From assembly GCF_030412785.1 (NCBI RefSeq), contig NZ_CP125295.1, forward strand, positions 2,976,001 to 3,040,000: 64,000 nt of DNA, read 5' to 3'. Numbering within the stretch: the stretch's first letter is position 1; each line of letters starts with the position of its first letter. Below are positions 1-64,000 of this stretch, one piece after another. Under the pieces are notes generated by a model that saw only the letters and a program-made list of their open reading frames with translations, searched no databases and was not told the DNA's origin. Both the position numbers and the translations under genes were made by a program. The DNA is from Paraburkholderia sabiae. GTDB lineage: Bacteria; Pseudomonadota; Gammaproteobacteria; Burkholderiales; Burkholderiaceae.

Positions 1-2
1 TG

Positions 3-1049
3 GCGATCATGGTGGCGAGCTTCCGGGTTTCGGTGGAAGACTGGCTCGCGCATCTGCTATCCGCCGACGTCTACGTGCGCGTCGCGCCGAACGGCGACAC
101 AGGCGGGCTGAATCCGCAGCAGCAAACGATGCTTGCCGCCACGCGCGGCATCCGCCACGCGGCGTTCGCGCGCACGTCGCAACTGACGCTCGATCCGTCA
201 CGGCCGTCAGTCGCGCTGCTCGCGCGCGAAATCGATGCCGCCGATCCCGGCTCCAACTTGCAAATCACAGGCGCGACCTTTCCGCCGTCCGCGTTGCGCG
301 AAGGCGAGACACCCGTGTGGGCGTCGGAGGCGATGGTCGATCTGTATGGTTATCACGTCGGTCAACGGCTGACGCTGCCGATCGGAGAACACGGCACGCG
401 CGTCGTCGTGGCGGGCATCTGGCGCGACTATGTGCGGCAGACAGGCGCTCTGGAAATCCGTCTCGCCGACTACCGGCGCCTGACGGGCGACACCAGCGTC
501 ACCGACGCCGCTCTCACGCTCGAACCCGGCGTCAGCGCCGCGCAGGCAATCGCCGCGATGCGCGCGCTGCCATTCGCGAGCGCGCTCGACTTCGCGCAAC
601 CGGGCGATATCCGCGCGCGCACCTTGACCATCTTCGACCGCAGCTTTGCCGTCACGTATCTGCTGGAGGCCGTGGCCATCGTGATCGGACTGTTCGGCGT
701 GGCCGCGACGTTTTCCGCGCAGACCCTGTCGCGTTCGCGCGAGTTCGGCATGCTGCGTCATGTAGGCGTGACGCGCGGACAGATCCTCACGCTGCTCGCG
801 ACGGAAGGCGGCATGCTCACCGCGCTCGGCATCGCGATGGGTTGCGTGCTCGGCTTCGCGATCAGCCTGATTCTCGTGTTCGTCGTCAATCCGCAGTCGT
901 TTCACTGGAGCATGTCGCTGCACGTGCCGTGGCTGCTGCTGTCGGTGCTCGCGCTCGTGATGCTCGCGTCGTCGTGTACGACGGCTGTCGCGGCGGGTCG
1001 CCGGGCCGTTTCCGTCGATGCCGTGCGCGCCGTCAGGGAGGACTGGTGA
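3..1049 (+). CDS. ABC transporter permease, FtsX family (C-terminal part; 5' end outside the window)
   Basis: The frame is open to the left edge, so this is the C-terminal part (about 348 residues) of a longer inner-membrane protein. The visible start resembles the membrane exit of an FtsX core, followed by a periplasmic domain of about 200 residues. A membrane pair then flanks the cytoplasmic segment with 'SREFGMLRHVGVTRGQ', the usual FtsX/MacB coupling helix, and a last membrane segment precedes the stop. FtsX-type permeases of this kind work in lipoprotein or lipid export with a separate ATPase, which would lie upstream. The stop overlaps the next start (TGATG), so the two are translationally coupled. 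Substrate unknown. Confidence 0.85.
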   Translation, partial: AIMVASFRVSVEDWLAHLLSADVYVRVAPNGDTGGLNPQQQTMLAATRGIRHAAFARTSQLTLDPSRPSVALLAREIDAADPGSNLQITGATFPPSALREGETPVWASEAMVDLYGYHVGQRLTLPIGEHGTRVVVAGIWRDYVRQTGALEIRLADYRRLTGDTSVTDAALTLEPGVSAAQAIAAMRALPFASALDFAQPGDIRARTLTIFDRSFAVTYLLEAVAIVIGLFGVAATFSAQTLSRSREFGMLRHVGVTRGQILTLLATEGGMLTALGIAMGCVLGFAISLILVFVVNPQSFHWSMSLHVPWLLLSVLALVMLASSCTTAVAAGRRAVSVDAVRAVREDW

Positions 1050-2158
1050 TGCAGCGCCATTTCCTTCCGCTCGCGCTTGCCGCTTTGCTCGGCGTTTCCG
1101 CAGTGTTCGCGGCGCAACCTCAGTTCGCAACCGTCACGCCCGACAAGCGCGTCGAACTGCCCGGCGATACGGGCGCGCATCCGGAGTTTCGCACCGAATG
1201 GTGGTACGCGACGGGTTGGCTCGATACGCCCGATCATCAGCCGCTCGGTTTTCAGATCACGTTCTTCCGCTCCGCGACGGGCCATCCCGCCGACGATCCG
1301 AGCGCGTTCGCGCCGACACAGCTGATCATTGCGCACGCCGCGCTCAGCGATCCGAAGCTCGGCCGGCTCGTGCACGATCAGAAGATCGCGCGGCAAGGCT
1401 TCGGACTCGCCTACGCAAAGCCCGGCAATACCGACGTCCAGCTCGACACGTGGCGCATGGTCCGCGCGCCGGACGGCCATTACGACGTAACCGCCGATGC
1501 CGCCGGCTTCGCGCTGCATCTGACATTCACGCCGACGCAAGCGCCGCTGCTTCAGGGCGACAACGGCTACTCGCGCAAGGGGCCGCTGCCGGAACAGGCG
1601 AGCTACTACTACAGCGAGCCGCAGTTGCGCGTCACGGGCAGCGTCACGCGCCCCGCCGCCGATGGCGCGAGCCGCGCTGCCACGCCGACGCCCGTCACGG
1701 GCAGCGCGTGGCTCGATCACGAATGGTCGAGCACGCTGCTCGCAAGCGATGCCGTCGGCTGGGACTGGCTCGGCGCGAATCTGTCGGACGGCGCGGCTCT
1801 GATGGCGTTCAAGGTCCGCGCCGCCGACGGTCACGCCGTCTGGGCGCACGCCGCGCTGCGCAGCGCCGACGGTCAGGTGAAGCAATACGGCCCCGCCGAC
1901 GTCGACTTCACACCGACGCGCCAATGGCGCTCACCGCGCACGGGCACGCAATATCCCGTGGCGACTGTCGTCCGGACGGGCGATGTTCGCTGGCAACTTG
2001 CGCCTTTGCTCGACGACCAGGAACTGGACTCGCGCGATTCGACGGGCGCGCTGTACTGGGAAGGCGCCGTCATTTTGACGCGCGACGGCAAACAGGCGGG
2101 ACGCGGCTATCTCGAACTCACCGGCTACGGCAAAAAACTCCGGCTCGAACGGCGCTGA
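1049..2158 (+). CDS. Lipocalin-like (AttH/CrtC-type) exported protein
   Basis: A 369-residue protein with a signal peptide (about residues 1-21, ending AVFAA). It carries family landmarks: 'EWWYATGWLD' (about residue 49), 'QITFFRS', 'AWLDHEWSS' and 'GWDWLGANL'. This family (AttH, related to carotenoid 1,2-hydratase CrtC) has two lipocalin-like barrels; many copies sit directly behind an FtsX-type permease, as here. The ATG overlaps the permease stop, fixing the start and implying one transcript. It probably acts in the periplasm with the transporter on a hydrophobic substrate. Annotation as a carotenoid hydratase is likely a family artefact, since no carotenoid genes are present. Confidence 0.85.
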   Translation: MQRHFLPLALAALLGVSAVFAAQPQFATVTPDKRVELPGDTGAHPEFRTEWWYATGWLDTPDHQPLGFQITFFRSATGHPADDPSAFAPTQLIIAHAALSDPKLGRLVHDQKIARQGFGLAYAKPGNTDVQLDTWRMVRAPDGHYDVTADAAGFALHLTFTPTQAPLLQGDNGYSRKGPLPEQASYYYSEPQLRVTGSVTRPAADGASRAATPTPVTGSAWLDHEWSSTLLASDAVGWDWLGANLSDGAALMAFKVRAADGHAVWAHAALRSADGQVKQYGPADVDFTPTRQWRSPRTGTQYPVATVVRTGDVRWQLAPLLDDQELDSRDSTGALYWEGAVILTRDGKQAGRGYLELTGYGKKLRLERR

Positions 2159-2312
2159 GGCCCGTCCGTATTGGTTGATAAGGGAAAACCCTTAAAAATG
2201 GAAAAGTCACTTCCACCGGGAGGTCTTAATCTTAAGCGGCTACATACCTACACTGGCTTCACTGATTGCGAACAGGGCTGTTCGCAAAGTCAAAAGCAAG
2301 TTGGAGGTCATC

Positions 2313-2624
2313 ATGAAGTCGCTCATCAAGGCTGTTGCCATCGCTGCTGTGCTCGCTATCCCCGCGGTATCGTTCGCCCAGTCGAACCAGCCCATCACCC
2401 GCGCGCAGGTTCGCGCCGAACTGGTCCAACTGGAAAAGGCCGGCTATCGTCCGGGTGCAGGCACGGAAGCGCACTATCCCGATGAACTGCAAGCCGCGCA
2501 GGCACGCGTGAACGCCGAGAACGGCGCAGCGAGCGGCTACGGCGGCGTCGCGAACGGCGTGTCGCAAGCGGGCCGCCCGGGCGTCTCGGCTGCCGACTGG
2601 AACGCGATGTACAACCGTCCGTAA
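2313..2624 (+). CDS. DUF4148 exported protein
   Basis: A 103-residue protein with a clear signal peptide ('MKSLIKAVAIAAVLAIPAVSFAQ'-like leader, cleaved near residue 22). The mature part contains 'ITRAQVRAELVQLEKAGYRP', the DUF4148 signature common in Burkholderiaceae, and a Gly-rich tail. The ATG at 2313 is chosen because GGAGG stands 5 bases upstream; a TTG further up would lie over this ribosome site. Function unknown. It lies alone between the transporter pair and a convergent dehydrogenase gene. Confidence 0.88.
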   Translation: MKSLIKAVAIAAVLAIPAVSFAQSNQPITRAQVRAELVQLEKAGYRPGAGTEAHYPDELQAAQARVNAENGAASGYGGVANGVSQAGRPGVSAADWNAMYNRP

Positions 2625-2653
2625 CCCGCTTCGTCGTCGAGTCCCGTTCGCCG

Positions 2654-3982
2654 CTATTTCGCGCCCGCCGTTCCCGTCGCGGGTGCGATTCGCCAGACCG
2701 TGTTGCCGACGTCGTCGGCAACGAGCAGCGCACCGCGCGCATCGAGCGCGACACCGACGGGCCGCCCGAGCGCGTGCCCGTCCGGTGTCAGAAAGCCGGT
2801 CAGAAAATCCTCCGGACCGCCCGCCGGCTCGCCCTTCCTGAACGGCACGAAAATCACCTTGTATCCCGCGTACGGCTTCCGGTTCCACGAACCGTGTTGT
2901 CCGATAAATGCGCCGCCGCGATACCGATCCGGAAACAGCTTCGCGTCGTAAAACGCGAGTCCCAGCGACGCCGTGTGATTGCCGAGCGCGTAATCCGGCG
3001 CGATGGCCCGTGCGACCATCTCCGGGTTCTGCGGCTTCACGCGCGTATCGACGTGCGCGCCGTAGTAGCTGAACGGAAAGCCGTAGAACGCACCCTCCTT
3101 CACCGACGTCATGTAATCCGGCACGAGATTGTTGCCGAGTTCGTCGCGTTCGTTGACGGCCGTCCACAGCGCGCCCGATTGCGGTTGCCACGCCATGCCG
3201 TTCGGGTTGCGCAGCCCTGTCGCGAACGGGCGCATCGTGCCGCTCGCGATATCGAATTCGACGATGCGCGCGCGATCCGCTTCCGCGTCGACGCCGTTTT
3301 CGGCGGCATTGCTGTTCGATCCGACCGTGATGTAGAGGCGCTTGCCGTCGCGGCTCGCGAGAATGTTCTTCGTCCAGTGATGATTGATCGGCCCGGCAGG
3401 CAGATCAGCGATCTTCACGCCTTGCGATTCGACGCGCGTGTCGCCGATGCCGTAGTCGAAGCGCAACAGCGCGTCCGTATCGGCGACATACAGCTGGTTA
3501 CCGATCAGCGCCATGCCGAACGGCGAATGCAGGTTGTCGATGAACACGCTTTGCGTTTCCGCGATGCCGTCGCCATCTGCGTCGCGCAGCAGCACGATCC
3601 GGTCGGGGCTCGGCACGCCTGCGCCCGCGCGTTTCTGGAACTGCTTCGTGATCCAGCCGACGATCCCGCGCCCCGTGTCGTGCGGCTGCGGCGTGTTGGT
3701 TTCGGCGACCAGCACGTCGCCGTTCGGCAGCGTGTAGAGCCAGCGCGGATGCTCCAGATTCGTGGCGAACGGCGTCACGGCGAAGCCGGGCGGCGCAGTC
3801 GGATGCGAGCCCGACGGACGCGCTTCGACGGGCGCGACGTGGACCGTCGGGACGAGCGAGGTGTCGGGCGCGGGCAATGTCGGCGACGGGCCGAAGCTCG
3901 CTTCTTCGGGCGCCGTCGATGGCGTGGCGCACGCGGCGAGCGGAATGACCAGGATCGCGGTAAGAGTCGGATGGACGCGCAT
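2654..3982 (-). CDS. Sorbosone/glucose dehydrogenase-like beta-propeller lipoprotein
   Basis: A 442-residue protein with a lipoprotein signal ('VIPLAAC', lipid Cys about residue 19). The rest matches the soluble PQQ-dependent sugar dehydrogenase / L-sorbosone dehydrogenase family: 'FATNLEHPRWLYTLPNGDVLVAETN' opens the propeller in two parts, then come 'SPFGMALIGNQLYVADTD', 'LRNPNGMAW', 'NERDELGNN', 'GQHGSWNRKPYAGY' and 'PVGVALDARGALLVADD'. Proteins of this type oxidise aldoses or sorbosone in the periplasm with PQQ. Substrate and cofactor use cannot be told here, and no PQQ biosynthesis genes are seen in the window. It converges on the DUF4148 gene with a gap of 29 bases. Confidence 0.85.
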   Translation of the reverse strand: MRVHPTLTAILVIPLAACATPSTAPEEASFGPSPTLPAPDTSLVPTVHVAPVEARPSGSHPTAPPGFAVTPFATNLEHPRWLYTLPNGDVLVAETNTPQPHDTGRGIVGWITKQFQKRAGAGVPSPDRIVLLRDADGDGIAETQSVFIDNLHSPFGMALIGNQLYVADTDALLRFDYGIGDTRVESQGVKIADLPAGPINHHWTKNILASRDGKRLYITVGSNSNAAENGVDAEADRARIVEFDIASGTMRPFATGLRNPNGMAWQPQSGALWTAVNERDELGNNLVPDYMTSVKEGAFYGFPFSYYGAHVDTRVKPQNPEMVARAIAPDYALGNHTASLGLAFYDAKLFPDRYRGGAFIGQHGSWNRKPYAGYKVIFVPFRKGEPAGGPEDFLTGFLTPDGHALGRPVGVALDARGALLVADDVGNTVWRIAPATGTAGAK

Positions 3983-4057
3983 GGGGCCTCCTGCGTGGAT
4001 TCAGTTGGTGTCTAGCAAGCGTCCTGCCCAGCGTTTTATCCGGCTTACCCGGCGATA

Positions 4058-4110
4058 TCTATCCACAGAAATTGTTGAGAGGCTTGTGGATAAGCTTGGG
4101 GTAGCTGGCG
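4058..4110. repeat. Intergenic repeat copy A with DnaA-box-like sites
   Basis: Contains TATCCACAG (4060-4068) and a perfect TGTGGATAA (4085-4093, reverse of the DnaA box TTATCCACA). It ends in a 'CGTAAGTCTTTGATG' motif. The segment resembles 4431-4500 in order and sequence. No coding potential is convincing in the surrounding stretch 3983-4667. Confidence 0.6.
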
Positions 4111-4250
4111 TAAGTCTTTGATGTGGTGGGGGTTTGAGGGTGCGGTGCGGAGTGGGGCATCGAAGTGGGCATCGGGTGGTTCGGCTGGGACCGGCGTGTG
4201 GGGAGCGCGACGCGAACGTTCAGTGTGTCGGCACCCTCGGCCTTCGAGGG

Positions 4251-4276
4251 AAAAAAGGGTGGTCGCGAGACCACCC
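4251..4276 (-). terminator. Rho-independent terminator, minus strand
   Basis: GGGTGGTC (4257-4264) pairs perfectly with GACCACCC (4269-4276) around a GCGA tetraloop. Read on the minus strand the hairpin is followed at once by six T (4251-4256). The nearest minus-strand gene upstream ends at 4668, so either it has a 3' untranslated region of about 400 bases or an unannotated short RNA ends here. Confidence 0.75.
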
Positions 4277-4430
4277 AAAACAGCAGCAAGCGAGTTCTCG
4301 GGGTGATCCAGCCTGCGATTTGCATGGTAGTACGAACTATTCTTAACGGACAATCGGACGTGATAAGACAATTTAAAGTCACTTGTTCATACTCGAGAAT
4401 CTTCCTGCGAATCACTCGCGCATACCACGC

Positions 4431-4500
4431 CTTATCCACAGAAACCGTGGAGAAGCCTGTGAGTATCCTGAGCAAGACTCACGCAAGTCCTTGATGCTAT
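4431..4500. repeat. Intergenic repeat copy B with DnaA-box-like site
   Basis: Holds a perfect TTATCCACA (4432-4440), then a diverged second site (TGTGAGTAT, about 4458) and 'CGCAAGTCCTTGATG'. It aligns with copy A at 4058-4110 over roughly 65 bases. Confidence 0.6.
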
Positions 4501-4559
4501 TCGAATTGCTTGCGATGCATCGCGGGTCGGTTGGTCGGCACAAAAAGCTGCGCCCGTCG

Positions 4560-4594
4560 TTATCCACAGATTTTGTTCACAACCCTGTGGACAA
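4560..4594. repeat. Third DnaA-box-like pair
   Basis: Perfect TTATCCACA at 4560-4568 and TGTGGACAA at 4586-4594 (one mismatch), arranged as an inverted pair like copies A and B but without the 'AAGTCCTTGATG' tail. Confidence 0.55.
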
Positions 4595-4667
4595 CACCAG
4601 AACTCACCGCCCATCTACCTGACGCATCACGACTTTTCAGCCCAAACCCATCACGCAGCACGCCACA

Positions 4668-6023
4668 CTACCCCCGTGCATGCACACGCTCACGCGTACC
4701 CTGCAGCCGCTCGCGCACAAACCGAACATGCTCGCGCAACACATAAAAACCGTCGGCATAAGCGAGCGGCATCCGCAGCATGTCCAGCGACGCCTCGATC
4801 CGGTCGAGTTCGGCCAGCAGCCTGGCGCGCTCGTCGGCGGACGAATCGCGCATCGCGTCGCGTTCGATCGCAATCAGCGAACCGTAATAGCGATAGATCC
4901 GCGAACGCACCCGCCAGGTGAACAGCGCGGGAATCAGCCGCAGCGCCGGAAACAGCAGCACGGCAATCGGCAGCAGCAACACCAGCAGACGATCGACCAC
5001 CGTCGCCAGCCAGAACGGCAGCGTGCGGTACAGAAAACTCTTGCCCGACTTGTAGTAGCGCATCGCGTCCTCGCTGATCCGGTATTCCCGGACCACGGGG
5101 TTCGGGAACTGCCCGGCTTTCTGCAGCAAGCCAGCCATGCCGTGCACTTCCTGCGCCGCCTCGATCAGCAGATCGGAAATCGCCGGATGCAGGCTCGCGC
5201 GCGCGACCAGTTCGGCCGTCGGACTGATCAGATGGATCGTCTCGGGCGGAATCCGGCGGCGCAGGTCGAGCACGCCGGGCGGCAGTTCGAGTTCGTCGAG
5301 ATACGGAAAGACGCGCGCGTAGGCGGCCGCCTCGTCGAAGTTCAACACCGAGACGCCCGGAATGCCGAGCAGACGGAGCATCAGCACGCGCGTCGCCGAG
5401 TCGCCGCTCAAGAGCGCCGCATCGACCTGGTTGGAGACGAGCGCCTTCGCGGCGTCGAGTCCGTCGAGCGGCAGCAGCGTCGTCTCGCCGCCCTGCCCGA
5501 TGCCGTTCGCTTCGAGCAGCTTCAGCGACAGCAGGCGCGTGCCGCTGCCCTCGCGGCCGATCGCGATGCGCTTGCCATCCAGATCGGACAGCTGCGTGAC
5601 GCCGCTGCCACGATAGAACACGACGAGCGGCACATAGGTCACGCTGCCGAGCGACATCAGCGACGTCGTATCGCGTCCGCCCGCGACGCCGCCCTGCACG
5701 AGCGCGATATCGACTTTCTGCTTCGGATCGAGCAGCCGGTCGAGGTTCTGCACCGAGCCGTCCGACACCAGCACCTTGAGCGTTACGCCGTTGCGCGCGA
5801 GGATCTTCTTGTACTCCTCGGCGATCTGCATAAAGGAGCTGTCCTGCGGGCCGGCGCTGATCGTGATCGTTCGCGGCGGCGCCGGATCGACGAGCCACAC
5901 GACCAGCCAGATGACCACCGCGAACAGCACCACGAACGGTAACGAGGTCAATGCGAGATCGCGCCACACGGGATGCGTGTGATCGCGAAGGAAGTGCGGA
6001 GAATGCGGACGAAGTCCTTTCAT
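4668..6023 (-). CDS. TAXI-type TRAP solute-binding protein, membrane-anchored
   Basis: A 451-residue protein. An N-terminal membrane segment (about 24-46) is followed by a TAXI-family binding domain beginning 'RTITISAGPQDSSFMQIAEEY', with 'DIALVQGG', 'LDGKRIAIGREGSGTR' and 'VDAALLSGD'. A long hydrophobic stretch (about 335-370) gives a second membrane segment before a charged cytoplasmic tail. Classical TAXI proteins are free periplasmic receptors for TRAP permeases (glutamate and other acids); membrane-anchored versions with no permease beside them are common, and no TRAP permease is found here. Substrate unknown. The next feature upstream is a tRNA gene on the other strand. Confidence 0.85.
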   Translation of the reverse strand: MKGLRPHSPHFLRDHTHPVWRDLALTSLPFVVLFAVVIWLVVWLVDPAPPRTITISAGPQDSSFMQIAEEYKKILARNGVTLKVLVSDGSVQNLDRLLDPKQKVDIALVQGGVAGGRDTTSLMSLGSVTYVPLVVFYRGSGVTQLSDLDGKRIAIGREGSGTRLLSLKLLEANGIGQGGETTLLPLDGLDAAKALVSNQVDAALLSGDSATRVLMLRLLGIPGVSVLNFDEAAAYARVFPYLDELELPPGVLDLRRRIPPETIHLISPTAELVARASLHPAISDLLIEAAQEVHGMAGLLQKAGQFPNPVVREYRISEDAMRYYKSGKSFLYRTLPFWLATVVDRLLVLLLPIAVLLFPALRLIPALFTWRVRSRIYRYYGSLIAIERDAMRDSSADERARLLAELDRIEASLDMLRMPLAYADGFYVLREHVRFVRERLQGTRERVHARG

Positions 6024-6159
6024 GTTCCGGCTCGCCTCCGATGTGCGCCACCGTCAATCGTAGCCGTCTCGCGCGATTCTGTGGAGCCACCTTGCGATGC
6101 CTCCAAACCCCAGCCAGCCGATGCAAAACGACTGGCCACAACAAAATCGCGCGAGGCAC

Positions 6160-6188
6160 TTGCGCGATCGAAAAGGTGTCTCTATAAT
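6160..6188 (+). promoter_or_regulatory. Sigma-70 promoter of tRNA-Val
   Basis: TTGCGC (6160-6165), a 17-base spacer, and TATAAT (6183-6188), with a GC-rich discriminator (CGCGCC) before the tRNA at 6202. Such discriminators are typical of stringently controlled stable-RNA promoters. Confidence 0.8.
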
Positions 6189-6201
6189 TCGCGCCTTCGC
6201 T

Positions 6202-6278
6202 AGGCTCGTAGCTCAGCTGGTTAGAGCACCACCTTGACATGGTGGGGGTCGTTGGTTCGAGTCCAATCGAGCCTACCA
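6202..6278 (+). tRNA. tRNA-Val (anticodon GAC)
   Basis: A 77-base cloverleaf. The acceptor stem AGGCTCG pairs with CGAGCCT, followed by discriminator A and an encoded CCA. The anticodon arm is CCACC-TTGACAT-GGTGG with anticodon GAC, and the T arm contains GGTTCGAGTCC. The gene has its own promoter upstream and a strong terminator downstream, so it is a single-tRNA transcript. Confidence 0.97.
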
Positions 6279-6295
6279 ACGAATATGCAGTACAG

Positions 6296-6332
6296 AAAAG
6301 CGGCAAGCATCTCGTATGCTTGCCGCTTTTTT
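6296..6332 (+). terminator. Terminator of tRNA-Val transcript
   Basis: AAAAGCGGCAAGCAT (6296-6310) pairs with ATGCTTGCCGCTTTT after a five-base loop and runs into six T. Confidence 0.9.
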
Positions 6333-6372
6333 GCATTCTGCGTCCGCGCAACTTTACACGCCACACACCAAC

Positions 6373-6405
6373 AAAAAAGCCGAAGAACAAACCTGTTCTT
6401 CAGCT
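6373..6405 (-). terminator. Terminator of the cyoABCD operon
   Basis: GAAGAACA (6382-6389) pairs with TGTTCTTC (6394-6401) around AACC, extended by AGC/GCT across one mismatch. On the minus strand it ends in T residues (6373-6378), 46 bases past the cyoD stop. Confidence 0.85.
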
Positions 6406-6450
6406 TTCGTTCATCGCGATGCATCGCGCTCTATCGCGCGACGTCCGGGA

Positions 6451-6792
6451 TCAGCGCGACATCATGTTCATGCTGACGTTGTGCATGACCCAAACCGTAC
6501 CGAACACCAGGAACATCACGGCCAGCACGGTGTAGGCAAGGGCGAGCGTGTTCCATCGCTGACCGGACGTCGAGACGCTCATGTGCAGGAAAAACACCAG
6601 ATGCACGACGATCTGCACGACCGCGAGCGCGGCCAGCACGAACGGTGCGGACGGGGCCGGCAGCCAGCCCTGCATCACGATGCCGAACGCTGCCGCCGTC
6701 AACACCACCGCCAGCACGAAGCCGACCACATAGCCGCCGATACCGCCGTGCCCTGCTTCGGCATCGAGCGCATGGGAATTCGAGTGGGCCAT
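6451..6792 (-). CDS. cyoD: Cytochrome bo3 ubiquinol oxidase subunit IV
   Basis: A 113-residue inner-membrane protein with three membrane helices (about 19-41, 47-69, 82-104) and the subunit IV motif 'FFLHMSVSTSGQRWNTLALAYT'. Subunit IV aids assembly of the oxidase and CuB binding. The start ATG overlaps the cyoC stop (TGATG), giving translational coupling at the end of the cyoABCD operon. No cyoE (haem O synthase) follows; a terminator does. Confidence 0.95.
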   Translation of the reverse strand: MAHSNSHALDAEAGHGGIGGYVVGFVLAVVLTAAAFGIVMQGWLPAPSAPFVLAALAVVQIVVHLVFFLHMSVSTSGQRWNTLALAYTVLAVMFLVFGTVWVMHNVSMNMMSR

Positions 6793-7406
6793 CAGACCAT
6801 GCTCCCAAGATAGACAAAAGTGAACACGCAGATCCACACGACATCGAGGAAGTGCCAGAAAAGGCTCAGGCACGTCAGTCGCGTGATTTCGCGCTGCGTC
6901 AGTTGCGGCGCGCGCGCCACCTGGACGGCGAGCACGGCCATCCAGATCAGACCCGTGGCCACGTGCAGGCCGTGCGTGCCGACCAGCACGAAGAACGACG
7001 ACAGGAACGCGCTGCGCGACGGACCCGCGCCCTCCGCGATCAGATGCGAGAACTCGCTCAGTTCCAGCTTCAGAAAGACGGCGCCGAGCACGAACGTGAC
7101 GACCAGCCAGCCGAGCACCGCGCGCGGGCTCTGACGGCGCGCCGCGACCATCGCGAAGCCGTACGTGATGCTGCTGAACAGCAGCGCTGCCGTTTCGAGG
7201 GCAACACCCGGAAGATCGAACAGATCTTTGCCCGTCGGCCCGGCGTTGAACTGATGCGCCATCACGGCGAACGTCGCGAACAACGACGCGAACAGCACGC
7301 AATCGGTCATCAGGTACAGCCAGAAGCCGAACACCGAATGCGATTCGCCATGGTGACCGTGGCCGTCGATCTCGTTCAGGGTTGCGGCATGGACTTTTTG
7401 TAGCAT
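6792..7406 (-). CDS. cyoC: Cytochrome bo3 ubiquinol oxidase subunit III
   Basis: A 204-residue membrane protein with five predicted helices, beginning near '[21 protein letters not shown]' (the canonical subunit III opening). It has '[14 protein letters not shown]' and ends '[19 protein letters not shown]', as in CyoC/COX3 proteins. The ATG at 7406 is set by the one-base overlap with the cyoB stop, and its own stop overlaps the cyoD start. The subunit stabilises the oxidase core; it binds no redox centre. Confidence 0.96.
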
Positions 7407-9418
7407 CACTCGACCTCCGCGAGTTCCGGCGACACATCCACACGTTGCGGAAGCGGGGTGCGGCCTTTGTTTTCTGTTGTCCGCACAACGTCGGACGGAA
7501 TGTAATAACCATCGTCGCGGCCGAAGCTGCGGCCGATCACGGTCGCCGCAATCGCCACCAGCGAAACGATCGCGAGCCACCAGATGTGCCATACGGCAGC
7601 GAAGCCGAACGCCAGGCTGAACACGCCGATAAAGAAGCCGGCGCCCGTATTCGACGGCATGTGGATGGCTTCGTACTTCGCCTGAACGCCGAGGCCCCTG
7701 CCCGTTTCCTTCATGTGCGCGAAGGCATCGAGTTCTTCGACGACGGGAATCGTCGCGAAGTTATAGACGGGCGGCGGCGACGAAATCGACCATTCGAGCG
7801 TGCGTCCGCCCCACGGATCACCAGTCACGTCGCGATACTCCGGCTTGTTGCGGTTGATGATGCTGACCACGAACTGCGTGACCTGGCAGACCACGCCGAT
7901 AGCAATCAGCGCGACGCCGATCGCGGCGACGATCATGTACGGGTGCCATGCGGGATCGTCGTAGTGATTCAGACGGCGCGTCGCGCCCATGAAGCCGAGC
8001 ACGTACAGCGGCATGAACGCCACATAGAAACCCGTGAACCAGAACCAGAACGCAGCTTTGCCGAGTTTCTCGTTCAGCTTGAAACCGAACACCTTCGGGA
8101 ACCAGTAGCTGACGCCCGCCAGATAGCCGAACACCACGCCGCCGATAATCGTGTTGTGGAAGTGCGCGACGAGGAACAGCGAGTTGTGCAGCACGAAGTC
8201 TGCGCCCGGAATGGCCAGCATCACGCCCGTCATGCCGCCGATCGTGAACGTGATCATGAAGCCGATCGTCCACAGCACGGGTGCGGTGATTTCGAGGCGG
8301 CCGCGATAGATCGTGAACAGCCAGTTGAAGATCTTCACGCCCGTGGGAATGGCGATGATCATCGTCGCGATGCCGAAGAACGCGTTGACGTCCGCGCCCG
8401 AGCCCATCGTGAAGAAGTGGTGCGCCCACACGAGAAACGCCAGCACCATGATCGCGCACGATGCGTACACCATCGTCTTGTAGCCGAATAGCGGCTTCTT
8501 CGCGAATGTCGAGATCACTTCCGAATAGATGCCGAACGCGGGCAGAACCAGGATGTAGACCTCGGGATGGCCCCAGGCCCAGATCAGGTTCAGATACAGC
8601 ATCGCGTTGCCGCCCGCTTCGTTCGTGAAGAAGTGCATGTCCGCGTAACGGTCGAAGCCCAGCAGCGCCAGCGCGATCGTCAGGATCGGGAATGTCGCCA
8701 TGATCAGCACGTTCGAGCACAGCGCCGTCCAGGTGAACACGGGCATCTTCATCAGCGACATGCCGGGCGCGCGCATCTTCACGATCGTGACGAAGAAGTT
8801 GATCGCCGTGATCAGCGTGCCGACACCGGACAGCTCCAGCGCCCAGATGTAGTAATCGACGCCCACGCCCGGACTGAATTGCAGTTCCGACAGCGGCGGA
8901 TACGCAAGCCAGCCGACCTGCGCGAACTCGCCGATCACCAGCGAAATGTTCATCAGGATCGCGCTGATCGCCGTCATCCAGAACGACAGCGAATTCAGGA
9001 ACGGGAACGCAACGTCGCGTGCGCCGATCTGCAGCGGCACGACGATATTGAACAGACCGACCATCAGCGCCATCGCCATGAAGAAGATCATGATGACGCC
9101 GTGCGCCGTGAAGATCTGGTCGTAGTGATGCGGCGGCAGATAGCCGGCTGCGCCGCCGCTCGCGAGCGCGAGTTGCAGGCGCATCATCACGGCGTCGGCG
9201 AAACCGCGCAGCAGCATCAGCACGGCAACGACGATATACATCACGCCGATTCGCTTGTGATCGACGCTCGTGAGCCATTCGGTCCACAGCCAGCGCCACT
9301 TGTGCGCGCGCGTGAGAAACACGGCGACGGCCAGAACGATCAGCCCCATGAGCGCGCCCGCGCCCATGATGATCGGCTGATCGAACGGAATCGCCTCCAG
9401 AGTCAGTTTGCCGAACAT
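7406..9418 (-). CDS. cyoB: Cytochrome bo3 ubiquinol oxidase subunit I
   Basis: A 670-residue multi-helix catalytic subunit of the proton-pumping quinol oxidase. Residues line up with the Escherichia coli enzyme: Arg71 and Asp75 (quinol site, '[10 protein letters not shown]'), His98 ('PPHHYDQ') and His106, a haem b ligand ('[10 protein letters not shown]'). Further on are the CuB ligands in '[15 protein letters not shown]' and 'WAHHFF', and the haem o3/b ligands in '[11 protein letters not shown]'. Full length for the family. It lies between cyoA (3-base gap) and cyoC (overlap). Confidence 0.98.
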
Positions 9419-9421
9419 GCG

Positions 9422-10321
9422 TTACTCCTTCGAAGCGTTCGTGCTGCAGTTGGCGTCACGGAAATCGACGACATGCCCGCTGTTGTATTTCGCAATGACG
9501 TTGTGGAACAGCTTCGGATCCACCGACGAGAAATAGCGCACCGGGTTCTTCTCGCTCGGTTTGGCAACGGCGTAGTAGCCATCCATGTCGAGCCGGTCCG
9601 ACGACGCCTTGGCCTTCTGCACCCAGCCGTCGAAATCGGCCTGGCTCACGGCGAGCGTGCGGAACTTCATGTCCGAGAAGCCCTTGCCGCTGAAATTCGC
9701 CGACACGCCCGCGTAGTCGCCCGCGTGATCCGCGATCAGGTGCACGCGCGTCTGCATGCCCGCCATCGCGTAGACCTGCGTGCCAAGCTGCGGGATGAAG
9801 AACGAGTTCATCACCGAGTCCGACGTGATGTGGAAATTGACGGGCGTGCCGACGGGCATCGCCAGCTGGTTCACCGACGCAATACCGAGATCGGGATAGA
9901 TGAAGAGCCACTTCCAGTCGAGCGCGACGACTTCGACGTCGATCGGCTTCACGTTCGATTCGAGCGGCTTGTACGGGTCGAGCTCGTGCGTGGTGCGCCA
10001 CGTCAGGATGCCGAGGAACAGGATGATCAGCGCGGGGATCGTCCACACGACCACTTCGATCGCGGTGGAATGCGCCCACTTCGGCGCGTAGACGGCGCTT
10101 TTGTTCGACGCGCGATATCGCCACGCGAAGAACAACGTCAACAGGATGACGGGGACGACGACGATCAGCATCGTCCACGTCGCCGTCGCAATCAGCGATT
10201 TCTCGGCGACGCCGACACTGCCTTTCGGGTCGAGCACTTCGAGTTGACATCCCGCAAGACACGCCGTCAGACCGACGCTGACGGGTACGAGGCAACCTCT
10301 TAAGGTTTTTCTGGCTAACAT
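9422..10321 (-). CDS. cyoA: Cytochrome bo3 ubiquinol oxidase subunit II (lipoprotein)
   Basis: A 299-residue subunit. The start at 10321 gives a lipoprotein signal ending 'ACLAGC' (lipid Cys about 24), as in E. coli CyoA; an upstream in-frame ATG would spoil it. Two membrane helices follow (about 45-67 and 88-108). The periplasmic cupredoxin domain contains 'DWKWLFIYPDLGIASVNQLA', 'ITSDSVMNSFFIPQLG' and 'NFSGKGFSDM', and lacks the CuA ligands, which marks a quinol rather than cytochrome c oxidase. First gene of the operon. No ANR/FNR site could be assigned with confidence in its leader. Confidence 0.96.
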   Translation of the reverse strand: MLARKTLRGCLVPVSVGLTACLAGCQLEVLDPKGSVGVAEKSLIATATWTMLIVVVPVILLTLFFAWRYRASNKSAVYAPKWAHSTAIEVVVWTIPALIILFLGILTWRTTHELDPYKPLESNVKPIDVEVVALDWKWLFIYPDLGIASVNQLAMPVGTPVNFHITSDSVMNSFFIPQLGTQVYAMAGMQTRVHLIADHAGDYAGVSANFSGKGFSDMKFRTLAVSQADFDGWVQKAKASSDRLDMDGYYAVAKPSEKNPVRYFSSVDPKLFHNVIAKYNSGHVVDFRDANCSTNASKE

Positions 10322-10537
10322 GTTTGCCCAATAATCGATGAACCACGCTGAACACGTGTGGGGTTTGCGAGGCAAAAAGCACACAGGTCCTATGTGCCCG
10401 GCGATTCTAGGGACGCGCAGCGTTTGAAATCCTGACCTCAATCAAGGATGCCGACAGAAACGCTGCGGAAAGACGTGCGACGCGTTGTCACACGATGACG
10501 GAAGGTGGAGTGATCCCTGTCGATTCAGAGGTGTATG

Positions 10538-10625
10538 CGCCGACAGATCGCTTCGGATTGTCTGTCGGCGTGAACCGGGTACGGCGCGCATCTGGCAGCC
10601 GCCCGGGCGACGGCCATGCCCGGGC
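10538..10625. repeat. Two hairpin-forming inverted repeats in the cyoA-DUF3597 gap
   Basis: CGCCGACAGA (10538-10547) pairs with TCTGTCGGCG (10561-10570), and GCCCGGGC (10601-10608) with GCCCGGGC (10618-10625). Neither has a T-run. They may slow transcription leaving the DUF3597 gene. Apart from these and the cyoA leader, nothing else is seen in 10322-10647. Confidence 0.5.
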
Positions 10626-10647
10626 AGTTCGTGCGCATTGCGTCGCT

Positions 10648-11046
10648 TCAGTTCGCGAGATCGGCGGGCAGCTTGCCGCCGTTCGCAGCGAGCGCCGTCA
10701 TCAGCTGTTTGTGCAGCCAGATGTTCATCGACGCCGAATCGTTCGTGTCGCCGCCGTACTTCAACTCGCCTGCCAGCTGCTTGCGATGCTCGAGGCTGCT
10801 GTCCACGTCGAGCAGCTTCATCAGATCGACGATCGAGCGGCGCCAGTCGAGTTGCTGCGGATTCGCCGCCGCCAGCTGGTCCATCACGGCTGCGACATCG
10901 ACGTCCGCCAGCGCGGCCGACACAGGTGCAACAGGCGCGCTTGCCGAAGCGTCCACGGGCGTGGGCGCGACGGGCTCGGCGGCCAGCGTCCCGGCCGGCT
11001 TCGCCTTGCCGAAAATCTTGCTGACGATGGTTCCAAAGATGCTCAT
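10648..11046 (-). CDS. DUF3597 protein
   Basis: A 132-residue protein opening 'MSIFGTIVSKIFGKA', then an Ala/Pro-rich linker (about 18-45). The C-terminal DUF3597 domain contains 'LDWRRSIVDLMKLLDVDSSL', 'RKQLAGELKYGGDTNDSA' and 'MNIWLHKQLM'. The domain is small, helical and resembles the phage peptidoglycan-binding/LysM-associated folds; its role is unknown. No signal peptide is evident. GAAGGATC upstream of the ATG provides a ribosome site. Monocistronic, divergent from the OmpA-like gene. Confidence 0.88.
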   Translation of the reverse strand: MSIFGTIVSKIFGKAKPAGTLAAEPVAPTPVDASASAPVAPVSAALADVDVAAVMDQLAAANPQQLDWRRSIVDLMKLLDVDSSLEHRKQLAGELKYGGDTNDSASMNIWLHKQLMTALAANGGKLPADLAN

Positions 11047-11343
11047 GATGCAGATCCTTCTTATGAAGTGGTTGGAAGTGATTGCGCAACGTCCCTTGTA
11101 TTCCGACCTTCCTGAATCGCGGCGACGTTGCCTGCGACTAACGCCATTTCATCCGAACCGTTGACCATTGCGCGCAAAAACGTCGCAAGTTTCACGCTTG
11201 TTTGCACTCCGGCGCATCTACGCGACACCTTCGCGTTAAAAAATGAAAACTTTTTGCATGCCTGATCAATTTCCATTTTGATTCGGCAAGAATCGTGGCT
11301 CGAAGCAGTTCTCTCCCGTTTTTCCAACAACGAGACCACAACC

Positions 11344-11844
11344 ATGAAAAAACTGTTGACCATCGCGGCCTGCACTATCTCCCTGTCGATGCTCGCCGCG
11401 TGCGCCGGCCTGGATCGGAGCAAGGAAGAAGCACTGAACCGGCAAGCCGGTATCGAAGTCACGCAGACGAAGGAAGGCGTGCAGGTTCGTCTGCCCGAAA
11501 AAGTCCTGTTCAACTTCAACGAGTCGAGCTTGCGCGCCGACGCCACGCCAGCCATTTCGCGCGTGGTCGTTGTGCTGAGCCGCACGCAGAAACCGATGAT
11601 TGTCGAAGGTCATACGGACAACGTCGGCACGCGCGAATACAACCAGCATCTGTCCGAAGCGCGCGCGAAGTCAGTCGAAGACGAACTCGAGCGCCGTGGC
11701 ATCGGCGCGTCGCGCATGACGCTGAAGGGCTATGCGTTCGATCGTCCCGTCGCGGACAACGATTCGCCTGAAGGCCGCGCGCGCAATCGCCGCACGGAGA
11801 TCGTCGTGAAGGGCGAGTCGCTCGAAGCGGTGCTGGGCAAGTAA
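11344..11844 (+). CDS. OmpA-family peptidoglycan-binding lipoprotein
   Basis: A 166-residue protein with a lipoprotein signal ('MLAACAG', lipid Cys about 20) and a C-terminal OmpA domain. That domain has 'VLFNFNESSLRADATPAI', 'VEGHTDNVGTREYNQHLSEARA' and 'GRARNRRTEIVVKG', including the Asp and Arg residues that hold diaminopimelate. It should tether the outer membrane to peptidoglycan (Pal/YiaD type). The ATG at 11344 is preferred over the longer frame because it begins the lipoprotein signal. It lies upstream of an RlpA-like gene, so the two may have related envelope roles. Confidence 0.9.
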   Translation: MKKLLTIAACTISLSMLAACAGLDRSKEEALNRQAGIEVTQTKEGVQVRLPEKVLFNFNESSLRADATPAISRVVVVLSRTQKPMIVEGHTDNVGTREYNQHLSEARAKSVEDELERRGIGASRMTLKGYAFDRPVADNDSPEGRARNRRTEIVVKGESLEAVLGK

Positions 11845-11974
11845 CGTCCGTCAGGCTCACGCACGTGTCGCGGTGCTGTTGCGGCGCGTGCATTGCACCG
11901 ATCCCATAGCGTCGAATGCGTAAAGATTTGCCAGGAATCCCGCGCGCTTGCGCTAGACCGTCAACGCAAAAATA

Positions 11975-12547
11975 TTGAGACCGTTGAAACCGGCTTCTCT
12001 TGCCGGTTCATCGTCTATCGTGTCCTCATTGCGTATCGTCGGAATACTAGGAATTTTTGGATTGTTTGCCGGTTGTGCGCAGATTCCGCCCGAACATCAG
12101 GCATCGAATGTGATCGGACCCGTAACGACACAGACGACGCTCGCCGTCACCGACAGCGTCTCGGACAACACAAGTCTTCCATCTGAAGCGATCGCGTCCC
12201 GTCCGATAAACGGCGCACTCCAGACGGGCTACGCATCATGGTATGCGCGAAAATTCCAGGGACGCCGCACCGCAAGTGGCGAACACTACGACAGCCGATT
12301 GTTGACGGCTGCACATCGTACGCTGCCGCTCGGCAGTTACGTGCGCGTGACTTCCTTGACGACGGAGAAATCGATCGTGGTGCGCATCAACGATCGCGGT
12401 CCGTTCGTCAAAGGTCGCATCATCGATCTGTCTTATGCGGCCGCTAGCGCATTAGGCCTGCCCCGTATGGCGTCGATGCAAGTGCAGATTCAAAGCATCG
12501 AGAAGCCGGCGAACAAGCGCGTGACATCCGACGGGTCGGAATCTTGA
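11975..12547 (+). CDS. RlpA-like septal lytic transglycosylase (lipoprotein)
   Basis: About 190 residues. A lipoprotein signal ends 'LFAGC'; the C-terminal double-psi beta-barrel is typical of RlpA: 'GYASWYARKFQGRRTASGE', 'LTAAHRTLPLGSYVRVTS', 'VRINDRGPFVKGRIIDLS', with the catalytic-type Asp in 'NDRGPF'. There is no SPOR domain. No ATG opens the frame: TTG at 11975 or GTG at 12020 are the candidates, the latter giving a more compact lipoprotein signal; neither has a clear ribosome site. RlpA enzymes cleave naked glycan strands. Its stop overlaps the next gene's possible start. Confidence 0.85.
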   Translation: MRPLKPASLAGSSSIVSSLRIVGILGIFGLFAGCAQIPPEHQASNVIGPVTTQTTLAVTDSVSDNTSLPSEAIASRPINGALQTGYASWYARKFQGRRTASGEHYDSRLLTAAHRTLPLGSYVRVTSLTTEKSIVVRINDRGPFVKGRIIDLSYAAASALGLPRMASMQVQIQSIEKPANKRVTSDGSES

Positions 12548-12891
12548 TCCGAACCGTGATTGCGACGTGTATCGTCGCGCTGGGCGTTTCCGGCGCGTTC
12601 GCGGCGCGATTGAGCAAGGAGACGCGCGGTGCCGCGCTTCTTTCGCCCCGCGCGGTGATCAAGCCGATCACGCGTCCGCTCGCCACGATGAAAGCGCAAG
12701 CCAGGAGCGCCCCACCTCGGCGCAAAACTCGCCGCAAGAACAAAACAACCCGCCGCCCCGACATCTTCTACCGCTGGTCGGCCGATCAGTTGATGCTGGG
12801 TGGCGTCAATCCGTCGCGAATCGGCAAAAGTGCGGACGACGCCATCGGGAAAGCGGCAAGCGAAAGCGCGGCCTCTCCGATTCCGAAATAG
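12544..12891 (+). CDS. Small basic exported protein, function unknown
   Basis: About 115 residues, not recognised. The N-terminus is a signal peptide ending 'VSGAFAA'; the middle is strikingly basic ('PPRRKTRRKNKTTRRP'), and the end is Ser/Ala-rich. The start may be TTG at 12544 (overlapping the RlpA stop, TTGA) or GTG at 12556. Overlap with the RlpA-like gene suggests one transcript. A periplasmic polycation next to a glycan-cleaving enzyme could bind the cell wall, but this is inference. Confidence 0.55.
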   Translation: MIRTVIATCIVALGVSGAFAARLSKETRGAALLSPRAVIKPITRPLATMKAQARSAPPRRKTRRKNKTTRRPDIFYRWSADQLMLGGVNPSRIGKSADDAIGKAASESAASPIPK

Positions 12892-12924
12892 AAAGCCGCG
12901 CGACTCAGGCGCGTTCAGATCCGC

Positions 12925-14124
12925 TCAGGTCGATGCGCCACCGTACTTCACGACATCAAGAAGCGTCTTCTTTTTGTCCTGGTAGTGATAGAGCGTAATC
13001 GCGCCTTCCTTCATGTCGCCGTGCGCATCGAAGGCGATACGTCCGATCACGCCGTTGTAGTCGGTTGCGGGTAGCGCGGCGAGCACCTTCGCGGCGTCCG
13101 TCGTGTTGGCGCGTCGCATTGCATCGGCGATCACATAGACGGCGTCGTAGGCAAACGGGGCGTTGAAGAGAATCGGACCGTTGAAACGCGCTTCGAAGCG
13201 CTTCTGAAACTCCGCGCCCTTCGGCATACGGGAAACCGCAAGACTCGCTTCGGAACATATGAGATTGTTCACCGCGTCGCCAGCAAGCTCGGCCACTTTC
13301 TCAGTACATGCGCCATCGCCGCTCAGAACCTTCGCATTCAATCCAAGCGCAGCCGCTTGACGAATGAACGGCCCGACCGTCGAATCCATGCCGCCGAACA
13401 TGATCACATCGGGATGCGCGCTCTTGATACTGGTGAGGATCGCGCGGAAATCGGCGGCTTTGTCGTTTGTGGCCTCGCGGGAAACGATGCGCGCACCGCC
13501 CGCTTGCGCCGCCTTCGCGAACTCGTCGGCGAGACCCTTGCCGTAGGCCGTCGCATCGTCGACGACGGCAATCGTCTTCGCGCCCAGCGATTTGAGCGCA
13601 TAGCCGCCGAGCGCCGGGCCCTGCTGCGCGTCGGTTGCGACCACGCGGTACGCGCTCTTGTAGCCCTGCTTCGTGTAGTCCGGATTGGTCGACGACGGCG
13701 AAATTTCCGCGATGTTCGCGTCGTTATAAATGCGCGATGCGGGAATCGACACACCCGAGTTCAGATGGCCGATCACGGCAACGACATGTTCGTCGACGAA
13801 CTTCTGCGCGATCTGCGTGCCCGTCTTCGGATCCGCCGCGTCGTCCTCGCCGTCCAGTTCGAGCCGCACCTTGTGCCCGCCGATCACGAGCCCTGTCCTG
13901 TTGATATCTTCGACGGCGAGACGCGCGCCGTTCTCGTTGTCCTTGCCCAAGTGGCTGCTGCCGCCCGTCAGCGGGCCCACGTGTCCGATCTTCACCACTT
14001 CTTCGACTGCCCCGCTTTCGCTTTGCGCAGCGTGCTGCGATGGCTGCTCTTTCTTGTCGCAGCCCATCAGCGTCAGGCTCGTTAGCGAGATGCCTACCAA
14101 GGTCAGTTTTGCGAGATTATTCAA
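12925..14124 (-). CDS. Branched-chain amino acid-type ABC transporter substrate-binding protein
   Basis: A 399-residue periplasmic-binding protein of the LivJ/LivK type. The signal is of lipoprotein form ('TLMGCDKK', Cys about 22). The mature protein begins 'VVKIGHVGPLTGGSSHLGKDNENGA' in two parts, with 'LDGEDDAADPKTGTQIAQKF', 'GHLNSGVSIPAS', 'ISPSSTNPDYT' and 'DAYGKGLAD'-like 'DATAYGKGLAD' at the hinge. Such proteins deliver Leu/Ile/Val or similar acids to a LivHMGF permease, and none is encoded nearby, so it is an orphan receptor. Ligand cannot be assigned. Confidence 0.9.
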   Translation of the reverse strand: MNNLAKLTLVGISLTSLTLMGCDKKEQPSQHAAQSESGAVEEVVKIGHVGPLTGGSSHLGKDNENGARLAVEDINRTGLVIGGHKVRLELDGEDDAADPKTGTQIAQKFVDEHVVAVIGHLNSGVSIPASRIYNDANIAEISPSSTNPDYTKQGYKSAYRVVATDAQQGPALGGYALKSLGAKTIAVVDDATAYGKGLADEFAKAAQAGGARIVSREATNDKAADFRAILTSIKSAHPDVIMFGGMDSTVGPFIRQAAALGLNAKVLSGDGACTEKVAELAGDAVNNLICSEASLAVSRMPKGAEFQKRFEARFNGPILFNAPFAYDAVYVIADAMRRANTTDAAKVLAALPATDYNGVIGRIAFDAHGDMKEGAITLYHYQDKKKTLLDVVKYGGAST

Positions 14125-14388
14125 CGGCGTTCTCCTCTATTAAAAGCGCTGTGTTTTTTGATCTGATTCGATTCGCATTCCGAATCTATTTTCTAAAAAC
14201 GGTAGCACGCGGAGGTATTCGTCACTGTAAAGATTGGTCAAGCGATGGACGCATCACACAATGCCGCGTCCTTGACAGAGTTTGACGCATGCCACGCTCG
14301 ATCCAATGGACAATCGGGATGCGCGCGCGCCACTGCCTTCCGACACGACGCGCGTCGAATTCACCAAACAACCGGAATGAAGACAACC

Positions 14389-14664
14389 ATGAAAAAAAGC
14401 TCTCTCGCCCTGCTCGTTTCGCTGCTCGCTGCTGCGGGCGCTGCATCGGCGCAAACCCCCGTCAACGGCATCGTGATGACCCACGACCGCGACGTCGCCG
14501 CGAAGATCGAACAGCACGCACGCGAAGTTCAGGCGCAACCCGTCGTCGCCCAGCAGGACATGGATGCGCCCGTCGAGAAAATCGAGCAGAAACCGGCTCA
14601 CCACCACGGCCATCACCACGCCGCGAAGTCGAAGAAAGCGCACGAACACGCCGACAGCAAGTAA
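14389..14664 (+). CDS. Small His-rich exported protein
   Basis: A 91-residue protein, not assigned to a family. It has a signal peptide (residues 1-21, ending 'GAASAQ'), a charged middle and a C-terminal 'HHHGHHHAAKSKKAHEHA' cluster. Such His clusters often bind Ni, Zn or Co, so a periplasmic metal-buffering role is possible but unproven. ATG 14377 (four residues earlier) is an alternative start. It is followed by a bidirectional terminator shared with ahpF. Confidence 0.75.
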   Translation: MKKSSLALLVSLLAAAGAASAQTPVNGIVMTHDRDVAAKIEQHAREVQAQPVVAQQDMDAPVEKIEQKPAHHHGHHHAAKSKKAHEHADSK

Positions 14665-14688
14665 GCACGCATCACGCGACCGCAAACG

Positions 14689-14724
14689 AAAAACGGGCTA
14701 GCACATGCTAGCCCGTTTGTTTTT
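14689..14724. terminator. Bidirectional terminator between the His-rich gene and ahpF
   Basis: AAACGGGCTAGCA (14691-14703) pairs perfectly with TGCTAGCCCGTTT (14706-14718). T-runs lie downstream on the plus strand and A-rich sequence upstream, so it can serve both converging genes. Confidence 0.9.
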
Positions 14725-14747
14725 GCAGCGAAGACCGCCTGGAGAGA

Positions 14748-16340
14748 TCAGGCCTCGGCCAGTGCCGCCGCCTGCACGTCTTCTTCGTCTTCGACGCTCG
14801 TGCGGATCAGGTGATCGAACGCAGCCAGCGATGCCTTCGCGCCCTCGCCCACAGCGATCACGATCTGTTTGAACGGCACCGTCGTCACGTCGCCCGCCGC
14901 GAACACGCCCGGCACCGACGTCGCGCCCTTCGCATCGACGACGATCTCGCCGTGCTTCGACAGTTCGACCGTGCCCTTCAGCCATTCGGTGTTCGGCACG
15001 AGACCGATCTGCACGAACACGCCTTCGAGCTCGACATGCTTCGACTCACCCGACACGCGGTCCTTGTACGTCAAACCGTTGACCTTCTTGCCGTCGCCCG
15101 TGATTTCCGTCGTCTGGGCTTCCGTGATCACGACCACGTTCGACAGACTGCGCAGCTTGCGTTGCAGCACTTCGTCAGCGCGCAGCGTCGCGCCGAATTC
15201 GATCAGCGTCACGTGATTCACGACGCCCGCCAGATCGATCGCCGCCTCGACGCCCGAGTTGCCGCCGCCGATGACAGCCACGCGCTTGCCCTTGAACAGC
15301 GGACCGTCGCAGTGCGGGCAGTATGCGACGCCATGGTTGCGGTACTCGCGCTCGCCCGGCACGTTGATTTCGCGCCAGCGCGCGCCCGTGGCCAGCACGA
15401 TCGTCCGCGCCTTCAGCACCGCGCCGCTCGCGAGGCGCACTTCGTTGATCTTGCCAGGAATCAGCGCTTCGGCGCGCTGCACGTCCATCACGTCGACTTC
15501 ATAGCTCTTCACATGCTGTTCGAGCGCCGTCGCGAACTTCGGTCCTTCCGTTTCCTGCACGGACACGAAGTTTTCGATTGCCAGCGTATCGAGCACCTGA
15601 CCGCCAAAGCGTTCCGCTACGACGCCCGTCGCGATGCCCTTGCGTGCCGCGTAGATCGCAGCCGCCGCGCCAGCAGGACCGCCGCCGACGATCAGCATGT
15701 CGAACACCGGCTTGTTCTCCAGTTCCTTCGCGGCGCGCGCACCGGCGTTGGTGTCGAGTTTCGCGAGGATCTCCTTCACGCCGCTGCGGCCCTGGCCGAA
15801 CACTTCGCCGTTCAGGAACATCGTCGGCACGGCCATGATCTGGCGCGACTCGACTTCGTTCTGGAACAGCGCGCCGTCGATCGCCGTGTGACGGATGCGC
15901 GGGTTGATCAGCGCCATGATGTTGAGCGCCTGCACGACTTCCGGGCAGTTCTGGCACGACAGCGAGAAATACGTCTCGAACGCGAAGTCGCCGTCGAGTT
16001 CGCGGATCTGCTGGATCACGGCGTCGTCGAGCTTGATCGGATGGCCGCCCGTCTGCAACAGCGCGAGGACCAGCGACGTGAATTCGTGGCCCATCGGGAT
16101 GCCCGCGAAGCGGATGCCCGTTGCCTTGCCCGGCTCGCCGATCGAAAACGACGGCTTGCGCTCGTCGTCGCCGCGGCGTTCGATGACGCTCACGCGCTCC
16201 GACAGCGATGCGATGTCGCTCAGCAGCGCCAGCAGTTCCTGCGACTTCGCGCTGTCGTCGAGCGAAGCGACGATCTCGATAGGACGACTGACTTTCTCGA
16301 GGTAGGCTTTAAGTTGGGCTTTCAGATTCGCGTCGAGCAT
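14748..16340 (-). CDS. ahpF: Alkyl hydroperoxide reductase subunit F
   Basis: A 530-residue flavoprotein disulfide reductase that passes electrons from NADH to AhpC. The N-terminal double-thioredoxin domain contains 'SLSCQNC' with Cys129 and Cys132, the same positions as in E. coli AhpF. The FAD site begins '[20 protein letters not shown]' (about 220), the redox pair is in 'YCPHCDG' (about 350), and the NAD site in '[18 protein letters not shown]'. The ATG at 16340 gives the family's N-terminus ('[14 protein letters not shown]'); a longer frame upstream is spurious. It lies 183 bases after ahpC, with a strong GC hairpin (CGGCGCCG arms, about 16450-16473) between them. Confidence 0.97.
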
Positions 16341-16523
16341 GGTTTTTCGGGGTCCGTGGCGATGGGAATGGGTTTTGATGCGTGCCGGCGCTGCAATGAA
16401 CGCGGGCAGTAAGGCAATTCGCAAGGCGGGCCTTGCGGACTGCCTCACGCGGCGCCGCTCGTGGCGGCGCCGCTGGGCAGAGGTACAGCTGAATAGCGTG
16501 TGGCTTCTAGCGAGCCGTCAAAC

Positions 16524-17087
16524 TTAGATCTTGCCGATCAGGTCGAGCGACGGGCTCAGCGTTTCAGCGCCCGGCGTCCACTTGGCGGGGCAAACTTCAC
16601 CCGGGTGAGCCGCGATGTATTGCGCAGCCTGCACCTTGCGCAGCAGTTCGCCTGCGTCACGGCCGATGCCGTTGTCGTGCACTTCGCACAGCTTGATCTC
16701 GCCTTCCGGGTTGATCACGAACGTGCCGCGCAGCGCCAGGCCTTCTTCTTCGATCAGAACGTCGAAGTTGCGCGAGATTGCCAGCGTCGGGTCGGCGAGC
16801 ATCGGGTACTTGATCTTCTGGATCGTGTCCGACGTGTCGTGCCATGCCTTGTGCGTGAAGTGCGTATCCGTCGACACGCTGTAGATCTCAACGCCCAGCT
16901 TCTTGAATTCTTCGTAACGATCGGCCAGATCGCCCAGTTCCGTCGGGCACACGAACGTGAAGTCGGCCGGGTAGAACACGAACACGGACCACTTGCCCTT
17001 CAGCGTCTCTTCGGTAACGGTCGTGAAATCGCCATTGTGGTAAGCGGTTGCCTTGAACGGTTTGACCTGGCTGTTGATGATCGGCAT
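16524..17087 (-). CDS. ahpC: Alkyl hydroperoxide reductase subunit C (peroxiredoxin)
   Basis: A 187-residue 2-Cys peroxiredoxin. The peroxidatic Cys is Cys47 in '[15 protein letters not shown]'; the resolving Cys is about 166 in 'GEVCPAKW'; '[14 protein letters not shown]' is the usual core strand. It reduces hydrogen peroxide, organic peroxides and peroxynitrite in the cytoplasm and is recycled by AhpF, encoded downstream on the same strand. OxyR control would be expected from the family, but no OxyR site was assigned and oxyR is not in the window. Confidence 0.98.
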
Positions 17088-17285
17088 CTGATGCGTCCTC
17101 TTCGGTTAAGTGAGTTGCGTTGGGTACTGCGATGGATTGAATTATGAAGGAGCTTGCGAATTCGAGAAATTTGATTGTTACGATTCCCCTAATTTAGATT
17201 TCCTATGACGCCAGCCCTGTCTGGCACAAATACTTGATTGACAAGGGAAAGTGCCGTCGGCCGGGCCGCTTTCCGTGCAGGTAAA

Positions 17286-19712
17286 ATGGCCCAAAAAATT
17301 TTTCGGACAGAGTTTCCAGCAAGGGTTTTCCGCTTGAGTGAGCTTCAACAGGGGTTTCTTCTCACCCGTCATTGGCGCGATACGGCGTCCGGGACGGAGG
17401 TCGAGTTCTGGCTCGCGACCGACGACGGTCCGCGCCACATCCGCCTGCGCCCGCAGCCGAACGTCGCGTTCGTGCCGGCCGCGCAACGCGAGCGCGCCGA
17501 CGAATTGTTGCGTCAGGAGAAAAACACCCGCGGCCTCGAGTTGCGGCCGCTCGATCTGTGCGATTTCCATCATCGGCCGGTGCTGGGGCTTTACTGTCCC
17601 CAATACCGCCAGCTCACTGCGCTCGACAAACGGCTTAGGCAAGGCGGCGTCGACGTGTACGAAGCCGACGTGTTCCCGCCTGATCGCTACATGATGGAGC
17701 GCTTTATCACGGCGCCCGTGCTGTTCGGCGGCGAGGCGAATCCGGCGGGTGGTCCGCTGCTCAACGCCGACATGAAGCCCGCGACGGGCTACCGCCCGAA
17801 GCTCAAACTCGTTTCGCTGGATATCGAAACGAGCGCGCACGCCGAGCTGTATTCGATCGCGCTCGAAGGCTGCGGGCAGCGTCAGGTGTACATGCTCGGG
17901 CCGGAGAACGGCGACGCGACGGGCCTCGACTTTGCGCTCGAATACTGCGAGACGCGCGCGCAGCTGATCGAGCGGCTGGTGGAATGGCTCGAACGGCACG
18001 ATCCCGACGCGATCATCGGCTGGAACGTCGTGCAGTTCGACCTGAAGGTGCTGCACGAGACGGCGCAGAAACATGGCGTGCCGCTGCGGATCGGGCGCGG
18101 CGGCGCGGTGATGGAATGGCGCGAACATGGGCTGAAGCAGAATCACTTTTTCGCGGGTGCGGCGGGACGGTTGATCATCGACGGCATCGAGGCGCTGCGC
18201 TCCGCCACGTGGAGTTTTCCGTCGTTCAGCCTCGAATATGTCGCGCAGTCGGTGCTGGCCGAAGGCAAATCGATCGATAACCCGTATCAGCGGATGGACG
18301 AGATCCAGCGCCGCTTCGACGAGGACAAGCCTGCGCTCGCGCGCTACAACCTGAAAGACTGCGAACTGGTCACGCGCATCTTCGAGAAGACGGATCTGCT
18401 GAACTTCCTGCTCGAACGCGCGAACGTGACGGGATTACCCGCCGATCGCAGCGGCGGATCGGTGGCGGCGTTCACGCATCTGTACATGCCGCGCATGCAT
18501 CGGCTGGGCTTCGTCGCGCCGAATCTCGGCGACGTCGCGGGCGCGGCGAGCCCCGGCGGCTTCGTGATGGACTCGAAGCCGGGCCTCTACGATTCCGTGC
18601 TGGTGCTCGACTACAAGAGCCTGTATCCGTCGATTATTCGCAGTTTTCTGATCGACCCCGTGGGCTTGATCGACGGCGCGCGTAATCCCGACGATGTTCA
18701 TTCCGTACCCGGCTTTCTCGGCGCGCGTTTTTCGCGCACGCAGCACTGTTTGCCGTCGATCGTCGCGCAGGTGTGGGAAGGACGCGAAGCGGCGAAGCGC
18801 GAGAACAACAAGCCGCTGTCGCAGGCGCTGAAGATCATCATGAACGCGTTTTACGGCGTGCTCGGATCGACGGGCTGCCGGTTCTTCGATCCGCGTCTCG
18901 CTTCGTCGATCACGATGCGCGGCCACGAGATCATGCATCGCACGCGCGAGCTGATCGAGGCGAGCGGCTACATCGTGATTTACGGCGACACCGATTCGAC
19001 TTTTGTGTGGCTCAAACATGCGCATGGTGAAGAGGATGCGGCGCGCATCGGACGCGAGCTGGTCGGCGGAATCAATGCGTGGTGGCGCGAACATCTACGC
19101 GAGCGTTTCGGACTGGAGAGCGCGCTCGAACTGCAATTCGAGCGGCACTACAAGCGCTTTTTCATGCCGACCGTACGCGGCGCGGAGGAAGGCAGCAAAA
19201 AGCGCTACGCGGGTTTGACCGTGATGGCCGATGGCAGCGAAGAGGTCGTCTACAAAGGGCTCGAAACGGTGCGCACGGATTGGACGCCGCTCGCGCAACG
19301 CTTTCAGCAGGAGTTGTATCTGCGTATTTTCAAGCAGCAGCCGTATCGCGATTATGTGCGGGATTATGTGCGGCGCACGCTGGCTGGCGAGTTCGATGAT
19401 TTGCTTGTGTATCGGAAGCGGCTGCGTCGGCCGCTTTCCGACTACGAGCGCAATGTGCCGCCGCATGTGCGTGCGGCGCGTAGCGCTGATGAGTTTAATC
19501 GCTTGCGCGGTAGGCCTTTGCAGTATCAGAACGGTGGATGGATTAGTTATCTGATGACTAGTAGCGGGCCGGAGCCTTTGGAGACTTTGCGCTCTGAGAT
19601 CGATTATGAGCATTATCTGACCAGGCAGTTGCAGCCTGTTGCTGATGCGATTTTGCCTTTGCTTAAGGATGATTTTTCTACTATTGCTTCGGGGCAGGCG
19701 CAGTTGTTCTAG
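17286..19712 (+). CDS. polB: DNA polymerase II (family B)
   Basis: An 808-residue family B polymerase, close to the 783 of E. coli Pol II. The exonuclease motifs are '[13 protein letters not shown]' (Exo I, about 177), '[14 protein letters not shown]' (Exo II) and 'YNLKDCELV' (Exo III). The polymerase motifs are '[11 protein letters not shown]' (A), '[15 protein letters not shown]' (B) and '[10 protein letters not shown]' (C). All catalytic acidic residues are present, so both activities should be intact. It serves in replication restart and SOS bypass. No LexA box was identified upstream. ATG 17286 has a weak AGGT ribosome site. The stop abuts a large inverted repeat. Confidence 0.97.
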
Positions 19713-20379
19713 CGGTTTTTTTGTCTGCGACGCTAGTCGCCATTCTGGATTTTTTGCTTTTCGTCTTTTGCTTTTGTTTTTCGCTGGCATCCGCGATTTC
19801 ATATCCGTACTTCATGCGTTGCCCCTGTGCGGGGCGGCACCTACTTTTCTTTGCAGCGGCAAAGAAAAGTAGGCAAAAGAAAGCCGCTTTTGAACCTCCA
19901 GTGCCCGCCAGGATAGCGCCGCGCCATGCCGCAGTCGAGCTGTCGCGCAGCGACGTCCGTACTCTGTAGAAAGCCCGCAGTCAACCGCGCACGGCGCGAA
20001 AACCCCACACAGTCTGGAGCACATACCGCCGCAATCAACTGACGGCAAACGCAAATAAACGTGCTGACCGAATGTGCTCCAAGTGGACGTCATCTTTCGC
20101 GTCGCGCGCGCCTGACTGCGGGCTTTCTACGGAGTGTTGGCGTCGCTGCGCGACAGCTCAAGGAACGTGTGCCGTGGCGTTATCCTGGCCGGCACCGGAG
20201 GTTTGAAGCGGCTTTCTTTTGCCTACTTTTCTTTGCCGCTGCAAAGAAAAGTAGGTGCCGCCCCGCACAGGGGCGACGCATGAAGTACGAATACGAATTC
20301 GCGGATGCCAGCAAAAAACAAAAAAACAAAAAGCGAAAAAACCAGAATGGCGACTAGCGTCGCAGACAAAAAACAAACC
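19713..20379. repeat. 667-bp imperfect inverted-repeat element filling a convergent intergenic gap
   Basis: The left arm (about 19715-20024) and right arm (about 20072-20379) are imperfect reverse complements around a spacer of about 47 bases. Matching blocks in both arms: 'GTCTGCGACGCTAGTCGCC', 'CTTCATGCG', 'CTGTGCGGGGCGGCACC', the 15-bp hairpin CCTACTTTTCTTTGC (19840-19873 and 20222-20255), 'AGCTGTCGCGCAGCGACG', 'TAGAAAGCCCGCAGTCA' and 'GGAGCACAT'. It starts directly after the polB stop and ends directly before the protease stop. The open frames inside it are products of the repeat. This sequence type recurs in Paraburkholderia intergenic DNA (recollection, not searched). Confidence 0.9.
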
Positions 20380-21405
20380 TTAAAGCACCTGCTCCGCAGG
20401 CCAAACCAAAACCTCAACCCGCTGCGCGCCGCGCAAAACAGAAACCTCCACTTCACGCCCGATCTTCGACCCATCGAGCGCGCGCTGCAAAGCATCAACA
20501 CCATCGACGACCACAGAATCGACAGCAACAATGGTGTCATCAACCCGTAATCCGCCGACACCAGCAGGCGACCCCTTGACGATTTCCATCACCCGCACCC
20601 CACTCTCCGATTCGAGCCCAAAATAACGCTGCACGCGCCGCGGCAACGCCATGGTCGTCCCGGCAACACCGATATAAGCCCGCCTCACGCGCCCATGCGC
20701 GAATATCTGCATGATGACCCACTTCGCGGTATCGATAGCCGTGGCGAAGCTGATCGACTGCGCGCCCGGAATGATCGCCGTGTTCACGCCGATCACCTGC
20801 CCCGCCGAATTGATCAGCGGCCCGCCGGAATTGCCCGGATTGAGCGCGGCATCCGTCTGGATCACGTCATAGATCATGCGCCCCGAGTTCGAGCGCAACG
20901 ATCGCCCGAGTGCGGACACCACGCCCGCCGTAACCGTCTGCTCGAGCCCGAGCGGATTGCCGACGGCAACCGCAATCTGCCCGACACGCAGCTTGCCCGA
21001 CTCGCCGAGTTCCACATGCGGCAGCGGCTCCGGCGAGCCGATGCGCAGCACGGCAAGATCGCTGTGCGGATCGTCGCCGACCAGATCGGCATCGAACTTC
21101 GTGCCGTCGGCTAGCTGCACGCGGATATGCGTCGCACCGTGCACGACGTGGCTATTGGTCAACAGATATCCGTCGGGCGTGAAGATGAAACCCGAGCCGG
21201 TGCCCGCGCGCGCGGAGCGCTCCGGCGCGCCCGGCACGCGGCGCTCGACGGTGATGAAGACGACGGCCGCCCGCACCCGTTCGAGCGCATCGATGACGGT
21301 GCGCGAATAGGCGTCGAGGAGTGCGTCGTCGCTGGACGAGCCGGGCGCGGCGGCGTTTGGCAACGCACCCGACATGTCGTCGATAAAACGGGGACGGCTT
21401 CCCAT
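20380..21405 (-). CDS. S1C-family serine protease with PDZ domain (HtrA-like)
   Basis: A 341-residue trypsin-like protease. The catalytic triad is visible: His in 'LLTNSHVVHGA', Asp in 'DDPHSDLAVLRI', Ser in 'LNPGNSGGPLINSAGQ'. A C-terminal PDZ domain follows ('RRAYIGVAG', 'GVRVMEIVKGSPAG'). The start at 21405 is chosen because GGGAG stands seven bases upstream. No signal peptide or membrane anchor is apparent, unlike DegP/DegS, so it may act in the cytoplasm. It converges on polB with the inverted-repeat element between. Confidence 0.9.
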   Translation of the reverse strand: MGSRPRFIDDMSGALPNAAAPGSSSDDALLDAYSRTVIDALERVRAAVVFITVERRVPGAPERSARAGTGSGFIFTPDGYLLTNSHVVHGATHIRVQLADGTKFDADLVGDDPHSDLAVLRIGSPEPLPHVELGESGKLRVGQIAVAVGNPLGLEQTVTAGVVSALGRSLRSNSGRMIYDVIQTDAALNPGNSGGPLINSAGQVIGVNTAIIPGAQSISFATAIDTAKWVIMQIFAHGRVRRAYIGVAGTTMALPRRVQRYFGLESESGVRVMEIVKGSPAGVGGLRVDDTIVAVDSVVVDGVDALQRALDGSKIGREVEVSVLRGAQRVEVLVWPAEQVL

Positions 21406-21504
21406 GATCAGGCTCCCGATAAGCGAGAGCCGCACATGCGGGGCGGCGAGGCTGTTTTCAAGCTGGAGCGGCGAGCGCCCCAGCGTGCGTAGAGGAGACC
21501 CGCG

Positions 21505-21696
21505 TCAGATAAGCCGCAGGTTGCGAATCTTGCCGATGCGCGGCGAGCGTTCGAGGATCAGTTTTTCGATCACTTCGGGCAGCAGCGCCTTGGGAATGTT
21601 CGACGGTACGTCCGACACCAGTTGTGACGGCACATTCACGATGAAGTCGTCGGGGGCGGTGGCGAGGCTGTGCTCGTAGGTAACGCGGTAGTCCAT
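21505..21696 (-). CDS. Small protein of unknown function
   Basis: A 63-residue protein starting 'MDYRVTYEHSLATAPDDFIV' (a longer form from 21744 is possible). It is not recognised. It contains 'ALLPEVIEKLILERSPRIGKI', which looks like an amphipathic helix. It lies just upstream of the S1C protease on the same strand (100-base gap) and could share its transcript. Reading-frame quality is fair but short. Confidence 0.5.
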   Translation of the reverse strand: MDYRVTYEHSLATAPDDFIVNVPSQLVSDVPSNIPKALLPEVIEKLILERSPRIGKIRNLRLI

Positions 21697-21854
21697 GCTG
21701 GGTGTGAGAACGTAGGTAGTGGTGCGAAATCGTCGTGCCAGCATGCCGCCGCCGATAGGCGAACGGCTTCTGTCCCGAGATCGTACCTCAGACGCGCAGC
21801 CCGCGCCGCGTCACGCGCCCCGACAATGTGCGCCGCCGAACGGCCCGGCCGTTC

Positions 21855-22046
21855 TTACCGATGCCAGCCGCCGTGCCCCCAGCAGCAGCCATAGCCGACA
21901 CCGACGCTCACCGACGGGCCCGCGTAATAACCCGGCGCGTAGCCATAAGCCGGCGCGTACCCGTATCCATATGGCGGCGCGACAACACAGCCGCCCAAAC
22001 CGATCGTCGCAAGCGCGACGGCTGCCAGCGTCAGAAGCTTTTTCAT
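21855..22046 (-). CDS. Small Gly/Tyr-rich lipoprotein
   Basis: 63 residues: a lipoprotein signal 'MKKLLTLAAVALATIGLGGC' with lipid Cys20, then 'VVAPPYGYGYAP'-type repeats rich in Tyr, Gly and Pro, and a 'GYGCCWGHGGWHR' end. A good ribosome site (GGGAGGGAG) precedes the ATG. Similar tiny Tyr/Gly/Pro lipoproteins are common in Burkholderiaceae; role unknown, presumably outer-membrane associated. Confidence 0.85.
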   Translation of the reverse strand: MKKLLTLAAVALATIGLGGCVVAPPYGYGYAPAYGYAPGYYAGPSVSVGVGYGCCWGHGGWHR

Positions 22047-22244
22047 GGTCGTTCTCCCTCCCTTCTGTCATTTGAGCAGACGCTACAGAAGGTGTTCGTG
22101 ACCACTTGTGACGGCGCATTACGGCGCACTACCGGGCAGCAGCGGGCGCCCGCGCCGCCGCCGTGCGCAAGAAAGGGGCCCGGGCAACCCAGGGCCTCTA
22201 CGTGCAGACCTCACGCTAACAGTTGCTTACTATTCGCCCGACGT

Positions 22245-22270
22245 GAAAAAAAGAAAGCGGGCACGCCCGC
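22245..22270 (-). terminator. Rho-independent terminator, minus strand, without an obvious gene
   Basis: GCGGGC (22257-22262) pairs with GCCCGC (22265-22270) and on the minus strand is followed by TTTCTTTTTTTC. No minus-strand coding gene lies between here and the SulP gene ending at 23038, so it may end a short unannotated RNA. Otherwise 22047-22389 shows only promoter/leader sequence and a second weak hairpin near 22176. Confidence 0.5.
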
Positions 22271-22389
22271 GAGACACAGGCAGATTTCGATGTCGCCGGT
22301 ATGAATCGAAAATCGGCCTCTGTTCGACAGATTGAAAAAAGGCTTCAAAGCGCAAACTGCAGTTGTGCAAATGCACTGAGGAGCCTGAA

Positions 22390-22674
22390 ATGTCTTCCCG
22401 TCATGACAGCAGCAATCCGTTCGAGCCTACCGCCCACGAAGCGCAGGAATCGAACAGCCCGCGGGAATACCCGGAAGCCGATCTGATGCGCGGCCTGCAG
22501 CTCGCGTCCGACACCGTGCTGCGTCTCGCCACCCAGACGCATGCGGCCGTTGCGCGGGGCGACGCGGCGAGCGCGGAAGCGGCGCGTGAGTCGCTCGAAA
22601 AGCAGCTCGCGCTGACTACCCGGTTAATCGACGAGCTTCTGTTCGACGGCGAAGTGCGCCACACCACCCATTGA
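22390..22674 (+). CDS. Conserved-looking small protein, function unknown
   Basis: 94 residues, soluble and acidic, with helices 'EADLMRGLQLASDTVLRLATQT' (split here in two) and 'ARESLEKQLALTTRLIDELLF'. Two heptad-like helical stretches suggest a small helical bundle or dimer. GAGGAG nine bases before the ATG supports the start. No family recognised. It is followed by another short gene. Confidence 0.65.
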   Translation: MSSRHDSSNPFEPTAHEAQESNSPREYPEADLMRGLQLASDTVLRLATQTHAAVARGDAASAEAARESLEKQLALTTRLIDELLFDGEVRHTTH

Positions 22675-22746
22675 CCCGCCGCCCACGCGACGGAACGAAT
22701 TGAACGTAGCAACAGCAACTGCAGCGCCGGCTGACTGGAACTGGAA

Positions 22747-22890
22747 ATGAACGTCTTGACTGTACTTCTCTGCATCTGGGCAATGGTGGCGCTGTGCGCG
22801 GTGCTGTTCATCCGCGGCGCGAGCCCGCGCGTCGAGCGTCCGACGAAGGCGAAGCAGGCGCGGCCGTCGAGCTACTCGATCGCCGAGTAA
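22747..22890 (+). CDS. Single-pass small membrane protein (47 residues)
   Basis: Starts 'MNVLTVLLCIWAMVALCAVL', a membrane helix, followed by a short basic tail ending 'SSYSIAE'. GGAACTGGAA directly before the ATG is a plausible ribosome site. The gene is 72 bases after the preceding small gene and may be co-transcribed. Function unknown. Confidence 0.6.
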   Translation: MNVLTVLLCIWAMVALCAVLFIRGASPRVERPTKAKQARPSSYSIAE

Positions 22891-23037
22891 TTCCTGCCGA
22901 TCCGGCGAGCGCCCCGTCCATCGACGGTTCAGTGACCTCGCCGTTCAGCCGCCTCGCCCGCCGCGAGCCCGGCTTCTCCCGAAGTTCCTATCGCCCGATG
23001 CGCGCCGACCAGCGCGACATCGCGCCCCGTTTGCGGT

Positions 23038-24600
23038 TTAGCCCGTGGTCGCACGCAGCGACGGCAGCAGCGCGCGCCCTTCCTGCGCCGACGGCTCCGG
23101 CCAGCGCAGGCGCTCAACGGTAATCTGACGGCGCGCCGCCTCGCCCGCAAATGCATCGAGCGCGTCGCGAATATCCCGGTCGATGAAATCGGCGCGTTCG
23201 GCATCGATCAGCACCGTCGCGCGATCCGGAATCTGCGCGAGGCAGTGCGTGAGCATCGGCTTCGACAGAAACGTCGCGTCCTTGCGCAGCACGAGCAGAT
23301 AGTGATCGTCGTGACGCGTGAGCGTGAACGTGCGCGACAGGTTCGCGCGCATCGCCAGCAGCGCGCTCGTCGCGATGCCGATGCCAATGCCGATCAGCAG
23401 GTCCGTCGCCAGCACGCCGACGATCGTCGCCACGAACGGCACGAAGCGGTCGACGCCTTCGCGCGCCATCGCCGCGAACAACGCCGGTTTCGCGAGCTTG
23501 TAGCCCGTGTGGATCAGGATCGCCGCGAGACACGCGAGCGGAATCAGATTGAGCACCGCCGTCAGCGCGAACACGCTCGCCAGCAGCAGCACGCCGTGAA
23601 TCACCGCCGACATCCTCGTCTGCGCGCCCGCGTGCACGTTCGCCGAACTGCGCACGATCACGGCCGTCAGCGGCAACCCGCCGAGCACGGCCGCCACCAT
23701 ATTGCCGACGCCCTGCGCTTTCAGTTCGCGATCCGGCGACGCGCGGCGGCGCTTCGGATCGATCTGCTCGACGGCTTCGAGACTCAACAAGGTTTCCAGA
23801 CTTGCGACCACGGCGAGCGTCAGCGCAACGCGCCACACATCGGCATCGACGAGTTGCGTGAAGTCGGGCATCGAGATCGCGCCCGTCAATGCCGCGAACG
23901 AATCGAGCGAGACCAGCGACACGCGATGTTCCGCAGGCAACGCCAGCACGGGCGCGAGCATATCCAGCGCGAGCGTCGCGCCGATGCCGAGCGCGACAGC
24001 CGCGAGCGGTCCCGGCAGCATGCGCACGATCGCGTAACGCTTCGCGCGCGGCGTTTCCCACGCGAACAGCATCGCGACCGACACGACGACCAGCACGACT
24101 GACACGATCGAGATGTCGCCGAACGGCGTCGCCAGTGTGCCCGCGTGCGCGACGCTGGCATCTGCTCCGTTCACCAGGCCCGCGCCGAGCGGAATCTGCT
24201 TGACGATCAGCATGATGCCGATCGAAGCGAGCATCCCCTTGATGACCGCGACGGGAACGAAGCTCGCGAGCCGTCCCGCGCGCAGCAGGCCGAAGCCGAT
24301 CTGCAGCGCGCCCGCGATCAGCACGGCGGCGAGAAACGCGGAGAAACTGCCGAGCGACGCGATCGCCGAGACGACGATCACGACGAGCCCCGCCGCGGGT
24401 CCGCTCACGCTCAGATGCGAGCCGCTCAGCAGCGCGACGACCAGTCCGCCGACGATGCCGGACACGAGCCCGGCAAACGGCTCGACGCCGGACGCGGTGG
24501 CGATGCCGAGACACAGCGGCAGCGCGACAAGAAACACGACGATGCCTGCGAACACGTCGCTGCGCAGGTTCGATAGACGGGAAACGGGTGGAGTGTGCAT
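23038..24600 (-). CDS. SulP-family anion transporter (possible bicarbonate/sulfate)
   Basis: A 520-residue membrane protein with 10-12 helices. The N-terminus 'LRSDVFAGIVVFLVALPLCLGIA' and 'LLSGSHLSVSGPAAGLVVIV' are SulP landmarks, and a reduced STAS-like tail (about 430-510, 'RATVLIDAERADFIDRDI') follows. SulP proteins carry sulfate, bicarbonate or dicarboxylates. A carbonic anhydrase gene lies immediately upstream on the same strand (118-base gap), a pairing that favours bicarbonate transport, though substrate is not shown by the sequence. Confidence 0.9.
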   Translation of the reverse strand: MHTPPVSRLSNLRSDVFAGIVVFLVALPLCLGIATASGVEPFAGLVSGIVGGLVVALLSGSHLSVSGPAAGLVVIVVSAIASLGSFSAFLAAVLIAGALQIGFGLLRAGRLASFVPVAVIKGMLASIGIMLIVKQIPLGAGLVNGADASVAHAGTLATPFGDISIVSVVLVVVSVAMLFAWETPRAKRYAIVRMLPGPLAAVALGIGATLALDMLAPVLALPAEHRVSLVSLDSFAALTGAISMPDFTQLVDADVWRVALTLAVVASLETLLSLEAVEQIDPKRRRASPDRELKAQGVGNMVAAVLGGLPLTAVIVRSSANVHAGAQTRMSAVIHGVLLLASVFALTAVLNLIPLACLAAILIHTGYKLAKPALFAAMAREGVDRFVPFVATIVGVLATDLLIGIGIGIATSALLAMRANLSRTFTLTRHDDHYLLVLRKDATFLSKPMLTHCLAQIPDRATVLIDAERADFIDRDIRDALDAFAGEAARRQITVERLRWPEPSAQEGRALLPSLRATTG

Positions 24601-24718
24601 GGTTTATCCGTGAATTCGTGAAGTCGTGAGGACGAGTTGAGCCCTGCCGCGCGGCGCGATGCGCCGGCGGCTCGTGATTCGTAGACTTGAAAAGGAAAAG
24701 GAAACGCCTGAAACGTCG

Positions 24719-25375
24719 CTAGGCGGCGTCGCGAACGGCGTGCGTTTCAGCGTGGGTTTCTGCGTGCGATTCGGCGATTTCTCGCGCTTCGTCCATGTCG
24801 GTGAGTTGCGTGAGCAGCCCTTCGCGCAGCCCGAAAATCCAGCCATGCACCTGCGGCGGACGCGGCGCGCTGCGCACGATGGGCGACTCGCGCAGCAGAC
24901 GCACCTGCTCGATCACATTCAGCTCCGCGAAGCGGTCGACGCGCGCGTCGAAGTCTTCGATAGCGAGCAGTTCGTCGCGATGACGTCCGGCGAGATCGCG
25001 CAATCCGGCGATGCGGCGATTCACGACGGGCAGCGCATCCGAAGGCGGCGACAGCGCGGCGCGCACGCCGCCGCAATGATGATGTCCGCAGATCACGACG
25101 TGCTCGACCTTCAGCGCATGGACCGCATATTCGATGACGCTCGACGCGTTGCCGTCGTCGGACGTGTAGAGGTTCGCGATGTTGCGATGGACGAACAGCT
25201 CGCCTGGCTGCGCATTGGTGATGCGCTCGGCGGGCACGCGGCTATCCGAGCAACCGATCCACAGAATGCGCGGCTGCTGCCCGCGCGCCAGGTCCGCGAA
25301 GAACTCGGGCTCGCGCGCCGAGACTTCCTGCGACCAGGCCAGATTGGACAGCAATAGGCGTTTTGGATGATTCAT
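24719..25375 (-). CDS. Beta-class carbonic anhydrase
   Basis: A 218-residue cytoplasmic enzyme converting carbon dioxide and bicarbonate. The zinc ligands Cys42, His98 and Cys101, and the Asp44/Arg46 pair ('CSDSR', 'GHHHCGG'), are all present and at the E. coli Can positions. 'HRNIANLY' is also typical. The start at 25375 is supported by AGGAG nine bases upstream. It probably forms an operon with the downstream SulP transporter. The C-terminal tail is unusual: 'ESHAETHAETHAVRDAA', a short His/Glu/Thr repeat. Confidence 0.95.
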   Translation of the reverse strand: MNHPKRLLLSNLAWSQEVSAREPEFFADLARGQQPRILWIGCSDSRVPAERITNAQPGELFVHRNIANLYTSDDGNASSVIEYAVHALKVEHVVICGHHHCGGVRAALSPPSDALPVVNRRIAGLRDLAGRHRDELLAIEDFDARVDRFAELNVIEQVRLLRESPIVRSAPRPPQVHGWIFGLREGLLTQLTDMDEAREIAESHAETHAETHAVRDAA

Positions 25376-25663
25376 CGATCGTGCTCCTGCCGGGTTCGTA
25401 AGTGAACGGAGTCTGTCCATCGCGGACAAACGCGATGGTGTTTACGAAAAGCTTACAGCAAGAAGGTTCCGAAAAAAATCGATAAAAAATCATTTGATGC
25501 CGACTGCATCCGATGCCCGGAAAGCGTGCATACATGCGGCTCTCCGGACATTTATGTCGGTTGCGTAATCGGCTGCACCGTGATGAAGCGATGCGTTCGG
25601 GAAGGAGATATGAATCGGTCGATGCTTGTCACGCGTGTCATGTTTGAACGCGTGTGCCGACCG

Positions 25664-25689
25664 GATGGATCGCATGCGCGCGATCCATC
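25664..25689. repeat. Inverted repeat downstream of the DUF427 gene
   Basis: GATGGATCGC (25664-25673) pairs perfectly with GCGATCCATC (25680-25689). No T-run follows on the minus strand, so it is a weak terminator candidate. The rest of 25376-25699 is carbonic anhydrase promoter sequence with a small CCGGACAT/ATGTCGG inverted repeat. Confidence 0.5.
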
Positions 25690-25699
25690 GTTCATTCAA

Positions 25700-26077
25700 T
25701 TACTGCGCGCTGACCTCGATGGAATCCACGCGGTCGCGATAGAACGCGACGTGTTCCTTGATCGATGCGACGGCATCGTAAGGGCTTTCATAGCTCCACA
25801 CCGCATTGACGGAACGTTCGCCGCCGGCAGGGATGCTGTAGTAGCTGCACTCGCCTTTGTATGGGCAATACGTCGAATGATCGGTGCGTTCGAGCAGCGA
25901 CATGTCGACGTCCTTGCGCGGGATGTAGAGCACTTCCGGATACGACGCTTCATGGAACGACAGCGCATCGGTGCTATCGGCGATCTTGTGTCCGGCCACC
26001 GACACGACAACGCGCGATCCGCTTTTCGCAATCGTGATGGGATGTTCGGGACCGGGAATCTTCACTGTCTTGTGCAT
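25700..26077 (-). CDS. DUF427 protein
   Basis: A 125-residue cytoplasmic protein with the DUF427 landmarks 'HPITIAKSGSRVVVSVAGHKIADS', 'YPEVLYIPRKDVDMSLLERT' and 'TYCPYKGECSYYSI', ending 'VAFYRDRVDSIEV' (segments given in parts). The Cys-Pro-Tyr-Lys-Gly motif is conserved in the family; function is unproven. The ATG at 26077 is chosen for its AAGGA ribosome site and the family N-terminus. Confidence 0.9.
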   Translation of the reverse strand: MHKTVKIPGPEHPITIAKSGSRVVVSVAGHKIADSTDALSFHEASYPEVLYIPRKDVDMSLLERTDHSTYCPYKGECSYYSIPAGGERSVNAVWSYESPYDAVASIKEHVAFYRDRVDSIEVSAQ

Positions 26078-26604
26078 GAGATCGTGTCCTTGCGATGGAA
26101 ACAGGTTGTGGCCGGCATGGTGGCCGGGCGGCGAAGTACCGTCCGAGTATGGACGCGCGACTTCTGATGTCAAGGCATGACCCTGCCTCGCGTAACGGCT
26201 ATCCGGCGCTTCCCGGCGTGGATCGTGTGCATATGCATCGCTGGAGACCTTTATCCAGCAAGCCATTGGCGCGCATCGGGCATTTCCGGCGTCCCATTGT
26301 TTGAATTAGATAAATTGAGTGTTCATTTAGCTGGCATTTATCTGCCCCCGGCAAGCCGTTAGGATTCGTGCCATGCGACCGGTCCTACGTGCCGGCCGCG
26401 AAAGCCAATTGCCACGCTGTGAGACAGCGTGAAGCCGCTCGCACCGTTCGCTGTCATGGCGCAACGACGCGCGGCGCATGCGTTTTCGCCCGCGCGCAAG
26501 CGGCCGCCATGCGGCTGCCAAAGCGTTCATCACAAGCAGACCGTAAGGTTTTGCGTTAGCCAGATGATTCGCTTCGACGGGCCATGCTTTAACGAGGAGT
26601 CGAC
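26078..26604. other. Intergenic stretch without a supported gene
   Basis: Divergent spacer between the DUF427 and DUF3331 genes. It holds one perfect short hairpin, CACGCTGT/ACAGCGTG around GAG (about 26414), and an AT-rich patch near 26300-26340 that could contain a promoter. No coding frame is convincing. Confidence 0.5.
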
Positions 26605-27180
26605 GTGAGCAGGATTGGAACTGCAACTGGCACAACGGCTGAAACCCGGCCTCGCCCCCACGCAAACCGGCGCGCCAGCGGCGAGCCCGAAGTGCGTCGC
26701 AAGGAAACGCTGTACGCCGACGTCCGGTCCGACCATGCCGGCGGCGTCGCAGCGACGTCCACGCTGCGCGATCCGTGGGCCACGACCATTTCGCGGCTGG
26801 GCAAAGCGCCCGCGCAGGACATCAAGATCGGACCTTCCGACAAATGCGACAAAGGCGCGTGCGCTGCGCGCGCCGCACGCCGCACGGCGACGGCCGAGCG
26901 CAAGCAGGCGGCCTCGAGCGAACATAGCGGCGCGGTGATCACGTTCGTCGAACGCTTCGGCGCGAAGTCGATTTCGATCACGTGGCGCGATTCGACGGCG
27001 GGCCGTTATACCGAACAACTCTGGGTGCGCCGCATCGCGCGTTCGCGCGGCGTGTGCGCGTTGACGGGCGCGGATATCGTGCGCGGCGACGCCGTGTACG
27101 GACCGTTCAGCCGTCCGTCGAGCCGCCCGCGCAACATGTCGCAGATGATTCTGGCCGACCAGCTGGACGACCTCGAATGA
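26605..27180 (+). CDS. DUF3331 protein
   Basis: 191 residues beginning at GTG 26605, with GAGGAG eight bases upstream. The C-terminal half matches DUF3331, a family largely confined to Burkholderiaceae: 'SISITWRDSTAGRYTEQLW' and 'RGVCALTGADIVRGDAVYGP'. An upstream 'CDKGACAARAARR' adds Cys residues that could bind metal with the 'VCALTG' Cys. Function unknown; likely cytoplasmic. Confidence 0.82.
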   Translation: MSRIGTATGTTAETRPRPHANRRASGEPEVRRKETLYADVRSDHAGGVAATSTLRDPWATTISRLGKAPAQDIKIGPSDKCDKGACAARAARRTATAERKQAASSEHSGAVITFVERFGAKSISITWRDSTAGRYTEQLWVRRIARSRGVCALTGADIVRGDAVYGPFSRPSSRPRNMSQMILADQLDDLE

Positions 27181-27283
27181 GCGTTCCCTAGCGAACGCGC
27201 TACACTTCGGACGCGCACGGTCAGCGTGCGCCGCGCCGCCCTCGCCACTGTGCCGGGGCGGCGCTTCAGTCTGGAGACCTCTC

Positions 27284-28306
27284 ATGGCTTCGCAAGCCGA
27301 CGCCGCGCGCACCGCGCCTCGCACCGCACCCGCTACGCTGCACTCCGCATCGTCGGCAACCGTCGACGGCACCGCGAGCACGAGTGCGATGGACCGCTTC
27401 GGCTCGATCAACGTATTCGTGCGCGCCGCCGAAACCCGCAGTTTCGCGGAAGCAGGCCGACAGTTGGGCATTTCCGCTTCGGCAGTCGGCAAGGCGATTT
27501 CGAGGCTCGAAACACGGCTCGGCGCGCGGCTCTTTCATCGCAGCACACGCAGCATCACGCTCACCCCTGAAGGCGCGCAGTTCCTCACGCGCTGTCAACG
27601 CATCGTCGAAGAAATCGAAGCAGCCGAAAGCGAACTCGCGCTCGCGCATGCCGCGCCGCGCGGCAAGCTGCGCGTGAGCATGCCGATGGTCGCGACACTC
27701 GTGATGCCCGTGGTCGGCGAGTTCATGAAGGCGTATCCGGAGATCACGCTGGACATCGATTTCAGCGACCGGATCGTCGATATCATCGAAGAAGGTTTCG
27801 ATGTGGTGATGCGCACGGGCGACGTGAACGACTCGCAACTCATCACGCGCATCATGGGCACGTATGTGCATCTGATCGTGGCGTCGCCGGCGTATCTCGC
27901 GAAGCATCCGCCGCTCGCAACACCCGAAGCGCTCGTTCATCACGCGTGCCTTCAGCATCGTTTTCCGACGACGGGCAAGCTGCGCCGCTGGCCGCTCGAA
28001 CGCGACGCCGAACAGCTCGACATCGATCTGCCTTCCACCGCGATCGCAACCGCCGTCGAGCCGCTGATCGCGATGGCCGAGCAAGGTCTCGGCCTTGCCT
28101 GCGTGCCGGACTTTACCGTGCGCAGGCAGATCGCGGACGGCACGCTCGTCGCCGTGTTGCGCGAATACTCCGGCGCGCTCAGCGTGTTTCGCGCGCTATG
28201 GCCGTCGGGCGGAAAACTAACGCCGAAAGTGCGGGCTTTCGTCGACTTCATGAGCATCCATCTCTTTCCCGCCGACGTCGCAAGCCAGCGCGAGCACGAC
28301 GACTGA
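27284..28306 (+). CDS. LysR-family transcriptional regulator
   Basis: 340 residues. The winged helix-turn-helix is at about 36-95 ('MDRFGSINVFVRAAETRSFA' then 'SASAVGKAISRLETRLGARLF'), followed by a periplasmic-binding-type effector domain with 'RGKLRVSMPMVATLVMPVV', 'DIIEEGFDVVMRTGDV' and 'AMAEQGLGLACVPDF'. The first 35 residues are a low-complexity extension; ATG 27389 (MDRFG) would give the usual length, but GGAG stands before 27284. The effector and target are unknown. Downstream is a YbaK-type gene on the same strand. Confidence 0.92.
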   Translation: MASQADAARTAPRTAPATLHSASSATVDGTASTSAMDRFGSINVFVRAAETRSFAEAGRQLGISASAVGKAISRLETRLGARLFHRSTRSITLTPEGAQFLTRCQRIVEEIEAAESELALAHAAPRGKLRVSMPMVATLVMPVVGEFMKAYPEITLDIDFSDRIVDIIEEGFDVVMRTGDVNDSQLITRIMGTYVHLIVASPAYLAKHPPLATPEALVHHACLQHRFPTTGKLRRWPLERDAEQLDIDLPSTAIATAVEPLIAMAEQGLGLACVPDFTVRRQIADGTLVAVLREYSGALSVFRALWPSGGKLTPKVRAFVDFMSIHLFPADVASQREHDD

Positions 28307-28361
28307 GAGACCGTACAATGTGTGCGCGTCGTTATCGTCCGCTCACTGCTCACAGGTCACC

Positions 28362-28916
28362 ATGCTTTCGCACGAACCGCTACAGAAGCTCGACATCATC
28401 GCGTCCGATCGCATCGGCGCACATCTTCCCGCGCACGTTGCGTCATCGGTTGAAGGCCGCGACATCGTCGTGTTCGCCGTCACCGACGATGCGTCCGACA
28501 CCGCCGACTTCAGCGCACGCTACGGCTTTCCGATGGAAGACTGCGCAAACACGATCGTGGTCCGCTACAAGAAGGACGGCGGCGAACATCTCGCCGCAAT
28601 CGTGACGCTCGGCTCGCTGCGCCTCGACGTCAACGGCGCTGTCAAAGCCGTGCTCGGCGCGAAGCGCATTTCGTTCGCGCAACGCGAGATCGCGACCGAG
28701 CAAAGCGCGATGGAATTCGGCGGCATCACGGCGTTCGGTTTGCCCGCAAGCTGGCGCGTGCTCGTCGATGCCGCCGTGATGGAACGTCAACAGGTGGTGA
28801 TGGGCGCAGGCATTCGCAAAGCGAAACTGTTGCTCGCGCCGTCCGTGCTCGCGCAACTCGACACCGTCGAAGTCGCGCAATTGACATTGCCGCCCGGCGA
28901 GCCCGAAGCAGCCTGA
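28362..28916 (+). CDS. YbaK/EbsC-type aminoacyl-tRNA deacylase domain protein
   Basis: 184 residues with the YbaK/ProX-like fold: 'GRDIVVFAVTDDA', 'EDCANTIVVRYKKDGGEH' and 'VLGAKRISFAQREIATEQSAM', then 'FGGITAFGLPASWRVLVDAAV' (in parts), matching the substrate-binding 'GGxxPxG' region of the family. Such proteins hydrolyse mischarged tRNAs in trans, but the precise substrate cannot be read from sequence. It lies 55 bases after the LysR gene and converges on wrbA. Confidence 0.82.
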   Translation: MLSHEPLQKLDIIASDRIGAHLPAHVASSVEGRDIVVFAVTDDASDTADFSARYGFPMEDCANTIVVRYKKDGGEHLAAIVTLGSLRLDVNGAVKAVLGAKRISFAQREIATEQSAMEFGGITAFGLPASWRVLVDAAVMERQQVVMGAGIRKAKLLLAPSVLAQLDTVEVAQLTLPPGEPEAA

Positions 28917-28936
28917 GCCCGCCGCAGACGCCGCGT

Positions 28937-29536
28937 TCAGCCAAACAGCTTCGCCGCCGTCTTCGCCACCAGTTCGCCCTGATGCCGAGCGCCTTCCAGA
29001 TCGATGGCGCTCGGCTGACGCGAGCCGTCTGCCGCTGCGATCGTCGTTGCGCCATATGGCGCGCCGCCGACGATCTGCGTCATGTCCATCATCCCCTGAT
29101 GGCTATACGGCAAACCCACGATGATCATGCCGAGATGCATCAGGTTCGTGATGATCGAGAACAGCGTGGTCTCCTGTCCGCCGTGCTGCGTCGCCGTCGA
29201 TGCGAACGCCGCGCCCACTTTGCCGTTCAGCGCGCCGCGCATCCATAGTCCCCCCGTCTGATCGAGAAACGCAGCCATCTGCGACGACATGCGTCCATAG
29301 CGCGTGCCCGTACCGACGACGATCGCATCGTACTGTTCGAGATCGGCGACGGTTGCAACGGGCGCCTGCTGATCGAGCTTGAAATTCGCCTTCTTCGCGA
29401 TCTCTTCGGGCGCGGTCTCCGGCACGCGTTTGATATCGACCTGCGCGCCCGCGCCGCGCGCGCCTTCCGCGATGGCTTCCGCCATCTTTTCGATGTGCCC
29501 GTACGACGAGTAGTAGAGAACGAGAACCTTGGCCAT
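28937..29536 (-). CDS. wrbA: NAD(P)H:quinone oxidoreductase, WrbA type
   Basis: A 199-residue flavodoxin-like enzyme that reduces quinones by two electrons with FMN. Landmarks are '[23 protein letters not shown]' (FMN phosphate loop, in parts), '[21 protein letters not shown]', '[20 protein letters not shown]' and '[17 protein letters not shown]'. Full family length. It protects against quinone redox cycling. It converges on the YbaK-type gene with a 20-base gap. Confidence 0.95.
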
Positions 29537-29759
29537 TGCGATCTCCTGTCGAGAGTGCGAAGCCCGCGTGCTTCGCGTTGGGAAGGCGGCATCGATTGCC
29601 GTCCTGCCTACGATACTCCCGACACATGACGCGCGGAACGCGCCACCAACTTTACGCACCGTTACACAAGCGACATCGCCGTTGCACCTGCGCACAAACA
29701 CGGCCCCTAGAATGCCCTCGACCGATTCACCCGCTCATCGATTCACTGAAGGAGAACAC

Positions 29760-30335
29760 ATGATCCGTTTGCCCATCGCTTCCATCGTCTGTGCATCCAC
29801 GACCAGTCTGTTGCTGTTCGCATCGACGGTGAACGCGCAAACCACGCAACCGGCACAGCAGCCGCAAGCTGCGCAGTCCGCGGAGACCGTGCGCCTGCAC
29901 GCCGCCGACCAGACGTTCATCAACGACGGCACGCAAGGCGTCGCCACGCAGCGCGATGCCGCGCGCATCGCGACGTCGCGCTCGACGGATCGCGAGGTCA
30001 AGGCATTCGCCGAAAAGGTCGCCGCCGACAATCTCAAGATCGCCGACGCATTGCGCGCAGCGAGCCCGCGCGGCGTCGACGTGCCTCACAACAACCCGGA
30101 CACGGCGACGCTCGACAGCATCAAGAATCTGCGCGGCGCGGACTTCGACAAGGCGTATATCGAACAGGTCGCGCTGGGCGGCGAGCAGAAGACGCTGTCG
30201 GCATTCCAGGCCGAAATCGCATCGGGCCGCAACGAGCAGTTGAAGGACGCCGCGCGCAAGGCATTGCCGACCATTCAGGCGCAATACGCGTCCGCGCAGG
30301 AACTCGCGAAGCGCAAGCATCTCGCGGCGCAGTAA
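29760..30335 (+). CDS. DUF4142 exported protein
   Basis: 191 residues with a signal peptide ending 'STVNAQ' (about 26), then a ferritin-like helical DUF4142 domain: 'DQTFINDGTQGVATQRDAAR', 'EVKAFAEKVAADNLKIADAL' and 'DFDKAYIEQVALGGEQKTLS'. AAGGAG before the ATG supports the start. Family members are periplasmic and often stress-associated; no metal-binding set was confirmed. Followed by a terminator shared with the MgtC-like gene. Confidence 0.9.
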   Translation: MIRLPIASIVCASTTSLLLFASTVNAQTTQPAQQPQAAQSAETVRLHAADQTFINDGTQGVATQRDAARIATSRSTDREVKAFAEKVAADNLKIADALRAASPRGVDVPHNNPDTATLDSIKNLRGADFDKAYIEQVALGGEQKTLSAFQAEIASGRNEQLKDAARKALPTIQAQYASAQELAKRKHLAAQ

Positions 30336-30354
30336 AGCCTCTCAATAGAAATCG

Positions 30355-30389
30355 AAGCGCATCGCGGCATCGTCGCGATGCGCTTTTTC
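30355..30389. terminator. Terminator between convergent DUF4142 and MgtC-like genes
   Basis: AAGCGCATCGCG (30355-30366) pairs with CGCGATGCGCTT (30374-30385) across a seven-base loop, with TTTTT on the plus strand. It touches the stop of the MgtC-like gene. Confidence 0.85.
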
Positions 30390-31095
30390 ATTCGGGCGTC
30401 GGCTCCACTTCCTTCGCGGACCAGCTGACGCTCGATACGCTCTTCTCCATGCTGAGCCGGCTCGCCATCAGTTCGAGCTTCGGTTGATCCTTCGGATGCA
30501 TGCGCAAGGTCGCCGTCACCTGGATGCGCGACGGATCGCCTTCGACGTCTTCGCTCGTCAGGCTCTGAAACGACAGCGGTTGAGAGTGCATCGCGTTCGA
30601 CAGCACCGTGCGAATGTGGATTTCGTCATGTTCGCGGCACACGACCGTCAACACATATTCGCGCACGAGGTCCGCGCTCGAAACAGGCGTCGCGTTGATC
30701 GCGCGGCTCACTTCGCGCAGCAGCGTGTTGGTCGCGAGCACGACGACGGTGCCCGCGAGCGCCGGTCCGTAATGCCCCGCGCCGCACAACACGCCGACAG
30801 CCGCCGAGCACCACAACGTCGCCGCCGTATTGATGCCCTGAATCGAGCCCTTGTCGCGCATGATCACGCCGCCGCCGAGAAAGCCGACGCCCGACACGAC
30901 ATACGCGGCGATCTGCGTGACGCCCGCGACGCCGTTGCCCGTCAGCATGCCCAGCGTGACGAACAGGCACGCGCCGCTCGCGACCAGCGTGATCGTGCGC
31001 AGCCCCGCCGTGCGCTGGCGCATCTGGCGCTCGAGCCCGATCGCGACGCCGCACGCGAACGCGGCAAGTAACCTCCAGATGAAATCCGCTGACAT
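30388..31095 (-). CDS. MgtC/SapB-family membrane protein
   Basis: 235 residues. The N-terminal half has four or five membrane helices with the MgtC signature 'FACGVAIGLERQMRQRTAGLRT' (in parts), 'GVGFLGGGVIMRDKGSIQGI' and 'AATLWCSAAVGVLCG'. The C-terminal half is a cytoplasmic ACT-like domain ('EHDEIHIRTVLSNA'). MgtC proteins help growth in low magnesium and inside phagocytes by acting on the ATP synthase or on potassium/phosphate balance; which applies here is unknown. No magnesium-sensing leader was identified. Confidence 0.93.
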   Translation of the reverse strand: MSADFIWRLLAAFACGVAIGLERQMRQRTAGLRTITLVASGACLFVTLGMLTGNGVAGVTQIAAYVVSGVGFLGGGVIMRDKGSIQGINTAATLWCSAAVGVLCGAGHYGPALAGTVVVLATNTLLREVSRAINATPVSSADLVREYVLTVVCREHDEIHIRTVLSNAMHSQPLSFQSLTSEDVEGDPSRIQVTATLRMHPKDQPKLELMASRLSMEKSVSSVSWSAKEVEPTPE

Positions 31096-31451
31096 GTTGT
31101 TTGAAAGGTAAATGCGGGTTGAACGCGGGATGGAATCCGCTTGGGAGCGATATCCTGAGGCCGCTGTATTTCACTGATGTGTTACAGGAATATGTTGCGC
31201 GGCCAATCATTTCGCCTGCCGCCGGCATCACGCAAAACACCTGTCCGAACCCGCCGCACGGCGCCGTCAATGCCGGAGACAACCTCACCGCTTTCCCTTC
31301 CCTCGACGGTCAGAGTTTCCGCGCGACCATTGTTCTTGAGTCAAGTTTCCCGATTTGCCAAACGTTTGCGGTTTGCATATCAAGTTCGCTGCGATCCTGC
31401 CGAAAAACCGATACAGCGCGTTATAGCGCCAACGACTTCTGGGAGCGGTTC
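31096..31451. other. Divergent intergenic region (356 bases)
   Basis: Spacer between the MgtC-like gene and the lipoprotein gene at 31452. It must hold promoters for both directions, but none matches consensus well. A 'CGTTTGCGGTTTGCATAT' tract lies near 31360. No coding frame is supported. Confidence 0.4.
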
Positions 31452-31829
31452 GTGAAGCAGCTTGCGATATGTATGGTTCTCGCCGTGATGGCCGGTTGCG
31501 CGCAGTTGCCTGCCAATACGGCGTCGCAGGCGGACAAGCCGCCCGTCTCCAACGACGTCATCAGTTTCGCGATTCCGCCCGACGCGCTCGGCGCACGCGA
31601 TCCGCAGCTGTCGGCCGTGCTGGCGAAAGCGGGCGCGCTGGCCGCGTCGCAGAAGCAGCCGACCACCATTCTCGTCACCGCGCTCGGCCAGGATCTGCCG
31701 TACCTGAACCAGGCGATCTGGCGCGGCGTGCCTTCGCAGCATCCGGCGAAGCTGAGCCTCGAGAACCAGACAGCGGGCGCGAATCAGCCGTATAGCGTGT
31801 CGATCCGGCCGACGGCCGCCACGCCATAA
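31452..31829 (+). CDS. Lipoprotein of unknown function (first gene of a three-gene cluster)
   Basis: 125 residues starting at GTG 31452, with GGGAG six bases upstream. The signal 'MKQLAICMVLAVMAGC' gives a lipid Cys16. The mature part is not recognised: 'SNDVISFAIPPDALGARDPQL' and 'ILVTALGQDLPYLNQAIW'. It lies 14 bases before an exported protein and then a lytic transglycosylase, so the three likely form one envelope-related operon. Confidence 0.75.
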   Translation: MKQLAICMVLAVMAGCAQLPANTASQADKPPVSNDVISFAIPPDALGARDPQLSAVLAKAGALAASQKQPTTILVTALGQDLPYLNQAIWRGVPSQHPAKLSLENQTAGANQPYSVSIRPTAATP

Positions 31830-31843
31830 GGGGAAACCACGTC

Positions 31844-32212
31844 ATGTTCCGTACTGTCATCCTCGCGGCGGGCCTTGGGCTCGCCGCGTTCATGAGCCAG
31901 GCCGCGATTGCGGGCCAGCCGGCCGTCGCCGGCACGCTGTCGGCCAACAGCGCAACGGCCACGTCTGCCGCCGCGTCCGCTGCCGCCGACAAGGTCTATC
32001 CGCCGCTGCCGACGCTCGCGATGCTGCCGCCGTCATCCGGCGACGAAGACGAGCCGGTCGCGGCGCCAAAGCCGACCGCAAAGAAACGCAAGGTACGCGC
32101 GCCCGTCGACTTGCGGCCTTCTGCCCCCGCCGCGCGCCTCGTCGTGTCGGAAACGACGCGCACCTACCTGCGTTCGGTCGAAAAGCAGCTCGACCTGGCG
32201 ATGGCGAAATAA
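31844..32212 (+). CDS. Exported protein of unknown function (second gene of the cluster)
   Basis: 122 residues with a signal peptide ('MFRTVILAAGLGLAAFMSQA', cleaved near 23), an Ala/Ser-rich stretch, a Pro-rich linker with a basic 'TAKKRKVRAP' patch, and a C-terminal helix 'TRTYLRSVEKQLDLAMAK'. No family recognised. It is tightly packed between the lipoprotein and the transglycosylase genes. Confidence 0.7.
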   Translation: MFRTVILAAGLGLAAFMSQAAIAGQPAVAGTLSANSATATSAAASAAADKVYPPLPTLAMLPPSSGDEDEPVAAPKPTAKKRKVRAPVDLRPSAPAARLVVSETTRTYLRSVEKQLDLAMAK

Positions 32213-32245
32213 CCGCTGATCCGCGAAAACAACGGAGCGTCACAC

Positions 32246-32740
32246 GTGTCCCTTCACCGACTTCGCGCCGCGCCTGCCTCGCGGCGTCCGCTCAAGCGTG
32301 CGCTCGGCGCACTCGCCCTGTCGCTCGCCGCGTTGACGTGCGGCACAGCCCACGCCGACGACTGCTTCGAGCAGGCCGCCGTCTATCAGGGCGTCAATCC
32401 GCTGATTCTTCGCGCTGTCGCATGGCATGAATCGAAAGGCGATCCCGCTGCCGTCAACCGCAACTCGAACGGCTCGATCGACGTCGGCCAGGCGCAGATC
32501 AACTCCGTGCACTTCAGCGACCTGAAACGCCTCGGCATTCCGCACCGCGCGCTGACGGATGCGTGCGTGAACATCTACGTCGCCGCGTGGCTCATCAAGC
32601 AGAAGATGGTGAAGTACGGCAACACGTGGCGCGCGATCGGCGCGTATCACTCGGAGTCGCCGAAGGAACGCGACGCCTATGCGCGCAGCATCCAGAAGAT
32701 TCTCGTCGCGTGGGGCGAACTGCTGCCGGTTGCGCATTAA
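32246..32740 (+). CDS. Lytic transglycosylase (SLT domain, VirB1/IagB type)
   Basis: 164 residues from GTG 32246 with GGAG upstream. The signal peptide ends 'CGTAHAD' (about 37). The mature protein is one SLT domain: 'ILRAVAWHESKGDPAAVNRN' with catalytic Glu about 62, 'GSIDVGQAQINSVHFSDL', 'CVNIYVAAWLIKQKMVKYG' and 'WRAIGAYHSES'. Single-domain enzymes of this kind usually open peptidoglycan for a secretion or pilus machine; no such machine is in the window. Last of three likely co-transcribed genes. Confidence 0.9.
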   Translation: MSLHRLRAAPASRRPLKRALGALALSLAALTCGTAHADDCFEQAAVYQGVNPLILRAVAWHESKGDPAAVNRNSNGSIDVGQAQINSVHFSDLKRLGIPHRALTDACVNIYVAAWLIKQKMVKYGNTWRAIGAYHSESPKERDAYARSIQKILVAWGELLPVAH

Positions 32741-32752
32741 CTCGCGCACTGA

Positions 32753-33157
32753 CTACTTGCGTGACTTCGTGAGCCGGTGCCCGAGACCGAGGTTGGTCGC
32801 GATCTGCCAGGTATAGACACGCGAGTAGCTGACGCCGAAGTGCGCGCGTATCACCTCGCGCAGACGATTGCTCGTCCAGGCATCGGATGGAAAACCGTGG
32901 ATGCCCGCCGGGCCGTTCAGCGCCGCCGCGATCCATTGCAGCGCGGCATCGTCGAGCGAGGACGAACGCCCGCCGACGCTCATCTGCCGCAACGACTCCA
33001 GCCCGCCCTCGTTCACGAGCGCGCGATATTTACGCACTGTGTTCTCGGAAATATGCAGCTGCGCGGCGACATCGCTGACCGACGCGCCCTCCATCAGCAT
33101 CTTGCCTGCAGCGAGCCTGCGCATGACGGTCGGCAATGCTTCGTTTCGTGGAGGCAT
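32753..33157 (-). CDS. Stand-alone winged helix-turn-helix protein (IS630-like DNA-binding part)
   Basis: 134 residues made of a helix-turn-helix ('ASVSDVAAQLHISENTVRKY') and a second winged part ('WTSNRLREVIRAHFGVSYSR'). This arrangement is the DNA-binding half of IS630-type transposases, but no DDE catalytic domain follows: the frame stops at 'GLGHRLTKSRK' and convergent coding sequence begins 12 bases on. It could be an exapted regulator or a transposase remnant; flanking inverted repeats were not found. The DNA upstream is AT-rich. Confidence 0.75.
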   Translation of the reverse strand: MPPRNEALPTVMRRLAAGKMLMEGASVSDVAAQLHISENTVRKYRALVNEGGLESLRQMSVGGRSSSLDDAALQWIAAALNGPAGIHGFPSDAWTSNRLREVIRAHFGVSYSRVYTWQIATNLGLGHRLTKSRK

Positions 33158-33798
33158 GAGCGGTCTCGCTGACGATCGGAACGGATAAGCCTCGATACCG
33201 CATCACAAGCCCTGCATGGCGCGCGACAAAAGACAAAAAAACCAATATATGGTTCACGACTGTTTGTGTCAGGCGTCCGTAAAATTTCATGAATATCGAA
33301 AAACCATTTACGGATTTTATTGCGCAGGCTTAATCGAAATAAACAGTTGAATCCATTTAGGTTAACAATAAAAAGTCCTCATATTTTTCAACAGCATTAC
33401 ATTGCGCCTTGAACTTACCGAAGTCGTTTGCTAGCATGCAGTAACCGTTACTTGCAGCGAGTACAGTCAAGCTTGACGAACGCACTTTGGTCGGTGCGCC
33501 TGCCACGTTTCACGAGGGAACGTCGTATGGCAATACCTCGCTTTCAATACCGCACTACGCGATCGCCCCGGTTTTGCATGCCGGGGCAATAATCCGCCAT
33601 TACTGTTTTATTCGCAGCCTTAAAAGGCGGCGTGTGCGAGTTTGCTCAAAATACTCATTTCCGCATAACCCGGATTAAATCGACTTTCACCAGCACGTAA
33701 TAGTTTTTGCCGTCAATGACATAACGGGCAGGTGCAATCGTCTGTCGTGCAGCGCCGGCATGGGCATGCGCGAGGGCGCATCACGCGCGGAGGTAGAA
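33158..33798. other. AT-rich intergenic region (641 bases)
   Basis: Base composition drops sharply to AT-rich around 33200-33480 compared with all neighbours. It contains a short frame at 33527-33592 with a GAGGGA ribosome site, a GCCCCGG/CCGGGGC hairpin inside that frame (about 33574-33588), and TTGACG near 33474. No larger gene is supported. It must carry the promoters of the divergent genes on either side. Confidence 0.5.
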
Positions 33799-34191
33799 AT
33801 GGAAGTGGAACGGGTCGAGCGTATCGTCGTCGCGTTGCGGCGCGCGGCGGAACATGAGCGTCTTCTCAGTTATCAGCGCTTTCACGCGATGTTCGGCGCG
33901 GGCGATCCGCTCACGGCCCGCTACGACGCGCTGGAACGCGCCATCGCTTCGCTTGGCGAAGTATCGAGCATCGATTACGGCGTGCTGCTCGCGCTGAGCA
34001 ACGGCTTGCCCGGTCCCGACTTCTTCCGCCGTTACCAGAAGCATCGCTATGCCGACTATGTCGCCGTGATGGGGCCGCCCATTCACCGGCAGTCGGTCAA
34101 GCGCAAGCGCGAGCTGGTCGAGGCGGAACGTCGCCGCGTCTACGACGATGCAAGAAGAAAAGCGGCGACCCACGCCGCCGAAACCGCCTGA
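33799..34191 (+). CDS. Protein of unknown function
   Basis: 130 residues, soluble, from ATG 33799 with GGAGG upstream. It is charged and helical: 'VVALRRAAEHERLLSYQRFHAM', 'DALERAIASLGEVSSIDYGV', 'GPDFFRRYQKHRYADYV', then a very basic tail. No family recognised with confidence. It lies 46 bases before the exported protein at 34237. Confidence 0.7.
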   Translation: MEVERVERIVVALRRAAEHERLLSYQRFHAMFGAGDPLTARYDALERAIASLGEVSSIDYGVLLALSNGLPGPDFFRRYQKHRYADYVAVMGPPIHRQSVKRKRELVEAERRRVYDDARRKAATHAAETA

Positions 34192-34236
34192 GCCTACGTC
34201 GGAGTCTTTCGCGTCCCTTCAAACGAGGAGTCTCAC

Positions 34237-34839
34237 ATGCAACTTGCAGCTCGCCGTTCGATTCGCATCCTGGCCATCGCAGCCGCTTGCGCGGCGCTCG
34301 CCGCGCCGGTCATCGACGCCCGCGCGCAGGACAACCCGGCGTCCAGTCCGGATGCCGTCGGCACGGCAGCCGTCGCCGAAGTGACGGCGCACATCACGCA
34401 TATCAACGCCGACGACAACGAAGTGACGATCCGCGGACCGCGCGGCAACTCGATGATCGTCGACGTCGATCCCGATGTCGGCGACGTGAAGAAACTCAAG
34501 GTCGGCGACGAAGTGCACATCTCGTACAAGGGCGCGCTGCTGCTCTCCGCCGACAAGGTCGATTCGAAAGGCATACGCTCGCGCGTCGAATCGCAGGCGA
34601 CGACGCCCTCGCAAGGCGGTGCGTCGACGCAAATGCGTCATGTGGAAGTCGTCGCGACGGTGCAGAAGATCGATCGCAAGAAGCGCGTGGTGACGCTGCG
34701 CGGTCCGCAACGCACCGTCATGCTGGAAGTCGCGCCTGACGTGCCGCTCGACAAGCTCAAGGTCGGCGACAGCATTCGCGCGAACTACGCGTCGGCCACG
34801 GCCGTGCAGATCACGCGCAACGGCACGCCGCTCCAGTAA
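34237..34839 (+). CDS. Exported protein with two tandem beta-barrel-like repeats
   Basis: 200 residues, with a signal peptide ending 'DARAQ' (about 31). The mature part is an internal duplication. Unit 1 (about 48-108) has 'VTAHITHINADDNEVTIRGP' and 'KKLKVGDEVHISYKGALLL'; unit 2 (about 132-195) has 'VVATVQKIDRKKRVVTLRGP' and 'DKLKVGDSIRANYASATAV'. Each unit looks like a small OB/DUF5666-type barrel. GAGGAG precedes the ATG. Periplasmic role unknown. Confidence 0.8.
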   Translation: MQLAARRSIRILAIAAACAALAAPVIDARAQDNPASSPDAVGTAAVAEVTAHITHINADDNEVTIRGPRGNSMIVDVDPDVGDVKKLKVGDEVHISYKGALLLSADKVDSKGIRSRVESQATTPSQGGASTQMRHVEVVATVQKIDRKKRVVTLRGPQRTVMLEVAPDVPLDKLKVGDSIRANYASATAVQITRNGTPLQ

Positions 34840-34889
34840 CGCCTGCTTGCGTCCGGCGTCTCGCCTGGCGCGCTGCGCCGGCGAGGCCT

Positions 34890-35150
34890 GTGCTGTCCGT
34901 CACTGTCCACATGGTCGATCCGATGCCCATCGAACCCTGGAACTCGCCGAAGCGCCGCGCGCGCCGCAAGATGATCTGGAGCAAGGCGCATGTCGTACTG
35001 GCCGCGATCGGCACGCTGTCGGCCGTGGTGGGCATCGCCGTCGCGATCAACGGCGGGCTCGAATTCAACCGCACGAAGGTGTTCGTCGGCGTCGGCATCA
35101 TCGTCGTGTCGACGGTGCTCTACGTGTCGATGCTGTTTGTCGACGACTAG
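34890..35150 (+). CDS. Small membrane protein, two helices
   Basis: Up to 86 residues from GTG 34890; ATG 34911 or 34923 are equally possible. A basic segment 'SPKRRARRKMIWSKAH' is followed by two membrane helices ('VVLAAIGTLSAVVGIAVAI' and 'VFVGVGIIVVSTVLYVSMLF'). Function unknown. It runs convergent to the GGDEF gene, which ends six bases beyond. Confidence 0.65.
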   Translation: MLSVTVHMVDPMPIEPWNSPKRRARRKMIWSKAHVVLAAIGTLSAVVGIAVAINGGLEFNRTKVFVGVGIIVVSTVLYVSMLFVDD

Positions 35151-35156
35151 CGCGCG

Positions 35157-36251
35157 CTAACCGACGAGCATCACCACGCGATTGCGTCCTTCGGCCTTCG
35201 CCTTGTACATCGCGCGATCGGCTTCTTCGACGAGCATGCGTCCGAGCCCGTCGAGATCGGCGCCAAGCTGCATCGCGTGCGCGGCCACGCCGATCGACAC
35301 CGTCAACGGAATCCGCGCGCCGTCGTCGCCTTTCAGTTCGAGCTTCTCGACGGCGGCACGCATGCGCTCGGCCACCACGAGCGAATCCCGCAGGTCGCCT
35401 TGCAGCAGCACGGCGAATTCTTCACCGCCGTAACGCGCGATCGTGTCGCCGAGCCGCGTCTGCTTGCGCAGACATGCGCCGACCAGCGCGAGCGCCCGGT
35501 CGCCGACCGCGTGACCGTGTGCATCGTTGATCGGCTTGAAACCGTCGATATCGATGAAAAGACAGCCGAGCGGCAGGCGATAACGCGACGCGCGCGTCGT
35601 CTCTTCGCGCAGACGCTCGTCGAAATAGCGGCGATTGGGCAGGCCCGTGAGCGCGTCGGTAGCGCCGAGGCGTTCCAGTTGCTCGCGATGCGCGACGTTG
35701 TCGAGACTCGCCGCGACGATCACGGCGAAGCGCTCCAGCATGTCCGTCGCCATACCCGCCGAAAAGCGGCTTTCGTTGTCGCTGCCGAGGCACAGATAGC
35801 CGCTCAGCTGGCCGTTCGTCACGAGCGGCAGCAGCGCGACGCTGGCCGGCTGCATGTCGGCGGCGAACATGGCATTGCGCGTCGCATCGTCCATCGACGC
35901 CGACGTGCCCAGCCACGGACGTCCTTGCGAACACAGACGCGTCGCCGCTTCGCCCGTTTCAGCCGACGTATTCAGCGACGCCGCCGGATTCCCGTTCGAC
36001 GCATGGCGCGGGTGACGCGACGCCATTTCGTGCAGCAGCGGCAGCGTGTCGTTGAGCCACAGCGTCACTCGCTCCAGTCCGAACTCGCGCGGCAGATAAT
36101 CGAGCAGCACGAGGCAAAGCGACGGGAAATCCTGCGCGCGGATCAGTTGCAGTTCGACATCCTGGAAGCGGCGCAACGTGCGTTCGTTGCGTTGCACCGT
36201 ATCGACGAGTGCGCGAAGGCGGACGGACTGGGGCGTGTGTGTTGTGCTCAT
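35157..36251 (-). CDS. Diguanylate cyclase (GAF-like sensor + GGDEF)
   Basis: 364 residues. The N-terminal half (about 25-190) resembles a GAF/DUF484-type sensor domain; the C-terminal half is a GGDEF domain: 'ATDALTGLPNRRYFDERL', 'CLFIDIDGFKPINDAHGHAVGD', 'DTIARYGGEEFAVLLQ'. The active-site GGEEF is intact, and an RxxD inhibitory site ('RLGD') lies five residues before it, so product feedback is likely. It makes cyclic di-GMP in the cytoplasm. The start at 36251 gives a normal N-terminus. A perfect 18-bp palindrome lies about 75 bases upstream. Confidence 0.93.
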   Translation of the reverse strand: MSTTHTPQSVRLRALVDTVQRNERTLRRFQDVELQLIRAQDFPSLCLVLLDYLPREFGLERVTLWLNDTLPLLHEMASRHPRHASNGNPAASLNTSAETGEAATRLCSQGRPWLGTSASMDDATRNAMFAADMQPASVALLPLVTNGQLSGYLCLGSDNESRFSAGMATDMLERFAVIVAASLDNVAHREQLERLGATDALTGLPNRRYFDERLREETTRASRYRLPLGCLFIDIDGFKPINDAHGHAVGDRALALVGACLRKQTRLGDTIARYGGEEFAVLLQGDLRDSLVVAERMRAAVEKLELKGDDGARIPLTVSIGVAAHAMQLGADLDGLGRMLVEEADRAMYKAKAEGRNRVVMLVG

Positions 36252-36324
36252 CTGGGCCGTGGCATTGGGGCCGCTACAGGGGCCCAACGACTGGTTATCG
36301 GCCTCGAACGCGTTTGCTTGAGGC

Positions 36325-36342
36325 CGACCGTTGCAACGGTCG
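36325..36342. promoter_or_regulatory. Perfect 18-bp palindrome upstream of the GGDEF gene
   Basis: CGACCGTTGCAACGGTCG at 36325-36342, next to a GGCCTC/GAGGCC inverted repeat (36300-36305 and 36320-36325). It lies between the YqaE stop and the GGDEF start on the minus strand. It is a candidate operator or read-through-limiting hairpin; no T-run follows. Confidence 0.45.
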
Positions 36343-36398
36343 CAACATGCCCGATGACGGAGCCGCGTCATGCATACGCAGCGCGGCTCCCGATGCGC

Positions 36399-36593
36399 TT
36401 ACGAACGCCGGCCGAGCGCCTCTTCGATCTTGCGATCGGTCTTGTACTGGCTCAGCGCGTAGACCGACCAGATCGCCGCGGGCAGCCAGCCGATGATCGT
36501 CAGCTGCAGCACGAGACAGATGATCCCGGCGAACGGACGGCCGATCGTGAAGAACTGGAACCACGGCAACAGCAGGGCAAGCAACAGACGCAT
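36399..36593 (-). CDS. YqaE/Pmp3-family small membrane protein
   Basis: 64 residues with two membrane helices and the family signature 'GIICLVLQLTIIGWLPAAIWSVYAL' (in parts), and a short basic tail 'KTDRKIEEALGRRS'. Pmp3/YqaE proteins modulate membrane potential under salt or membrane stress. AGAAGG precedes the ATG. It is the last of three tightly spaced minus-strand genes (TauE, YbjQ, YqaE), with a 30-base gap from YbjQ. Confidence 0.92.
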   Translation of the reverse strand: MRLLLALLLPWFQFFTIGRPFAGIICLVLQLTIIGWLPAAIWSVYALSQYKTDRKIEEALGRRS

Positions 36594-36623
36594 GAGATTT
36601 CCTTCTGGTTGAAAAGCCTGGAT

Positions 36624-36959
36624 TTATACATTGCGGCGCGCGTGCACGGCGGTGCCGTAGCAGAGCACTTCCGTCACGCCCGCGCCGATTTCGGTCGCAT
36701 CGTAGCGCATGCCGATGACAGCATTGGCGCCGAGTTGCGCCGCTTCCGTCAGCATGCGCTCGTAGGCGTCCTGCCGCGCGCGCTCGCACAGCGACGTGTA
36801 CAGCGAGATGTTGCCGCCGAAGATCGTCTGCAGCCCCGCGCCGATCGATCCCACCACCGAGCGCGATCGGACGATGATGCCGCGCACCATGCCAAGCGAT
36901 GCGTCGACGGTATGGCCGGGCAAATCGAAGGTCGTGGAGACCATGTGTCGTTCGATCAT
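36624..36959 (-). CDS. YbjQ (UPF0145) family protein
   Basis: 111 residues matching YbjQ: '[20 protein letters not shown]', '[20 protein letters not shown]', '[20 protein letters not shown]' and '[20 protein letters not shown]'. Pentameric shell-like proteins of this family are suspected to bind metals or small ligands; role unknown. The ATG at 36959 is preferred for the GGAGG eight bases upstream and the family N-terminus. Confidence 0.92.
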
Positions 36960-36996
36960 GTCGTTTCCTCCGCTGTTGATTCGTTTCACGCGTCGC

Positions 36997-37719
36997 TCAG
37001 CGCCCCGCTGCCCACAGCAGCGACAGGCCGGACGACAGCATCAGGCCGTCGACGACCATCCGGAACGTGCCGGGGCTCATGCGCACCACGATGCGCCGCG
37101 CGCAGAATGCGCCCGCCATCAGCGCGGACCCCGTGATCAGTCCGTCGATCACGACGTGCAGCGGCAACGCGCCGAAGTGATCGAAGGCCGCGACTTTCGC
37201 GGCATAGACGGCGAGCGAGCCGGCTGCTTCTGTTGCCAGAAACGCGCCTTTTACGAGGCCGTAACCCATGAACACGGGCACCGTGATCGGTCCCGTCGAG
37301 ACCACGATCCCCGTCAGAAATCCAACCGGCCCGCCGATGGCGGCCAGATGCCAAGGCGTAAAGCGCACCGAGCGGCGCGCGAGCCAGCGGCGCGCCGGCA
37401 CCATCGCGACGAAGAACAGGCCCAGGGCGATCTCGACGGCATGCGGCGGCAGCGCGAGCAGCGTGCGCACGCCGAGCGCCGCGCCCGGCACGGCCGTCGC
37501 GCAATAGGCGCCGCACGCGCGCCAGTCGATCTCGCGCCACCACGCGAGTACCTTGCCGAAATTGCCCATGATCGCGGCGATCGCCATGACGGGCACCGCC
37601 TGTTGCGGCCCGAACAGCATCACCAGCACGGGCATCAGCAGCATCGACGATCCCGTGCCGATCACGCCGCTCAGCGTGCCCGCGGCAAGACCGACCACCA
37701 GTACCAGCAGATACCCCAT
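36997..37719 (-). CDS. TauE/SafE-family sulfite or anion exporter
   Basis: 240 residues, mostly membrane helices (about eight). '[25 protein letters not shown]' (in parts) is the family N-terminal repeat, echoed by '[21 protein letters not shown]'. TauE/SafE proteins move sulfite, sulfoacetate or related organosulfur anions across the inner membrane; the substrate is not evident. GGGAG upstream fixes the start at 37719. First gene of the TauE-YbjQ-YqaE group. Confidence 0.9.
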
Positions 37720-37933
37720 GCGACTCCCCGAAAAGCGCGTTGGCGCCATGCTACTGGAAAAAGGCGGCACATCACGCAAACATGCGACGAATGCGGGCGA
37801 GTGTTTTTGCGTTCCGGCGCGTTGTCGCCGTCAATTGCTGCTACAACTCGTATAGGACGCGCGTGTGCCGCCGCGTCCGTTTCGTCTGCCGATTGGATCG
37901 GTCTGTGCGGGTGTGAGTTCGAAGGAACGCGCG

Positions 37934-38761
37934 ATGATGAACGAATCGAGCCGGATGGTCGTTGCGGGCGGCGTGGTGATCGGCGCGCTGACGCTCGCCA
38001 CGCTCGGGCTGCGGTTCGGCAATCGCGAGTCGTCGGCGAAGGGAGCGGACGGCCATATCGACGCGTCGCTCGCGTCCACCGCTCGACCTGTGACGCCCGA
38101 CGCATCCTCCGACGATCCGCAAAACGCAGGCATCGCGCGCGTATTGCAGGCGGTGCACGACAGTCTGCAAAGCGGCGACCTCGCATCCGCGCATGTGCTG
38201 CTCGATGCCGTTCTGACGATGCGTGCAAACGAGCCGCAAGCGCTCATGCTGCAAAAGGAACTGGCCGCGCGCGAAGAGATGGCGCACAGGGCGCAGACCG
38301 CGCAGACGTCGACGCAAAACGATACGCGATCGGCCACGCGCGCTCACGCTATGCGAAAGACCCAGCACGCGCGTGCGCATCACGCGGCGGAGACTTCCGA
38401 CGATGACGAAGAACTGGCGGCGAACCTGCCTCCTTCCGTCGATATCCGCCCGGACAGCGTAAAGGCCGATGCAACAGAAACCGTTCCGCATGCGCAGACT
38501 GAAGCCGCAACGCAAACGACAACGACGGAAGAACCGCCTGCACAACCCGCCGCCCCAGCCCCGTCGATCGCATCGGGCAAACCCAACGACGAACCGCCCG
38601 TCACCGCCATCCGCGCCTCACCGAAAACCCGCGCCGAAGTACGCGACGAACTGAAGCGAGCGCGCAGCGACGGCTCGATGTCGCGCTTCGGCAATCCCGA
38701 TCCGTATGGACCGGGCGGCACACCGAGCCGCGATACGCAGCCCGCCACGCGGAGCTGGTAA
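37934..38761 (+). CDS. Membrane-anchored protein with a DUF4148-like C-terminus
   Basis: 275 residues from ATG 37934 (AAGGA upstream). One N-terminal membrane helix (about 10-28) is followed by a helical part 'IARVLQAVHDSLQSGDLASAHVLLDAVL' (in parts) resembling a TPR, then a long Pro/Thr/Ala-rich linker. The C-terminus 'KTRAEVRDELKRARSDGSM' and 'FGNPDPYGPGG' looks like the DUF4148 motif seen in small exported Burkholderia proteins. Function unknown. Confidence 0.7.
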   Translation: MMNESSRMVVAGGVVIGALTLATLGLRFGNRESSAKGADGHIDASLASTARPVTPDASSDDPQNAGIARVLQAVHDSLQSGDLASAHVLLDAVLTMRANEPQALMLQKELAAREEMAHRAQTAQTSTQNDTRSATRAHAMRKTQHARAHHAAETSDDDEELAANLPPSVDIRPDSVKADATETVPHAQTEAATQTTTTEEPPAQPAAPAPSIASGKPNDEPPVTAIRASPKTRAEVRDELKRARSDGSMSRFGNPDPYGPGGTPSRDTQPATRSW

Positions 38762-38866
38762 CGGCCAATCGCCCGCAGCCCGTTTCCTGACCGACCGGTT
38801 GGCGAATCCGCGCGTCCGTCTCTACAATGAGCGGCCAGATCAACCGCGTCTTGCACAGGTAACACG

Positions 38867-40021
38867 ATGATCCGCGATCAGGAAACACTGTCCATTCTTC
38901 TCGATTCGTTGTCGCGCTTCGTGCGAGAGCGTCTCGTGCCCGCCGAAAACGAAGTCGCCGAAACGGATGAAATACCCGCCGAAATCGTCGGCGAAATGCG
39001 CGAACTCGGTCTGTTCGGGCTGTCTATTCCCGAGGAATACGGCGGCCTCGGTCTGACGATGGAAGAAGAAGTCCTCGCCGCATTCGAGATCGCGAAGACC
39101 TCGCCGGCTTTCCGTTCGCTGATCGGCACGAACAATGGCATCGGCTCGCAAGGGCTCATCATCGACGGCACGGATGAACAGAAGCAATACTATTTGCCGA
39201 AGCTGGCGTCGGGCGAACTGATCGCGTCGTTCGCATTGACGGAGCCCGGCTCGGGCTCGGACGCCGCGTCGCTGCGCACGACGGCCATGCGCGACGGCGA
39301 CCATTATGTGATCAACGGTACCAAGCGCTTCATTACCAACGCGCCCGAAGCGGGCATCTATACGGTGATGGCGCGCACCAATCCGGATATCAAAGGTGCA
39401 AGCGGCATCTCCGCGTTCATCGTCGAGAAAGGCACGCCCGGTCTGTCGCTCGGCAAGATCGACAAAAAGATGGGCCAGAAAGGCGCGCATACCTGCGACG
39501 TGATCTTCGAGAATTGCCGCGTACCCGCGTCGAACATCATCGGCGGCAAGGAAGGCGTCGGCTTCAAGACGGCCATGAAAGTACTCGACAAAGGCCGCCT
39601 GCATATTTCGGCGATCTGCGTCGGCGCGGCCGAGCGAATGCTCGACGACGCGCTGCGCTACGCAATGGAGCGCAAACAGTTCGGCCAGCCGATCGCCGAA
39701 TTCCAGCTCGTGCAGGCCATGCTCGCCGACAGCCGCGCGGAAATCTATGCCGCGCGTTCGATGGTGCTTGACGCCGCACGACGCCGCGACGACAAACAGG
39801 ATGTGTCGACGGAAGCATCGTGCTGCAAGCTGTTTGCGTCGGAGATGTGCGGACGCGTCGCCGATCGCGCGGTGCAGATTCACGGCGGCGCGGGTTATGT
39901 GTCCGACTACGCGGTCGAACGCTTCTATCGCGACGTGCGCCTGTTCCGCATTTACGAAGGCACGACGCAGATCCAGCAACTGGTGATCGCGCGCAACATG
40001 ATTCGCGACGCAAGCCGCTAA
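38867..40021 (+). CDS. Acyl-CoA dehydrogenase
   Basis: 384 residues, full length for the family. FAD/substrate landmarks are 'FALTEPGSGSDAASLRTTA' (about 122-140), 'FITNAPEAGIYTVMART', 'ERKQFGQPIAEFQLVQAML' and 'QIHGGAGYVSDYAVERFYRD'. The catalytic-base Glu lies in 'FRIYEGTTQIQQLVIARN' near 367. It oxidises acyl-CoA to trans-2-enoyl-CoA with electron transfer flavoprotein. Chain-length preference is not readable. It precedes the PhaC-like operon by 408 bases and is probably separate. Confidence 0.93.
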   Translation: MIRDQETLSILLDSLSRFVRERLVPAENEVAETDEIPAEIVGEMRELGLFGLSIPEEYGGLGLTMEEEVLAAFEIAKTSPAFRSLIGTNNGIGSQGLIIDGTDEQKQYYLPKLASGELIASFALTEPGSGSDAASLRTTAMRDGDHYVINGTKRFITNAPEAGIYTVMARTNPDIKGASGISAFIVEKGTPGLSLGKIDKKMGQKGAHTCDVIFENCRVPASNIIGGKEGVGFKTAMKVLDKGRLHISAICVGAAERMLDDALRYAMERKQFGQPIAEFQLVQAMLADSRAEIYAARSMVLDAARRRDDKQDVSTEASCCKLFASEMCGRVADRAVQIHGGAGYVSDYAVERFYRDVRLFRIYEGTTQIQQLVIARNMIRDASR

Positions 40022-40429
40022 AACAAAATCGCATCGATCGACGCGCAATCGAGAGTGCGTTGATCCATGTCAATGCAGTGATAAGCCTGCTTCAAAACAC
40101 CCGCGCAAGCAGGCACTTTTCACGTTGCCAGAAAAATTATCCCGTCCTACACTGGGTTGTTGACGCAACGCAACAAGCATCGGATGACGCTTAATGCGTG
40201 TCCGCTGTACGCATTCATCAATGCGTCACGCTTCTGCCATTTTTTTCGCTGATCTTGATCGAAGCCGCACCTCATTCGAGGTGCGTTGAAGTCTCGCCCT
40301 GGCTTGGGGCCGCGTGACTCGTCGCGACGAAACACGCGCATCGCGCCTGTGTCGTGTGCGCGCATGCAGCCTCACAAAAGACCGCGGCGCCCGACCCTGC
40401 GCCGACCCTTTGATGGAGCAGATGCGACC
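40022..40429. other. Intergenic region upstream of the DUF3141 operon (408 bases)
   Basis: No coding frame is supported. Segments around 40120-40250 are relatively AT-rich ('AGAAAAATTAT', 'CCATTTTTTTCGC') and probably hold the operon promoter. A short CGTCGCGACG palindrome lies near 40320. Confidence 0.4.
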
Positions 40430-42730
40430 ATGAATCAGTCTCAACCGATCTCCGTTCTATCCAGCACTGATTTGCCCAACACGTTCTCGTCGCCGATGCC
40501 CTTCGCATCGATGCCGGGCAATCTGTTCGCGCAAGGCTACGCGTATGCCGTCGATGCATGGCAGCGCAGCGTGCTGTTCGCCGACGTGATGCGTGAACGC
40601 GGTAATCAGTATCAGGCTCACATGCAGGAACGCGTGCCCAACGTGCTCGACTTCGGCACCGAGTTGATCGTCGATGGGCGCACGCTGCCGCGTCCCGTCA
40701 ACTACGGGCTCGTGCGCATCCTCGCACCCGACGACCTGAAGCCCGACCACGATCTCGCCGAAGGACGCGATCCGGGCCGTCTGCGTCCGTTCGTGGTCGT
40801 CGATCCGCGCGCGGGGCACGGTCCCGGAATCGGCGGATTCAAGCGCGATAGTGAAATCGGTGCGGCATTGCGCGCGGGGCATCCGTGCTATTTCGTCGGC
40901 TTCCTGCCCGACCCGGTGCCGGGACAGACGGTCGAAGACGTGATGCACGCGGAAGCCACGTTCCTCGAAAAAGTCATCGAGCTGCATCCGGACAGCCCCG
41001 GCAAGCCCGCCGTGATCGGCAACTGTCAGGCCGGCTGGCAAGTGCTGATGACAGCCGCGATGCGCCCCGACCTGTTCGGGCCGATCGTCGTCGCGGGCGC
41101 ACCCGTGTCGTACTGGGCAGGCTGGCGCGGCAAGAACCCGATGCGCTATTCGGGCGGCATGCTCGGCGGTTCGTGGCTGACAGCGCTCACGGGCGATCTC
41201 GGCGATGGCCGCTTTGACGGCGCATGGCTCGTCGAAAACTTCGAGAACCTGAACCCCGCGAACACGCTCTGGACCAAGCAATACAACCTGTACGCGAGCA
41301 TCGATACGGAAGGTCCGCGCTATCTCGGCTTCGAAAAGTACTGGGGCGGCCATGTGTTCCTGAACGCGGGCGAGATGCAATACATCGTCGACAACCTGTT
41401 CGTCGGCAACCGCTTCGTGAGCGGCGAGATCGTGACGTCCGACGGCGTGCGGCTCGACTTGCGCAACATCCGCTCGCCTATCGTCGTGTTCTGCTCGTAT
41501 GGCGACAACATCACGCCGCCGCCGCAGGCGCTTGGCTGGATCACCGACCTCTATCGCGACGACGCGGATCTGCTCGGCCACGATCAGACTATCGTCTACG
41601 CGACGCACGACAGCATCGGTCATCTCGGCATTTTCGTGTCGAGCAGCACGGGCAAGAAGGAACATCGCGAGTTCGTCAGCAATATCGATCTGATCGATCT
41701 GTTGCCGTCCGGCCTCTACGAAGCGCATATGGGCGCGAAGACGGAAGACACGCCGCACGCCGATCTCGTGCAAGGCCAATACGTGCTGTCCATTTCGCCG
41801 CGCACGATCGCCGATGTGCGCGAGATCGTGCAGCCCGATCCCGACAGCGACCGGCGTTTCGCAACGGCCGCGTATGTGTCGCGCTTCAACCTCGGCCTGT
41901 ATCGCAGCTTTATGCAGCCGTGGGTGCGCGCGTGCACGACGCCGTGGACATCCGATGTATCGAGCAAGCTGCATCCGCTGCGCGTGACGTACGAGTTGTG
42001 GTCGGATCGCAATCCGTTTGCATCGTCGGTTGCGCAGGCGGCTGTCAGCGTGAAGGAAGCGCGTCAACCCATCGCGGACGACAACCCGTTCATGCAGATG
42101 CAAACGGTGATGTCGAACGCGATCATCGCGTCGTTCGATTTCTATCGCGACATGCGCGACGCCGCCGTCGAACAGGTCTTCGAAACCGTCTATGGCGCAC
42201 CGTGGCTGCAGGCGTTCGCGGGCCTTCCGCCGCACAGCGACAGCGCAGCGAACGCCGCGTTGACGGAACCGGGCGACACGGAAGAACGCGAGGCATCGAT
42301 CGTCGCGGAACACGAACGTCTGCGCAACGACATGACGGAAGGCGGACTGCTCGAAGCGAGCGTGCGTGCGCTGCTGTATGTGAAGCGCACGCATGGCGAA
42401 GCCGACGAGCGGCGTTTCAATCTGGCGCGCGAAATGCTGAGCAAGCTGTCGGACGACGGCATCCTGGCGTTCAAGCACGTCGTGCGCGAACAGGCTGCGC
42501 TGCTGCGCCTCGATAGCGAAGCCGCGATCGACGCATTGCCCGGCCTGCTCACCGATGCACCGTCCGACAAGTTGCGCACCGTCGCGCGCGACATCGACAA
42601 GCTGAGCACGATGCTGCCGCTCGACGACACCGAACGCGCCGATCTCGCGCGCGTGCTGACAATCTTCGAATCGGCATCGAAGAAGAAAACAGCGCGGCGC
42701 GCGGAGCCCGCGCGTCAGCAAGTGGAATGA
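40430..42730 (+). CDS. DUF3141 protein, PhaC-like alpha/beta hydrolase
   Basis: 766 residues, DUF3141 family. The first 420 residues resemble polyhydroxyalkanoate synthase: the nucleophile motif is 'VIGNCQAGW' with Cys199 (PhaC has GxCxGG), Asp359 lies in 'VVFCSYGDNITPP', and His398 in 'HDSIGHLGIF', so a complete Cys-Asp-His triad appears present. The remaining 340 residues are helical with no known fold. It heads an operon with Pta, AckA and FabI. It may make or remodel a polyester from acyl-CoA; activity is unproven. ATG 40430 is chosen; GGAG lies 11 bases upstream. Confidence 0.88.
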   Translation: MNQSQPISVLSSTDLPNTFSSPMPFASMPGNLFAQGYAYAVDAWQRSVLFADVMRERGNQYQAHMQERVPNVLDFGTELIVDGRTLPRPVNYGLVRILAPDDLKPDHDLAEGRDPGRLRPFVVVDPRAGHGPGIGGFKRDSEIGAALRAGHPCYFVGFLPDPVPGQTVEDVMHAEATFLEKVIELHPDSPGKPAVIGNCQAGWQVLMTAAMRPDLFGPIVVAGAPVSYWAGWRGKNPMRYSGGMLGGSWLTALTGDLGDGRFDGAWLVENFENLNPANTLWTKQYNLYASIDTEGPRYLGFEKYWGGHVFLNAGEMQYIVDNLFVGNRFVSGEIVTSDGVRLDLRNIRSPIVVFCSYGDNITPPPQALGWITDLYRDDADLLGHDQTIVYATHDSIGHLGIFVSSSTGKKEHREFVSNIDLIDLLPSGLYEAHMGAKTEDTPHADLVQGQYVLSISPRTIADVREIVQPDPDSDRRFATAAYVSRFNLGLYRSFMQPWVRACTTPWTSDVSSKLHPLRVTYELWSDRNPFASSVAQAAVSVKEARQPIADDNPFMQMQTVMSNAIIASFDFYRDMRDAAVEQVFETVYGAPWLQAFAGLPPHSDSAANAALTEPGDTEEREASIVAEHERLRNDMTEGGLLEASVRALLYVKRTHGEADERRFNLAREMLSKLSDDGILAFKHVVREQAALLRLDSEAAIDALPGLLTDAPSDKLRTVARDIDKLSTMLPLDDTERADLARVLTIFESASKKKTARRAEPARQQVE

Positions 42731-42814
42731 CATGCATCGCCGTGCGCGAGCGGACGGCCACAGTCCGCCGCGCCTGACGCGCACTGGATCGGTTCACCTA
42801 CGAGGGCACGCAAC

Positions 42815-43753
42815 ATGGAACACAAGCGCGAAAAATACGAGCGTCTCGTCGCCTTTGCCGCCACGCTTCCGCCGACGCCGACAGCCGTCGCGCATCCGTG
42901 CGATCACGATTCGCTGTCGGCTGTGATCGAAGCGGCACGCATGAAGCTGATCGCGCCGATACTCGTCGGCCCGCGCGCAAAGATCGAAGCCGCCGCGAAG
43001 GAAGGCAATCTCGATCTCGGCGACCTGCCTATCGTCGACGCGCCGCATAGCCACGCGGCCGCTGCAACCGCGGTGCAACTGGTTCACGAAGGCAAGGCTC
43101 AGGCGCTGATGAAAGGCTCGCTGCACACGGACGAGCTGATGGGCGAAGTCGTCGCGCGCACGGGGCTGCGCACCGAGCGGCGCGTGAGCCATTGCTTCAT
43201 CATGGACGTGCCGGGTCGCGACGATGCCCTCATCATTACGGATGCCGCCGTCAACATTTCGCCGACGCTCGACGAGAAGCGCGACATCGTGCAGAACGCA
43301 ATCGACCTCGCGCATGCGCTGCGTTTCCCCGTTGCGCGCGTCGCGATCCTGTCGGCGATGGAAACCGTCAACTCCAAAGTGCCGTCGACGCTCGACGCCG
43401 CCGCGCTGTGCAAGATGGCCGACCGCGGGCAGATCAACGGCGGCATACTCGACGGCCCGCTCGCGCTCGACAACGCGATCAACGAAGAAGCCGCGAAGAT
43501 CAAGGGCATCGATTCGCCCGTCGCTGGCCGCGCGAACGTGCTCGTCGTGCCCGATCTCGAAGCGGGCAACATGCTCGCGAAGAGCCTCACGTTTCTCGCG
43601 GGCGCGGACGCAGCTGGCGTCGTGCTCGGCGCGAAGGTGCCCATCATTCTCACGAGCCGCGCGGACTCCGTGCTCACGCGGCTCGCTTCGTGCGCGGTTG
43701 CTTCGATGGTCGCGCTCGCGCGGCGCGAGCAGCCCGCTTCCGCCATCCTCTGA
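42815..43753 (+). CDS. pta: Phosphate acetyltransferase (Pta domain)
   Basis: 312 residues, a short Pta without the DRTGG regulatory domain. Landmarks are 'ILVGPRAKIEAAAKEGN', 'LMKGSLHTDELMGEVV', 'RVSHCFIMDVPGRDDALIITD' and 'INGGILDGPLALDNAIN', ending 'VVLGAKVPIILTSRADS' (the CoA/phosphate site). It interconverts acetyl-CoA and acetyl phosphate. It is 84 bases after the DUF3141 gene and 20 before ackA, giving the usual Pta-AckA pair. Confidence 0.93.
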   Translation: MEHKREKYERLVAFAATLPPTPTAVAHPCDHDSLSAVIEAARMKLIAPILVGPRAKIEAAAKEGNLDLGDLPIVDAPHSHAAAATAVQLVHEGKAQALMKGSLHTDELMGEVVARTGLRTERRVSHCFIMDVPGRDDALIITDAAVNISPTLDEKRDIVQNAIDLAHALRFPVARVAILSAMETVNSKVPSTLDAAALCKMADRGQINGGILDGPLALDNAINEEAAKIKGIDSPVAGRANVLVVPDLEAGNMLAKSLTFLAGADAAGVVLGAKVPIILTSRADSVLTRLASCAVASMVALARREQPASAIL

Positions 43754-43773
43754 ACACGTCTAGAGGGATTTGC

Positions 43774-44955
43774 ATGGACGTCATCCTCGTCATCAACGCG
43801 GGTTCGTCGAGCATCAAGTTTCATGCGTTTCGCGCAGAGGACGCGCAACTCGAACCGATCGCGGGCGGCAAGCTCGAAGAGATCTACACGAATCCGCGCT
43901 TCACGGCGAAGCGGCAAAACGGTGAAGTCATCGAAGACAAGCGCTGGCCCGAAGGCGAACAACTCGGACACGACAACGCGATCGCGTTTCTGCTCGACTG
44001 GCTGCGCAGCCACGGCGAAGGCCGCGCGACGTTGCTCGCCGTCGGTCATCGTGTCGTGCATGGCGGCGACAAGTATTCGGAGCCGGTTCGCGTCGATGCA
44101 AAGGTGATGCAGGAACTCGAAGCGCTCGTTCCGCTTGCGCCGCTGCATCAGCCGCACAATCTCGCGGCCATCCGCTCGATCATGGCGCGCAACGACAAAG
44201 TGCCGCAGATCGCGTGCTTCGATACGGCGTTTCATCACACGCAGCCCGGCGTCGCGACCCGCTTCGCGTTGCCGCCCGACATCACGACTCGCGGCGTGCG
44301 TCGTTACGGTTTTCATGGGCTGTCGTACGAATACATTGCAAGCGTGCTGCCGCAAGTCGACGGGCGCGCGGCCAAGGGCAAGACCGTCGTGCTGCATCTC
44401 GGCAACGGCGCGAGCATGACGGCGCTCGACAATTGCAAGAGCATCGCGAGCACGATGGGCTTCACGGCCGTCGAAGGACTCGTGATGGGCACGCGCTCCG
44501 GCAGCCTCGACCCCGGCGTCGTGCTGTGGATGCTCGAAGAAGCGAACATGGATGCGCGCGCGATCGAATCGCTGCTGTACAAGCGCTCGGGTTTGCTCGG
44601 CGTATCCGGCATTTCCAGCGACATGCGCACGCTGCTGTCCAGCGACGACCCGAAAGCCGCCGAAGCCGTCGAACTCTTCTGCTATCGCATCTCGCGCGAA
44701 CTCGGCTCGCTCGCGGCCGCGCTCGGCGGACTCGATGCGATCGTGTTTACGGCGGGCATCGGCGAGCGCGCGGACCCGGTGCGCAAGCGCGTCGGCGAGC
44801 TGGCCGCGTGGCTCGGCGTATCGATCGACGAAGGGGCGAACCAGCGTCACGGTCCGCTAATCAGCAATGCAAACAGCGCCGTCGACGTCTGGGTAATTCC
44901 GACCAACGAAGAACTGATGATCGCCCGGCACGCGCTCAGCCGGCTGGAGGATTGA
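43774..44955 (+). CDS. ackA: Acetate kinase
   Basis: 393 residues of the ASKHA fold: 'VILVINAGSSSIKFHAF' (phosphate 1), 'AVGHRVVHGG', 'CFDTAFHHTQP', 'RRYGFHGLSYEYI', 'LHLGNGASMTALDN', 'VEGLVMGTRSGSLDPGVV' and 'IVFTAGIGERADPVR'. Full length. It makes acetate and ATP from acetyl phosphate, or the reverse. AGAGGGA precedes the ATG. Two bases separate its stop from fabI, so the operon is tightly coupled. Confidence 0.96.
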   Translation: MDVILVINAGSSSIKFHAFRAEDAQLEPIAGGKLEEIYTNPRFTAKRQNGEVIEDKRWPEGEQLGHDNAIAFLLDWLRSHGEGRATLLAVGHRVVHGGDKYSEPVRVDAKVMQELEALVPLAPLHQPHNLAAIRSIMARNDKVPQIACFDTAFHHTQPGVATRFALPPDITTRGVRRYGFHGLSYEYIASVLPQVDGRAAKGKTVVLHLGNGASMTALDNCKSIASTMGFTAVEGLVMGTRSGSLDPGVVLWMLEEANMDARAIESLLYKRSGLLGVSGISSDMRTLLSSDDPKAAEAVELFCYRISRELGSLAAALGGLDAIVFTAGIGERADPVRKRVGELAAWLGVSIDEGANQRHGPLISNANSAVDVWVIPTNEELMIARHALSRLED

Positions 44956-44957
44956 GC

Positions 44958-45737
44958 ATGGACAAGCCAACGGGACAAGTGCTGGCAGGCAGCAAGGTGC
45001 TGATCGTCGGCATCGCGAACGAGCATTCCATCGCGTACGGCTGCGCGCGCGCCTTCCGCGAACTCGGCGCCGAGCTAGCCATCACGTATCTGAACGACAA
45101 GGCGAAGGCCTACGTCGAGCCGCTCGCGCAGGAACTCGGTGCGTCGTTGCTATTGCCGCTCGACGTGTCGAAGCCCGGCGAACTCGAAGCCGTGTTCGAC
45201 GAAGTGCGCTCGACATGGGGACGGCTCGACGTCGCCGTGCATTCGATCGCCTTCGCGCCGAAGGCCGATCTGCAAGGCGGCCTGCTGAACAGCTCGGCGG
45301 AAGGGTTTTCTGTCGCGATGGATATTTCGTGTCATTCGTTCATTCGCATGGCGCGCCTCGCGGCGCCGCTGATGAACGACGGCGGCTCGCTGTTCGCGAT
45401 GAGCTATCTGGGCGCGTCGCGCGTGGTGCCGAACTACGATCTGATGGGGCCCGTGAAGGCCGCGCTCGAAGCGTCGTGCCGATATCTCGCGCACGAACTC
45501 GGGCCGAAGCGCATCCGCGTGCATCCCATTTCGCCGGGACCGCTGAAGACGCGCGCCGCATCGGGACTCAAGGACTTCGACCTGCTGCTCAACGAAGCGG
45601 CCGAACGCGCGCCGATCGGCGAGCTGGTCGACATCATGGACGTCGGCTACACCTGCGCATTCCTCGCCACACCTTACGCGCGCCGCGTGACGGGCAATAC
45701 GGTATTCGTCGATGGCGGCGTGAACATCATCGGCTGA
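44958..45737 (+). CDS. fabI: Enoyl-ACP reductase (NADH)
   Basis: 259 residues, the short-chain dehydrogenase fold of FabI. It has 'VLIVGIANEHSIAYGCARAF' (NAD loop of the FabI type), 'VHSIAFAPKADLQGGLL', 'MSYLGASRVVPNYDLMGPVKAAL' (in parts) with the Tyr-x(6)-Lys site plus the first Tyr, and 'VTGNTVFVDGGVNIIG'. FabI is the last step of each fatty acid elongation round. An operonic copy beside a PhaC-like protein may feed acyl units to that protein; a second chromosomal copy probably exists. Confidence 0.95.
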   Translation: MDKPTGQVLAGSKVLIVGIANEHSIAYGCARAFRELGAELAITYLNDKAKAYVEPLAQELGASLLLPLDVSKPGELEAVFDEVRSTWGRLDVAVHSIAFAPKADLQGGLLNSSAEGFSVAMDISCHSFIRMARLAAPLMNDGGSLFAMSYLGASRVVPNYDLMGPVKAALEASCRYLAHELGPKRIRVHPISPGPLKTRAASGLKDFDLLLNEAAERAPIGELVDIMDVGYTCAFLATPYARRVTGNTVFVDGGVNIIG

Positions 45738-45751
45738 CACGGAACGGGTGC

Positions 45752-46057
45752 ATGAAACTATTGATCAGCGGCCTGCCGCCCAAAGCCTCACTCGACGAAA
45801 TCAAGGCCCTCGTCTACCGCTATTCGCACGCGGATTGCCGCGACATCGAACTGGTCGGCGAAGCCGACGACCATCCCGCCGCGCTCATCGCCATCAAGGG
45901 CGCCAACTGGACCACGCTCAACTACATTCGACGCCGCCTGCACGGGATGTACTGGCATCGCAGCCGGCTGTCGGTGCAGGTGCTGTCGTTCTGGGACGTC
46001 AGCGAAGCGGCCGAGGTACGCCGCCAGACACGTACGGCCGCGCCCCCGCCGATCTGA
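45752..46057 (+). CDS. RRM-like RNA-binding protein
   Basis: 101 residues: 'KLLISGLPPKASLDEIKALVYRYS' (in parts) and 'HPAALIAIKGANWTTLNYIRRRLHG' (in parts) resemble the RNP2 and helix parts of a bacterial RRM fold, though RNP1 aromatics are not obvious. It lies 14 bases after fabI and is probably the last gene of the operon. Its target is unknown; RNA binding is inferred from fold likeness only. Confidence 0.65.
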   Translation: MKLLISGLPPKASLDEIKALVYRYSHADCRDIELVGEADDHPAALIAIKGANWTTLNYIRRRLHGMYWHRSRLSVQVLSFWDVSEAAEVRRQTRTAAPPPI

Positions 46058-46228
46058 TCCCGCGTGTAAACCAATTTCTTCCGCGCCGCGTTGTACTTCT
46101 GCACACCCCTGCCATTCGCGCTGAAGCGAAAACCGTTATGTCATAGCATGATGGATCTTCCGCGGTGCCCGCAGTGGCATTCGTCCACCCACGCCGAGTT
46201 ACCGGTTCGAAAGAAACACGTAGTCGAA

Positions 46229-46540
46229 ATGAACGATGCGTCGCATAAGATAGGTTCTATCTCCTCGTCGTCGAAAACGCCCGCCGTGCCTACCCCGTCT
46301 ACCGTTCCCGAGCCGGAACGCGCGCAGGACGTCAGCGCGCGCAAGGCATCCGCCAGCCACGGCAGAACGCCGTGGGCGATGTTCGCGTTGTCGGCGCTCG
46401 GACTGCTGGTCGGCGCGTTCGCCGTGATCGGGCCGGAACATGTGTCGGTGGCCGTCGCCAAGACGCTGCTGACGGTCGGCTGCGTGCTGCTCGCGGCGCT
46501 GGCGGGCGTCGTTGCCTCCGATCTGTCGCGCGACCGTTGA
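46229..46540 (+). CDS. Small membrane protein, two helices
   Basis: 103 residues from ATG 46229 (an earlier ATG at 46148 or 46151 is possible). A polar N-terminal half with many Ser/Pro is followed by two helices ('WAMFALSALGLLVGAFAVIG' and 'AKTLLTVGCVLLAALAGVVA') and a short charged end. Not recognised. It lies just upstream of the rpoD promoter region. Confidence 0.55.
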   Translation: MNDASHKIGSISSSSKTPAVPTPSTVPEPERAQDVSARKASASHGRTPWAMFALSALGLLVGAFAVIGPEHVSVAVAKTLLTVGCVLLAALAGVVASDLSRDR

Positions 46541-46589
46541 TGGGGGTCCGCATCATGCACCAGCACGGGGCATCAGCAGTTGCATAAAA

Positions 46590-46621
46590 GTGGTGCAGCG
46601 CACCACCTTTGCTGCTATACT
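46590..46621 (+). promoter_or_regulatory. Palindrome and -10-like element upstream of rpoD
   Basis: GTGGTGCAGCGCACCAC (46590-46606) is a perfect inverted repeat with a three-base centre. Ten bases further on is TATACT (46616-46621), a good -10, without a clear -35. The palindrome overlaps where a -35 would sit, so it could be an activator or repressor site. A leader of about 160 bases separates it from the TTG start. Confidence 0.4.
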
Positions 46622-46783
46622 TGCAGATTCACTTTTCCGCACGCGTCGGTCGCACTGTGATCCAACTGGTCCGCGCCAATCGATTCGTGCAACACCCCGC
46701 CCTTCCTCACGATCCGACAGGTCCGCTGCCTGCCGCGCGTGTGCGCGCGCGGGGAAGCGAAGCAGCCTGCCGAGGAGAACGTA

Positions 46784-48781
46784 TTGGCAAAGCTTGACCG
46801 GGACAACTCCCAGTTCGAAACCACCGCACCGAAAGCGCCCAAGCGCGCAGCAAAGGCCAAGGCGCAACCCGCCGCCGCGCCTCAGGACGCGGCCTTGATG
46901 GAATCTCTCGTTGAAGAGCGTCAACGTCAGATGCGCGCACTGATCGCGCTGGGCCGCGAGCGCGGCTATTTGACGCACGCAGACATCAACGACCACCTCC
47001 CCGACAATTTCACCGAAACGGCCGCGATGGAAACCATCGTCAGCACGTTCGGCGAAATGGGCGTGTCCGTGTACGAAACGGCGCCCGACGCGGAAACGCT
47101 GCTTCTGAACGACGGCCCATCGGCCGCCGCATCGGACGATCAGGCCGATGAAGAAGCGGAAGTCGCGCTGTCCACCGTCGACTCCGAGTTCGGCCGCACC
47201 ACCGACCCCGTCCGCATGTACATGCGTGAAATGGGCGCGAGCGAGCTGCTGACGCGCGCCGGCGAAATCGAAATCGCCAAGCGCATCGAAGGCGGCCTGC
47301 AGGACATGGTGCAAGCCATCGCGATGTGTCCGTCCATCATCTCGACGATTCTCGCGGACGTCGATCGCGTGGTCGCGGGTGAAATCCGCATCGACGAGCT
47401 GGTCGACGGCATCAGCGACACCAGCGAAGCCGCCGAAATGGACGAAGACGCAGCCGATGCCGCCGCTGAAGAAGAACTGGAAGCGAGCGCCTCGGACGAC
47501 GAATCGGACGACGAAGACGGCGATCTTTCCGACGACGGCGGCGAAAAGGCCAATGCGGCGCGCCTCGAACAGCTGACGGCAGACAGCCTCGCTATTTTCG
47601 AGCGCGTGCGCGCCCTGTTCGCGAGCGTGCCCGACATGCCCGTCACGGACAAGCGCCGCGCGACGGCCATCGCGAATCTGCGCGAGTCGATCCAGCAGGA
47701 ACTCACGCCGATCCGCTTCACGGCCAAGACCATCGACCGTCTGTGCGCGGAAGTGCAGGCGCAGGTCGCACAAGTGCGCGCGATCGAACGCAGCATTCTG
47801 TCGATCGCCGTGGATCGCTGCGACATGCCGCGCGAAGCGTTCATCGAGTCGTTCCCCGGTAGCGAAACGGACCTCGACTGGACGATGCGCGTCGCCGCGA
47901 AGTCGAAGACGTATGGCCCGGCGCTCGAGCGTCACCTGCCCGCCATCCAGTCGGAACAGCAGAAGCTCGTCGACATCGAAGCGTCGATCGCGCTGCCGCT
48001 GCAGCAACTGAAGCAGATCAACAAGCAGCTCGGCTCGGCTGAATCGAAGATGCGCCAGGCCAAGCGCGAGATGATCGAAGCGAACCTGCGTCTCGTGATC
48101 TCGATCGCGAAGAAGTACGTCAATCGCGGCATGCACTTCCTCGATCTGATCCAGGAAGGCAACATCGGCCTGATGAAGGCGGTGGACAAGTTCGAATACC
48201 GTCGCGGCTGGAAATTCTCGACGTACGCAACGTGGTGGGTTCGTCAGGCCATCACGCGCGCGATCGCCGACCAGGCGCGCACCATTCGTGTGCCGGTTCA
48301 CATGATCGAATCGATCAACAAGCTGAACCGCATCCAGCGCGAGATCGTGCAGCAGACGGGCCAGGAACCGCATCCGTCGGTGCTCGCCGAGCGCATGGAC
48401 ATGCCCGAAGCGAAGATCCGCAGCATCCTGAAGATCGCGAAGAATCCGGCGTCGCTGGATTCGCCCGTCGGTGAAGACGCCGACACGACGCTCGGCGACA
48501 TGATCGAAGACACGTCGGCAACGTCGCCCGCCGACGCCGCCGTGCACGCGAACATGCGCCGCGCGATCGACGAAGCGCTCGACGCGCTCACGCCGCGCGA
48601 AGCGAAGGTGCTGCGCATGCGCTACGGCATCGACACGGCGTCGGAACTGACGCTCGAAGAAGTGGGCCGCCAGTTCGACGTGACGCGCGAGCGTATCCGC
48701 CAGATCGAAGGCAAGGCGATCCGCAAGCTCAATCACCCGAGCCGTGCGGACAAGCTGCGCCCGTTCCTCGAACGCAGCTGA
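46784..48781 (+). CDS. rpoD: RNA polymerase sigma-70 factor RpoD
   Basis: 665 residues with all sigma-70 regions: 1.1 (about 40-120), 1.2 ('[20 protein letters not shown]'), a long acidic insert (about 220-265), 2 ('[20 protein letters not shown]', '[20 protein letters not shown]'), 3, and 4.2 ('[20 protein letters not shown]'). The likely start is TTG 46784, with GAGGAG seven bases upstream; no better ATG exists in the long frame. No dnaG or rpsU lies beside it, though these usually precede rpoD, so it may be a second copy. It carries its own terminator. Confidence 0.93.
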
Positions 48782-48838
48782 TGCATCGGGCCGCTTGCCT
48801 CGCAGGCACGCGGCCTTAAGCCTCAAAAGCCTCAAAAC

Positions 48839-48875
48839 AAAAAGCGCGGCAGCCTCAAGGCTGCCGCGCTTTTTT
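48839..48875. terminator. Terminator between rpoD and the PRC-barrel gene
   Basis: AAAGCGCGGCAGCC (48841-48854) pairs with GGCTGCCGCGCTTT around TCAA, with T-runs on both strands, so it can end both converging genes. Confidence 0.92.
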
Positions 48876-48913
48876 CATATCTGCGGCTCGCTCATGCGAA
48901 CCGCATTCAGCGC

Positions 48914-49354
48914 TCAGTGATGCTCGCTGTATTCCTTGCGTGCCATCGGCGTCGCGCGGACCTTCGCGTACTGGAACGCCGGAATCGACTTGACCGCGTC
49001 CTTCGTCGCGCCTGCCCAGATCAGCTTGCCGTCTGCGTAGTCGATCTGCGAGAAAGGCACGGCGACGTCATGCTGCGACACGCCGAGGAACTGATGCGCA
49101 GCGACGATCGCGAACGAAGCAGCGTTGTCCGGCGAAATGATGATGTCGTGGAGCACGCCGACCTTCTGGCCCTGCTCGTTGTAGATCGGCTTGCCAAGCA
49201 GGCTCTTCTTCGCGCTCCAGCCGTTGATGATGATCGCTTCCTGCTCGACGCTCACGCCGATGGTCTGCGCACCTGCCACCTGTGCGCTTGCCTGGCTGGA
49301 CATCACGCCGAACGTCGATGCCGCGATCAGAACCGCTGCCCACTTTGCTTTCAT
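48914..49354 (-). CDS. PRC-barrel domain exported protein
   Basis: 146 residues: a signal peptide ending 'SQASAQ' (about 25), then a PRC-barrel ('SLLGKPIYNEQGQKVGVLHDIIISPDN' in parts, 'AIVAAHQFLGVSQHDVAVPFS' in parts). PRC-barrels occur in RimM and photosynthetic proteins and in small envelope proteins of unknown function, to which this belongs. GGAG precedes the ATG. Similar proteins in Burkholderia are often stress-induced. Confidence 0.85.
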   Translation of the reverse strand: MKAKWAAVLIAASTFGVMSSQASAQVAGAQTIGVSVEQEAIIINGWSAKKSLLGKPIYNEQGQKVGVLHDIIISPDNAASFAIVAAHQFLGVSQHDVAVPFSQIDYADGKLIWAGATKDAVKSIPAFQYAKVRATPMARKEYSEHH

Positions 49355-49502
49355 AGCTTATTCTCCGATGTGTAATGTTGCGAGGAACTGCCGCTGCTGT
49401 GAGAAGCGACATACATTACCGCATCAGAAAGAAATCGTCGCAGAAGGGTACATGCGTCGTTGCGTAAGTGCACGACGCTGCACGCAAGGCATGCATGAGC
49501 AA

Positions 49503-50327
49503 TTACTTCGCGAGCCGCAGTCCCTTCGCGAGCACCGTATTGTCTTTTTTGTTCACTAGCCACACAGCCTGAACACTGGCATGCAGCGTCGACGTGCGGC
49601 GCGTGATATCGGTCGGCTCTTCGTCGGTGGGATCGCTGTGTTCGCGCTCGTCCGTCAGATACGGCGCTTCGAGCGTGCAGACCAGCACGATCGCGAAGTT
49701 GTCGTCGGCCTGTTCGAAGGTCGATTTCGGCAGCTTCAGACGACCGCGCGCCGTTGTCTTCTGCTTGCCTTGCGTCGCCAGTTCGATCGAGTCGATCTTC
49801 TGGATGAAGCCTTTCGCCTTTGCATCGGGCGCGATCACGAGACCGCGTCCACTCGGGCCGACGATGTTCTGATAGAGCTGGATCGCATCGGGATCGTCGT
49901 CGCTGGCGAGCGGCACATTCACGCTCAGCATATTCGTGGACGACCGGTACAGAATGCCGTGCGGCGCGGGAATCATGAACAGAAACGTGTGCTGCCCGTT
50001 GTCGGCCGTTGCCGCATGGCCGCGCACGATGCGGTCGTAGGGCTCACGTGCGAGCTTGCGGATGCGGTCGGTCAGCGAATGCGTTTCCGTCGACGGCATC
50101 TGGCTCGCGAGCATGTCGCGCACTTTCACAGGATCGTCGGCGGTGAAGCGGTCGGGCGTTGCTGTAGCGCTCGCTTCCGGCGCCTCCTGCATGTTGTTCG
50201 ACGCTTTCGATTCGCTCGCCTTCGGCAAGGCAGACGACGCCGCATACGCGGCCGAACCACCGCTCAAGGCAAGCGCAACACACAACACGGCCAAAGGCGC
50301 GGACAGCACACGATTCAGAACTTGCAC
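49503..50327 (-). CDS. Exported protein of unknown function
   Basis: 274 residues from GTG 50327, which follows GGAGAGG and opens a signal peptide 'MQVLNRVLSAPLAVLCVALA' ending 'SAAYAA'. The mature part has 'HTFLFMIPAPHGILYRSSTN', 'VIAPDAKAKGFIQKIDSIEL' and 'KTTARGRLKLPKSTFEQADD'. No family recognised. It follows the spherulin-like gene on the same strand behind a terminator, so it is probably separately transcribed. Confidence 0.7.
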   Translation of the reverse strand: MQVLNRVLSAPLAVLCVALALSGGSAAYAASSALPKASESKASNNMQEAPEASATATPDRFTADDPVKVRDMLASQMPSTETHSLTDRIRKLAREPYDRIVRGHAATADNGQHTFLFMIPAPHGILYRSSTNMLSVNVPLASDDDPDAIQLYQNIVGPSGRGLVIAPDAKAKGFIQKIDSIELATQGKQKTTARGRLKLPKSTFEQADDNFAIVLVCTLEAPYLTDEREHSDPTDEEPTDITRRTSTLHASVQAVWLVNKKDNTVLAKGLRLAK

Positions 50328-50444
50328 AGCATCCTCTCCGTTGATGACGGCGCTATCGTGCGCCTCGTTGCGTCGAACGCAATCCTTTTCAGCTCGCATT
50401 CTAAGCGTATTCTTTTACCGGCATAGGGCATGCGTGCATGCACG

Positions 50445-50478
50445 AAAAAAAAACGCCAGGCGCATCGGCACCTGGCGT
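50445..50478 (-). terminator. Terminator of the riboswitch-controlled gene
   Basis: ACGCCAGG (50453-50460) pairs with CCTGGCGT (50471-50478); on the minus strand the hairpin is followed by T (complement of the A-run 50445-50453). It lies 61 bases after the spherulin-like stop. Confidence 0.9.
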
Positions 50479-50538
50479 CGGTCGACAATCAACTGCACAG
50501 GCGCGCGAGGCGCCCTTCTTCTTGTTGGTTATTCTTTG

Positions 50539-51360
50539 TTATTTCACCGCGAGCGCGTTGCTCACCAACTGACTCCAGTACGCGGGCAGATTCTTGTACG
50601 GATTCGGCAAACCCGTCGACGTCACGAACACACTCCCCGCGCCATGTTTCGCCGCATATGACACGATGCCCGGCATCTGCGCCTCGGTCGCGCCGTACAC
50701 CATGTGCACGAAGCGCTTCGCCGGATAGTTCGCTTGCCATTTGGCCGGCGCGTAGTTCGCGTAGTGCTTTGCCGAATCTTCGAATACGACGAACTGATCG
50801 GCCGTCGGCAGGCTCGCGTAGAGTTCGGGAACGTTCGTGCCGGGATTGCCCATCACCGAATAGGCAGGCGACAACCCTTTGATGTAGTTGTAGACCGACT
50901 GATAGAACTGGATATGCGCGGTCACGCTGTCCGACGTCATCTCATCGATAAAGAATCCGTCAATCTTGTAGAGCGCGACATAGCGATTGATGTCCGTCAC
51001 GACCGCCGACAACGAACGCTTCGAATACGACGTGGACACATAGCCGATCACGCGCCCACCTGCTGCATGCACTTTCGCGATCGCTGCGATATACGTGGCG
51101 TCAGCGTTCGCGCCGGGGCCGCTATCGGGATTGAGAATGACAGTGGTCGGCACTTTGGCCGCCGTCGACGCGAGGTCGTTCCAGAAGCCGGCGCCCTTGC
51201 CGACAGGATCGAAATAGGCGGGCACCGTCAGCGGCATCACGGTCGCTGCGAATGCGTTCGCGTGAACAGCCATGGCGAGCGGCGCCACAGCGAGCAACGC
51301 CACACGACGCAGCCATTGAATGGCACGAAATCCCGAAACGGGTGTGCGAGCGTTGAACAT
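50539..51360 (-). CDS. Spherulin-4-like predicted glycosidase (GH135-type), c-di-GMP riboswitch controlled
   Basis: 273 residues from ATG 51360 with AGGAGG upstream. An N-terminal segment with a hydrophobic stretch (about 14-38) is a signal or anchor. The rest is a spherulation-specific family 4 (spherulin-4) TIM-barrel: 'LTVPAYFDPVGKGAGFWNDL', 'TTVILNPDSGPG', 'GGRVIGYVSTSYSKRSLSAV', 'KIDGFFIDEMTSD', 'YSVMGNPGTNVPELYAS' and 'KRFVHMVYGA'. Related Sph3 (GH135) cuts galactosaminogalactan. Asp/Glu in 'FFIDEM' are plausible catalytic residues. A GEMM riboswitch precedes it. Substrate unknown; an amino-sugar exopolysaccharide is likely. Confidence 0.85.
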   Translation of the reverse strand: MFNARTPVSGFRAIQWLRRVALLAVAPLAMAVHANAFAATVMPLTVPAYFDPVGKGAGFWNDLASTAAKVPTTVILNPDSGPGANADATYIAAIAKVHAAGGRVIGYVSTSYSKRSLSAVVTDINRYVALYKIDGFFIDEMTSDSVTAHIQFYQSVYNYIKGLSPAYSVMGNPGTNVPELYASLPTADQFVVFEDSAKHYANYAPAKWQANYPAKRFVHMVYGATEAQMPGIVSYAAKHGAGSVFVTSTGLPNPYKNLPAYWSQLVSNALAVK

Positions 51361-51420
51361 CCCGATGCCTCCTGACGACGGCATCTCGCCGTCCATCGTT
51401 TGGCCCGCTGCATACGCAAC

Positions 51421-51492
51421 GGGCAACTGGCTAACTCCTGTACGGAGTCCCTTTAGCTTTGCGTCGCCGGATCGCTCCGGTTTTGCCCTTCC
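51421..51492 (-). ncRNA. Cyclic di-GMP-I (GEMM) riboswitch
   Basis: Minus-strand order: GGGCAAAA (5' P1, 51488-51481), CCGGA-GCGA-UCCGG (P2 with a GNRA tetraloop), GACGCAAAGC, then a P3 arm with ACUCC/GGAGU and GCUAA/UUAGC, then AGCCAG and UUGCCC (3' P1, ends 51421). All core GEMM landmarks are in order. The expression region downstream has GCCCGTTGC/GCAGCGGGC (51403-51424), sharing four bases with the 3' P1 strand, then competing hairpins 51377-51393 and 51364-51385, the latter covering part of the AGGAGG. Control is therefore probably at translation. Confidence 0.9.
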
Positions 51493-51595
51493 GTGTATAT
51501 CGACGCCCAGTTGCCCGTCTTTAGGCCTCAATCCGCAAATTTAAATAGGGAGAGATTCAGAACCGGATAGTTGATTTCGCGATCCTGATTAATTC

Positions 51596-51633
51596 AACGT
51601 TTGCGAATTGCGATTACGCGATTCGCAAACGTT
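51596..51633. terminator. Terminator-like long hairpin before the riboswitch transcription unit
   Basis: AACGTTTGCGAAT (51596-51608) pairs perfectly with ATTCGCAAACGTT (51621-51633), and the loop itself pairs GCG/CGC. A T-run lies on the plus strand, weaker on the minus. It separates the FAH gene (ends 51677, minus strand) from the riboswitch unit. Confidence 0.75.
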
Positions 51634-51676
51634 TTCCTCTACCCAATTCGCGGCGTAGCCATGCCGCTAAAAAATC

Positions 51677-52858
51677 TCAGTCGAACAACCCACGCGAGGC
51701 AAGATTCGCGTAAAGCGCGCGCACGCCGAAGGTCCACGGCGTGATTTCCGTGCACAGTTGCACGGTATTGCGCAACCCGCCGAGTTGCGGCGTCGAGATC
51801 GTAACGATGTCGCCAAGGTGATGCGTGAAACCGCCGCCCTTCGTATCGCGGTCCTTGATCGGTGAAAACATCGTGCCGAGGAAAAGCATGAAACCGTCCG
51901 GATACTGATGATGTTTGCCGCATGTCTGCGCGACGAGATCGGCGGGATCGCGGCTGATCTCCGACATATGGCTCACGCCTTCGAGCAGAAAGCCGTCGTC
52001 GGCGCCTTCCACTCGCAGCGACACGCTCGCACGGCGCACGGAGTCGAGCGTGAAATCGCCGTCGAACAGACGCACGAACGGCCCGATCGAACACGAGCCG
52101 TTGTTGTCCTTGCACTTGCCGAGCAGCAACGCCGAACGCCCTTCGATATCGCGCAGATTCACATCGTTGCCGAGCGTCGCACCGACGATCACCGCGCGGC
52201 TGTTGACGGCCAGCACGATCTCAGGCTCCGGGTTGTTCCATGTCGACGCTGCCAGCAAACCGACGTCAGCGCCGAATCCCACCGACGACATCGCCTGCGA
52301 CTTGGAAAACACTTCCGCGTCCGGGCCGATGCCCACTTCCATGTATTGCGACCACGCGCCGCGCCGTTCGAGTTCCGCCTTCAACCGCGCCGCCGCGTCC
52401 GAGCCGGGCTTGATCTTCGACAGATCCGCGCCGATCACCGATGCGATCGTCTGCCGCACTTCTTCGGCCTTCGCGGGGTCGCCGCCCGCCTGCTCTTCGA
52501 TCACGCGCTCGATCAGACTCACGGCGAACGTGACGCCGCATGCCTTGATCGGCTGAACGTCGCACGGTGCGAGCAGGCGCAGCTTCGCCGAGGGATCGTT
52601 CGCGAGACTCGCTTCGATCAGTTCGGCCGCGCTGCACAGGCGCTCGCCGGGCGCGTTGCGCGCGATCTCGAGCGCATCGTCGCGTTCGAACAGATCCGCC
52701 GTGGTCGGCACGCTCAACGTGATATCGAACACGTCGCCATGACGCACGGCCACGACGCTCGGCCCTTCGTGCGCGCCCGTCTTGCGCCACACGCGGCCGA
52801 TCAGCAGCGCGCGGTCGAGGTCGTCGGGAAGATAGTTCGCTGCAGTCGATGCGCTCAT
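51677..52858 (-). CDS. Fumarylacetoacetate hydrolase family protein (likely 2-keto-3-deoxy sugar acid dehydratase)
   Basis: 393 residues: an N-terminal part of about 120 residues, then an FAH-like domain with 'PIKACGVTFAVSLIERVIEEQ' (in parts), 'VGIGPDAEVFSKSQAMSSVG', 'NNPEPEIVLAVNSRAVIVGAT' and 'ALLLGKCKDNNGSCSIGPFV'. FAH proteins of this size act on 2-keto-3-deoxyxylonate (XylX) or relatives, giving 2-oxoglutarate semialdehyde. The next gene is an IlvD/Edd sugar-acid dehydratase, as in Weimberg clusters. Substrate inferred from context. Gap to it 38 bases. Confidence 0.85.
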   Translation of the reverse strand: MSASTAANYLPDDLDRALLIGRVWRKTGAHEGPSVVAVRHGDVFDITLSVPTTADLFERDDALEIARNAPGERLCSAAELIEASLANDPSAKLRLLAPCDVQPIKACGVTFAVSLIERVIEEQAGGDPAKAEEVRQTIASVIGADLSKIKPGSDAAARLKAELERRGAWSQYMEVGIGPDAEVFSKSQAMSSVGFGADVGLLAASTWNNPEPEIVLAVNSRAVIVGATLGNDVNLRDIEGRSALLLGKCKDNNGSCSIGPFVRLFDGDFTLDSVRRASVSLRVEGADDGFLLEGVSHMSEISRDPADLVAQTCGKHHQYPDGFMLFLGTMFSPIKDRDTKGGGFTHHLGDIVTISTPQLGGLRNTVQLCTEITPWTFGVRALYANLASRGLFD

Positions 52859-52896
52859 GAAGCGTGTCTCCAATGTTCGTTTAGGTGAAGCTGCGT

Positions 52897-54690
52897 TCAA
52901 TGCGAGTGCCGCGGATTGCCGCGTTCGGCGATCACTTTCAGATAGAGCGTCGCGGGTTCGAGACAGCCGCCCGTCGACAGCTGGCCGACGGTCTGACGAT
53001 ACAGCTCCTGCCACGGCGTTTGCGCGCGCGGAATCTCGAACGTCATGGTTTCGCGGCGACGTTCGAGTTCGTCTTCGTCGACGAGCAGTTGCACACTGCG
53101 CGCGTTCAGATCGACACGAATGCGGTCGTTCGTGCGCAACAGCGCGAGGCCGCCGCCCACAGCCGCTTCCGGCGACATGTTCAGAATGGACGGACTCGCC
53201 GATGTGCCGCTCTGTCGTCCGTCGCCCATGCACGGCAGCGACGTAATGCCTTGACGCACGAGTTCCGCGGGCGGCGCCATGTTGACCACTTCCGCGCTGC
53301 CCGGATAACCGACCGTGCCCGCGCCGCGAATCACGAGCATGCAGTGCTCGTCGATCTTCAACGCCGGATCGTTGATGCGCGCGTGATAATCCTCGGGACC
53401 GTCGAACACGATCGCGCGCGTTTCGAAGGTGTTCTCCTTGCCCGGCTCGCTCAGATAAGTTTTCCGGAACGCATCGCCGACCACCGACATCTTCATGATC
53501 GCGCTGTCGAAGAAGTTGCCCGACAGCACGATAAAGCCCGCGCCATGCTTGAGCGGTTCGTTCGCTGTGCGGATCACGTCGCGATCGCCGGTCGCGGAAC
53601 GTGCAGCGATATCGCCGATCGTTTCGCCCGATACGGTCAAGCACGAAGCGTGGATGAGCCCCGCCTGCTGCAGTTCGTGCATCACGGCCGGCACGCCACC
53701 CGCGCGATGAAAACTCTCGCCAAGATACTCGCCCGCCGGCATGCAATTGACGAGCAACGGCACCTGTTCGCCGACACGCTGCCAGTCGGCGAGACTCAAC
53801 TCCACGCCGATATGCCGCGCAATCGCGATCAGATGCGGCGGACAGTTGCTCGACGCACCCAGCGCCGACGCGACGACGATCGCATTTTCGAACGCTTCTT
53901 TCGTCATGATGCGCGACGGCTTCACATCTTCGCGAACCATATCGACGATGCGCTTGCCCGTCGCGTACGCCATCTGTCCGCGCTCGCGATACGCCGCGGG
54001 AATGCTCGCGCAGCCGGGCAGCGACATGCCGAGCGCTTCCGCGAGACTGTTCATCGACAGCGCTGTGCCCATCGTGTTGCAGTGGCCGATGGAAGGCGAC
54101 GAAGCCGTCGTCAGTTCCATGAAGCCTTCGTAGTCGATCTCGCCCGCCGCGAGCAGATTGCGCGCGTGCCAGATCACGGTGCCGGAGCCAACGCGCTTGC
54201 CGTGATACCAGCCGTCGAGCATCGGGCCGCCTGAGAGCACGATGGCGGGCATATCGACGGTCGCGGCCGCCATCAGGCACGCAGGCGTGGTCTTGTCGCA
54301 GCCGGTGGTGAGCACCACGCCGTCGAGCGGAAACCCATGCAGGATTTCAACGAGGCCGAGATACGCGAGATTGCGGTCGAGCGCCGCCGTCGGGCGTCGG
54401 CTCTGTTCCGCGAGGGGATGCACGGGGAACTCCATCGGAATGCCGCCCGCGTCGCGGATGCCCGCCTTCGTGCGTTCCGCGAGTTCGATGTGATGGCGAT
54501 TGCAGGGCGCGAGATCGCTGCCCGTCTGCGCAATGCCGATGATCGGCCGGCCCGATTGCAGCTCTTCGCGCGTGAGGCCGTAGTTCATGAAGCGCTCGAC
54601 ATACAGCGCCGTCATGTCCGCGTGCGAGGGATCGTCGAACCATTCCTGGCTGCGCAGACGCCGCGCCGGCGCTTGCGTGCTGTCCGTCAT
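52897..54690 (-). CDS. IlvD/Edd-family sugar-acid dehydratase
   Basis: 597 residues with Fe-S ligands Cys63 ('SDLAPCN'), Cys131 ('LTTGCDKTTPA') and Cys204 ('SIGHCNTMGTALS'), the set of sugar-acid dehydratases such as xylonate or arabinonate dehydratase. Also present: 'KFENAIV'-type 'KEAFENAIVVASALGASSN' and 'GGCLEPATLYLKVI'. The ATG at 54690 with GGAG upstream is preferred over the longer frame. It lies between FAH and LacI genes, with a candidate operator upstream. Xylonate is the likely substrate but arabonate or gluconate cannot be ruled out. Confidence 0.93.
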   Translation of the reverse strand: MTDSTQAPARRLRSQEWFDDPSHADMTALYVERFMNYGLTREELQSGRPIIGIAQTGSDLAPCNRHHIELAERTKAGIRDAGGIPMEFPVHPLAEQSRRPTAALDRNLAYLGLVEILHGFPLDGVVLTTGCDKTTPACLMAAATVDMPAIVLSGGPMLDGWYHGKRVGSGTVIWHARNLLAAGEIDYEGFMELTTASSPSIGHCNTMGTALSMNSLAEALGMSLPGCASIPAAYRERGQMAYATGKRIVDMVREDVKPSRIMTKEAFENAIVVASALGASSNCPPHLIAIARHIGVELSLADWQRVGEQVPLLVNCMPAGEYLGESFHRAGGVPAVMHELQQAGLIHASCLTVSGETIGDIAARSATGDRDVIRTANEPLKHGAGFIVLSGNFFDSAIMKMSVVGDAFRKTYLSEPGKENTFETRAIVFDGPEDYHARINDPALKIDEHCMLVIRGAGTVGYPGSAEVVNMAPPAELVRQGITSLPCMGDGRQSGTSASPSILNMSPEAAVGGGLALLRTNDRIRVDLNARSVQLLVDEDELERRRETMTFEIPRAQTPWQELYRQTVGQLSTGGCLEPATLYLKVIAERGNPRHSH

Positions 54691-54777
54691 CTCGTGTCTC
54701 CGGTGTTGGTTTTGTACCTGGTTTTGTGCGGTCGCGCTGCTCATCAATGTACGCGCAAAACACACGCGACGCAGCCG

Positions 54778-54793
54778 ACGTTATCGGTAACAT
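54778..54793. promoter_or_regulatory. Candidate LacI-family operator upstream of the dehydratase gene
   Basis: ACGTTATCGGTAACAT is nearly palindromic around CG and matches the GntR/KdgR-type LacI-family operator form TGTTA-N4-TAACA. It lies between the LacI stop (54847) and the dehydratase start (54690), about 90 bases before the latter. Confidence 0.6.
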
Positions 54794-54846
54794 CGGATCA
54801 TGTTAGCACGCATGCGGCGTCACATGAAACGCGAGCAGGCGGGACG

Positions 54847-55926
54847 TCAGGCGCTTTCGCGCGCGATCACCGTGTAGTCGATTTTCACGCTCTTGCGCGC
54901 CGACGACGCATGACGCGGTGCACCGTTCGCGCCGTCGCTCTCGGCGAGCGCGGCCAGCAGCGTTTCGCCCGTGCGCGCGCCGATGCCGTATGCATCGACG
55001 GAAATCGTCGTGATGGTCGGCGTGCAGCAGGCCGCCACTTCGAAATTGCCGAAGCCGGCGATAGCGATATCTCCCGGCACGGAAAGGCCGCGCCGGTGGC
55101 ATTGCATGATCGCGCCGAATGCGGACATGTCGCTCACGCACAGCACGGCGTCGGTGTCGGGCCATTGCTGCAACAGCGCATCGAGCGCGGGCGCGCCGTG
55201 GCTCATCGTGATGGGCGAGTCGCCCAGACGCACGACGCGTTCGCTCATGCCGCGCGCCTTTACTTCCTGCAGATAGCCCTTGAGCCGTTCGAGCCCGCGT
55301 TTATCGAGCTCGCTCGCACCGCCGATAAAACCGATGCGTCGATAGCCGCGTTCGGCCAGATAACGCACCATCTCGCGCGCCGCTTTCGCGTTCGAAAAAC
55401 CGACGGCCGCATCGATCGGCGAAGCAGGCAGATCCCACATCTCGACGACGGGAACGCCCGCGCGAACCAGCAATTCGCGCGTCGCGGGCGTGTGCTGCGC
55501 GCCCGTCAACGCGATGCAGCGCGGCTGATGACGCAGCATCGAACGCACGAGCCGTTCTTCGCGTTCGAGGTCGTAATCGGTATCGCCGATCAGCAATTGC
55601 AGGCCATGCGGTTCGAGTGCGGCCGTGAGACCGCGTACGGTATCGGAGAAATTGGAACTGGCCAGCGACGGCACGAGCACGGCGGCGAACGCCGAGCGTC
55701 CCGACGACAGCGCGCCCGCTGCGGCGTCGGCCACATAGCCGAGTTCGTCGATCGCATGCTGCACGCGCTCACGCGTGGCGGGCGCAACGCCGCGCCCCGC
55801 GAGCACGCGCGACACGGTCATCTTCGATACGCCCGCGAGCGCCGCGACGTCGGTCATGCGCGGCGGCCCCGCGAGCGGACTGCGCGCTTCGGAGGCGCGC
55901 TTTGCAGTGCGTGGAGTGCTCGACAT
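54847..55926 (-). CDS. LacI-family transcriptional regulator
   Basis: 359 residues. The helix-turn-helix is 'MTDVAALAGVSKMTVSRVLA' (about 24-43) with hinge 'LGYVADAAAGALSSGRS'. The effector domain begins 'FAAVLVPSLASSNFSDTVRG' and has 'RGYRRIGFIGGASELDKRGL' and 'IAIAGFGNFEVAACCTPTIT'. It should repress the sugar-acid cluster and release it on a sugar-acid or sugar inducer, as GntR does. The start at 55926 drops a spurious extension. It sits in mid-operon, between SMP-30 and the dehydratase. Confidence 0.93.
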   Translation of the reverse strand: MSSTPRTAKRASEARSPLAGPPRMTDVAALAGVSKMTVSRVLAGRGVAPATRERVQHAIDELGYVADAAAGALSSGRSAFAAVLVPSLASSNFSDTVRGLTAALEPHGLQLLIGDTDYDLEREERLVRSMLRHQPRCIALTGAQHTPATRELLVRAGVPVVEMWDLPASPIDAAVGFSNAKAAREMVRYLAERGYRRIGFIGGASELDKRGLERLKGYLQEVKARGMSERVVRLGDSPITMSHGAPALDALLQQWPDTDAVLCVSDMSAFGAIMQCHRRGLSVPGDIAIAGFGNFEVAACCTPTITTISVDAYGIGARTGETLLAALAESDGANGAPRHASSARKSVKIDYTVIARESA

Positions 55927-56001
55927 GCTGATCGGATCGGTCGCGTTCGTGGACAGGCGCCTATGATACCGGCAGCGCCACTGCGCTCTGCCCATCTGCG
56001 A

Positions 56002-56892
56002 TCAATCCGTCACGCGCATCGCACTGCGTTTTTCGATCAGTCCCGGCACCGACACGCGCATCGCGAACACGCCGCCCGATTGCGGATACTGTTCGATCTC
56101 TTCGGCAGGACGCCCTTGCCGCGCCGTCGTCACATAGAGCGTGCGCAGATCGTCGCCGCCGAATGCGCACATCGTCGGACAGCGCGCGGGCAGCGGATGC
56201 GTTTCGACCACTTCGCCTTCGGGCGAGATCCGCACGATGCGCCCGCCTTCGTACAGCGCCGCCCAATAGAACCCTTCGCTATCCACCGACGCGCCATCGG
56301 GACGTCCGCGATCCGTCGGCGTCGGCTCGAACTTCACCCACTCTTCGCGCGGCCCGACCTCACCGCTCTCGACGTCGTACGAATGACGATAAATCGTGAA
56401 GCGCGGTGTATCCGAGTGATAACACCAGCGGTAATCGGGGCTGAACGCCATGCCGTTCGACGTCAGCAGGCCCGCGTCGACTTTCGTCAGCGAGCCGTTG
56501 CCGTAGCAATAGAGCGATGCCGCGTTACCGGCCTTCGGCTCGTCGAGCGTGCCGAGCCAGAAGCGGCCATGCGCGTCGCAACGGCCATCGTTGAAGCGGC
56601 TCGTCGCCGGGTTTTCCGGGTTGGCGCACAGCTTGCGCACGACCTGCCCTTTCGCATCGAGCAGAAAGATGCCCGTTCGCATGCCGGCGATAAAACCGTC
56701 GTCCTCGGTCAGCGAGAAGCAGCCGATGTTCTCGGGCATCGGCAGCACGGTGTCCTGCCCCGTCTTCGGATCGAAGCTGTGCAGCGCGGGCGCCTGAATA
56801 TCGACCCACCACAGCTTCGAGCGGCGCTCGTCCCAGCGCGGGCACTCGCCGAGCGCCGCGGCGGCGGGCAACACACACTCCAATGTCTGCAT
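56002..56892 (-). CDS. SMP-30/gluconolactonase-family lactonase
   Basis: 296 residues, a six-bladed propeller: 'AALGECPRWDERRSKLWWVDI' (in parts; the Glu is a metal ligand), 'DGFIAGMRTGIFLLDAKGQ', 'TSRFNDGRCDAHGRFWLGTL' (Asn ligand), 'LLTSNGMAFSPDYRW' (Asn ligand) and 'DGASVDSEGFYWAALYEGG' (Asp ligand). These enzymes hydrolyse sugar lactones such as xylonolactone with a divalent metal. It is the first gene of the minus-strand group, 75 bases before LacI. The metal ligand set looks complete. Confidence 0.92.
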   Translation of the reverse strand: MQTLECVLPAAAALGECPRWDERRSKLWWVDIQAPALHSFDPKTGQDTVLPMPENIGCFSLTEDDGFIAGMRTGIFLLDAKGQVVRKLCANPENPATSRFNDGRCDAHGRFWLGTLDEPKAGNAASLYCYGNGSLTKVDAGLLTSNGMAFSPDYRWCYHSDTPRFTIYRHSYDVESGEVGPREEWVKFEPTPTDRGRPDGASVDSEGFYWAALYEGGRIVRISPEGEVVETHPLPARCPTMCAFGGDDLRTLYVTTARQGRPAEEIEQYPQSGGVFAMRVSVPGLIEKRSAMRVTD

Positions 56893-57021
56893 GATGACTG
56901 TCCTCTGTGCTGGCTGCGGGAAGAGGCGCGGGGCGCGCCCTGAAAACCGCCCTGAAAACAGTAGCAGACATTCGCGAGGGTTTCGAGTTCGCGCGATGCA
57001 CGCTCCCTTACGCCGACGCGA

Positions 57022-58605
57022 TCACGCGCACAGCAGTTTCAGCACCTGCTCCAGCTTGTCTGCGAGAACGGCGCGCTGCGTCCCTTCAGCGCCTTCGGAT
57101 GTCGACTGCTCAACCGTCACTGCGCCGTCGTGCACCGCTTTCGACAGCATGCCAAGCAGCTGCTTACGCGTGCGGCTGCCGTCGATATAGGGCAGCAGAT
57201 ACTGTGCCGCTGCGTCGAGTTGCACGGGCTGATGCCACGGATTCACCGTATGCGCGAGCTGGCCCTCGGGCAGTTGCGCCGGATACGCGCGCAGGGCCGC
57301 ATGCAGGTTCGGATTGCCCGCACGGCGCGTGACGGGATCGACCCGGAAACGGCCGAATCCACGCACGACCAGCGCGTTGATGAACAGATCGAGGCGGGCG
57401 TCGAACACGGTTTCGTCGGGCGTCATCGCGGCGCTCAGGAGCGCCTGCACATCGCGCTTCAATGCATCGAAGCTCATCGTGAACGGCCACGCATCGTCGA
57501 GCACGACAGCCGCCGCTTTCGCGACGGCATCGTTGAATACGATCGTGCTGCCGTTGTCCGCGGTGAACGGCTGCGGCGAATCGTCGAGATGAACGTCGCC
57601 GCTCGCGCACGTCAGCGATGCCGCAACCTGCAACGCGCGCAAACGCTCATGCCCGACCTGATACGCGATGCCGTCCGCGCGCGCCGTGTGCACGAGCAGC
57701 GACGTCCGGAACGAGCGGTCGCTGACGAAGTCGAGGTACTGTTCGATCGCCACCTGACTGTGGCCGCATTCTTCCATCAGCAATCGGCCGATGTCGTCGC
57801 CGTAGTTGAACGCGAACATCGAAGGCAGATTCGCATCGCCGAGGTACGCGAGTCCGTTTTCACCCGCCGCGTTCACGAAGTCCTGCAGATAGCACGGCGC
57901 GTTGGTGGGCGCCAGATAATCGTGCGCGACATAGGCGGACATGCCCGTGTCGCCGTTGCCGATCAGCGCATGATCCCGTTCGACTGCACGCGCGAGCACG
58001 CTGTCCTTGCTCGCATGCTGGCGCAGAAAGTCGATCATGCCGCGGCCATACGCGAGACGCTCGCGCCCGCCTTTCAGTTCTCGCGCGCGCAGCAGCATCG
58101 CGTCGCGCACGATCTCGCGCGATTTCCATCCCGGATACGTCTTGTACCCGATATACGCAATCCCATCCGCCGACAGATTCTCGCGGCACACGCGCAGAAT
58201 GGCCTGCTGGACGTCGGGCGGCACCCAGCTATACACGCCGTGACAGACGATGTAGTCGAACTTGCCGTCGACTTCGCCGAGCGTCATCAGATCCTGCTGC
58301 CGCAACTCGATATTGTTCAGCTTCAAACGCTTCACGCGCTTGCGCCCTTCCTGCACCTGCACGCCGGACAGATCAATGCCGATCGCGCGCGCATCCGGAT
58401 TGCGCACGGCGAACGGAATCAGGTTGCCGCCCGCCGCGCAACCGAGTTCGAGCACGCGCGCCTTGCGCGTATCGGGCGCGGTCAGGCCGAACACGTGCGC
58501 GACGGCAGCCAGGTGTTCGGGCGCGGACTGCTCGTACGGAAACGAGTAGTAGGGATAGTCGTCGTAGTTCTGCTGGATCTCGTTCGTTTGCTTGTTGGCG
58601 TCCAT
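57022..58605 (-). CDS. SAM-dependent methyltransferase with regulatory domain
   Basis: 527 residues. The N-terminal Rossmann methyltransferase has motif I 'VLELGCAAGGNLIPFA' (about 50), 'AIGIDLSGVQVQEGR' (motif II) and 'FDYIVCHGVYSWVPP'. A middle MethyTransf_Reg domain begins near 220 ('NAPCYLQDFVNAAGENGLAYLGDANL' in parts), and a C-terminal helical tail binds unknown partners. Related proteins in Burkholderia lie near wall or lipid genes; substrate unknown. The ATG at 58605 is preferred over a long upstream frame. Confidence 0.88.
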   Translation of the reverse strand: MDANKQTNEIQQNYDDYPYYSFPYEQSAPEHLAAVAHVFGLTAPDTRKARVLELGCAAGGNLIPFAVRNPDARAIGIDLSGVQVQEGRKRVKRLKLNNIELRQQDLMTLGEVDGKFDYIVCHGVYSWVPPDVQQAILRVCRENLSADGIAYIGYKTYPGWKSREIVRDAMLLRARELKGGRERLAYGRGMIDFLRQHASKDSVLARAVERDHALIGNGDTGMSAYVAHDYLAPTNAPCYLQDFVNAAGENGLAYLGDANLPSMFAFNYGDDIGRLLMEECGHSQVAIEQYLDFVSDRSFRTSLLVHTARADGIAYQVGHERLRALQVAASLTCASGDVHLDDSPQPFTADNGSTIVFNDAVAKAAAVVLDDAWPFTMSFDALKRDVQALLSAAMTPDETVFDARLDLFINALVVRGFGRFRVDPVTRRAGNPNLHAALRAYPAQLPEGQLAHTVNPWHQPVQLDAAAQYLLPYIDGSRTRKQLLGMLSKAVHDGAVTVEQSTSEGAEGTQRAVLADKLEQVLKLLCA

Positions 58606-58888
58606 TGTGCGTGACCGTGAATGTTCAGGGTTGCGGGAACGGGCAATGTAGTGGCGGCGCCGCGCAAAACTGTCGTTTTGTGTGAATGATGCGGCGTGAT
58701 GCCAGCGGCACGGTCGTGGTGCGCCGCCGCACATCGCGAGTGCAGCCTTGGGCCGGACGGAAGCCGCCGAAGGCGTTTTCGCCGGGCTAACGGCACTGGC
58801 CTCGTTCTTGCATTATGTGTCGCGCCGTCAAAGGCGCCGGCATCGGATGACAACGGAACACAGCGGCAACACACACAGCGGTCAGGAC

Positions 58889-58928
58889 AACGGCGTCCCC
58901 TTCGTGCATGCACGGACGGGACGCCGTT
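58889..58928 (+). promoter_or_regulatory. Long hairpin in the cobA leader
   Basis: AACGGCGTCCC (58889-58899) pairs with GGGACGCCGTT (58918-58928), and between them CGTGCA/TGCACG pairs again. It ends 29 bases before the cobA ATG, upstream of its GGAGAAAAGG ribosome site. No T-run follows, so it is more likely a translation or stability element than a terminator. Nothing else is supported in 58606-58957. Confidence 0.6.
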
Positions 58929-58957
58929 TGCATTGGCATCACGCGATGGAGAAAAGG

Positions 58958-59722
58958 ATGAACACGGGCAAAGTCACACTCGTCAGCGCAGGGCCTGGCG
59001 ACCTCGATCTGCTGACCTTCCGGGCGGCGAAAGCCATCGCGGCGGGCGACGTGCTGCTGATCGACGATCTCGTGAACGACGACATCGCGACGCTGAAGGC
59101 CGCGCATGCGCGCGTCGTCAGGGTCGGCAAGCGCGGCGGCTGCAAGTCGACGCCGCAAGCGTTCATCCAGCGCCTGATGCGCCGCTATGCGCTGCAAGGC
59201 AAGCACGTCGTGCGGATCAAGGGCGGCGATGCGCTGCTATTCGGCCGCGCGGGCGAAGAAATCGCGGATCTGCGGCACGCGGGCATCGAGGTCGAGATCG
59301 TCAACGGGATTTCGTCGGGATTTGCAGCGGCGGCGGGACTCGGCGTATCGCTCACGCATCGCGATCATTGCCAGGGCGTGATCTTCGTGACGGCGCATCT
59401 GCGCGACGGCACCGAGCCCGACTGGGCGACGCTCGCGGCCACGGGCATGACGCTCGCGATCTATATGGGCGCGAGCCGCATCGACAGCATCAGCGAGACA
59501 TTGTGCAAAACGCTCGCAGCCGATACGCCCGCCGCCGTCGTGCAATGGGCGGGCACTTCGCGCGAGAGAAAGGTGTGCGCGACGCTCGGCGAGATCGCGG
59601 CGTGCGCGGCGGAGCAAGGCATCGCCAGCCCGGCCGTGATCCTGATCGGCGGGGCGATCGGCGAGGCGATGGTGGAACTGTCCACGAGCAGCGAACCGGC
59701 GATGCGCAGGCTGAGCGCCTGA
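58958..59722 (+). CDS. cobA: Uroporphyrinogen-III C-methyltransferase
   Basis: 254 residues: 'LVSAGPGDLDLLTFRAAKAI' (SAM loop), 'VVRIKGGDALLFGRAGEEIA' and 'VEIVNGISSGFAAAAGLGVS', with 'GASRIDSISETL' near the middle. It methylates uroporphyrinogen III at C2 and C7 to precorrin-2 for sirohaem or cobalamin. The ATG at 58958 is set by the SD GGAGAAAAGG. No CysG partner or cobalamin gene is in the window. Confidence 0.9.
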   Translation: MNTGKVTLVSAGPGDLDLLTFRAAKAIAAGDVLLIDDLVNDDIATLKAAHARVVRVGKRGGCKSTPQAFIQRLMRRYALQGKHVVRIKGGDALLFGRAGEEIADLRHAGIEVEIVNGISSGFAAAAGLGVSLTHRDHCQGVIFVTAHLRDGTEPDWATLAATGMTLAIYMGASRIDSISETLCKTLAADTPAAVVQWAGTSRERKVCATLGEIAACAAEQGIASPAVILIGGAIGEAMVELSTSSEPAMRRLSA

Positions 59723-59727
59723 TTCGC

Positions 59728-60339
59728 CTACATTCCGCCCGGACGGCCGCACATGATCTTCACGATATCGGCCTGAGTCAGCATACCGACCACGCGTCCG
59801 CCCTCTTCCACCACGGGCAGATGATGATGGCCGTTCTTCGTGAAGAGCGGGATGACGTCCGTCAGCGGCGTCAGCACGTCGACGTACTTCACGTGGCCCG
59901 ACATCACGGTAGTAACGGGCCATTCGCGCCGTTCGCTTTCGGGCGCGGTCGTGTCGGAAGCAAGCCTGAGAAAGGGCAGCACTTCGTCGAGCGGCTGCAG
60001 ATCGACATGAGTGACGACGCCCTGAAGTCGCCCTTGCGCATCGACGACGGGCAGCAGCTTGATATGGTGAGCGTCGAGCGTTTTCAGCGCGCCGCCGATG
60101 GTTTCGTCGACGGACACGGTGACGGGCGGCTTGCGCATCACGTCCGCGCAGGTCAGCCGCAACAGCTCGTGCATATACGCCTGCCGATGCAGTTCGCCGA
60201 GCAGCGCCCGCCGTTCGTCCTGCGGCGCGCGGTGTTCGCCGTCGTCTTTTCCACCATCGCCGTTGCTGTGGCCGTGATCTGGGCCGACTTGATGCGGCTG
60301 GGCTCCGAAACACCAGTTCAATACCGACGAAATCGACAT
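59728..60339 (-). CDS. CBS-domain protein
   Basis: 203 residues. A His/Gly/Asp-rich N-terminal part (about 20-45) precedes a pair of CBS domains: 'VTVSVDETIGGALKTLDAHH', 'GVVTHVDLQPL' and 'VDVLTPLTDVIPLFTKNGHH', ending 'GMLTQADIVKIM'. CBS pairs bind adenosine nucleotides and regulate attached or partner proteins; related Burkholderia proteins are fused to HPP membrane domains, which is absent here. GGAGG precedes the ATG at 60339. Partner unknown. Confidence 0.88.
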   Translation of the reverse strand: MSISSVLNWCFGAQPHQVGPDHGHSNGDGGKDDGEHRAPQDERRALLGELHRQAYMHELLRLTCADVMRKPPVTVSVDETIGGALKTLDAHHIKLLPVVDAQGRLQGVVTHVDLQPLDEVLPFLRLASDTTAPESERREWPVTTVMSGHVKYVDVLTPLTDVIPLFTKNGHHHLPVVEEGGRVVGMLTQADIVKIMCGRPGGM

Positions 60340-60540
60340 GTTGCGCCTCCGCGGCGTTCGACCATGCATGAAACCATCATTCCTGCGAGGCGCGCCACGT
60401 TGCGTCGTGGGCTTACATCGCTTTCCGTTACTTTACATCATAACGTGAGCTATTTGCTCGCGACAGGCCGTCGCGGGGGCGAACGGGTAAAAGCGCCTGA
60501 CATGCGATAATCGAACGTTACGTCGCGCCGCGACCGCTCC

Positions 60541-61599
60541 TTGCTCCAGCCCTTGAAATCGCTTCTCGCCCCGCTCGACCAGATCGCGGATTTCGATGAA
60601 ATCGTCGACGTCCGCACACCGCTCGAATTCGCCGAAGACCATATTCCCGGCGCAATCAACGCGCCCGTGCTGTCCAACGAAGAACGCGTGATCATCGGCA
60701 CGATGTACAAGCAGGTGTCGCCGTTCGAGGCGACCCGGCTAGGCGCGGCGATGGTGTCGCGCAACATCGCCGCGCACCTCGAAACGACCTTTGCGGACCG
60801 TCCGCGCAACTGGCGCCCGCTCATTTATTGCTGGCGCGGCGGCAAGCGGTCGGGGTCGATGACGACGTGGTTCAATCTGATCGGCTGGCGCGCGCGGCAA
60901 CTGGACGGCGGCTACAAGACGTATCGCCGCAACGTGATCGAACTACTCGACACGCTGCCTCGGCAGTTCCGTTACATCGTGCTCGCGGGACACACCGGCA
61001 GCGGCAAGACGCGGCTGCTGAACGCGCTGGCTGGCGCGCACGCGCAGACTCTCGATCTCGAAGCGCTCGCCGCGCATCGCGGCTCGATTCTCGGCATGCT
61101 TCCGAATGAGGCGCAACCCACGCAAAAAGCGTTCGATACCGCACTCGTCGGCGCACTGCGCGGTTTCGACACGGAGCAACCGGTGTTCGTCGAAGCGGAA
61201 AGCCGACGGATCGGGTCGATTGCGCTGCCCGCGTCGTTGACGGAACAGATCCATCGCGGCACGTGCATCAGGGTCGAAACGGAACGCGACGAGCGCATCC
61301 GGCTGCTGCTGCAGGACTATGCGCATCTGTTCGACAATCGCACGCTCTTCAAGTCGCAGCTCGCGCGGCTCGTCGAATTGCACGGACACGCGCGTATCGA
61401 GGAATGGCAGAAGATGATCGACGCCGATCGCCGCGTCGAACTGTTCGAGCAGTTGATCGATCTGCACTACGACCCTGCCTACGCGCGCAGCACGGGCAAG
61501 AACTTCGCGAAGCTGCCCGAATCGACGCGTTTCACGCTTCGGCCCACGGACACCGATCTTCACGAACAGGCCTGCGCGCTTCTGGCGCGGCTGCGCTGA
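60541..61599 (+). CDS. mnmH: tRNA 2-selenouridine synthase
   Basis: 352 residues with a rhodanese half and a P-loop half. The rhodanese site is Cys97 in 'LIYCWRGGKRSGS', the same position as in E. coli MnmH, which supports the TTG start at 60541; TTG 60553 is the alternative, and no ribosome site is clear. The Walker A loop is 'LAGHTGSGKTRLLNALAG'. It replaces sulfur by selenium at the wobble 2-thiouridine of tRNAs and can also geranylate. No selD is in the window. Confidence 0.93.
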   Translation: MLQPLKSLLAPLDQIADFDEIVDVRTPLEFAEDHIPGAINAPVLSNEERVIIGTMYKQVSPFEATRLGAAMVSRNIAAHLETTFADRPRNWRPLIYCWRGGKRSGSMTTWFNLIGWRARQLDGGYKTYRRNVIELLDTLPRQFRYIVLAGHTGSGKTRLLNALAGAHAQTLDLEALAAHRGSILGMLPNEAQPTQKAFDTALVGALRGFDTEQPVFVEAESRRIGSIALPASLTEQIHRGTCIRVETERDERIRLLLQDYAHLFDNRTLFKSQLARLVELHGHARIEEWQKMIDADRRVELFEQLIDLHYDPAYARSTGKNFAKLPESTRFTLRPTDTDLHEQACALLARLR

Positions 61600-61629
61600 C
61601 GCAATTTCAGTTGTTCGACGCGCCGCGCG

Positions 61630-63972
61630 TCACCAATGCTCGGCTGTCGGCCAGGGCAAGCGTTGCAGCGACCAGTCGAGTTCCGCGCCGACCACGCAGC
61701 GCCCGGCATCCGACTGCAGCGCCACCGTCACGGCGATACACGGCCTGCCGCTCGCCAGCGACAGATACGGGCTGCTCGTAATCGGCACGCCCGGCTTCAA
61801 CACCGCATTGCGGAAATACGGCCGATGATCCCAGCGCGCGTCGCGCGGATTCGCGACGGGATGCAGCGATCCGCCGTCGATCGCCGACGCCTTGCCCGGC
61901 AATTCAAGCCCGATCTGCCGGCCCGTATCGTCGAGTGCAAAGCAGCTGATGCACAGTTCCAGTTGCGCCAGATCGTAGAACGCGTCGTTGAGCGGCGTGC
62001 CCTTGAGCCACGCGTCGACGCCCGTATCGAGCGCCTGCCGGTATGGCTGCACTTCCGATTCGAACAGCGCATGTTGATGCGCGCGCCCTTCCGCGATCAC
62101 ATCGAACGCGTGATCGATGCGCCGGTGCACGGCGTCGGGCGGTGTGATCGACGGCGACGGACGGCCCAGCAAAAATCCCTGCGCAAAGTCGACGTTCGAT
62201 TCGACGGCGAGAATCAGCTGTTCCGTCGTCTCGACACCTTCCACCACGACGAGCATGCCCGCCTGATGCAGCAGCGACACGAGCTTCGGCAGAATGGGCT
62301 GGTCCGCGCCGGGACTTTTCGCTCGGATCAGTTCGCCGTCCAGCTTCACCAGATCGGGCCGGATGCGCAGCAGACGGTCGAGATTCGAGTGCCCGGCGCC
62401 GAAGTCGTCGACGGCAATCAGAAAGCCGTGATCGCGATACTGGCCCGCTGCGCGCGACAGATCGTCGACGCTGCCGCCGTGCGATTCCAGCAGTTCGAGC
62501 ACCACGCGGCCACAGGGAATGCCCGCCGAGCGGGCGATCTGCGCGAGCTGATTGGGATAGCCGTCGGCGACGAACGTCGACGGCAGAATGTTGAGGAACA
62601 CCCAGGCGTCGTCGGGAATCAGGCGGCGCGCGTTGCCGAGATGCAGCGCGTGGCTCACGCGGTCGAGTTCTCCTTGATCGCTGAACGGCTTCGGCGAAAA
62701 CAGCACGGCGGGCGGCACCTGCGCGCCATCCTCGCGCTCGCCGCGCAACAGCGCCTCGAAGCCAACCTGCTTCTGATGCGAAAGGCTATAAAGCGGCTGG
62801 AAATGCGAAGTGAGCCAGAAATCGTCCCATTGCTGACGGATCGGTTCCGCCGCTGCGCCGTCCGCGGGATCGTGCGTCCACGTGAGCCGCACGGGATCGA
62901 CGAGCTTTGCGCGTTCCGCGCACACGCGGTTGCGCCCCGAATATTTGGCGCGCAGGAGCGCTTCGTCCGCACGGTCGAGCAGCGCCATCACGCTTTCGCC
63001 AGGCCGGTATTCCGCGACGCCGAAGCTCGCGCTCAACTGTCCATCGGGACGCGCAATGCGCCCGATCGCCGCGCGCAGCGTTTCCGCGAGCTGCGCAGCG
63101 GGCCGCAGCGCCGCGTCGTGCAGCAGCGCGAATTCCTCGCCGCCGATGCGGCTCACGATGTCGCCCGCCGACGTCAATTCCTTCAGCGCGCGCGCCACGT
63201 CCGAGAGCGCCTGATCGCCGACGGCATGCCCGAACTGGTCGTTGAGCGACTTGAAATAGTCGATGTCGAGAAAGATCGCGCTGACCTTCGCGCCATCGTC
63301 CAGCGACGACAGCCGCAGCGCCGCCTGCTCGAGAAACGCGCGGCGGTTTTGCAGGCCCGTCAATGGATCGGTAGCAGCAAGGCGCGCCAACCGGTCTTCG
63401 AGCAAAAAGTGATTGCGCCGGAACCAGTAAAAGCCGAAGTGGAATACGGCCGCCGTCGGCACCGCGATCAGCACCCACATCCAGCACACGACGCTCACGT
63501 CGCCATGCGGATGCGGCAGGCTCAACAGGAACGGCGTGCCCGCCGCATAGAAGAGCGCGGTGCCGATGCAGAAGTGCGCGGGCGTCAGCCAAAGCGGCGC
63601 CGCGCAGACGGAAATCACGACGATCGCGGGCAGCGCCCATAACAGCGGCTCGTCGAGTCCCGCGACGTTCAGCGCGAGCCCCGCCAGCAGCACGAGCGTG
63701 TACGCGACGCCGATGCTGCCGAAGACGGAGATACTCCGTGTCCGCGGGATCGCAGCGACGAGCAGCGCGAGCACGAGCGCGCACGCGAGCCGCCACACGA
63801 GCGGCACAGCCGGTCCTGCGACCAGGCTGCGTGCGCCCACGAAAATGATGAAGGCGACGACGGTAAACGCCATCGTCACGGTAGAAAGGGGCCGCTGATG
63901 TTCCAGCGAACGTCGGTGAAACCGGCTTCGAAATCCGGCGTCGGACGTCTGTTCCGTCGGGGAGAAAAGCAT
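61630..63972 (-). CDS. Membrane GGDEF-EAL protein (diguanylate cyclase/phosphodiesterase)
   Basis: 780 residues: about six N-terminal membrane helices (about 35-200), then GGDEF ('SRIGGEEFALLHDA') and EAL ('VGFEALLRGERED') domains, and a further C-terminal cache-like domain. Both active sites appear complete. EAL residues include Asn in 'FLNILPSTF', Asp-Asp in 'VDDFGAGHSN', Lys in 'VKLDGE' and Glu in 'VVEGVET'. The GGDEF lacks an RxxD feedback site. It could make and break cyclic di-GMP; the net activity is unknown. It ends at a convergent mnmH. Confidence 0.93.
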   Translation of the reverse strand: MLFSPTEQTSDAGFRSRFHRRSLEHQRPLSTVTMAFTVVAFIIFVGARSLVAGPAVPLVWRLACALVLALLVAAIPRTRSISVFGSIGVAYTLVLLAGLALNVAGLDEPLLWALPAIVVISVCAAPLWLTPAHFCIGTALFYAAGTPFLLSLPHPHGDVSVVCWMWVLIAVPTAAVFHFGFYWFRRNHFLLEDRLARLAATDPLTGLQNRRAFLEQAALRLSSLDDGAKVSAIFLDIDYFKSLNDQFGHAVGDQALSDVARALKELTSAGDIVSRIGGEEFALLHDAALRPAAQLAETLRAAIGRIARPDGQLSASFGVAEYRPGESVMALLDRADEALLRAKYSGRNRVCAERAKLVDPVRLTWTHDPADGAAAEPIRQQWDDFWLTSHFQPLYSLSHQKQVGFEALLRGEREDGAQVPPAVLFSPKPFSDQGELDRVSHALHLGNARRLIPDDAWVFLNILPSTFVADGYPNQLAQIARSAGIPCGRVVLELLESHGGSVDDLSRAAGQYRDHGFLIAVDDFGAGHSNLDRLLRIRPDLVKLDGELIRAKSPGADQPILPKLVSLLHQAGMLVVVEGVETTEQLILAVESNVDFAQGFLLGRPSPSITPPDAVHRRIDHAFDVIAEGRAHQHALFESEVQPYRQALDTGVDAWLKGTPLNDAFYDLAQLELCISCFALDDTGRQIGLELPGKASAIDGGSLHPVANPRDARWDHRPYFRNAVLKPGVPITSSPYLSLASGRPCIAVTVALQSDAGRCVVGAELDWSLQRLPWPTAEHW

Positions 63973-64000
63973 TGTCTACTCAGGCCAGTTCCGATCACTC

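Follow-up and report, generated by a model that had tools for sequence, protein, structure and literature searches.

The Vc2 aptamer of Vibrio cholerae belongs to the same family as the aptamer described here. Vc2 is a translational OFF switch of the GEMM-I class, and the stability of its P1 helix works as the switch (PMC9262584). The Cd1 aptamer of Clostridioides difficile is a transcriptional switch on flagellar genes, and c-di-GMP represses a function of the motile state there (PMC9262584), as is likewise predicted for the present locus. In Bdellovibrio, the merRNA, a c-di-GMP riboswitch RNA, is found in the swimming attack phase, in which promoters are widely FliA-like (PMC3627812). In the case of the enzymes, Sph3 of Aspergillus (GH135) and the hydrolase domain of PelA of Pseudomonas (GH166) are both endo-alpha-1,4-N-acetylgalactosaminidases (PMC8546845). 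Spherulin-4 genes occur in some actinobacterial Agd3 operons, and Pel-like genes lie near Gram-negative Agd3 homologues (PMC7229062). These operons put the link between Spherulin-4 and a polymer in print, but the sections of that paper covered here mention no riboswitch, FliA promoter or Burkholderiales pel pairing. A survey of GEMM regulons in 255 genomes placed 21 polysaccharide-degradation genes under GEMM RNAs; in its sections covered here, neither a Spherulin4 gene nor a link to Pel nor a FliA promoter appears (PMC3766115). A search of open-licence PMC gave no paper on spherulin together with a riboswitch, and among the matches listed none joins the Spherulin4 family, a riboswitch and Pel by its title or the start of its abstract. 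The control of matrix destruction by c-di-GMP is mostly described through proteins.

The window, that is, the whole 64,000-nucleotide stretch of DNA of the soil bacterium Paraburkholderia sabiae analysed here, contains a GEMM-I aptamer in front of a Spherulin4 gene. Unlike Vc2, whose target is a regulator gene, this aptamer has a sigma-28 type promoter directly at it and a predicted exopolysaccharide hydrolase as its target. The locus also differs from Cd1, as its leader is without a terminator and its target is a putative matrix hydrolase. It differs from the merRNA as well, which reportedly does not regulate any gene in cis; the table row of the merRNA is unmarked for a FliA promoter (PMC3627812). 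The product belongs to the same sequence family as Sph3 (GH135); unlike Sph3 and PelA, it is a bacterial form under predicted riboswitch control, with a putative activity. The unit of a sigma-28 type promoter, an OFF riboswitch and a Pel-associated hydrolase, kept in many species, seems to be new. The features of the locus are as follows.

51519..51523, minus strand: -35-like element TAAAG of a sigma-28 (FliA) type promoter, within TAAAG-N14-GTCGATAT
51497..51504, minus strand: -10-like element GTCGATAT of the same FliA-type promoter, the whole box having 2 mismatches
51419..51497, minus strand: GEMM-I c-di-GMP class I aptamer (RF01051), full-length model match
51483..51488, minus strand: 5' strand of P1, GGGCAA, complement of 51421-51426
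51421..51426, minus strand: 3' strand of P1, UUGCCC, the predicted switching strand, common to the anti-aptamer hairpin (from the sequence and the pairing table)
51403..51424, minus strand: anti-aptamer hairpin GCCCGUUGC-GUAU-GCAGCGGGC, which excludes P1 (pairing in 53 loci)
51367..51404, minus strand: predicted Shine-Dalgarno-sequestering hairpin (minimum-energy fold of the leader to the ATG, aptamer 3' strand occupied)
51368..51373, minus strand: Shine-Dalgarno sequence AGGAGG
50539..51360, minus strand: Spherulin4 (PF12138)/GH135-like protein of 273 aa, ATG at 51360
50452..50479, minus strand: intrinsic-terminator-like hairpin with a 12-pair stem and a T run, 3' of the gene

In our best reading, to which we give a probability of about 0.64, a Pel hydrolase is made when the flagellar genes are on and c-di-GMP is low, by means of a FliA-type promoter and an OFF riboswitch. 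FliA (sigma-28) would transcribe a single-gene mRNA that begins almost at the first base of the aptamer. When c-di-GMP is bound, P1 would hold the aptamer 3' strand UUGCCC. The strand GCGGGCC would then be free and would close a GCC...GGC hairpin over AGGAGG, and translation would be off. At low c-di-GMP, the 3' strand would pair with GCGGGC, the hairpin at the ribosome site would lose its base, and translation would be on. Such a locus would be a gate with two inputs: a matrix-cutting enzyme would be made if the flagellar programme is on and c-di-GMP is low. The enzyme appears to be limited to flagella-building, low-c-di-GMP cells, because the RNA switch with the FliA-type promoter is predicted to hide the start site when bound. 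A more far-reaching statement could equally well hold or fail: the Burkholderiales would have a self-contained biofilm-exit gate, in which a sigma-28 promoter lies directly on a c-di-GMP OFF riboswitch and an exported Pel hydrolase is made only in cells that are starting flagella and are depleted of c-di-GMP.

An earlier note, made from the letters of the window, described a complete GEMM-I riboswitch at 51421-51492. All the landmarks given there are present in order: first GGGCAAA (51488-51482), next a CCGG stem closed by a GCGA loop, then GACGCAAAGC, the P3 arm and AGCCAG, and last UUGCCC (51426-51421). The covariance-model search proposed in the same place gives a significant match to RF01051 (c-di-GMP-I) at 51497-51419 of the minus strand, with 53.4 bits against the curated cut-off (gathering score) of 35 bits and an E value of 1.3e-7 for the 64-kb window. 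The match covers the full length of the model (1-87). The coordinates given earlier were correct to within a few bases, and the ATG of the gene expected about 60 bases downstream is separated from the Rfam match by 58 nt. The whole 9.9-Mb genome has no other RF01051 match. According to the sequence and the alignment, the aptamer has three helices, a P2 loop of the GNRA type and the elements GGCAAA, GACGCAAAGC, AGCC and UUGCC. P3 is shortened, and a part of the Rfam consensus is missing there in the Rfam alignment. The P2 loop is of the GNRA type in all the 53 loci compared below. The riboswitch is a bona fide member of the known family RF01051, and its binding of c-di-GMP is predicted.

The position that we take to be the equivalent of G20 of Vc2 in these leaders is G in 52 of the 53 loci, the window included, and C in one. 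In Vc2, G20 is a selectivity position, with G for c-di-GMP and A for cGAMP (PMC9262584). The GEMM-I class also has members that sense cGAMP (PMC8835794). With G at the position so assigned in nearly every locus, it is highly improbable that the aptamer is of the GEMM-Ib kind and senses 3',3'-cGAMP instead of c-di-GMP.

The aptamer and the gene are kept together. The riboswitch was found in 30 of 299 genomes of the same family, and the Spherulin4 gene adjoins it in 29 of the 30 loci fetched. In the genus sample (144 genomes), PF12138 was found in 27 genomes and the aptamer in 24 of those; the other three have one close copy without an aptamer (L113) and two remote paralogues, of 27-28% identity, without an aptamer. 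A scan of named genomes gave 63 loci. The aptamer is also present in three of these that lie outside the Burkholderiaceae, two labelled Oxalobacteraceae and one from an uncultured Burkholderiales. Remote relatives (Nitrosomonas, Zoogloea, Delftia, Acidovorax and others) have no aptamer at the Rfam cut-off. After the removal of duplicates, 53 distinct loci with aptamer and gene were obtained from Burkholderiaceae and Oxalobacteraceae-like genomes. Excluded from the counts on these loci were 33 rows that are duplicates or that copy the window locus, L037 with its decayed aptamer, L002 (aptamer, other gene), and the loci in which no aptamer was found, namely L113, L060, L061 and L063, which have the close gene, and L067-L093, L119 and L120, which have the remote gene.

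In a protein tree of 87 rows, all the 53 aptamer rows fall inside one clade of 58 rows (support 96/93). The aptamer label needs four changes on this tree, and 0 of 500 shuffles gave a number as low; the shuffles, like the Fisher tests given below, overstate independence, because the loci share descent. The four changes are explained, for instance, by one gain and three losses of the aptamer. The earlier note had inferred that c-di-GMP directly controls the next gene, and this prediction is backed by the conservation of the pair in 53 loci and by the covarying platform described below. The predicted OFF direction, the FliA-type promoter and the Pel link go beyond that note.

Several further occurrences were observed. 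In L037 (3866-3919, Caballeronia grimmiae), the aptamer is decayed (24.9 bits against the cut-off of 35) and the FliA-type box is perfect. The anti-aptamer strand pair is intact there and the C after the ribosome site is gone; this locus is perhaps a natural constitutive version. L113, from genome G300 of the same genus, has a close Spherulin4 gene and a perfect FliA-type box, and no aptamer was found in it. Genome G017 of the family sample has two stronger RF01051 copies, one at C9:578581-578669 and one at 1501-1589 of L002. The L002 copy, which is the one read, is not beside a Spherulin4 gene, and a 196-codon frame of unknown function lies downstream. In the order-level sample, RF01051 was found in 149 of 399 genomes, several of which have 3-4 copies. 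In all three non-Burkholderiaceae aptamer loci, RF02278 (Betaproteobacteria toxic small RNA) lies about 1.1 kb before the riboswitch on the other strand (L064 2604-2666, L065 2659-2721, L066 91-153).

The aptamer 3' strand (GCC C/U GC) can leave P1 and pair instead with GC G/A GGC, a strand that lies a short distance of a few bases downstream. Pairs 1-6 of this anti-aptamer helix form in 48, 53, 53, 53, 51 and 49 of the 53 loci, and pairs 7 and 8 in 47 and 37. C-G/U-A and other exchanges are seen among the loci. Covariation was evaluated in an alignment (A2) of 35 of the 53 loci, from which 18 near-copies (over 95% alike) were left out, using shuffles that keep the relatedness of the loci. For the six pairs, 95.7% of the cells are paired, against 90.4% in the shuffled alignments and at most 49% in slid versions. 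The covariation score and the number of pair types were not reached in 500 shuffles, and the pairs changed on both sides are at chance level (202 of 500 shuffles as high).

The second helix is the hairpin at the ribosome site. Its base is formed by GCC (51404-51402), which consists of the last two bases of the anti-aptamer strand and the next C, and GGC (51369-51367) at the end of the Shine-Dalgarno sequence. Above the base, GAUG (51397-51394) and ACGGC (51392-51388) pair with partners in 51382-51374. With the 3' strand occupied, this hairpin is the minimum-energy fold in 9 of the 10 loci shown, and also in the window. The stem above GCC/GGC is mostly GAC/GUC, in some loci GAU/AUC or GAUG/CAUC, and AUUC/GAAU in one Oxalobacteraceae locus; the three non-Burkholderiaceae loci have the same platform design with a different stem sequence. 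In the 35-row alignment, 97.6% of the cells are paired, against 93.6% in shuffled and at most 56% in slid versions. Three pairs are changed on both sides (9 of 500 shuffles as high), and the covariation was reached in 0 of 500. The GCC:GGC pairs are invariant and show no covariation; the support comes from the stem above. The anti-aptamer and sequestering helices share bases and are mutually exclusive, and the ribosome site is predicted to be hidden in the ligand-bound form. The covarying platform links the aptamer 3' strand to the Shine-Dalgarno sequence of the gene.

The direction of switching was evaluated by the free energy required to open the Shine-Dalgarno sequence with the aptamer 3' strand occupied or free, the ligand-free state being modelled as a 3' strand that is simply free. 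When the RNA is cut at the start codon, the mean opening energy of the 53 loci is 5.15 kcal/mol (occupied) versus 1.00 kcal/mol (free). The occupied state is costlier by more than 0.2 kcal/mol in 52 of the 53 loci; the last one (L010) shows +0.17, and none is against. Shuffled linkers with the same cut gave -0.69 +/- 2.45, with 37% above 0.2. A difference of 3 kcal/mol is reached by 37 of the 53 real loci versus 5% of the shuffled linkers. The window itself shows 2.42 (occupied) versus 0.68 kcal/mol (free). With an RNA that runs on into the coding region, to 25 nt beyond the ribosome site, OFF is favoured by more than 0.2 in 46 of the 53 loci, and the opposite direction in 6 (control -0.53 +/- 1.70, 28% above 0.2). 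The margin of the window is then only 4.69 versus 3.94 kcal/mol, because the clade of the window can form a hairpin GAUGCC/GGCAUC in both states. Base counts after AGGAGG at putative starts were discarded as a control, as Spherulin4 loci were mixed in.

It is quite unlikely that the switch works otherwise, with c-di-GMP as an activator (ON) of the gene, or with Rho-dependent termination or RNA decay as the level of control. Aptamers of the GEMM type serve as ON- or OFF-switches according to the title of PMC9262584, and the small difference of the window with the longer cut would agree with such a mode. The anti-aptamer hairpin is also stable and often appears in the free folding of whole leaders; therefore, the switch must be kinetic. 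On the other hand, a scan of the leader found no terminator, and the sequence has no T run after either hairpin. A C, useful only for sequestering, stands right after the ribosome site in 53 of 53 anchored loci, in a site search that preferred a following C. Moreover, the two supported helices overlap, and therefore the logic is that of OFF (52 of 53 loci, start-codon cut). A translational OFF switch like Vc2 is predicted; our confidence in this is moderate for the window and greater for the group.

The FliA (sigma-28) promoter consensus is of the type TAAAG-N14/15-GCCGATAA. A similar FliA-type consensus is given in PMC3627812. The pattern TAAAG-N13..15-GCCG[A/T]TAA was searched with 0-2 mismatches allowed, and the box of the window lies within 2 mismatches of it. 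Transcription would be expected to start at about 51489-51492, a few bases before P1. In 35 of the 53 loci, among them the window, the box abuts the aptamer, and each of these boxes has a shuffle p of no more than 0.015. It is present in all the Paraburkholderia, Caballeronia and Robbsia loci (some records are titled Burkholderia sp.) and absent in 18 loci, which are 15 of 15 of the Ralstonia genus and 3 others. Among the 32 loci whose spacer is N14, identity is 0.91-1.00 in the -35 columns and 0.31-0.66 in the spacer columns; four of the eight -10 columns are 1.00 identical and the rest 0.44-0.84. In the genome of the window, such a box (1-2 mismatches) precedes 4 of the 6 flagellin-domain genes at a distance of 117-132 nt from the domain, a count made with no shuffle control. 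A scan of the own genome gave 17 hits of the pattern versus 11 for the reversed control, the genes after the hits being inspected as raw frames. This genome-wide scan is too weak alone, and therefore the conservation and the flagellin genes were relied on. No sigma-70-type promoter was found in 50400-51700, where 0.6 would be expected by chance. The FliA dependence of Spherulin4 transcription is a prediction from these sequence features.

Box and aptamer are found apart: L113 and L037, with no working aptamer, keep the perfect box, and the Ralstonia genus keeps the aptamer without the box. In the Ralstonia loci, a candidate sigma-70-like promoter pair was noticed by eye. A perfect 12-nt inverted repeat joins 51507-51518 in the promoter spacer to 51419-51430 at the aptamer 3' strand. 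In several close relatives the spacer letters resemble this arm, maybe by chance kept by descent, or as a feature at the DNA level. The arm at 51518-51507 was considered as a second, upstream anti-aptamer strand and was dropped: it should be absent from the RNA, because it lies inside the predicted 14-nt spacer of the FliA-type promoter.

The polysaccharide hydrolase predicted earlier for the gene is of the Spherulin4/GH135 type according to its profile and structure matches. The score for PF12138 is 162.2 bits (cut-off 30.2, E 2e-47), and the protein matches the solved GH135 Sph3 structures PDB 5c5g (E 8e-15) and 5d6t (E 8.8e-15); among the NCBIfam profiles no match was found. A signal-like segment at the N-terminus was judged by eye. 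If residue numbers and chain positions in 5c5g are taken to differ by 50, Sph3 D166, E167 and E222 correspond in the alignment to D139, E140 and E194 of the window protein. These three residues of the window protein are invariant across 12 aligned sequences, the window included. We take E167 and E222 to be active-site acids of Sph3. Sph3h is an endo-alpha-1,4-N-acetylgalactosaminidase, and its D166A mutant is inactive (PMC8546845). The window protein is putatively an exported GH135-type enzyme of this activity. The terminator-like hairpin follows the gene, and therefore the Spherulin4 gene probably stands alone as a single-gene mRNA; in 50400-51700, 3 terminator-like sites were found, with 1.6 expected by chance.

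The occurrence of the gene was compared with that of pelF, detected as PF11997. In the family sample pelF is present in 117 of 299 genomes. It is present in 30 of 30 riboswitch genomes versus 87 of 269 others (p 4.6e-14, in a test that ignores relatedness and uses an overlap tallied by hand); in one of the 30, the Spherulin4 gene is not beside the riboswitch. In the genus sample pelF is present in 59 of 144 genomes, and in 25 of 25 genomes with the close gene versus 34 of 119 others (p 4.7e-12, again ignoring relatedness and with a hand tally). In 13 of these 25 genomes, pelF lies 11.5-11.8 kb from the Spherulin4 gene on the opposite strand, in a divergent arrangement; in the other 12, no pelF lies within 20 kb, and some of the assemblies are fragmented. 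In G209 and G267, two genomes of the Caballeronia genus, pelF is about 10.9 kb from the gene (by hand). In L182, one of the 13, profiles identify pelB, pelD, pelF and pelG next to the Spherulin4 gene, and a 964-aa frame without a Pfam match occupies the place of pelA. All of them are transcribed in the direction leading away from the Spherulin4 gene. The own genome has two pelF genes, 0.6 and 2.2 Mb from the Spherulin4 gene.

Pel synthesis is activated by c-di-GMP through PelD, and therefore this messenger would act on the hydrolase in the opposite sense. Pel is partly deacetylated, which contrasts with the specificity of Sph3 described below. Pel consists of alpha-1,4-linked galactosamine and N-acetylgalactosamine (PMC9135694), and in galactosaminogalactan Sph3 cuts the alpha-1,4-GalNAc linkages (PMC8546845). 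The families GH135 and GH166 are placed together as galactosaminidases of the GAG/Pel type, and Sph3 is reported to be specific for the fully acetylated polymer (PMC12054363). In the parts of the literature covered by the search, no report was found of Sph3 cutting Pel. The substrate of the window enzyme would most likely be the cell's own Pel exopolysaccharide.

An enzyme aimed outward, for example at fungal galactosaminogalactan, is a minor but real possibility: fungi are the partners of many Paraburkholderia, and the gene of the window genome is away from pel. The characterized relative, Sph3, is a fungal enzyme that cuts this polymer (PMC8546845, PMC12054363). The presence of pelF in every aptamer genome and every close-gene genome of the two samples, and the divergent arrangement in 13 of the 25, argue for the cell's own Pel instead, and control by c-di-GMP would suit a self-made matrix better than prey. 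It is also unlikely that the enzyme, instead of serving biofilm exit, does housekeeping work in Pel biosynthesis by clearing polymer, the role proposed for the fungal Sph3. Polymer synthesis in Aspergillus needs Sph3, which is thought to prevent clogging (PMC12054363), and an enzyme that clears leftover polymer after the end of synthesis would likewise have to be expressed at low c-di-GMP. However, a flagellar-type promoter would be odd for a biosynthesis gene, the gene is absent from 34 of the 59 pelF genomes of the genus, and in the pel operon of L182 the place of pelA is already taken by a frame of the operon itself.

If the reading as a Pel hydrolase for leaving the biofilm is true, one messenger would drive the synthesis and the destruction of Pel in opposite directions, through a protein sensor and an RNA sensor, and the genes for the two functions would often lie back to back. 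Direct gating of a matrix hydrolase by a riboswitch that is conserved across genera and associated with pel would be a simple link from the messenger to biofilm exit. The reading also suggests a substrate (Pel) and an expression condition for a bacterial GH135 group.

In a search of a plasmid collection, one Caballeronia record matched the leader. Elsewhere in the window, a 146-aa PRC-barrel protein (PF05239) with a signal-like start, judged by eye, lies at 48914-49354 on the minus strand, and a 680-aa frame at 46739-48781 on the plus strand resembles, also by eye, the main sigma factor RpoD.
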